Source of the DNA: an uncultured Bacteroidales bacterium | GTDB lineage: Bacteria; Bacteroidota; Bacteroidia; Bacteroidales; UBA932 | Direction of reading: 5' to 3' | NCBI GenBank assembly: GCA_946616385.1 | Contig: CAMOIZ010000002.1 | Span: 1-32,929 of the forward strand | DNA length: 32,929 nucleotides | Part shown: in pieces, positions 1 through 32,929 of the stretch | Position numbering within the stretch: position 1 is the stretch's first letter | Layout: each line of letters opens with the position of its first letter | Position numbers and translations under genes: made by a program | Notes under the pieces: generated by a model | What the model was told of the DNA's origin: nothing | The model's database searches: none | What the model saw: the letters and a program-made list of their open reading frames with translations, nothing else

Positions 1-1271
1 GCGAACATGTTCTTCTTGTAGGCCTCCACACCGGGCTGGTTGAAAGGATTCACACCGAGCAGATATGCGGAAACGCCGCACGCGAACTCGAAGAAGTAGA
101 ATATGGCTCCGAGATTGTACTCGTCGATCTTCTCGACCGAAAGCTCGATCTGGGGCACACCGCCGTCGATATGGGCGAGTTTGGTGCCGAGAGCGGCCAT
201 CGCATTGCAGTGCTCGACATGCTGGCCTGCGAGATAATTGAGCTGGTCGAGATTCTGGGGATCGGTCCCTATCACTACGCTGCGCTGGGCTTTCTCGACC
301 TTCACCACGGTTTCGAACATCACGCGGTCACCCTCCTGAATGAACTGTCCTACAGAGTGGAGGTCGGTGGTATTGTTGACGGATGCAGGGAAAATACCCT
401 TCAGATCCTTGCCTTCGGATTCGCCGTAGAGCTGCTTCCACCATTCACCCAGATACTGGAACTTGGGATTGTAGTTCACCAGAACCTCAATCTTCTTTCC
501 GAGTCCGGTATAGAGAAGGTTGCGCATTGCGGCATACTCGACAGCGGCGTTCTTCTCCCCTTTCTTCAGGAGTTCGGCACGCTCGTCGGCAGCGCCCCTG
601 AGCATGGCACGGATGTCGAAACCGGCAAGCACTATGGGAAGGATTCCCACAGGGGTAAGCACGGAGAAACGTCCGCCCACGTTGTCGGGAACTATGAAGG
701 AACGGTATCCTTCCTGGGTAGCAAGGGTCTTGAGAGCGCCCTTCCTGGCATCGGTGATGGCCACGATACGTGCAGAAGCTTCTGCCTTGCCGTATTTATT
801 CTCGAGGTATTCTTTCACGATACGGAATGCTACCGCAGGTTCGGTGGTGGTTCCGGACTTGGAGATCACCACGCATGCTGCGTTGCTCTGCCCGACGAGA
901 TCCATAACTTCGGCGAGGTAATCTTCGCTGAGGTTGTTGCCGGCGAACACTACGCGGATCTGCCCCTCGGGATGCACGAACTGATGTGAAAGCGCCTCGA
1001 TTGCACAGCGGGCTCCGAGATAGCTGCCGCCGATGCCAATGACAACGGCGAGATTCACGCCACGGGCCTTCCAGTCATCGCGAACGGCCTCGCAGTCTGC
1101 TATCAGGGTTTCCGGGGTGTCAACAGGAAGAGTCTTCCAGCCGAGAAAATCGTTCCCGGCGCCTTTTTCGCTTTCGAGAACATCGAAGGCCTCGAGGGCC
1201 TTGCCCACATATTCTTTGTAATCGGATTCTTTAACGAAGGGGTTGCAGCCCTTCAAATCAACTTTAACCAT
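1..1271 (-). CDS. pgi: Glucose-6-phosphate isomerase, C-terminus cut off by window edge
   Basis: Reverse-strand reading from ATG at 1271 stays open to the window edge: MVKVDLKGCNPFVKESDYKEYVGKALEAFD...VVIGIGGSYLGARCAIEAL...VVISKSGTTTEPAVAFRI...SVLTPVGILPIVLAGFDI. These are PGI sugar-isomerase motifs. Missing from the ORF track because there is no stop in the window. Confidence 0.95.
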   Translation of the reverse strand, partial: MVKVDLKGCNPFVKESDYKEYVGKALEAFDVLESEKGAGNDFLGWKTLPVDTPETLIADCEAVRDDWKARGVNLAVVIGIGGSYLGARCAIEALSHQFVHPEGQIRVVFAGNNLSEDYLAEVMDLVGQSNAACVVISKSGTTTEPAVAFRIVKEYLENKYGKAEASARIVAITDARKGALKTLATQEGYRSFIVPDNVGGRFSVLTPVGILPIVLAGFDIRAMLRGAADERAELLKKGEKNAAVEYAAMRNLLYTGLGKKIEVLVNYNPKFQYLGEWWKQLYGESEGKDLKGIFPASVNNTTDLHSVGQFIQEGDRVMFETVVKVEKAQRSVVIGTDPQNLDQLNYLAGQHVEHCNAMAALGTKLAHIDGGVPQIELSVEKIDEYNLGAIFYFFEFACGVSAYLLGVNPFNQPGVEAYKKNMF

Positions 1272-1291
1272 AATTCATTAGATTTGAGACG

Positions 1292-1299
1292 CAAATTTA
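1292..1299 (-). promoter_or_regulatory. -7 element for pgi
   Basis: Reverse strand TAAATTTG, 20 nt before ATG 1271. Confidence 0.55.
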
Positions 1300-1311
1300 C
1301 TAAAATCTTCC

Positions 1312-1319
1312 TATATTTG
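1312..1319 (+). promoter_or_regulatory. -7 element for GDPD gene
   Basis: TATATTTG, 5 nt before ATG 1325. Confidence 0.65.
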
Positions 1320-1324
1320 TGATT

Positions 1325-2152
1325 ATGAAACTCAAAAACATCTCCGTCATCGCCGCAGCGGCGCTGCTGGCCTTGGCAGCCTGCGCCGGGGGCAAGTCCG
1401 GCTTTCCAAAAATCGATCAGGATGGAAAAACCGCTGTCGTAGCCCACAGAGGGTTCTGGAATTGCGAAGCTGCCGGGTTTGCAGAGAATTCGATCGCATC
1501 GCTCAAGGCCGCTCAGGACAACGGATTCTGGGGAAGCGAATTCGACGTTCACATCACCACCGACGACGTGATCCTTGTTTTTCACAACGATGAAATCGAC
1601 GGTGCACGCATCGACACATGCGAGGCTGCCACTTTCGCTGAACACCGCCTGGCAAATGGCGAAAAGGTTCCTACCATCGACGAATATCTCACCCAGGGCG
1701 AAAAATCCGACAAGACCGTCCTGGTGATTGAACTTAAACCGGAAATTACCATCGAGCGGGAGGACGCCCTGATCGACCTTAGCATCGAGGCCTTGAAATC
1801 CCACAATCTGCTTGATCCCTCGAGAGTCGTTTTCATCAGCTTCAGCAAATACATCTGCGACCGCATAGCCGCCGAGTATCCCGAATTCATCAATCAGTAT
1901 CTCGAAGGGGATTTCTCTCCTGAGGAACTTGCCGAATTCGGAATCAACGGTTTCGACTACAATTCAAAGGCCGTACTCAAAGATTCTACCATCGTAGATC
2001 GCGCGCACGCCCTCGGAATGAGCACAAACGTGTGGACCGTGAACAAGCCCGAGAAAATGCGCAAATTCATCGATTTAGGCATAGACGCCATCACCACCAA
2101 CGAGCCCCTTGTGCTCCGTGAGCTTCTTGGCGAAAAGGAATTCAAACTGTAA
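1325..2152 (+). CDS. Glycerophosphodiester phosphodiesterase family lipoprotein
   Basis: Lipobox LAAC near the N-terminus; VAHRGFWNCEAAGFAENSIASLKAAQDNGFWGSEFDVHITTDD and C-terminal NVWTVNKPEKMRKFIDLGIDAITTNEP are typical GDPD motifs. Confidence 0.92.
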   Translation: MKLKNISVIAAAALLALAACAGGKSGFPKIDQDGKTAVVAHRGFWNCEAAGFAENSIASLKAAQDNGFWGSEFDVHITTDDVILVFHNDEIDGARIDTCEAATFAEHRLANGEKVPTIDEYLTQGEKSDKTVLVIELKPEITIEREDALIDLSIEALKSHNLLDPSRVVFISFSKYICDRIAAEYPEFINQYLEGDFSPEELAEFGINGFDYNSKAVLKDSTIVDRAHALGMSTNVWTVNKPEKMRKFIDLGIDAITTNEPLVLRELLGEKEFKL

Positions 2153-2170
2153 CCAATTTCCTTTTTCTGA

Positions 2171-2200
2171 TAATCCGGCACCCGAAAGGATGCCGGATTA
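2171..2200. repeat. Inverted repeat / hairpin between GDPD and A2M genes
   Basis: TAATCCGGCA-CCCGAAAGGA-TGCCGGATTA: 10-bp perfect stem; loop can form CC-GAAA-GG. Confidence 0.85.
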
Positions 2201-2204
2201 TTGC

Positions 2205-2212
2205 TATATTTG
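2205..2212 (+). promoter_or_regulatory. Bacteroidota -7 element for A2M-pbpC
   Basis: TATATTTG matches TAnnTTTG; ATG at 2234. Confidence 0.65.
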
Positions 2213-2233
2213 CATAGTATAACACCCACAAGT

Positions 2234-5200
2234 ATGAAATCATTATTCCGCGCTTTCACATTTGCTATATGCATCATTCTATGCTTCTCTGAGTGCAAGA
2301 ACGCTTCAAAGGCGCCCGAAACCGACTTTGCCCCATACATTTCCGCTTACACGGGAGGGGTGATCTCAGAAGACGCCTCGATCAGAATCGACCTTGCCCG
2401 CGAAGTTCCGGAACAGGCCCGCACGACAGACGGACTCTTCTCTTTCTCCCCTTCCGTCAAGGGCTCCGTGAGATGGACAAGCCCCGCTTCTGTCATATTT
2501 TTTCCCGACCAGGGAGCCTTGACTCCAGGCAAGAACTACAAGGCCGTTTTCAATCTCGGGAAAGTTCTGGATGTGGAAAAGAAGTCCCTGAAGACCTTCA
2601 AATTCGGCTTTACCGTTAAAGGTGCCGATACGAAGGAGGTGTCCGAAAACGCTTCCGGAGAAATACCCGGAAACGGATTCCACATTTCGGCGGCGTACAT
2701 TTCCGGAACAGGAAATCCCCATATCGAAATCGTGTTCTCCGGCACACCGGCAAACGCATTGAAAAAGGGCCTCATCGAGCTTGAAGGTGCTTCCCGCTTC
2801 TACACGGAGCAGCAAGGTTCCGTGATAAACGTGTTTTACGAAGACGTCGGAAAGGATATCACGCTCAAAGTCTCGTCCAGTGTAAAGGATGCCTCCGGAG
2901 CCACTCTGGGTCAGGATTTCGTCAAGGTATTCCCTCTCGGAGATATTCCTCCGGCAGTTGAAATCGCCCTTCAGGGCCAGATTCTCCCGAATGAAGGAGA
3001 CCTTGTACTTCCTTTCCGCGCGGTCAACCTCGCCGCCGTCGAACTCCGCATAGTAAAGATATATCCGGGCAACGTGCTAATGTTCCTGCAAGACAACGAC
3101 CTCGGCGAAGAAGAGTACCTGCGCAGGGCCGGACGTCTTGTGTGCCATAAGGATATAGCACTGGATCCCAAATACGACCTGCATACCTGGAACAACTTCT
3201 CCATCGACCTTTCCGGTCTGCTCAGAAAGGATCCGGGCGCCATCTACCGCATAAGGCTCTCGTTCAGGGAGGATCAGTCGCTGTATGGCGGCAGGACTCC
3301 GGACAATGTCGTCAAGATGTCCGACGGCACTCCGGACGCAAAAGACGAAGCCATCTGGGATTCCGCCCAGCCGTGGTACTGGGACAACGACTACGACTGG
3401 AACAATTACAAGTATAAGGAACGCAACGACCCTACCAGGCCTTCCTATTTCATGGAGTCGTCCCGCTTCCCCGTTGCGCAGCTGCTGACCTCGGACCTGG
3501 GGCTCGTGGCCAAATACGCGGGAGGTGATAAAATCTGGGTGGGTGCCAACAATCTCATTACCGCCAAGCCGGCTGCAGGCGTGCAACTGACCGTATATGA
3601 TTTCCAGCTTCAGAAAATCGGCCAGGCAAGGACAGGTTCCGACGGCATGGTGGAGATTCCTGTTTCCCGCCGTCCCTTCGTTGTCACCGGCACATCCGGC
3701 AACTCTGTCACCTATCTTAAAGTCAACGACGGCAACGAAAAATCGCTGAGCCGCTTCGACACCGGAGGCGAAACCGTTGGACACGGTCTAAAGGCTTTCA
3801 TCTACGGGGAACGTGGCGTTTGGCGTCCGGGCGATACCTTGCATCTCACCATGATTCTTCAGTCGAAGGATGCCGAACTTCCCTCCGCCCATCCGGCCAC
3901 TCTCGAATTATACACTCCGGAAGGACAGTTCCACTCAAGACTGGTACGTCAGGGGCTGAACGGATTCTACGCATTCGATATCCCCACTTCCGCCGATGAT
4001 CCAACAGGATTCTGGAACGCATACGTGAAAGTTGGAGGAAGTTCATTCCACAAGACACTTCACATTGAAACGATCAAACCCAACCGCCTGAAAATCAATA
4101 TCGATTATGGTTCGGAACCTCTGGTTGCCGGAAGCACGGTGACAGTTCCCATTTCCGCTTCATGGCTGACCGGATCCCCGGCTTCCGGCCTGAAGGCAAG
4201 GGCGGTGATGACCCTGCGGAGGTCGTCCTCACAGCTGCGCGGATACGAGAAATACAGTTTCACGGTCCCCGGTGCTGAATTCACCTCAACCGAGACCAAA
4301 CTATTCGAAACCAAGCTGAATTCGGAAGGAAAAGCTTATGTGGGCTTACAGCTTCCTCCCGCAGCCAACGCCCCCGGCATGCTGAATGCCACCATCATGA
4401 CAGCGGTCCAGGAAGATGCCGGAGACGAAAGTTTCACCACCGCGACCGTTCCTTTCTCGCCATACACTGCATACGTCGGCGTCAGGATTCCGGATGAAGA
4501 TTATCTCGAAACCGACAAAGACCAGACTATTCGATTCGCCGTGGTCGGTCCGGACGGCAAGCGCATCTCCGGACACAAACTGGAATACCGCATCTTCAAG
4601 ACAGGCTGGAACTGGTGGCTGGAGAATTCCGCGACCGAACTCGATTCCTACGTAAACGGATCCTCGGTGCAGCTGGTATCCGGAGGCACCCTCGTTTCCG
4701 GCAACTCCGACGTCACCTGCACGGTGAGGGTGAATTATCCTGACTGGGGACGCTTCATCGTTATAGTAAAGGACCTCGACAGCGGTCATGTAAGCGGCAG
4801 AAGCTTCATCATAGACTGGCCTGAATACAGGGGCCGTGCAGACAGACGGGACCCCGAGAATCTCACGATGCTCACCTTCTCTACCGACAAATCTTCATAC
4901 AAGGTCGGTGAAAAGGCGACCGTATACCTCCCTGCCGCTCCCGGCGGACAGGCTCTCATATCGGTCGAGAATTCTACCAGAGTTCTTTCTTCTTCCTGGG
5001 TTTCAACCGGAGATACCGACCGTGCGTGGAGCATGCAGGTGACTGAAGACATGGCTCCTGACTTCTACATTCATGTGACTCTCGTGCAGCCGCGAGGAAA
5101 GGTCGCAAACGAGCTCCCCGTAAGGTTATATGGAGTTCAGCGTGTGTTGGTAGAGAATCCTCAGTCGCATCTGCATCCGGTGCTCGACATGCCCGGGGCC

Positions 5201-7354
5201 CTGCATCCGGAAGAGGAATTCACCCTGAGCGTGAGCGAGACTTCCGGACGCCCGATGACCTACACCCTCGCGATAGTAGACGAAGGCCTGCTCGATCTCA
5301 CCGCCTTCAAGACCCCGGATCCTTGGAAGGCCATGAACAAGGTGGAAGCGCTGGGCGTACGCACATGGGACATGTACGACAACGTGATAGGAATTCTGGG
5401 CGGACAATTTGCGAAGATTGCAGCAATCGGCGGCGACCAGGACAACATAGTCTCCGCCCGCAACGACAACCGCTTCAATCCCGTAGTCTACGTTCTCCCT
5501 CCCAGCCAGCTTGCCAAAGGCGCCAAGGCTAAACACAAGATCAAGCTTCCGATGTATGTCGGAAGCGTAAGGGTGATGCTTGTAGCCGGCCAGGGAAAGG
5601 CCTTCGGCAATGCCGAAAAGACCGTGCCCGTCACAGCACCTCTCATGATTCTGCCTACTGCTCCCCGCACATTGAGTCCCGGAGAGGAAATCCAGCTTCC
5701 CGTGAACGTGTTCGCGATGGAAGACGGCATCCGCTCCGCTGATGTGAGCGTAGACATCAAAGGTCCCGTGGAACTCACCGGCAATCGGAAGCAGACCATT
5801 ACATTCAACGGAAAGGGCGACCAGCTGGTGCGTTTCGCCCTGAAGGCGAATGGAGAAGGCACGGCGACCATTACCGTGAATGCTTCCGGCGCAGGTCACA
5901 AGGCTTATGAGACGGTCAGCATCCCCGTGGCGAATCCCAATCCGGTACGCGCTACTGTAACGCGCAGAGAACTTCCCGCAGGCGCGACAGCATCATTCAC
6001 TCCTGCAGGAACATCCTACCTCCAGCTTACGGCCTTCCCGGCTTTCGATGCAAGGGCTTTGTATCAGGAGATGCTCTCTTACCCCTACAATTGCTCCGAA
6101 CAACTTGCTGCACGCGGTCTTTCGTTCCTGCATCTGGCTTCATTCCTCGGAGAAAAACCCGATGCAGCGCAGATAGACGCCATTGTCCGGCAGCTCTATT
6201 CCAGGCAGAATGCCGACGGCGGCTTCGGCTACTGGAATGGAGGATCCAGCAATTCATGGGTCAGTTCAATGGCCGGACTCTTCCTTTCTGAAGCCGCAAA
6301 GTCGGGCTATACGGTCGACAGGACAGTCCTCCAGACATGGACCCGTTACCAGCAGAAACTGTCGAACGCATACAGGATAGCCGGAAATTCGGCATTCCCC
6401 CATCTGGACGAGGCATTCAGGCTTTATACCCTGGCCGCGGCCGGCTCCCCCTCGACCGCATCTATGAACAGACTGAAAGAAGACGATTCCATCGGCTACA
6501 GGGCAAAGTGGATGCTCGCTTCGGCCTACGCCCTTTGCGGCAAGAAGCAGGTTGCAAGCGACATGATCGCAAAGATCGACCGTTCCTTCGAGAACGGGAA
6601 TCCTTACAACATCACTTTCGGCACCTCGCTCCGCGACAAGTTCCTTGCCCTTGAAGCGATGGCTCTTACATCCAATCTTGCCGAAGCTATCCCCCTTGCC
6701 CAGGAACTCGTGTCGGAAAAAGACCTTTCAACACAGGAGACGGCATTCGCCGCAATAGCGTTCGACCGCCTGCGCAGCGAATTGTCCGCATCTTCGGTGA
6801 AGGCGACGGTCGGCGGCAGGCAGATCAGCGCCAAGGCACAGGTCTCTGTGCCCGTAGAAAGCAAGGTAGATGTGAAGAACACTTCGGACGGACCACTGTA
6901 TCTCACATTCGTAGATCTGGTCAAGGATCCTGCAGGGACTTCAGTTCCTGCCACGTCGAACGGACTCTCGCTAAGCGTGAGATACGAATCCGGCGGAAAG
7001 GTCATCAACGCATCGGAGTTGCGCCAGGGCATGCTGTTCACGGCTGTAGCCGAGGTGAAGAACCTTTCCAAAGTATCTGATTACGACATGCTTGCACTCT
7101 CGCTCAACATTCCTTCCGGCTGGGAAATACAGAATGAAAGACTTATGGGCGGAAGTGACGTTACCGCCGACATTCGCGATGACCGCTGCGACTGGTTCTT
7201 CTCGCTCGAAAAGGGTCGTAGCAAGGTATTCAGGCTCTCGCTTCGCGCAGCATACGAAGGTTCCTACATTCTTCCTTCGTCCAAGTGCAGCGCCATGTAC
7301 GAGCCCGAAATATCTGCCTGCACAGCGTCTTCCAATACGGAAGTCGTGCGATGA
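2234..7354 (+). CDS. Alpha-2-macroglobulin family protein with CxEQ thioester motif
   Basis: 1707 aa from ATG 2234. MG-like domains, GERGVWRPGDTLHLTMIL, bait/A2M region, and YPYNCSEQLAARGLSFL thioester motif (CSEQ at 6092-6103). Overlaps a PBP1C gene by 4 nt, the classic bacterial A2M-pbpC pairing. Confidence 0.93.
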   Translation: MKSLFRAFTFAICIILCFSECKNASKAPETDFAPYISAYTGGVISEDASIRIDLAREVPEQARTTDGLFSFSPSVKGSVRWTSPASVIFFPDQGALTPGKNYKAVFNLGKVLDVEKKSLKTFKFGFTVKGADTKEVSENASGEIPGNGFHISAAYISGTGNPHIEIVFSGTPANALKKGLIELEGASRFYTEQQGSVINVFYEDVGKDITLKVSSSVKDASGATLGQDFVKVFPLGDIPPAVEIALQGQILPNEGDLVLPFRAVNLAAVELRIVKIYPGNVLMFLQDNDLGEEEYLRRAGRLVCHKDIALDPKYDLHTWNNFSIDLSGLLRKDPGAIYRIRLSFREDQSLYGGRTPDNVVKMSDGTPDAKDEAIWDSAQPWYWDNDYDWNNYKYKERNDPTRPSYFMESSRFPVAQLLTSDLGLVAKYAGGDKIWVGANNLITAKPAAGVQLTVYDFQLQKIGQARTGSDGMVEIPVSRRPFVVTGTSGNSVTYLKVNDGNEKSLSRFDTGGETVGHGLKAFIYGERGVWRPGDTLHLTMILQSKDAELPSAHPATLELYTPEGQFHSRLVRQGLNGFYAFDIPTSADDPTGFWNAYVKVGGSSFHKTLHIETIKPNRLKINIDYGSEPLVAGSTVTVPISASWLTGSPASGLKARAVMTLRRSSSQLRGYEKYSFTVPGAEFTSTETKLFETKLNSEGKAYVGLQLPPAANAPGMLNATIMTAVQEDAGDESFTTATVPFSPYTAYVGVRIPDEDYLETDKDQTIRFAVVGPDGKRISGHKLEYRIFKTGWNWWLENSATELDSYVNGSSVQLVSGGTLVSGNSDVTCTVRVNYPDWGRFIVIVKDLDSGHVSGRSFIIDWPEYRGRADRRDPENLTMLTFSTDKSSYKVGEKATVYLPAAPGGQALISVENSTRVLSSSWVSTGDTDRAWSMQVTEDMAPDFYIHVTLVQPRGKVANELPVRLYGVQRVLVENPQSHLHPVLDMPGALHPEEEFTLSVSETSGRPMTYTLAIVDEGLLDLTAFKTPDPWKAMNKVEALGVRTWDMYDNVIGILGGQFAKIAAIGGDQDNIVSARNDNRFNPVVYVLPPSQLAKGAKAKHKIKLPMYVGSVRVMLVAGQGKAFGNAEKTVPVTAPLMILPTAPRTLSPGEEIQLPVNVFAMEDGIRSADVSVDIKGPVELTGNRKQTITFNGKGDQLVRFALKANGEGTATITVNASGAGHKAYETVSIPVANPNPVRATVTRRELPAGATASFTPAGTSYLQLTAFPAFDARALYQEMLSYPYNCSEQLAARGLSFLHLASFLGEKPDAAQIDAIVRQLYSRQNADGGFGYWNGGSSNSWVSSMAGLFLSEAAKSGYTVDRTVLQTWTRYQQKLSNAYRIAGNSAFPHLDEAFRLYTLAAAGSPSTASMNRLKEDDSIGYRAKWMLASAYALCGKKQVASDMIAKIDRSFENGNPYNITFGTSLRDKFLALEAMALTSNLAEAIPLAQELVSEKDLSTQETAFAAIAFDRLRSELSASSVKATVGGRQISAKAQVSVPVESKVDVKNTSDGPLYLTFVDLVKDPAGTSVPATSNGLSLSVRYESGGKVINASELRQGMLFTAVAEVKNLSKVSDYDMLALSLNIPSGWEIQNERLMGGSDVTADIRDDRCDWFFSLEKGRSKVFRLSLRAAYEGSYILPSSKCSAMYEPEISACTASSNTEVVR

Positions 7355-9492
7355 AACACAGGCGGAGATGGCTGATTGCAGGGGGCGTCCTGTTGTTGGG
7401 GCTGATAATCGCCTCTCCCGGACGTCCCTTTGCAAGTGTGCCATACTCCACCGTGGTCACGGATTCGGAAGGGCAGCTGCTCGGAGCCAGGATAGCCTCC
7501 GACGGACAATGGCGTTTTCCCCCGTCGGACACCATCCCTGCAAGATTCAAGACCGCTCTTCTGCAATTTGAAGACAGGCATTTCTACTATCATCCAGGCG
7601 TGGATCCCTTTGCGCTTGTCCGCGCTCTGGCAGGCAATCTGAAGGCCGGGCATGTTACCAGCGGCGGAAGCACCATCACGATGCAGGTGATCCGCCTCTC
7701 GCGGGGAAGGGAACGTACAATCATGCAGAAGTGCATCGAATCGCTGCAGGCCGTGCTGCTGGAATGCCGGTATTCCAAAAAGAGGATTCTGGGCATGTAC
7801 TGCGCCCACGCCCCCTTCGGAGGCAATGTAGTAGGGCTTGAGGCGGCCGCCTGGCGGTATTTCGGCCGGCCGGCCGCGGAACTGTCCTGGGGAGAAGCCG
7901 CCACTCTGGCGGTACTGCCGAATTCCCCGGCATCGATCCACCCCGGCAAAAACAGGGACAAGCTTCTCGCAAAGCGGAACCGCCTTCTCCGGCGTCTTTG
8001 CGACAAGGGTTTCCTAAGCGAAGAAAGTTGCGCGCTGGCCATGGAAGAACCTTTGCCCGATGCCCCCCTTCCACTCCCCTCCCATGCCGCACATTTTGTA
8101 GCATCCGCACCCGAAGGTGTGCTCACACGCAGCAGCCTGAAACTCGACCTGCAGACTAAGGCGGAAGAAATCGCCCGGCGTCAAAGCGACGAACTGGCCC
8201 GGAACGGCATTGCCGACCTCTCCATAATCATTCTCGACAACAAAACAGGGCTCCCCGTGGCATGGTGCGGAAATGCATCCCCGGAAAGGAAAAGGCCGGG
8301 AGCGCAGGTAGACATCGCTTCATCGCCCAGGTCAACGGGCAGCATCCTCAAACCCTTCCTGTTCTGCGCAGCCCTTCAGGAAGGACTCATCCTGCCCGGG
8401 ACCCTGTTGAAAGACACTCCCGTGAGCCTGAACGGATTCTCTCCGCAGAACTTCGACCAGAAGTTCTATGGGGCGGTGCCGGCTTCGAAGGCTCTTTCGA
8501 GATCGCTGAACGTGCCCGCAGTGCACCTGTTACGTGAATACGGCGTCCCTCGCTTTCACACCCTGCTGCGCAATGCAGGCCTCACTACCCTCACGAAAGA
8601 CGCTTCATGGTATGGTCTGTCACTTATTCTCGGAGGCGCCGAAGCGACCCTCAAGGAAATCACCGGCCTATACTGTTCATTGGTACGGAGTTACACCGGT
8701 GCAATCGACTTCCCCATCAACGACAAGGTTGCCATCTGGTATACTTTTGAAGCCTTGAAAGACGTCAACCGGCCGGATGAATTGGATTGGCATCTGCTTC
8801 CTTCCCTGCGTAAAGCGGCATGGAAGACCGGAACTAGCTACGGGTTCCGCGATGCTTGGGCAGTAGGGATGACTCCCGATTATACCGTGGGAGTATGGGC
8901 CGGGAATGCGGAGGGGCAGGGCGTGCCCGGACTGACAGGCGCAAGCACCGCGGGCCCTGTCCTTTTCGACGTTTTCAACATGTTGCCGGCATCGCCGGAA
9001 TGGTTCGACGAGCCCGACGGCGGAATCTTTGCCGAGGTCTGCCCCGAATCCGGGCATCTTCGCGGGCCCGACTGCCCGTCCGGAACCGAAATGCTGCTTC
9101 CCGCCGCAGCCCTGGAAAGCGAGCCTTGCCCTTACCATGACGGCGGTGTTTTCGTCCTCCCTCCCGCAATGGAATGGTACTACAGGCAATATCATCCTGA
9201 ATATACCGTTCCGAAGACGGAAAAGAAACAGATGGAATTCATCTACCCCGAAAACGGCAGCATGCTGACCATTCCAAGGCAGCTGAACGGCGAAGTGGAA
9301 GGCATTGCATTCCAGCTTGCGGTACGCGACGCATCCGGACCTGTATGGTGGCATATGGATGGAGAATACGTGGGCGAAACCCGTTTCATGCACAGCCTGC
9401 GGCTGCTCCCGGGACCAGGCCGGCATACCATCGTTGCAGTAGACCCCGAAGGAAGCACGGCCTCGGTGCAGTTTACAGTGACTGATAATTGA
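7351..9492 (+). CDS. pbpC: Penicillin-binding protein 1C (bifunctional transglycosylase/transpeptidase)
   Basis: Start overlaps the A2M stop (ATGA). Transglycosylase FEDRHFYYHPGVDPFALVRAL and GGSTITMQVIRLSRG; transpeptidase SILK (STGSILKPF), SLN, KTGTS; C-terminal PBP1C-like domain. Confidence 0.93.
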   Translation: MKHRRRWLIAGGVLLLGLIIASPGRPFASVPYSTVVTDSEGQLLGARIASDGQWRFPPSDTIPARFKTALLQFEDRHFYYHPGVDPFALVRALAGNLKAGHVTSGGSTITMQVIRLSRGRERTIMQKCIESLQAVLLECRYSKKRILGMYCAHAPFGGNVVGLEAAAWRYFGRPAAELSWGEAATLAVLPNSPASIHPGKNRDKLLAKRNRLLRRLCDKGFLSEESCALAMEEPLPDAPLPLPSHAAHFVASAPEGVLTRSSLKLDLQTKAEEIARRQSDELARNGIADLSIIILDNKTGLPVAWCGNASPERKRPGAQVDIASSPRSTGSILKPFLFCAALQEGLILPGTLLKDTPVSLNGFSPQNFDQKFYGAVPASKALSRSLNVPAVHLLREYGVPRFHTLLRNAGLTTLTKDASWYGLSLILGGAEATLKEITGLYCSLVRSYTGAIDFPINDKVAIWYTFEALKDVNRPDELDWHLLPSLRKAAWKTGTSYGFRDAWAVGMTPDYTVGVWAGNAEGQGVPGLTGASTAGPVLFDVFNMLPASPEWFDEPDGGIFAEVCPESGHLRGPDCPSGTEMLLPAAALESEPCPYHDGGVFVLPPAMEWYYRQYHPEYTVPKTEKKQMEFIYPENGSMLTIPRQLNGEVEGIAFQLAVRDASGPVWWHMDGEYVGETRFMHSLRLLPGPGRHTIVAVDPEGSTASVQFTVTDN

Positions 9493-9493
9493 C

Positions 9494-9501
9494 TATATTT
9501 G
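9494..9501 (+). promoter_or_regulatory. -7 element for GH106-like gene
   Basis: TATATTTG one nt after the pbpC stop and 5 nt before ATG 9507. Confidence 0.65.
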
Positions 9502-9506
9502 TAATA

Positions 9507-12329
9507 ATGAAACATATCCTGACCACTATTTCCCTTTGTCTGATTGCCGCATCGGCTATTGCTGCAAAACCTAAAACCACCTCCAATGACATTGACAGGC
9601 TGTTCAGCAGCCCGGAGATGCAAAACAGACCATTTGTGAGATGGTGGTGGAATGGAGACCGCGTGGAGCCCTCCGAAATTATCAGGGAACTGGGAATAAT
9701 GCACGAAGCAGGCATCGGCGGGGTGGAGATCAGCCCCATAGAATTCCCTTCAGGTGCAGACACGGTTGGCAGAAAGGCACTGGAATACCTCAGCCCGGAA
9801 TGGCTGGAATGCCTTCAGACCGCATTCGACGAAACCAAACGGCTTGGTATGTACTGCGACCTGCTGATAGGTTCCGGCTGGCCTTTCGGCTCTGAAAGCT
9901 TGCCAAAGGAAGACAGGGCATCAATACTCATCACCACTGCCGATTCCCTCTCTTCCCGGCATCTGGAAATATCGAAATTCGCACTTATAAAACAGGCCGA
10001 TCCCCTTACGACCGTAACCAACCCGAGACGCACGGCGGAGGTGCTTAAAGCGATGCTGGTCCCCCAGGGCATCGGATCCCTTGAAGATGCCATTGACGTT
10101 AGCGACAGATTCCGCGGCGATATTCTCGACATCGACATCCCCGAAGGCGTATGGTGGCTGTACAGCCTTATCCGTTTCGATTCTTTCGCGAGCGTCATCA
10201 ACGGTGCCCCCGGAGCTGCAGGCAGCCAGATCGATTATATGAATGCCGATGCCATCCGGCGTTATCTCGATCATATGGCAGAGAGCATCGAGGCAAAGAC
10301 AGGCCCGCTCAACGGGCATCTGCGTGCTTTTTTTGTCGACAATATGGAACTCGAAGGATGCAACTGGACCTCCGACTTCGCAGAGGAATTCCTCAAACGC
10401 AGGGGCTATGACATAATGCCATGGTTCCCTTTCATAATGTTCAAGATGGGGCGCCTCGGGGATGTTTCCGACTACAGCTTCGGGGCTGAAAAGACTCCGG
10501 AATTCGAGAATCTCGTGCAACGCGCACGATACGACTTCGAAATCACCCGCATGGAGCTCAATTACGAGCGTTATACTGAGACCTTCCTCGCCTGGTGCAA
10601 GGAGAAGGGCGTTAAAGCCAGGGCGCAGGCCTATGGACGCGGCTTCTGGCCTCTTGATTCATCCCTCGGCTACGACATTCCCGAAGGTGAATCCTGGACT
10701 ACCAACTGGCTCAAGCACCGCCTTGGCGAAGAGATGGGAGACGACGACTACCGCCGCGGACGCGGATATACCATGGTCAACAAATACGTATCTTCCGCCG
10801 CCCACCTTGCAGGAAAGCGAATAGTCAGCGCCGAGGAGATGACCAATACCTACAAGGTGTTCAACGTGCCATTGGAGTTCCTGAAAGTCGGCTCCGACAT
10901 GGCCGCATTTTCCGGCATCACCCACTCGGTCTGGCACGGATTCAATTACTCCCCTCCCGACGCCCCCTTTCCGGGCTGGGTACAATACGGCACATTCCAC
11001 AACGAACGCAACACATGGTGGCCTTTCGTGAAGCATCTTAACGACTACAGGGCCCGCCTGAGCGCAATCCTTCAGAACACGGACATGGTCACCGACATCG
11101 CCATCCTGCCTGCGAACGGCGACCTCTGGAGCGAACTCGGGGCCCAGAACGAGCCCTTCCCCACGGCGCTCAACATTACCTATACATCAATGGTATGGGA
11201 AGCGGTGCATAAAAACGGTGGCGGCGCCGATTACGTGAGCGAAGGAATACTTCGCGATGCAAGCATCAAAGACGGGCATCTCTGCTACGGCCCCAAGGCC
11301 TACAAGGTGCTGTTCATCGTCGAAAACAAGGGTATGGACGAAGACGCCCTCGCCAAGATAGAAGAATTCGTAAAGGGTGGAGGCAGGGTTTTCTGCATTG
11401 GATGCATGCCACACAAGAGTCTGGGCCTCAAGGATTTCAGTTTGCGAGATAAAGATATCAAGACAAGGATCGAAACACTTCGGGAGGCATTCCCTGAAAG
11501 GCTTGTCCTGCTTCCCAAAGCAGGGAACGATGCTTATCTTGAGTGGTATACCGAAGTGCAGAGCCGCTATGGTCTCCCCCATTTCGTAAGTATCTCGAAT
11601 CCGGACAGATTCCTCCTTCAGAACCATTACAAGGCCGATGACGGCTCGCACTGGTTCCTGTTTGCGAATGCCAGCTTCTCCGCAAGGCAGAGTACAATGC
11701 TGGAATTCGATCCATCAATATGCAAAGGGAGGAAGGCCTGGGTATACAACCCATCCGACGGCAGGAAATACCGTCTGAAAATGGAGGGAAACAAAGTCCG
11801 TCTCGAACTCGGGCCTTCTGAAACCATCGTGATAGCCTTCAACAAACTTGGAGGGAAAGCCCCTGAATGGAAACAGCTGCCACCGCGCCAGGGAGCCGGC
11901 ACAAAGATTTGCGGTTGGACGGTGGAACTGCGCAATCCTCAAGTAGATACCCTGATCCGCTTCGAGTGCGACACTCTCGCCGACCTCAAGGACAGCCATC
12001 CGGCCTTCATGGGCACGGCAACATATACGGCAAGCATCAAGCTCTCGGACTCCATTCCCTCATACATCGACCTGGGCAAGGTCTGCGACATAGCCGAACT
12101 CCGCATCAATGGCAAGGATGCCGGACTTCGCTGGTGGGGGGAATCCGTTTTTGAAACCGAAGGTTTGCTGCATGAAGGTGTGAACACCATCGAGATAAGG
12201 GTAACCACCATGATGGGCAATTACGTACGTTCGTTAGGTAATGAGAATTCCGCCGCCAGACGCTTCATCCTGCGCAGGAACCATCCGCTTGTATCTGCAG
12301 GTCTCCTCGGACCGGTGATACTATATTAA
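9507..12329 (+). CDS. Secreted glycoside hydrolase, alpha-L-rhamnosidase-like (GH106-type)
   Basis: Signal peptide MKHILTTISLCLIAASAIAA; MQNRPFVRWWWNGDRVEPSEIIRELGIMHEAGIGGVEISPIEF is characteristic of GH106-like enzymes; C-terminal beta-sandwich-like region. Confidence 0.8.
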   Translation: MKHILTTISLCLIAASAIAAKPKTTSNDIDRLFSSPEMQNRPFVRWWWNGDRVEPSEIIRELGIMHEAGIGGVEISPIEFPSGADTVGRKALEYLSPEWLECLQTAFDETKRLGMYCDLLIGSGWPFGSESLPKEDRASILITTADSLSSRHLEISKFALIKQADPLTTVTNPRRTAEVLKAMLVPQGIGSLEDAIDVSDRFRGDILDIDIPEGVWWLYSLIRFDSFASVINGAPGAAGSQIDYMNADAIRRYLDHMAESIEAKTGPLNGHLRAFFVDNMELEGCNWTSDFAEEFLKRRGYDIMPWFPFIMFKMGRLGDVSDYSFGAEKTPEFENLVQRARYDFEITRMELNYERYTETFLAWCKEKGVKARAQAYGRGFWPLDSSLGYDIPEGESWTTNWLKHRLGEEMGDDDYRRGRGYTMVNKYVSSAAHLAGKRIVSAEEMTNTYKVFNVPLEFLKVGSDMAAFSGITHSVWHGFNYSPPDAPFPGWVQYGTFHNERNTWWPFVKHLNDYRARLSAILQNTDMVTDIAILPANGDLWSELGAQNEPFPTALNITYTSMVWEAVHKNGGGADYVSEGILRDASIKDGHLCYGPKAYKVLFIVENKGMDEDALAKIEEFVKGGGRVFCIGCMPHKSLGLKDFSLRDKDIKTRIETLREAFPERLVLLPKAGNDAYLEWYTEVQSRYGLPHFVSISNPDRFLLQNHYKADDGSHWFLFANASFSARQSTMLEFDPSICKGRKAWVYNPSDGRKYRLKMEGNKVRLELGPSETIVIAFNKLGGKAPEWKQLPPRQGAGTKICGWTVELRNPQVDTLIRFECDTLADLKDSHPAFMGTATYTASIKLSDSIPSYIDLGKVCDIAELRINGKDAGLRWWGESVFETEGLLHEGVNTIEIRVTTMMGNYVRSLGNENSAARRFILRRNHPLVSAGLLGPVILY

Positions 12330-13213
12330 AGCGCTTGCAACCAACGGGTTATCAGATCAACCCTGTCGGCAAATACGGAATAATCCAGAGACTCGAAGGT
12401 ATCGCTCTCACGGTTCGTGTTGAGGGTGATGCCGGAAGTGAACATCAGTACCGGGACTCCCCTGCTGAAGAAAGGCTTTTGATCGCCGACCTTGCGGTAG
12501 AACAGGTCGGTGAACGAGCGGCTGTTGTAATAATTGTAGTACAGGTGAAGAGTTTTCCCGGAGTTCAGTTTGTCGAAGCTGCGCTGATATGCGGATCCTC
12601 CGAGAATGATCAGGTAGTTCTTCCAGAATTTGTCGGGAGGGGCAAGCGAAGAGCCGAGAATATCCAGATTCACGACCATACGCAGAGGACGCTTTGCCAA
12701 TAAAGCCGCCAATGCTTCGGATCCGGCCATGTTGGCGTTGTGACCATCCACGAAGGCAATTATCACGTCGCTTCTCTCCTTGAGCTTCTCTGCTATGGCA
12801 AGCAGTGCTGCGGCTCCGGACCCGTTGCTGTCGGCGCCGGGATAAAGGCGTCCCCCCATCTTGCCTAGCCCATCGTAATATGCCATAAGCAGGATTGCCG
12901 GTTTTTTACCGTCGATGGAGCCTGCCAGGATGTTGTGTCCGACGGCATCTCCTGTCGTGCTGAAACTTTTAGTCTGCACGTCGTATCCATGATTGACCAG
13001 GCGCCTGATTATGTAGAATGCCGCCTCGTTAGCCCCCTGGCTGCCGGTTTTGCGTCCGCAGCACAGACTGTCGGAAAGAAACTCCACATCCCTTTTCAAC
13101 GATGACTCAAGACGGGTGCAATCCCCCTCATCTCCATCTGCCTGCGCCCTCAGCCCGCTCAGGAGCAGGATGAGAATGAAAAATATTTTTGCGCCACGGG
13201 CTGAAACAGGCAT
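12326..13213 (-). CDS. M28-family peptidase homologue, probably lacking catalytic residues
   Basis: Signal peptide MPVSARGAKIFFILILLLSGLRA; M28-like scaffold AILLMAYYDGLG, YPGADSNGSGAAALLAIAEKL, VNLDILGSSLAP, GVPVLMFTSG. His/Glu positions are substituted (see findings). Confidence 0.8.
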   Translation of the reverse strand: MPVSARGAKIFFILILLLSGLRAQADGDEGDCTRLESSLKRDVEFLSDSLCCGRKTGSQGANEAAFYIIRRLVNHGYDVQTKSFSTTGDAVGHNILAGSIDGKKPAILLMAYYDGLGKMGGRLYPGADSNGSGAAALLAIAEKLKERSDVIIAFVDGHNANMAGSEALAALLAKRPLRMVVNLDILGSSLAPPDKFWKNYLIILGGSAYQRSFDKLNSGKTLHLYYNYYNSRSFTDLFYRKVGDQKPFFSRGVPVLMFTSGITLNTNRESDTFESLDYSVFADRVDLITRWLQAL

Positions 13214-13222
13214 AATAAATGT

Positions 13223-13230
13223 TATATTTG
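13223..13230 (+). promoter_or_regulatory. -7 element for TPR gene
   Basis: TATATTTG, ATG at 13260. Confidence 0.55.
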
Positions 13231-13259
13231 CTTGATAGTGCAAAAGCAGCACAAAATTA

Positions 13260-15311
13260 ATGAAAAAGTTCGGGCTGGCAATATTTCTTACGATATGTCT
13301 GACATTCTGTCCGTCAGGGCTTGCCCGTGCCCAATACGACAAGGACGTTTTCTTCCTCCGCGGCAGGCAGGCATTCTCGGACGGCAAGTACGCACTTGCC
13401 ATAGAGAACTTCAATGTACTCGCCCGTCTGGACTCCACGGATTACTGGAACTTTTTCTTCCGCGGCATCTCCAAATACAATCTTGGCGACATTCGCGGGG
13501 CCCAGCAGGACTTCGACCGTTCGGTGCGCCTGAATCCCGTCTTTACAAACGGATACCACTACCGAGGCATTACCAGGAGCCGCCAAGGCCAGTATGAGGA
13601 AGGGCTTGCAGACATCAACAAGGCGATTGAACTCCGTCCGGGCTACATAGGCCTCTACTTCAGCCGCGGCATCACGTATTTCCTCGCACAGCGCTTCGAC
13701 GAGGCGGTCGAAGACTTCAACCGTTACATAAAGAAGGAACCCAAGGATCCGGGCGCCTACCTCAACCGCGGTGCCTGTTACCTTTTCCGGAAAGATACCC
13801 TCAAAGCTCTCGAAGACTACAACAAAGCCCTGAAACTCGACCGCTACGACCCCGAGGCCTACATACGGCGCGGCCGTCTCTACGCTGCCAAGCAGGATTA
13901 CGAGAAGGCCATCGGCGATCTCGATTTCGCCATCCAGCTCGATTCCTCCAACACATTCGCTTATTTCAACAGGGCCCTGATGCATGCCGACAACAATAAT
14001 CCGAAGGCTGCAATGGCAGATCTCGACAGGGTGCTGAAGGAAGAGCCCGGGAATGCCCTCACTCTCTATAACAGGAGCCTGCTGAAAGCTCAGGTCGGCG
14101 ATTTCGAAGGAGCTCTCGACGACATGGACAGGGTCATAGGCATCAACAAGGGCAATGTGCTCGCATTCTTCAACAGGGCAGGATTTTTCATCGAGATGGG
14201 CCGTTGGCAGGACGCTCTTGAAGACTACAATATGGCCATCGCCCTCTATCCCGACTTTGCAAAGGCCTACATGAACAGGTCATATGTCGAGAACAGGATG
14301 GGCCGGATGAAGGCATCCAAGGCCGATTACGAAATCGCCAGAAAAAAGGTTGCGGAGTATGAGAGCAAGAATTCCAGAGGAGAAGCGGATTTCGCCGATA
14401 CCACGCGCAAATACAGCTCCCTGCTGGCCCTTGACGCCGACTTTGCAAAGAAGGATTTCGACAACGAACTCCTCCAGCACCGCGACATCGACATCCGACT
14501 CAAGCCTCTGTTCAAGTTCAAGATCGCAGGCGACGAAAACGGCCCCGTGCAACCATTGCGCCGCGAATTCGACAATCCTCTGATAGAGCGCTTCATTTCT
14601 ATGGTGCCTGTTCCGGTCACCCTTACAAACGAAGATATCCAGGCCGTCCGGCTTAGCAGAAGTCTCTCCAGCATCCTCGCAGGCGATACCAGCAGCGGGG
14701 CCAGGGGCACTGCTCTTACTCCGGCAGAAATCAGTTTCATCCAAGGTATCTACGAAGTGCAGAACAAGCAGTACAATGCCGCCCTGGCCTGCTTCGACAA
14801 GGCGGCCAGGACTGCAGAGGACTACGTATCGAAAGACAAGTTCTCCCGTTTCTACAAAGCTTTCTATCTTATGAACCGTGGGGTACTCAAGGCGGAAATG
14901 ATTGACTTCATAGCCAGCATGGAGCGCAACGTGCAGACCCTCACGATGGATGACCAGGGAACAATACGGGCCCGGGTGAGCGACCGCATAGACCGCAACT
15001 ACGACTATTCCGAAGCCATCGACGACATGAAGGAAGCAATACGTATTCTCCCGGACATCCCCTATCTCTATTTCAACCTGGGGAACCTTTACTGCCTTTC
15101 CGGACAGATGGTGGATGCAATAGGCAATTACGACCGTGCCATAGGCATCTATCCCTACCTGGGTGACGCATATTACAACCGCGGACTCGCGCTCATATTC
15201 ATCAAGGATAAAGAAAAAGGCTGCATAGACCTTTCCCGCGCCGGAGAACTGGGCGTGGCAGATGCCTACAGCGTAATCTCCAAATACTGCAAATCAGATG
15301 ATCAGCAATAA
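13260..15311 (+). CDS. Secreted tetratricopeptide repeat protein
   Basis: Signal peptide then about ten consecutive TPR-like 34-residue units (e.g. AYLNRGACYLFRKDTLKALEDYNKALKLDRYDPEAYIRRG), a non-TPR middle and C-terminal TPRs. Confidence 0.9.
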   Translation: MKKFGLAIFLTICLTFCPSGLARAQYDKDVFFLRGRQAFSDGKYALAIENFNVLARLDSTDYWNFFFRGISKYNLGDIRGAQQDFDRSVRLNPVFTNGYHYRGITRSRQGQYEEGLADINKAIELRPGYIGLYFSRGITYFLAQRFDEAVEDFNRYIKKEPKDPGAYLNRGACYLFRKDTLKALEDYNKALKLDRYDPEAYIRRGRLYAAKQDYEKAIGDLDFAIQLDSSNTFAYFNRALMHADNNNPKAAMADLDRVLKEEPGNALTLYNRSLLKAQVGDFEGALDDMDRVIGINKGNVLAFFNRAGFFIEMGRWQDALEDYNMAIALYPDFAKAYMNRSYVENRMGRMKASKADYEIARKKVAEYESKNSRGEADFADTTRKYSSLLALDADFAKKDFDNELLQHRDIDIRLKPLFKFKIAGDENGPVQPLRREFDNPLIERFISMVPVPVTLTNEDIQAVRLSRSLSSILAGDTSSGARGTALTPAEISFIQGIYEVQNKQYNAALACFDKAARTAEDYVSKDKFSRFYKAFYLMNRGVLKAEMIDFIASMERNVQTLTMDDQGTIRARVSDRIDRNYDYSEAIDDMKEAIRILPDIPYLYFNLGNLYCLSGQMVDAIGNYDRAIGIYPYLGDAYYNRGLALIFIKDKEKGCIDLSRAGELGVADAYSVISKYCKSDDQQ

Positions 15312-16107
15312 GATAGTATTCCAGTCTTTGTCCAGCGGCAGTTGCGGAAACTGCTATTTTCTCCATCTTGACGACGGAGAAGGAGGAGCAGGGATAGTGA
15401 TCGATGCCGGAGTGAGCATGAGGCGCCTGAAGCAGGAACTGACCAAAAACGGATTCACCTACGACGACATCGACGCCGTGCTGATCACCCACGACCACAT
15501 GGACCACATCCACAATCTTGGCCCCTACTGCAAGCGGCTGCTGAAACCGGTATGGATGACACGCAAACTCAGATCTTCGCTCGCAACCCACTGGATGACA
15601 GGCGAATATCTCACTCCGGTGGTGAAGCAGCTGCAGGATGGCGAGTGGTCGGAAATCGTGCCGGGCAAAGTGAGGGCACGCTACTTCATAGTGCCTCACG
15701 ACGCCACCCAGACCGTCGGATACTGCATCGACCTTCATGGATATATCTTCGTGATAATGACCGACATAGGACGCATGACCGACGAAGCGATAGCCTATGC
15801 GCGGCAGGCATCCACGGTAGTGATCGAATCCAACTACGACCTCGACATGCTGCGCGGCGGCTCGTATCCGATAGAGCTTCAGAACCGCATCTGCAGCGGA
15901 TTCGGGCATCTTTCGAACGAGGAGTGCGCCGATGCGATCAGGGATTTCCTGCATCCGGGGCTGTCCAATGTGTTCCTCTGCCATCTCAGCGAGAACAACA
16001 ACACCCCCCACAAAGCCCTTGCCGCCAGCGCCCCTGTAGTGGAAGGCACCGGAATCAGGCTGCTGCCGCTTCCCAGACAAACGGCGTCTCCTATGTTCAT
16101 ATTGTAA
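15298..16107 (+). CDS. MBL-fold metallohydrolase, YycJ/WalJ-like
   Basis: SLSSGSCGNCYFL, VIDAGVSMRRLKQEL, ITHDHMDHIHNLG and FGHLSNEECADAI...FLCHLSENNNTP are typical of YycJ-like proteins. Overlaps the TPR gene by 14 nt. Confidence 0.9.
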   Translation: MISNKIVFQSLSSGSCGNCYFLHLDDGEGGAGIVIDAGVSMRRLKQELTKNGFTYDDIDAVLITHDHMDHIHNLGPYCKRLLKPVWMTRKLRSSLATHWMTGEYLTPVVKQLQDGEWSEIVPGKVRARYFIVPHDATQTVGYCIDLHGYIFVIMTDIGRMTDEAIAYARQASTVVIESNYDLDMLRGGSYPIELQNRICSGFGHLSNEECADAIRDFLHPGLSNVFLCHLSENNNTPHKALAASAPVVEGTGIRLLPLPRQTASPMFIL

Positions 16108-16112
16108 TTTTG

Positions 16113-16131
16113 ATTATCTTTGTAAGATAAT
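16113..16131. promoter_or_regulatory. Palindrome containing -7 element TATCTTTG, abutting ABC transporter ATG
   Basis: ATTATCTT-TGT-AAGATAAT perfect 8-bp inverted repeat; TATCTTTG at 16115-16122; ATG at 16132. Confidence 0.65.
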
Positions 16132-17961
16132 ATGAAAGCATTCTGGAATATGCTGAGGCGCTATGTCAGCCCCTACAGCAAATATCTCGGAGGATCGGTG
16201 CTGATGAACGTGCTCAGCGCCGTATTCAATATTTTCTCCTTTGCCCTTATCATCCCTGTTCTCAGGATCATATTCCAGATGGACGATACTGTGTACGAAT
16301 TCATCCCCTGGGGCACCGGAGATCTGATGAAAACCCTGGCGAACAACTTCAACTGGTTCGTCAGCCAGTACAATGTGGAGCACGGTCCTATCATTACCCT
16401 TATCAGCCTTTCGGCGGTAATGATCCTGATGACCGCCCTCAAGACCGCATGCTATTTCGGATCCACCGCAGTCATGGTGCCTCTTCGCACGGGCATCGTC
16501 AAGGACATGCGCATGGAAATCTACAACAAGATCCTTTCCCTGCCGCTTGGGTTCTTCTCCCAGGAACGGAAGGGCGACATCATAGCCCGCATGAGCGGAG
16601 ATGTGCAGGAGGTGGAGAATTCCATCACGGGTTCACTGGACATGATCATCAAGAATCCTATCCTGATCATCATCTATCTGGGGACTCTCATAGCCATTTC
16701 CTGGAAACTGACCTTGTTCGTGCTGATTTTCGCACCTTTGATGATATGGCTGATGGGCGTGATCGGGCGTAATCTCAAGAAGAAATCCACTGAAGCCCAG
16801 GCACTTTGGAGCGATACCATGAGCCAGGTGGAAGAGACGCTCGGAGGTTTGAGAGTCATCAAGGCGTTCCTTGCAGAAAAGGTCATGAGCCTGCGTTTCG
16901 GAAAGGTCACGGATGCCATGAGGCGCAAGAATGCCAGGGTCGCCACCCGTCAGGCGCTGGCGCATCCTGTCAGCGAATTCCTCGGAACAGTGATGATATG
17001 CATCGTACTCTGCGTAGGCGGAGCCCTGATCGTGGGAGACAATTCATTCATCGACGCCCCCACCTTCATCTATTTCATGACCATCCTCTACAGCATCATA
17101 CAGCCGATAAAAGACCTTTCAAAGGCCGCCTACAACATTCCAAAGGGTCTTGCTTCGATGGAGAGGATCGACCGCATACTCAACGCCCGCAATTCCATCA
17201 AAGATTCCGAGGGTGCCAAGGATATCGCATCGCTGGATGGGAGCATACGCTTCGAAGGAGTTGGTTTCAGCTACGACGGTTCCCGCCAGATACTGTCCGA
17301 CATCAACCTCGATATTCCCAAGGGCAAGACCATCGCGATAGTAGGAGCTTCCGGAGGAGGCAAATCCACGCTGGTGGATCTTATTCCCCGCTTCTACGAC
17401 GTTAATGAAGGGCGCATCACCCTGGACGGCACCGACATACGCGAATTCAAGCTCGAAAGCCTCAGGGCTCTGATGGGCAACGTCAACCAGGAGCCCATCC
17501 TCTTCAACGATACCATCTTCAACAACATAGCCTTCGGCGTTGAAGGAGCGACCGAGGAACAGGTGATCGAGGCGGCAAAGATTGCCAACGCCCACGAATT
17601 CATCATGGAGAAAGAGGAAGGATACCAGACAAACGTCGGCGACCGCGGTTGCAAGCTCAGCGGCGGACAGCGTCAGCGCATCAGCATTGCCAGGGCGATA
17701 CTCAAGAATCCGCCCATCCTCATTCTTGACGAAGCTACGGCTGCCCTCGACACCGAGAGCGAACGTGCCGTACAGGAAGCCCTCGAGCGCCTTATGAACA
17801 ACCGCACAACCATTGCCATCGCCCACCGCCTGAGTACTATCAAGGATGCCGACGAAATCATCGTGATCGACGAAGGAAGGATCGTGGAAAGGGGCAGGCA
17901 CGACGAGTTGATCGCCTTGAACGGCTACTACCGCAAACTCAACGACATGCAGGCACTATGA
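16132..17961 (+). CDS. ABC transporter, fused permease/ATPase, MsbA-like exporter family
   Basis: N-terminal TM region, Walker A GASGGGKST, signature LSGGQRQRISIARAIL, Walker B ILILDEATAALD. Confidence 0.93.
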   Translation: MKAFWNMLRRYVSPYSKYLGGSVLMNVLSAVFNIFSFALIIPVLRIIFQMDDTVYEFIPWGTGDLMKTLANNFNWFVSQYNVEHGPIITLISLSAVMILMTALKTACYFGSTAVMVPLRTGIVKDMRMEIYNKILSLPLGFFSQERKGDIIARMSGDVQEVENSITGSLDMIIKNPILIIIYLGTLIAISWKLTLFVLIFAPLMIWLMGVIGRNLKKKSTEAQALWSDTMSQVEETLGGLRVIKAFLAEKVMSLRFGKVTDAMRRKNARVATRQALAHPVSEFLGTVMICIVLCVGGALIVGDNSFIDAPTFIYFMTILYSIIQPIKDLSKAAYNIPKGLASMERIDRILNARNSIKDSEGAKDIASLDGSIRFEGVGFSYDGSRQILSDINLDIPKGKTIAIVGASGGGKSTLVDLIPRFYDVNEGRITLDGTDIREFKLESLRALMGNVNQEPILFNDTIFNNIAFGVEGATEEQVIEAAKIANAHEFIMEKEEGYQTNVGDRGCKLSGGQRQRISIARAILKNPPILILDEATAALDTESERAVQEALERLMNNRTTIAIAHRLSTIKDADEIIVIDEGRIVERGRHDELIALNGYYRKLNDMQAL

Positions 17962-18365
17962 CGACACCAAAGACCATACTTGCAAGAATACTCTTTTTCG
18001 TGTACCTTGCAGCGATAGCTTTCCTGTGTTTCATGCACGTGGACAAACTTCCGGACATGCAGAAGTTCATTTTCGGCATCCCTGCCGACAAAGTCGCTCA
18101 TTTCCTGATGTTCCTCCCCTTCCCCATTCTGGCATATATGGCTTATGACCATCTGACTAACAAGGTGAGCCATGCCGCCCTGTTCTCAATCGCTACTCTG
18201 CTGATGGGAGCGCTGATCGCATACGGCACCGAATACATTCAGGGCAAACTCCCCTACAGATCGATGGACATTACTGATTTCAAGGCAGATTTGCTTGCTC
18301 TTGCAATCAGCAGCATTTTCGTATTCATCATCGACATCACACACCTGAAAGTCAGAAAAAACTGA
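17958..18365 (+). CDS. VanZ-like family membrane protein
   Basis: Small multi-TM protein with DKVAHFLMFLPFPIL and GTEYIQGKLPYRSMDITDFKADLLAL; start overlaps the ABC gene stop (ATGA). Confidence 0.8.
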   Translation: MTTPKTILARILFFVYLAAIAFLCFMHVDKLPDMQKFIFGIPADKVAHFLMFLPFPILAYMAYDHLTNKVSHAALFSIATLLMGALIAYGTEYIQGKLPYRSMDITDFKADLLALAISSIFVFIIDITHLKVRKN

Positions 18366-18368
18366 GAT

Positions 18369-21308
18369 ATGCTCCGCCGCTTGTCGATCGCAGCCGCATT
18401 ACTGATTGCAGCAGTCACCCCCGCCAAAGCCCAGAAAGCCATTCTGGATGCTTTCAAGCCCGCCACCGATTCTATTACAGTGCTTGCAAAAGAGCACTTC
18501 GGGGTCAGGTCGTTCATCAAGCTCAACAAGGCCATGAAACGCGGAGACCTGCTGGACCTCTATTTTACCAAGGAACTGGGCGACTATCCCTGGCGCAACG
18601 CCGACCAGCAATGGTTCCGCACACAACTAAGGGAACAGTGGCCGGATGAGGTCAAAAGTTATAAACTGGGAGGCATTTGGTGTGAATCCGTGGCACTCGA
18701 AGACCTTCTGGACCCTGAAATAAGCTACAACGGAAACCCGCGCAACTATAAATTCCGGCCCGGGAAAGTGCCTCCCCGCACCGTTTTCATCGAAGAGATA
18801 GGAGCACAGAAATTCGACCAGGGCCTGAGCGGCAGGACCGTCGCCCTATGGCAGAGCCACGGACGCTTCTACGACAACGGAACCAGACTTTGGAGCTGGC
18901 AGAGATCCCCCAACTGGCGTACTACTGAGGACCTTTATACCCAAAGCTACGTACTCCCCTTCCTTATTCCCATGCTGGAAAGGGCCGGGGCCTACGTGCT
19001 CACTCCTCGCGAACGCGACACCAACCCGATCGAGGTCATCTGCGACAACAATCCCTACTTCCGAAGCCCGGGCCTGCCCGTGCGTACCCACGGAAGCTAT
19101 AAGGAGAAGGGCAATTGGAAAGATGCAGGAGAGGGATTCGCCGACAAGAAGCAGGTATATGTGAACGAAGACAACCCCTTCACGATGGGCACAGCGCGCC
19201 AGATTGCCGCAGTAGGCGGCAAGGGCAACGCCAGCATACGTTGGAGCCCCGAACTCGAAGAGAACGGGCGCTACTGCGTCTACATCTCATACAAGAGTCT
19301 GCCCAACAGCAGCACATGCGCCAGATACACCGTAGTGCACAGAGGAGGAACCAGCGTTTTTGCCGTCAACCAGAAAATAGGCGGAGGCACCTGGATTTAT
19401 CTGGGAGAATTCGATCTCGGCCCCGATTCCTACATCATGCTCGACAACGGGACTCCTGCCGGACGCAATCACAAGGGCGGCAGCGTGGTTACCGCCGATG
19501 CTGTCAAGATAGGCGGAGGCATAGGAAAGATAGCTCGCGGACGCGGCAAGGATACATCCACCTGGGAAATCTCCGACGTGCCGGCCTACCTGGAAGGAGC
19601 CATGTACTGGGAGCAGTGGGCAGGAATGCCCTACAAGCGCATCCATCAGTGGAACAACGACTACACCTGCGACTACGCCTCCCGCGGAGAGTGGGTGAAA
19701 ATGATGAAGGACGACAAGGATCTTCCCATCGACATGTCGCTTGCCTTCCATACCGATGCAGGCGTGACCCCTAACGACTCTATCGTGGGCACCCTCTCTA
19801 TCTATACACTCAAGGCGGATGGAAGCCGCAAGTTCACCAACGGCGACAACAGGGATGCCTGCCGTCTGCTTGCAGATTTTGTGCAGACACAGATTACAAA
19901 CGACCTCCGCGCCGACTACGATTCCCTTTGGACAAGGCGGCAGATTTGGAACAGGTCTTATTCGGAATCCCGCACTACCGATGTGCCCGGCATGCTACTG
20001 GAACTACTTGCGCATCAGAACTTTGCAGACATGAAGTTCGGTCTCGATCCCGGTTTCCGCTTCGACGTGTGCCGATCTGTTTACAAGGGGATGCTGAAGT
20101 TCCTCGGCACCTACTATGGATTGACCTACAAGGTAGCTCCCCTGCCTGTAAACTCATTCTCCGCAGTATTCGGCCCTGAAGGCAAGGCACTTCTCAGCTG
20201 GGAGCCGACTCACGACACGCATGAACCCACTGCCGATCCGGATTCCTACATAGTATATACGAGAGTTGATGACGGCGCCTTCGACAACGGCAGGCCGGTG
20301 AAGGGCACTTCCGTGGAGATGCCTGTCGAAAAAGGGCATATCTACTCCTACAAGGTAGAGGCCTGCAATCGAGGCGGAAGGAGCTTTCCTTCGGAGATCC
20401 TGAGTTTGGGCATTGCTTCAGATGAGGCCAAGAAGGTTTTGGTTATCAACAATTTCGACAGAGTAAGCGCACCCTCGTGGTTTGATTCGGAGAAGTACGC
20501 CGGATTCGATGCCGCACGCGATGGAGGAGTTCCCTACATCAAGGACATCTCCTACGCCGGAGAAACATACGAATATCGCAGGGACGTGAAATATGTGAAC
20601 AACACGGCACCCGGCTTCGGAGCCACCGATACCGACATGGCCGGTTTCCAGCCTGCAGGAAATACCTTCGACTACCCTGCCGTGCACGGACGTGCTTTGC
20701 TCGATCTAGGATTCAGCTTCTGCTCCACGAGCCGCAGCGCCTTCGAGAAGGCTGCTCCCGAGCAGTATTTCGCACTCGACATCATCTGTGGCAAGCAGGT
20801 AAGCACCTTGATCGGAAATGCTCGGAAAGGCCCAAGATTCCAGGTTTTCCCGGAAGCCTTCCGCAAGGCTGTAAGCGCCTCGGCATCGGCAGGATGCAAT
20901 ATCCTTATCTCCGGAGCGTACATTGCCACCGACGCATGGGATGAACTCTATCCCATAGGAGATACGGAATATCAGGAAGAAGCGCAGTTTTTCATACGCA
21001 ACAAACTGGGTTACAGATGGGAAACTTCAAGAGGATCCGTCAATGGAAAGTTTACGTTTGACGGCAGTAATTACAGTTTCGCCCACGAGCTCAACGAGGA
21101 CAGTTATTGCGTGGAAATGGCAGGAGCCATCAGGCCTGCCGGCAGCGACGGCCGCACCATTGCCCGCTACACCAACCGCACAGGAGCTGCCGTTCATACT
21201 TCCTTCGACAGCTATGCCGTAGTTGCATGGAGCTATCCTTTGGAGTTGACCGAATCGCAAGAATCACTTAAGATAATTATCGATAAATCATTGAAATACT
21301 TTAAATAA
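18369..21308 (+). CDS. Secreted N-acetylmuramoyl-L-alanine amidase-like protein with inserted golvesin/xanthan-lyase-type domain and FN3-like C-terminal region
   Basis: Signal peptide; SHGR (His 18858-18860), TTEDLYTQ (Glu 18927-18929), SLAFHTDAG (His 19749-19751), [17 protein letters not shown] (Glu 20001-20003) match the Amidase_3 ligand/catalytic pattern. A segment resembling golvesin/xanthan lyase domains ([31 protein letters not shown]) lies between the halves. Confidence 0.75.
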
Positions 21309-21312
21309 CACT

Positions 21313-22719
21313 ATGGAACAAACAAAATTCAGAATTGAATCCGACCTGATCGGAGAACTCGAAGTCCCCGCAGAAGCCTACTATGGCGTACAGACCCAGA
21401 GGGCTATCAACAACTACAAGATCTCCAATACCCACATGAGCGATTACCCTGAGTACATCATTGCGATGGCTTATGTGAAATGGGCGGCAGCGTCAGCCAA
21501 TGCCGAACTCGGCGCTCTCGATCCCAAGATTGCCGATGCCATCTGCAAGGCCTGCAAGGAGATCGTCGAAGGCAAATTCCACGATCAGTTCCCTGTCGAC
21601 ATGATGCAGGGCGGTGCCGGAACATCCGTGAACATGAACGCCAATGAGGTTATTGCAAACAGGGCTCTTGAAATCATGGGGCACAAGAAGGGCGAATATC
21701 AGTTCTGCTCTCCCAACGACCACGTGAACTGTGCGCAGTCCACCAACGACGCCTACCCTACCGCCTTCCGTTACACCTTCGTGCGCATGAACAAGCATCT
21801 GGAAAAGGCTTTGAGCGACCTGATCGCTTCCTTCCGCGCAAAGGGAGAAGAATTCAAGGATATCCTCAAGATGGGGCGCACTCAGCTTCAGGATGCAGTT
21901 CCCATGACCTCCGGACAGGAGTTCAACGCATTTGCGAACAACCTTGAAGAAGAACTTGCGAATCTTGAGCGCAATGCCGTGCTGCTCAAAGAGATAAATA
22001 TGGGAGGAACCGCTATCGGCACAGGCTTGAACGCCGTACCTGGCTTTGCAGAACTCTGCACCAAGCGCATGAGCGAACTTTGCGGCGACGAACTCATTTC
22101 CGCACCCGACCTCGTAGAAGCCACCCCCGATACCGGTGCTTATGTCAGCTATTCAGCTGCACTCAAGAGGCTTGCAATCAAACTGAGCAAAACCTGCAAT
22201 GACCTCCGCCTGATGGCATCCGGCCCTCGCTGCGGTCTTCACGAGATCAATCTTCCCGCAATGGCTCCCGGTTCTTCGATCATGCCCGGCAAGGTGAACC
22301 CTGTCATCCCCGAGGTCACCAACCAGGTGTGTTTCAAGGTAATAGGTAACGATACCACGGTAGCGTTCGCCGCCGAGGCCGGCCAGCTTCAGCTCAACGT
22401 GATGGAGCCCGTTATCGCGGAATCTATCCTGGAAAGCATCACCTGGCTCACAAATGCCATGAATACGCTGCGCGAGAAGTGCATCAACGGAATTACCGTA
22501 AACAAGGAGCACTGCTATGAGATGGTAAAGAATTCAATCGGCATTGTAACCGCACTCAATCCCTATATTGGATACAAGAACAGCACTAAAGTGGCCAAAG
22601 AAGCCCTTGAAACTGGTGGAAGCGTGTACGACATCGTACTCGAGAAGGGACTCATGAGCAAGGAAGATCTCGATAAAGCCCTGGATCCCGTAGCCATGCT
22701 GCACGCTCATAAGCTTTAA
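21313..22719 (+). CDS. aspA: Aspartate ammonia-lyase
   Basis: Fumarase/aspartase superfamily: [26 protein letters not shown], signature [20 protein letters not shown]. Confidence 0.93.
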
Positions 22720-22740
22720 TACGACAAATGACATTGCATG

Positions 22741-22772
22741 ATAGCCAGCTTCAATGCTGGCTATTTCTTTTT
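22741..22772 (+). terminator. Intrinsic terminator after aspA
   Basis: ATAGCCAGC-TTCAAT-GCTGGCTAT (9-bp perfect stem) followed by TTCTTTTT. Confidence 0.85.
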
Positions 22773-23693
22773 ACTGCGCTGATACTCGTCCTGGGCGTCC
22801 TTGATGTTCTGAGGGATCGGCCTGCCCGTAATTTTCTCGATTGAAGCGAAACTTCCAAGGTCGTCCCACGGCCAGTCGGCAGGAATGCACCAGACATCGC
22901 GTGATTTTTCCATGACGGCATAGTCGATGGAGATCTTATCGCATGTAGGGAAAAGCCGGGCAAGTTCACTCTCTTCAGCCGAGGTGTAGAAGGAAGGAGA
23001 AAGCTCATCGAAAACCGCTGCGATCTGCGGAGCATGCGTGCGGATTTCTTTTTCTACGGTATCGGTATTCCAGACAAAAATTCCGGCATTCCAGAAATAA
23101 TTTCCGGCCTCCAGATAACGTTTTGCCGTCTCGATGTCAGGTTTCTCCCTAAACGAAGCAACTTTAATTATATCCTGCTGATTTTCAGCGGATTTCATTT
23201 TGTCAATTGACGAAATTTCAATATAACCATAGCCAGTGTTAGGGTTGTCCGGGCGTATTCCCACACACACAATAGCCGATTTTTCCGAGGACGTAAAATC
23301 GAGTGCCTTTTTCATCGTAACTGCATGTAAATCAATAGATGAAACAAATGCGTCAGACGGGCTAACAATTATGTTACATCGGCCAAATCGGGCTTTTATC
23401 TTCCAAATTGCATAAGAAATACATGGAGCCGTGTTGCGAGGGACCGGTTCAGCAAGGATCTGATCGTCCGGAATGGTCGGAAGCTGCTCTTTTACCCAGT
23501 GGACATAGTCTTTGGTAGTGACCACCCAGATATGGGCGTCCGGATCCACTGCAAGGAAGCGCTCATAGGTCATCTGGATCAGAGTCTTGCCAGTACCAAG
23601 CAGGTCGAGGAACTGTTTTGGTTTATCGGCGGTGCTGAGCGGATACAGACGCGTCCCCTGCCCCCCTGCCATTATTACTATATGATTTGTCAT
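22761..23693 (-). CDS. manC: Mannose-1-phosphate guanylyltransferase
   Basis: MTNHIVIMAGGQGTRLYPLSTADKPKQFLDLLGTGKTLIQMTYERF nucleotidyltransferase signature; NYFWNAGIFVW; IDYAVMEKS. ATG at 23699 is an alternative start. Confidence 0.9.
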   Translation of the reverse strand: MTNHIVIMAGGQGTRLYPLSTADKPKQFLDLLGTGKTLIQMTYERFLAVDPDAHIWVVTTKDYVHWVKEQLPTIPDDQILAEPVPRNTAPCISYAIWKIKARFGRCNIIVSPSDAFVSSIDLHAVTMKKALDFTSSEKSAIVCVGIRPDNPNTGYGYIEISSIDKMKSAENQQDIIKVASFREKPDIETAKRYLEAGNYFWNAGIFVWNTDTVEKEIRTHAPQIAAVFDELSPSFYTSAEESELARLFPTCDKISIDYAVMEKSRDVWCIPADWPWDDLGSFASIEKITGRPIPQNIKDAQDEYQRSKKK

Positions 23694-23761
23694 AAGCATG
23701 TATTTGATTACAAAGATCGTATTTTTTTTAGTATATGCGAGAGCAAAAAAGTGAAAAATAA

Positions 23762-23793
23762 TTTGGATTATTGAAAGCAAAGTTATACCTTTG
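23762..23793 (+). promoter_or_regulatory. Promoter of the tRNA-Lys pair
   Basis: TTTG (23762-23765), 20-nt spacer, TACCTTTG (23786-23793), tRNA start 23809. Confidence 0.75.
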
Positions 23794-23808
23794 CAATCCC
23801 AATTCGGA

Positions 23809-23881
23809 GACTCGTTAGCTCAGTTGGTAGAGCACAACACTTTTAATGTTGGGGTCTCGGGTTCGAGCCCCGAACGGGTCA
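23809..23881 (+). tRNA. tRNA-Lys (anticodon TTT)
   Basis: Acceptor GACTCGT/ACGGGTC, D-arm GCTCAGTTGGTAGAGC, anticodon stem CAACA/TGTTG with loop CTTTTAA, T-arm CGGGTTCGAGCCCCG, discriminator A. Confidence 0.96.
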
Positions 23882-23897
23882 CAATCTTTGAAAGCAT

Positions 23898-23970
23898 GCA
23901 CCCTTAGCTCAGCTGGTAGAGCAACTGACTCTTAATCAGTGGGTCCAGGGTTCGAATCCCTGAGGGTGTA
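23898..23970 (+). tRNA. tRNA-Lys (anticodon CTT)
   Basis: Acceptor GCACCCT/AGGGTGT (G1-U72 wobble), D-arm GCTCAGCTGGTAGAGC, anticodon stem ACTGA/TCAGT with loop CTCTTAA, T-arm AGGGTTCGAATCCCT. Confidence 0.95.
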
Positions 23971-23975
23971 CAAAG

Positions 23976-24005
23976 AAAAAGGCTTGCAAGACTGCAAGCC
24001 TTTTT
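23976..24005. terminator. Bidirectional intrinsic terminator between tRNA-Lys pair and nadE
   Basis: AAAAAGGCTTGCA-AGAC-TGCAAGCCTTTTT: perfect stem with A-tract on one side and T-tract on the other; nadE stop is at 24022. Confidence 0.88.
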
Positions 24006-24021
24006 CCGTTTATGGCTGATC

Positions 24022-25947
24022 TCAGTCTGTCCAAAGACTGGAATAAGCATCGGAAGGCATGCGCCAGTCCCCTCTCGGTGACAATGATACGCTTCCCACT
24101 TTAGGCCCGTCCGGCATGCAATTCCGTTTGAATTGCTGGCTGAAGAAGCGCCGGCAGAAGGTCTTGAACCATTTTAAGATGGTAGCCTCATCGTAACGGC
24201 CTGCAAATGCCTTGCAGGCAAGGAACATTACCTTTTCGGGGGTAAAGCCCCAGCGCATGACATTGTAGAGGAAGAAATCATGCAATTCATAAGGACCGAC
24301 CACATCTTCCGTAACCTGAAGAATGGTTCCGTCGGCCGCTGCAGGCAGAAGTTCAGGGGAAATAGGAGTGTCCACAATGTCGCTGAGCACGTCCTGTGCA
24401 CCGTCAAAATGCTCCGAGGCGGCAAAAGCGACCAGAGTTCGTACCAAGGTCTTGGGAATGGAGCCATTCACGCCATACATGGACATGTGGTCGCCATTGT
24501 AAGTACACCAGCCAAGAGCAAGTTCCGAAAGGTCTCCTGTGCCGACGACGATTCCTCCTTCCTGTCCGGCCACATCCATCAGGATCTGCGTACGCTCACG
24601 TGCCTGGGCGTTCTCGTATGTGGTGTCGTGAACATTGAGAGGATGGCTGATATCGTCGAGATGCCTGGTTACCGAGGGCACAATGGAGATTTCCCTGGAA
24701 CTGATGCCCAATTTCTCCATAAGTATCCCGGCGTTGCCCTTGGTTCGGCTGGTGGTGCCGAATCCGGGCATGGTAATACCGATTACGCCTTTACGGTCCA
24801 GTCCAAGTTTGTCGAACGCGAGAACCGTCACCAGAAGGGCCAGCGTTGAGTCCAGACCACCTGAGATACCGATCACGGCCTTCTTGCAACCAATATGCTC
24901 GAGTCTGGTGCATAGCGAGAGCACCTGGATCGAAAGTATCTCCCTGCACCGCTGTGCGAGTGTATCTGCAGACGGCACAAATGGATGCGCTTCTACCGAC
25001 CTAAGCAATTTCGCATTGAAATCAGTCGGGAAGGCAGCACCTCCGTTTACGCAAGCGTATGACTCCGCCCTTCTGGATGCAGCATCGCGGAAATTAGGAG
25101 ACTTCGCCCTGGATGAATTCAGTTTTTCAACATCGACATCGGCATAGATGGCGCTGGATTCCCTAAGGAAACGTTCGTTCTCTGCCAGCAGCACACCATT
25201 CTCATAAATCACGCTTGATCCGGCCCAGACCAGATCCGAAGTAGATTCACCATATCCGCAACTGCTATACACATACGCAGCGTTAAGCCTTGCTGATGTG
25301 GAAGATACGAGCATCTTCCTATAGTCGTGCTTGAGGATGGCTTCGTTCGAAGCGGAAAGGTTGATTATAATATTCGCCCCGGCCAGTGCAGCATAGGTGC
25401 AAGGAGGCACAGGAACCCAAAGATCCTGACATACCTCGACTCCTACAACGGCCTTTCCAACACTGAATAACTGCTTGGTACTCAAGCGCACGGTCTGCCC
25501 TGCATAAACCAGTTCTTTATCTACATTGACACCGCTTTCGAACCAGCGCATCTCATAGAACTCGGCCGAATTGGGCAGATATGTCTTGGGGACGAGGCCG
25601 AGTATCTTCCCTCCCTTGATGAGTACCGCGCAGTTGTAAAGCCGTCCGGCGCATAAAACAGGAGCACCCACTGCTATCAGGGTTCCGCTGTGAATGCCTG
25701 CTGCGGCGATTTCTTCCACGGCCCTCTCCGCCCCGTCAAGAAGCGTTTTCTGACCGAAAAGATCTCCGCAGCTGTAACCGGTGACACAAAGCTCGGGGAA
25801 ACCCGCCACCGAACACTCTGCAGCGGCAGCTTCGCCCGCCAGCCTTATAATTTCGGCCGTATTGCGGACCGTGTCCGCCAAATATACTCTCGGCATGATC
25901 GCTGCAACGCGAACAAAGCCGAAATCCTTATTATCAAGTACTTTCAT
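24022..25947 (-). CDS. nadE: Glutamine-dependent NAD+ synthetase
   Basis: N-terminal nitrilase-like domain (GVEVCQDLWVP) and C-terminal synthetase with GISGGLDSTLALLV P-loop and GTGDLSELALGWCTYNGDHMSMYGVNGSIPKTLV. Confidence 0.95.
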   Translation of the reverse strand: MKVLDNKDFGFVRVAAIMPRVYLADTVRNTAEIIRLAGEAAAAECSVAGFPELCVTGYSCGDLFGQKTLLDGAERAVEEIAAAGIHSGTLIAVGAPVLCAGRLYNCAVLIKGGKILGLVPKTYLPNSAEFYEMRWFESGVNVDKELVYAGQTVRLSTKQLFSVGKAVVGVEVCQDLWVPVPPCTYAALAGANIIINLSASNEAILKHDYRKMLVSSTSARLNAAYVYSSCGYGESTSDLVWAGSSVIYENGVLLAENERFLRESSAIYADVDVEKLNSSRAKSPNFRDAASRRAESYACVNGGAAFPTDFNAKLLRSVEAHPFVPSADTLAQRCREILSIQVLSLCTRLEHIGCKKAVIGISGGLDSTLALLVTVLAFDKLGLDRKGVIGITMPGFGTTSRTKGNAGILMEKLGISSREISIVPSVTRHLDDISHPLNVHDTTYENAQARERTQILMDVAGQEGGIVVGTGDLSELALGWCTYNGDHMSMYGVNGSIPKTLVRTLVAFAASEHFDGAQDVLSDIVDTPISPELLPAAADGTILQVTEDVVGPYELHDFFLYNVMRWGFTPEKVMFLACKAFAGRYDEATILKWFKTFCRRFFSQQFKRNCMPDGPKVGSVSLSPRGDWRMPSDAYSSLWTD

Positions 25948-25967
25948 AAACTAGTTCTTAATTCTCA

Positions 25968-25985
25968 CAAATTTAATTATTTTTG
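25968..25985. promoter_or_regulatory. Back-to-back divergent -7 elements for nadE (-) and fabZ (+)
   Basis: Minus TAAATTTG (25975-25968) and plus TATTTTTG (25978-25985), 2 bp apart. Confidence 0.55.
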
Positions 25986-26010
25986 TACACTTAAACGAAA
26001 AACCTGACCG

Positions 26011-26451
26011 ATGAACAGAGAAGAAATTCAAAAAATCATTCCCCACAGAGCTCCAATGCTCCTCGTGGACGAAACCAACCTTTTCGAAGACGGACACGTA
26101 GAATCCAAATTCACCATTCCTCAAGACGCATGGTTCGTGCAGGGGCACTTCCCGGGATATCCCGTCGTGCCAGGAGTCATCATGTGCGAAATCATGGCGC
26201 AGGGCAGCGTACTGCTGATACCCAGAGAGTATCTTGAGGTCAATACTGCCATGTATGCCGGCCTGGACGGCATTAAATTCAAGAATTCCGCATTTCCCGG
26301 CGATACCGTGGAAGTAACTTCCAAACTCGTGGATCTCCGTCCTCCGCTCGTGGTAGTGGATTCCATGGCCAAGGTCAATGGGAAACTCTGCACCAAAGGA
26401 ACTCTCAAGTTCTTTCTTGTGCCAAAGGAAAACCTAAAGGGAATTGAATAG
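26011..26451 (+). CDS. fabZ: 3-hydroxyacyl-ACP dehydratase, FabZ-like
   Basis: IPHRAPMLLVDE, GHFPGYPVVPGVIMCEIMAQ (catalytic His/Glu motif), KFKNSAFPGDTVEV. Confidence 0.9.
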   Translation: MNREEIQKIIPHRAPMLLVDETNLFEDGHVESKFTIPQDAWFVQGHFPGYPVVPGVIMCEIMAQGSVLLIPREYLEVNTAMYAGLDGIKFKNSAFPGDTVEVTSKLVDLRPPLVVVDSMAKVNGKLCTKGTLKFFLVPKENLKGIE

Positions 26452-27186
26452 ATGGACGCCCCTATCGTAGAACAGAACCTTGTCATCAACAGTTACGAAT
26501 CCGACCTTAACGCAAACATCAAGGCCGTCAGCCTGCAGAATCTGCTGCAAGAAGTTGCATACAGGGGTTCGGAGTTCTGCCATTGCGGACCTTCGGAAAT
26601 GAACCGCCGAGGCATCTTCTGGGCGCTGAACCGCATTCATTTCCATATATACGATTATCCGAGATGGGAAGATCATGTCGTGCTTCAGACATGGTCCCGC
26701 GGACAGGTCGGGCCCTTGTGGCACAGGAATTTCAGGATGCTCCGACCGGACCGGAAAGGAGAACCTATGGTGCTGGGCACATCTGCATGGACAGTCGTAG
26801 ACCTGAATGAACGGAGTATTTTCCGCGGAGACCTTGGGTTCGACAGCGCATTCCACCATTCCGAGGACACACTCCCCTTCTGCTCGAAAATAATCGTGCC
26901 GAAAGGCCTGGAAGCCATCCCCTCCGGCTCGCACCAGGTCCAATGGTCAGATCTGGACACCAACGGGCATGCGAACAACTGCGCCTACACCCAGTGGGTA
27001 CTGGACCTGCTTCCCTTCGATTACATGAAAACGCATCGTGTGAGAGACGTTCAGGTCAATTACCACCACGAGGTGCATTATGGCGAGAACGTGGATTTCT
27101 TTATAAGCCGCACAGACAACACGTGGTACATCACCGGCAAGGCCGGCGATCTTCTGTGTTTCGTCGAGAAGCTGGAATTCGATTAA
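26452..27186 (+). CDS. Acyl-ACP thioesterase (FatA/FatB-like)
   Basis: Starts immediately after the fabZ-like stop (TAG-ATG). RRGIFWALNRIHFHIYDYPRWEDHVVLQTW and DLDTNGHANNCAYTQWVLD hot-dog thioesterase motifs. Confidence 0.87.
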   Translation: MDAPIVEQNLVINSYESDLNANIKAVSLQNLLQEVAYRGSEFCHCGPSEMNRRGIFWALNRIHFHIYDYPRWEDHVVLQTWSRGQVGPLWHRNFRMLRPDRKGEPMVLGTSAWTVVDLNERSIFRGDLGFDSAFHHSEDTLPFCSKIIVPKGLEAIPSGSHQVQWSDLDTNGHANNCAYTQWVLDLLPFDYMKTHRVRDVQVNYHHEVHYGENVDFFISRTDNTWYITGKAGDLLCFVEKLEFD

Positions 27187-28382
27187 TACTCGAGCGCTTC
27201 AGCCAAGATTTCAACAGGATTGAGCACGGTTTTTCCCGTGCTCATTTCTATTTGCCACTTGCAGGTTTCGCAGTCCGTGGCCACCACATCGGCTCCGGAG
27301 GACTCGATGTCGGAGAAAAGCTTGCCGCCTATTTCCTGAGACCACTCATAGTTCTCTTTCTTGAAACCGAAAGTGCCAGCGATTCCACAGCAGTTCTGAT
27401 CGAGAACGGTCAGTTCCAAGCCGGGTATCATTTGAAGCATTGCGATGGAATAAACCTGCCAACCCATTTTCTGCATGTGGCAGGCCGTATGATAAACCAC
27501 CTTCATTCTGAAGTCTTTACGGAACTTCAGCTTCACTTCTCCTTCAGATATCTTTTCGTAGAGCCATTTTGTCGCCAGCATGAGTGAATCACGGACATCC
27601 TCATTCCTCAGTCCGAGCACGTCGGCATATTCGTCGCGCATGGTAAAAGTGCAAGTTGACGAGGTGGTCAGCACTTGTTCCCCGGCAGCGACTGCCTTTC
27701 GCATCGAAGCGAGATTCACTTCACCCTGACTGCGGGCCTTGTCGGCAAAACCGTTGCTCATGAGTGCCACGCCGCAACATTTTTCCTTCTCGAGCTTATG
27801 CACGCCGTAGCCCGCCGCATTCATCAGTTTCACAAAGGCCTTGCCGAGTTCAGGATAATTGTAATTGACGTAGCAGCCATGGAAATAAGACACATACTTG
27901 TCGAAGCCGCTTTGGTCTTGTTTACGGAACCAGGAGCTGAATTTCCTTGAACTGTAGGCAGGGAAAGTGCGGTTTTTGTGAACACCGAGCACCCCGTGCA
28001 TTACGGCCTTCACCGGTTTCATTTTAAGAACCCCGTTCACTACCGGCGCAATAGGAGAAGCCACGCTTCCCACGAGGTCGGTGGAGGCAAGTGCCCAGTC
28101 GCGCAGGCCGTTGCGACCGCGAATATGGGCCTGGGAGCCATATTTGATGCGTGCAGACTGTATCATGTCGCCGATGTGAACATCCGAAGGACACGCAACC
28201 TCGCATCGCTTGCAATTCAGGCAGTATTTCAGGGCATAGTCGAAGAATGCCGGATCCTTAAGACGGTAGCGTTCCCCGTCCGGGCCGGCCTTCTTGGGGC
28301 CGGGATACGCAGGATTCACCTCCATCATGGGGCACACCAACGTGCAAAGGTTGCACTTCAGGCATTGTTCAAGATTATTCAT
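27183..28382 (-). CDS. glpC: Anaerobic glycerol-3-phosphate dehydrogenase subunit C
   Basis: Two ferredoxin-type clusters CLKCNLCTLVCP and CLNCKRCEVACP; two CCG domains (EKCCGVAL, QNCCGIAGTFG). Confidence 0.93.
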   Translation of the reverse strand: MNNLEQCLKCNLCTLVCPMMEVNPAYPGPKKAGPDGERYRLKDPAFFDYALKYCLNCKRCEVACPSDVHIGDMIQSARIKYGSQAHIRGRNGLRDWALASTDLVGSVASPIAPVVNGVLKMKPVKAVMHGVLGVHKNRTFPAYSSRKFSSWFRKQDQSGFDKYVSYFHGCYVNYNYPELGKAFVKLMNAAGYGVHKLEKEKCCGVALMSNGFADKARSQGEVNLASMRKAVAAGEQVLTTSSTCTFTMRDEYADVLGLRNEDVRDSLMLATKWLYEKISEGEVKLKFRKDFRMKVVYHTACHMQKMGWQVYSIAMLQMIPGLELTVLDQNCCGIAGTFGFKKENYEWSQEIGGKLFSDIESSGADVVATDCETCKWQIEMSTGKTVLNPVEILAEALEY

Positions 28383-28936
28383 AGTTTACCAAGATCAGAT
28401 TGAGGATATCCTTCCGCCACAATCTCTCCTACAGCAAGCAGGTTGCCCACAACGGCTCCGCCTGCAAGCACAAAACCGTCCGGAGAAGTCTTTACTCCGT
28501 ATTTCATGAACGGCTGCGGCTTATTGAAATCGGGATCGTACCATTTGCTGCGGTCCGGATCATATTCAACATCAGCTCCGAACACCGGCTCCCATATATG
28601 CTCTTTGTCGGACAGCAAGCCTCGGGAGAAGAATTTGCCCGTTGCCAGTACAAACCGGTCGGCCTGCAGCGCATCATCGCCCAGATTCCGGGTATGCACT
28701 GATTTCACCCGCCCGTCTTCGATCAAGGCGCCTACGGCACGATCGCCACGAAGGACGGTCACGCCTCTGCGCTGGAGTTCCGCCAGCCGGGCATAAGGCG
28801 TAGCGGATCCGCTCACGGAAAGAGAAAGACCTTCCGACACGATGGCCACCTTCAGGCCGGAATCGCAAAGTTGTGCAGCGGCCGAACATCCTGCCCAGCC
28901 GCCTCCTATTATCACGACATCAAATTTCATTGCCAT
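28379..28936 (-). CDS. glpB: Shortened anaerobic glycerol-3-phosphate dehydrogenase subunit B homologue
   Basis: MKFDVVIIGGGWAGCSAAAQLCDSGLKVAIVSEG FAD Rossmann start, then TRNLGDDALQADRFVLATGKFFSRGLLSDKEHIWEPVFGADV and FMKYGVKTSPDG, as in GlpB; placed between glpA and glpC. Only 185 aa. Confidence 0.82.
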   Translation of the reverse strand: MAMKFDVVIIGGGWAGCSAAAQLCDSGLKVAIVSEGLSLSVSGSATPYARLAELQRRGVTVLRGDRAVGALIEDGRVKSVHTRNLGDDALQADRFVLATGKFFSRGLLSDKEHIWEPVFGADVEYDPDRSKWYDPDFNKPQPFMKYGVKTSPDGFVLAGGAVVGNLLAVGEIVAEGYPQSDLGKL

Positions 28937-30458
28937 CGACTTTATGCATATATTCGGCTTCGCGCAAGGTGTCTCCCCAAAGCACAGGAGTCATGCCTTT
29001 CCAACGTTCCTGCCTGTATTCATATACAAGTTCATCTGCGGATGCCTCCACATACTCCGCGAGCACGCGAGCCACTTTACGGATGCAGAAAGAGCCCTGG
29101 CAGGTGCCCATTCCGATACGGGTATGCCTGCGCAGATCGGAGATATTCCTGACACCGAAGTTCTTCACGGCATATTCGATCTCGGCCCTCGTAACATTCT
29201 CACACTCACAGAGAATCTCTCCGCCTTTCTCAAAATCCATCTTGCCGATCTCGGTGCCATGCCTTCCTATGGCCGCCCTTTTGTTGAACGGGTCCTTGAA
29301 TCCGGGTTTCCTGCCTTCGGAGCCCGGCAGAGGCCGATTTGCCGTCTCGCAGACAGCAGTTGAACCGAGTTTGCGGCAGATCAGGTCCGTCGCCATCTCC
29401 GCCATCAGACGGGCAGTGGTAAGTTTTCCTCCCGTAATTGTGATGAGTCCGGGCACACCGTCGCGCTCCTCGTGGTCGAGCAGCACTATGCCGCGGCTCA
29501 CGTTGCGCCCGTCTCCGGCAGGATCGGCCACAACCAGAGGACGCACTCCGGCATAGGCGCGTATTATGCGCGTACGGGCAAGAGAAGGCACCAGCTTCTC
29601 TCCTTCCCGCATCAGCAGATCCACCTCGGCGGGAGTGGCGTGCATGTCGTCGCATGCGTCCATGGGGACTTTGTCGGAAGTGGTACCAAGTACGCTCACC
29701 ACATCCCCGGGCACAAGTATATCGGCATTGGCAGGTTTTCGGCAGCGGTTGATCACCATGTTCGCAACCCTGTGTCCATATATCACAAGGGCCCCCTTGC
29801 TGGGCATCATGCCAATCCTGACTCCGGCAGCGGCTGCAATATCCGCAGTCCATATTCCTGCTGCCAAAACCACCTCTTTGGCACGCAGTACATCGCCTTT
29901 CGAGGTCTTCACACCAACCACGCGCCCATCTTCCTTTACCAGAGAAGCCACCGCGGTGAATTTAAGGATCTCCGCGCCATGCCTCTGGGCGTCGAGAATA
30001 TGGGCGTCTACCAGACGGAAAGGATCCACCGCAGCATCGGGCACTTTTACGGCACCGATAATCGCCGGATTGATTGCCGGCTCCATCCTAAGTGCCTCGG
30101 CAGGATCTATGGCCTGAGCGTCGATTCCGGCTTCCCTGCATTTGGCAATGAAATTTGCCTGATAATCCAGGCCATCTTCCGGAAGAGAAATGAAAAGACC
30201 ATCCGTCGGTTCCACGCAGTTGGAAGCTATGCGGCGCAGGATGCGGTTCTCGCGTATGCATTCTTCGGCTCCTTCCCTGTCGGTCACTGCGTAGCGTGCG
30301 CCGCTGTGAAGCAGGCCGTGATTGCGTCCCGATGCTCCGTCGCAGATATCCCCGCGCTCTATCAGAAGCGACGAGAGACCGCGCAACGCACAGTCTCTCA
30401 ACGTGGCGGCGCCAGTGATGCCACCGCCTATTATGATAACATCATATTCTTTCTGCAT
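28920..30458 (-). CDS. glpA: Anaerobic glycerol-3-phosphate dehydrogenase subunit A
   Basis: DVIIIGGGITGAATLRDCALRGLSSLLIERGD FAD-dependent G3P dehydrogenase motif; C-terminal BFD-like [2Fe-2S] region CECENVT...RIGMGTCQGSFC. Confidence 0.94.
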   Translation of the reverse strand: MQKEYDVIIIGGGITGAATLRDCALRGLSSLLIERGDICDGASGRNHGLLHSGARYAVTDREGAEECIRENRILRRIASNCVEPTDGLFISLPEDGLDYQANFIAKCREAGIDAQAIDPAEALRMEPAINPAIIGAVKVPDAAVDPFRLVDAHILDAQRHGAEILKFTAVASLVKEDGRVVGVKTSKGDVLRAKEVVLAAGIWTADIAAAAGVRIGMMPSKGALVIYGHRVANMVINRCRKPANADILVPGDVVSVLGTTSDKVPMDACDDMHATPAEVDLLMREGEKLVPSLARTRIIRAYAGVRPLVVADPAGDGRNVSRGIVLLDHEERDGVPGLITITGGKLTTARLMAEMATDLICRKLGSTAVCETANRPLPGSEGRKPGFKDPFNKRAAIGRHGTEIGKMDFEKGGEILCECENVTRAEIEYAVKNFGVRNISDLRRHTRIGMGTCQGSFCIRKVARVLAEYVEASADELVYEYRQERWKGMTPVLWGDTLREAEYMHKVDGNEI

Positions 30459-30462
30459 TCAG

Positions 30463-31602
30463 TTATCTCCCCTTGTACATGTCGTCGTAATACTTCTGGT
30501 AGTCACCGGAAGTTACGTTGTCCATCCACTCCTGATTGTCGAGATACCAACGGACGGTCTTCTCGATGCCTTCCTCGAACTGGAGACTGGGCTCCCATCC
30601 AAGTTCGCGCTGGAGTTTTGAGGAATCGATCGCATATCGGAGATCATGCCCGGCGCGGTCGGTTACGTATGTGATCAGATCCATATCGGCGCCTTCCGGA
30701 CGTCCGAGCAAGCGGTCCACAGTGGCAATCAGCACCTTTATGATGTCTATGTTTTTCCACTCGTTGAAACCGCCGATATTGTAGGTATCCCCCACCTTGC
30801 CCTCATTGAAGATCAGGTCGATCGCGCGGGCATGGTCTTCAACATACAGCCAGTCGCGCACATTCTCGCCCTTTCCGTAGACCGGAAGGGGTTTGCGGTG
30901 ACGTATATTGTTGATGAACAGAGGAATAAGCTTCTCGGGGAACTGATAAGGGCCGTAATTATTAGAGCAGTTCGTAACGATTGTAGGCATTCCGTAGGTG
31001 TCGTGGAATGCGCGTACGAAATGGTCGGAAGAAGCCTTGGCGGCACTGTACGGGCTGTGCGGCTGATACTTGAGGTCTTCCGTAAAGAACTTCTCGCCAT
31101 AGGCAAGATGGTGTTTTCCGGAGGAAGCCTTGGTCGTGAACGGAGGTTCGAGTCCTTCGGGATGAGTCATTTCGAGAGCTCCGTAAACCTCATCCGTGGA
31201 GATGTGATAGAAACGTTTTCCCTCGTACTTTTCCGGCAGGCTTTCCCAATAGAGTTTCGCCGCCTGAAGCATGCTGAGGGTACCCATCACGTTCGTACGG
31301 GCGAAAGTGAACGGGTCCTTTATGCTGCGGTCCACATGGCTCTCGGCTGCGAGATGGATCACTCCGTCAACCTTTTCTTCCTGCATCAGGGCGTAAATAG
31401 TATCGAAGTCGCAGATGTCCGCCTTTACGAAGCGATAATTGGGAGCGTTCTCGATATCCTTGAGATTTGCCAGATTCCCGGCATAAGTCAGTTTGTCGAC
31501 ATTGATAATCCTGCAGTCAGGATATTTGTTCACGAAAAGACGCACGACATGGCTTCCGATGAAACCTGCGCCGCCAGTGATGATTACTGCCTTGTGATTC
31601 AT
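30463..31602 (-). CDS. rfbB: dTDP-glucose 4,6-dehydratase
   Basis: IITGGAGFIGSHVVRLFVNKYPD, HLAAESHVDRSI, HISTDEVYG, PYSAAKASSDHFVRA, TNCSNNYGPYQFPEKLIPL. Confidence 0.95.
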   Translation of the reverse strand: MNHKAVIITGGAGFIGSHVVRLFVNKYPDCRIINVDKLTYAGNLANLKDIENAPNYRFVKADICDFDTIYALMQEEKVDGVIHLAAESHVDRSIKDPFTFARTNVMGTLSMLQAAKLYWESLPEKYEGKRFYHISTDEVYGALEMTHPEGLEPPFTTKASSGKHHLAYGEKFFTEDLKYQPHSPYSAAKASSDHFVRAFHDTYGMPTIVTNCSNNYGPYQFPEKLIPLFINNIRHRKPLPVYGKGENVRDWLYVEDHARAIDLIFNEGKVGDTYNIGGFNEWKNIDIIKVLIATVDRLLGRPEGADMDLITYVTDRAGHDLRYAIDSSKLQRELGWEPSLQFEEGIEKTVRWYLDNQEWMDNVTSGDYQKYYDDMYKGR

Positions 31603-31623
31603 TCCAAATTGGTTAAGTTTCCA

Positions 31624-31654
31624 CAAATATAACTAATAATTCCCGACGTTCAAA
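31624..31654 (-). promoter_or_regulatory. Promoter of rfbB-glpABC
   Basis: Reverse strand TTTG (31654-31651), 19-nt spacer, TATATTTG (31631-31624); ATG at 31602. Confidence 0.7.
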
Positions 31655-31657
31655 AAA

Positions 31658-32626
31658 TCATTCTTTACTCAGGCCGCTCACCTTCCTTGTCTGATACAGT
31701 TCATATGAGTTCACGAGATTGTGCCAGATCGCATACAGTCCGCCGGCTACCGACGTAACGGGCGTCATATAATTGAATCCGAGCCAGATGATGAAACCGG
31801 TGTTCTTCTGGCCAAGGGCCTGCCCGGCGGTGATCGATTCGGATCGCCCGTAACGCCGCGCAACGCGCCTGCCCAGCCAGAACTGGAAAATACAGCATAT
31901 CAAGGAGACAAGGGCAATCCCCAGCACAACGACAAGCCCTATATGACTGCCCACAAGGGCCCCTGTAGCAAGCGATATGGCAAAGGTGAGCCCGAAAGCC
32001 CAGACATAGAATGCCCATCCTGCGTAACGGGCCAGCCAACGCTGGAGGCCGGGGAAGAAATACCGGATGAACCATGCAAGGAGACAGGGAAGCACGAGTA
32101 TGGAGAACACTCTCCTTATTATTGCGAAGAAATATGAAAAAAAGCCGACCTCGACAGTAGGATGCACCAAAGGAATCATCAGCGGTATCAGAAGGGATGC
32201 CAGCAGGTCTGCAAGCACTGTATATGTCATTATTCCGGGCAGGCTTCCACCTATTTTGGATGTAATGACTCCGGCAGCTGCAGCAGTCGGACAGATGAAG
32301 CATAGCATTGCGCACTCGGTGAGAATCCGCCCTCCCCCGTCCGGAAGGCCGGTCGCAATGAAAGCGAAGGCCGCAAACAACACGGCCTGCACCGCTATCA
32401 GCTCAAAATGCCATTTGTGAAAATGAAGGTCCGACGGCGCGACGACATTCAACTGCAGAAAGAGCATCACACTGATCAGGACGGGCTGCACCTTGCGGGC
32501 AATGTTCATATAGCCGGTTTCGCTGAAAGACGGCACGTAATGAAGTATAAGGTAAATAGCCGCTCCGGTCGTCATTGCGATAGGCAGCATCCAGTCTTTG
32601 AGGAATCTTATCTCTTTCTCCAGCAT
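31658..32626 (-). CDS. Bile acid:sodium symporter (SBF/BASS)-like membrane transporter
   Basis: About nine hydrophobic segments; CFICPTAAAAGVITSKIGG and GQALGQKNTGFIIWLGFNYMTPVTSVAGGLYAIWHN resemble SBF-family proteins. Start set at MLEKEIRFL. Confidence 0.75.
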   Translation of the reverse strand: MLEKEIRFLKDWMLPIAMTTGAAIYLILHYVPSFSETGYMNIARKVQPVLISVMLFLQLNVVAPSDLHFHKWHFELIAVQAVLFAAFAFIATGLPDGGGRILTECAMLCFICPTAAAAGVITSKIGGSLPGIMTYTVLADLLASLLIPLMIPLVHPTVEVGFFSYFFAIIRRVFSILVLPCLLAWFIRYFFPGLQRWLARYAGWAFYVWAFGLTFAISLATGALVGSHIGLVVVLGIALVSLICCIFQFWLGRRVARRYGRSESITAGQALGQKNTGFIIWLGFNYMTPVTSVAGGLYAIWHNLVNSYELYQTRKVSGLSKE

Positions 32627-32634
32627 TATGGGCG

Positions 32635-32642
32635 CAAATTTA
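32635..32642 (-). promoter_or_regulatory. -7 element for SBF-like transporter
   Basis: Reverse strand TAAATTTG, 8 nt before ATG 32626. Confidence 0.5.
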
Positions 32643-32670
32643 CAAAAACTGCCATTATTCTGGATTAATA

Positions 32671-32701
32671 TTTGCATAATAAAAAAATATATTTACCTTT
32701 G
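32671..32701 (+). promoter_or_regulatory. Promoter of the terminal outer-membrane protein gene
   Basis: TTTG (32671-32674), 19-nt spacer, TACCTTTG (32694-32701). Confidence 0.7.
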
Positions 32702-32702
32702 C

Positions 32703-32726
32703 AGTGTAATAGTAGACTAATACACT
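32703..32726. repeat. 24-bp imperfect palindrome between promoter and ATG of outer-membrane protein gene
   Basis: AGTGTAATAGTA|GACTAATACACT: 10 of 12 symmetric positions pair; ends immediately before ATG 32727. Confidence 0.75.
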
Positions 32727-32929
32727 ATGTTTTTTAAGAATTCCCCCATCAAATGGTTGTCGGTGGCACTTGCTCTGGCACTCCCCTGCTTTACGGCGAA
32801 TGCCCAGAACATAATCACCGGAAAAGTGATCGACAATACGAGCCTCGCACCCGAACCGGGAGCCGTGATCCAACTTTTCGAAGGCAGCGACACCAACGAT
32901 AACATGAAAGGCTATGCCATCAGCGATTC
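32727..32929 (+). CDS. Outer-membrane beta-barrel / TonB-dependent receptor-like protein, N-terminal fragment cut by window edge
   Basis: Signal peptide MFFKNSPIKWLSVALALALPCFTANAQ followed by NIITGKVIDNTSLAPEPGAVIQLFEGSDTNDNMKGYAISD, a carboxypeptidase-regulatory-like plug extension. No stop in window, so missing from ORF track. Confidence 0.72.
   Translation, partial: MFFKNSPIKWLSVALALALPCFTANAQNIITGKVIDNTSLAPEPGAVIQLFEGSDTNDNMKGYAISD

Follow-up and report, generated by a model that had tools for sequence, protein, structure and literature searches.

Active peptidases of family M28 bind two zinc ions through the ligands His97, Asp117, Glu152, Asp179 and His256, with Glu151 acting as the general base (site residues are numbered here as in the Aeromonas aminopeptidase). 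The family belongs to MEROPS clan MH and comprises, among others, the aminopeptidases of S. griseus and Aeromonas and LapA. More than 550 non-peptidase homologues of M28 are present in MEROPS, few of which have been characterised (PMC4000134). In DUF4910 (CA_C2195), a bacterial M28-like domain without catalytic residues is conserved as a family; its architecture includes an inserted domain plus a winged-helix domain, and a single zinc ion is retained through His, Asp and His (PMC4000134). The eukaryotic transferrin receptor and nicalin, both matched in sequence by the A1 profile, likewise have an M28-like scaffold that is not used for cleavage, and the glutaminyl cyclases of bacteria and animals show the same fold in Foldseek matches.

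The stretch of DNA analysed in this work (32,929 nucleotides, referred to as the window) harbors a gene of the M28 type, hereafter pseudo-M28, whose product falls in a clade with 105 or more members. These share with the M28 peptidases the fold, the extent of the domain, the order of the motifs and the residues Asp99, Asp117 and Asp179; however, the clade lacks Glu151 throughout and His256 in 103 of 105 members, and the window protein has also lost His97 and Glu152. It differs from DUF4910 in being single-domain, predicted to be exported and devoid of the His ligands, and the Pfam scan revealed M28 only. The transferrin receptor and nicalin are multi-domain eukaryotic membrane proteins, for which no direct kinship is claimed, whereas glutaminyl-peptide cyclotransferase keeps the zinc-binding and catalytic residues (PMC4000134) that the pseudo-M28 clade does not. 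Non-peptidase homologues of M28 being already known, what is new here is a lineage with a stepwise decay series, and the literature searched yielded no account of this clade. It is probable that the window gene encodes an exported pseudopeptidase with the M28 fold, fixed in one bacterial family, whose zinc site was dismantled stepwise and whose cleft would bind without cutting.

The degenerate M28 gene of the window

The gene and the codons of its former active site are the following:

12326-13213, minus strand: pseudo-M28 gene, 295 amino acids, with a signal-peptide-like N-terminus (MPVSARGAKIFFILILLLSGLRAQA)
12878-12880, minus strand: codon of Tyr112, replacing the zinc ligand His97 (alignment)
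12872-12874, minus strand: Asp114, equivalent to Asp99, invariant (105/105)
12830-12832, minus strand: Asp128 (in GADSN), equivalent to the bridging ligand Asp117, kept in 103/105
12740-12742, minus strand: His158, replacing the general base Glu151; Lys, His or Arg in 98/105, never Glu
12737-12739, minus strand: Asn159, replacing the ligand Glu152 (residue table of the clade)
12662-12664, minus strand: Asp184 (in NLDILG), equivalent to the ligand Asp179; Asp or Glu in 105/105
12413-12415, minus strand: Asn267, replacing the ligand His256, within the genus-specific motif TSGITxNTNKxxD (alignment)

The reading frame is open, with no internal stops, and no lipobox Cys follows the signal-peptide-like start. 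This N-terminus is the sole basis for the secretion proposed in the initial annotation, and a periplasmic location is equally possible. The only Pfam domain detected is Peptidase_M28 (PF04389; E-value 2.1e-16, 60.6 bits, above the curated cut-off of 21.3 bits). The AlphaFold2 model, built on a 44-row alignment of the locus proteins, reached a pLDDT of 94.6 and a pTM of 0.89, and its best Foldseek match in the PDB was the S. griseus aminopeptidase 1qq9 (TMq 0.71, E-value 1.3e-15), with LapA, the Aeromonas aminopeptidase and glutaminyl cyclases among the further matches. Hence the M28 scaffold recognised in the initial annotation is borne out by domain match, model and fold matches alike, and the protein, as modelled, keeps the zinc-exopeptidase fold.

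The register is clear when the protein is aligned with intact M28 sequences (HYDHLG, GADDNAS, DAEE, NLDM, and SPYHKPED or GLHPDYHKTSD): HYD has become YYD, the Glu pair His-Asn, and SPYHKPED reads TLNTNRESD. The first two substitutions had been read correctly from the DNA alone, at 12878-12880 and 12737-12742 (H158-N159), as had the two retained Asp residues D128 and D184; for the last ligand, the initial annotation had located the right region and left unnamed the residue, which is N267. The only His residues of the protein are 75, 93, 158 and 223, and no displaced His ligand was seen in its C-terminal part. Of the five two-zinc ligands just the two Asp are retained, and the place of the general base is occupied by His158. 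At the base, at Glu152 and, where covered, at His256, the nearest orthologues match the window protein, so that the substitutions are not sequencing noise. Since a His at the base is not proof by itself, the case for inactivity is built on H97, E152 and H256 being lost together.

An ordinary M28 aminopeptidase or glutaminyl cyclase, with a misleading alignment, would fit the fold, the Pfam family and the three remaining Asp; nevertheless, alignments with outgroup proteins and with intact paralogues of the same genus place the substitutions in clear motifs, and no alternative His is available in the C-terminal region, which makes this explanation extremely improbable. The window protein is probably a binding or structural protein rather than an enzyme.

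Distribution of the clade and proposed order of the losses

Whole-genome searches provided the distribution of the gene, a pattern-based scan of contigs having found only six near relatives, whose assemblies include those from goat omasum, water buffalo reticulum and other uncultured Bacteroidales. Near full-length orthologues are present in most of the 61 genomes searched from the genus of the window and also in most genera of its family, some members of which are without the gene. When the order was sampled evenly outside the family, the top score fell to 138 bits, from 272, and most matches were partial or lay in longer M28 proteins. Within this sample, the clade is confined to the family and is thus lineage-specific; the lineage may be that of the UBA932/Cryptobacteroides group. 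In the tree, constructed without the catalytic columns, a single clade embedding the 105 proteins was not rejected (p-AU 0.75).

The analysis of the site residues discloses a graded series of losses, while in 28 outgroup M28 proteins the same residues are mostly intact. Glu151 is retained in none of the 105 proteins, being replaced by Lys in 67, His in 22 and Arg in 9. His256 persists only in two distant members (L188 and L189), both without the base; its position is occupied by Tyr in most other genera and by Asn in the genus of the window, throughout which the His of a nearby SGxH motif has also changed to Thr. Glu152 and His97 are still found in 64 and 78 proteins and are absent from 41 and 27, with at least 20 and at least 14 changes in the respective columns. 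Asp99 (105/105), Asp117 (103/105) and Asp179 (Asp or Glu, 105/105) are maintained, and the window protein represents the extreme of the series, with only Asp left among ligands and base. The distribution of the residues suggests that the base Glu151 was lost first, the deepest branches (L187-L190) being not firmly placed, and His97 to Tyr and Glu152 to Asn appear to be later and recurrent changes. Therefore, the exact Tyr/His-Asn/Asn pattern, whose conservation the initial annotation had proposed to examine, is not conserved, whereas the losses of Glu151 and His256 are; Tyr at His97 is branch-specific, and the clade-wide change is that of Glu151, mostly to Lys. As raw counts, 25 of the 27 proteins without His97 also lack Glu152, but these correspond to four independent pairs on supported branches and the correlation is not significant, nor is a correlated change involving His at 158.

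In uncultured Bacteroidales from gut and rumen, an annotation based on families would label these proteins as M28 aminopeptidases; they should be left out of peptidase counts in models of metabolism or protein degradation. The graded series (the base, then His256, then Glu152 and His97) allows metal content and function to be tested step by step, and offers a useful view of a metalloenzyme turning into a pseudoenzyme.

Other M28 lines exist in the same organisms. The genus of the window also encodes M28 proteins whose site is complete (HYDHLG, GADDNAS, DAEE, YHKP; L167-L172); because intact AEE and YHKP motifs occur there, the loss of the site cannot be put down to lineage or assembly. A second degenerate lineage was observed in the family (contig C18 of genome G000, L001:1060-2265, minus strand; L122-L124; L173-L182), with the features GARLDNLG and GANGN, no Glu pair and the final His lost; a C-terminal TonB_C domain is present in L001 and L123, the two members scanned. 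These M28-TonB_C fusions, from the same genus, are like pseudo-M28 in having an M28 scaffold with a degenerate site and differ from it in belonging to a separate branch, in their substitutions and in the added domain. Both M28 genes found in the half-complete genome of the window are degenerate. In a third group of the genus (L183-L185), the bridging Asp has become Asn (GANDN) and the Glu pair Glu-Asp, the other ligands being kept.

Selective constraint and the former active-site cleft

The comparison of the window gene with four near full-length relatives gave dN/dS values of 0.13-0.25, which are approximate, as dS (1.3-1.9) is near saturation. Moreover, P192, Y229, S231, T259 and R284 and, more weakly, D156 are fixed among the clade members and not among the outgroups, pointing to a new set of positions under selection. 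The loss shared by the clade, together with purifying selection, is as expected of a conserved pseudopeptidase. It might be argued that the gene is a pseudogene whose frame is still intact and that it is heading for loss, in keeping with the repeated loss of former catalytic residues and with the family members that have no such gene. This is hardly credible, since residues specific to the family have been newly fixed; the low dN/dS, the frames, open in almost every orthologue among the matches listed, and the conserved position and putative promoter pair described below are against it too. The opinion that an intact frame speaks against simple decay is in this way reinforced, and the broader proposal, i.e., that the co-catalytic site was lost while fold and frame were kept, agrees with the alignment, the structural model, the comparison of the 105 members and the dN/dS values.

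The following scenario may be proposed. An ancestral zinc aminopeptidase of the M28 type would have first lost its general base, Glu151 being changed to a basic residue, usually Lys, and ligand His256 would have been lost next, in nearly all the descendants. In the genus of the window, Glu152 and His97 would now be undergoing repeated loss, with the three Asp of the pocket staying in place. The basic side chain at 158 might supply, opposite the Asp cluster, the positive charge once provided by the zinc ions, thus holding the old cleft together, and the cleft, re-lined by the new conserved motifs YYxSxxFT and TSGITxNTNKxxD and by Arg284, might bind a peptide or another envelope ligand with no cleavage. 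The replacement of the metal charge by the residue at 158 is suggested by the presence of a basic residue in 98 of the 105 proteins beside an invariant Asp cluster and, joined to a cleft that binds its ligand uncut, represents the most economical reading. The ligands put forward in the initial annotation, peptides or amino sugars, obtained no specific support. If this metal-free binding reading is true, the living relatives show in what sequence the site was taken apart.

On the other hand, the protein, or at least those of its relatives with HxD, GAD and NLD, might be a repurposed metalloenzyme, holding one metal at Asp117, Asp179 and His97 and catalysing a different reaction with Lys or His158 in acid-base chemistry. 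The retention of the three Asp by almost the whole clade and of His97 by 78 proteins and the prevalence of a basic residue at 158 are compatible with this idea, as are the single zinc ion of DUF4910 CA_C2195, held on an M28-like fold without catalytic residues (PMC4000134), and the E151H variant of the Aeromonas aminopeptidase, called "functional" in the title of PDB entry 2anp and in Bzymek 2005 as cited in PMC4320195. Even so, His97 is gone from the window protein and 26 others, the last ligand His from 103 of 105, and the recurrent losses of His97 and Glu152 are unlike those of a site selected for catalysis; such a conversion is therefore rather improbable. Because many relatives keep His97, Asp117 and Asp179, i.e., one complete zinc site in the classical numbering, a single metal might still be bound across the wider clade, even supposing that the window protein has lost this ability.

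Organization of the neighbouring genes

Upstream of pseudo-M28, a divergent gene and two short motifs were found:

13260-15311, plus strand: gene for an exported TPR-repeat protein, 683 amino acids, with a signal-peptide-like start and a TPR domain
13252-13259, minus strand: TAATTTTG, match to TAnnTTTG upstream of the pseudo-M28 gene
13223-13230, plus strand: TATATTTG, match to TAnnTTTG upstream of the divergent TPR gene

The sequence TAnnTTTG is the consensus of the Bacteroidetes -7 box. The 46-bp intergenic gap thus contains two back-to-back matches, a putative promoter pair, to be read against 21 matches observed in the whole window with 10.6 expected; similar pairs occur in most orthologous gaps. 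The TPR gene adjoins pseudo-M28 in 58 of the 59 loci of the genus with enough flanking sequence, and the same holds for 17 of 20 loci from other genera. Of the 19 family members examined in which a full-length pseudo-M28 match is missing, 18 still carry the TPR gene, and in genera g47 and g56 both genes are present and unlinked. An obligate pseudo-M28/TPR pair was rejected on these grounds, and a dedicated one is not established, since the TPR gene occurs alone and, in g47 and g56, unlinked. A metal-free binding protein with Lys, Arg or His as a substitute for the zinc ions, acting jointly with the TPR protein in an envelope function specific to the lineage, is a tentative and somewhat doubtful extension of the binding reading.

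In much of the genus, a run of ABC transporter, VanZ and Golvesin_C-domain genes flanks pseudo-M28 on the side opposite to the TPR gene; in the window, these genes are instead located beyond the TPR and metallo-beta-lactamase-fold genes, and the run of VanZ-like and ABC transporter genes includes one for an exported Golvesin_C-domain protein of 979 amino acids (18369-21308). A GH106 alpha-L-rhamnosidase-like gene (9507-12329) is convergent with pseudo-M28, the two ORFs overlapping by 4 bp at their stops; among the relatives, the two genes were seen side by side in the closest ones only (L003, L008). Lastly, at 2243-9492 an alpha-2-macroglobulin gene overlaps a gene of the penicillin-binding protein 1C type, which is a familiar bacterial gene pair.
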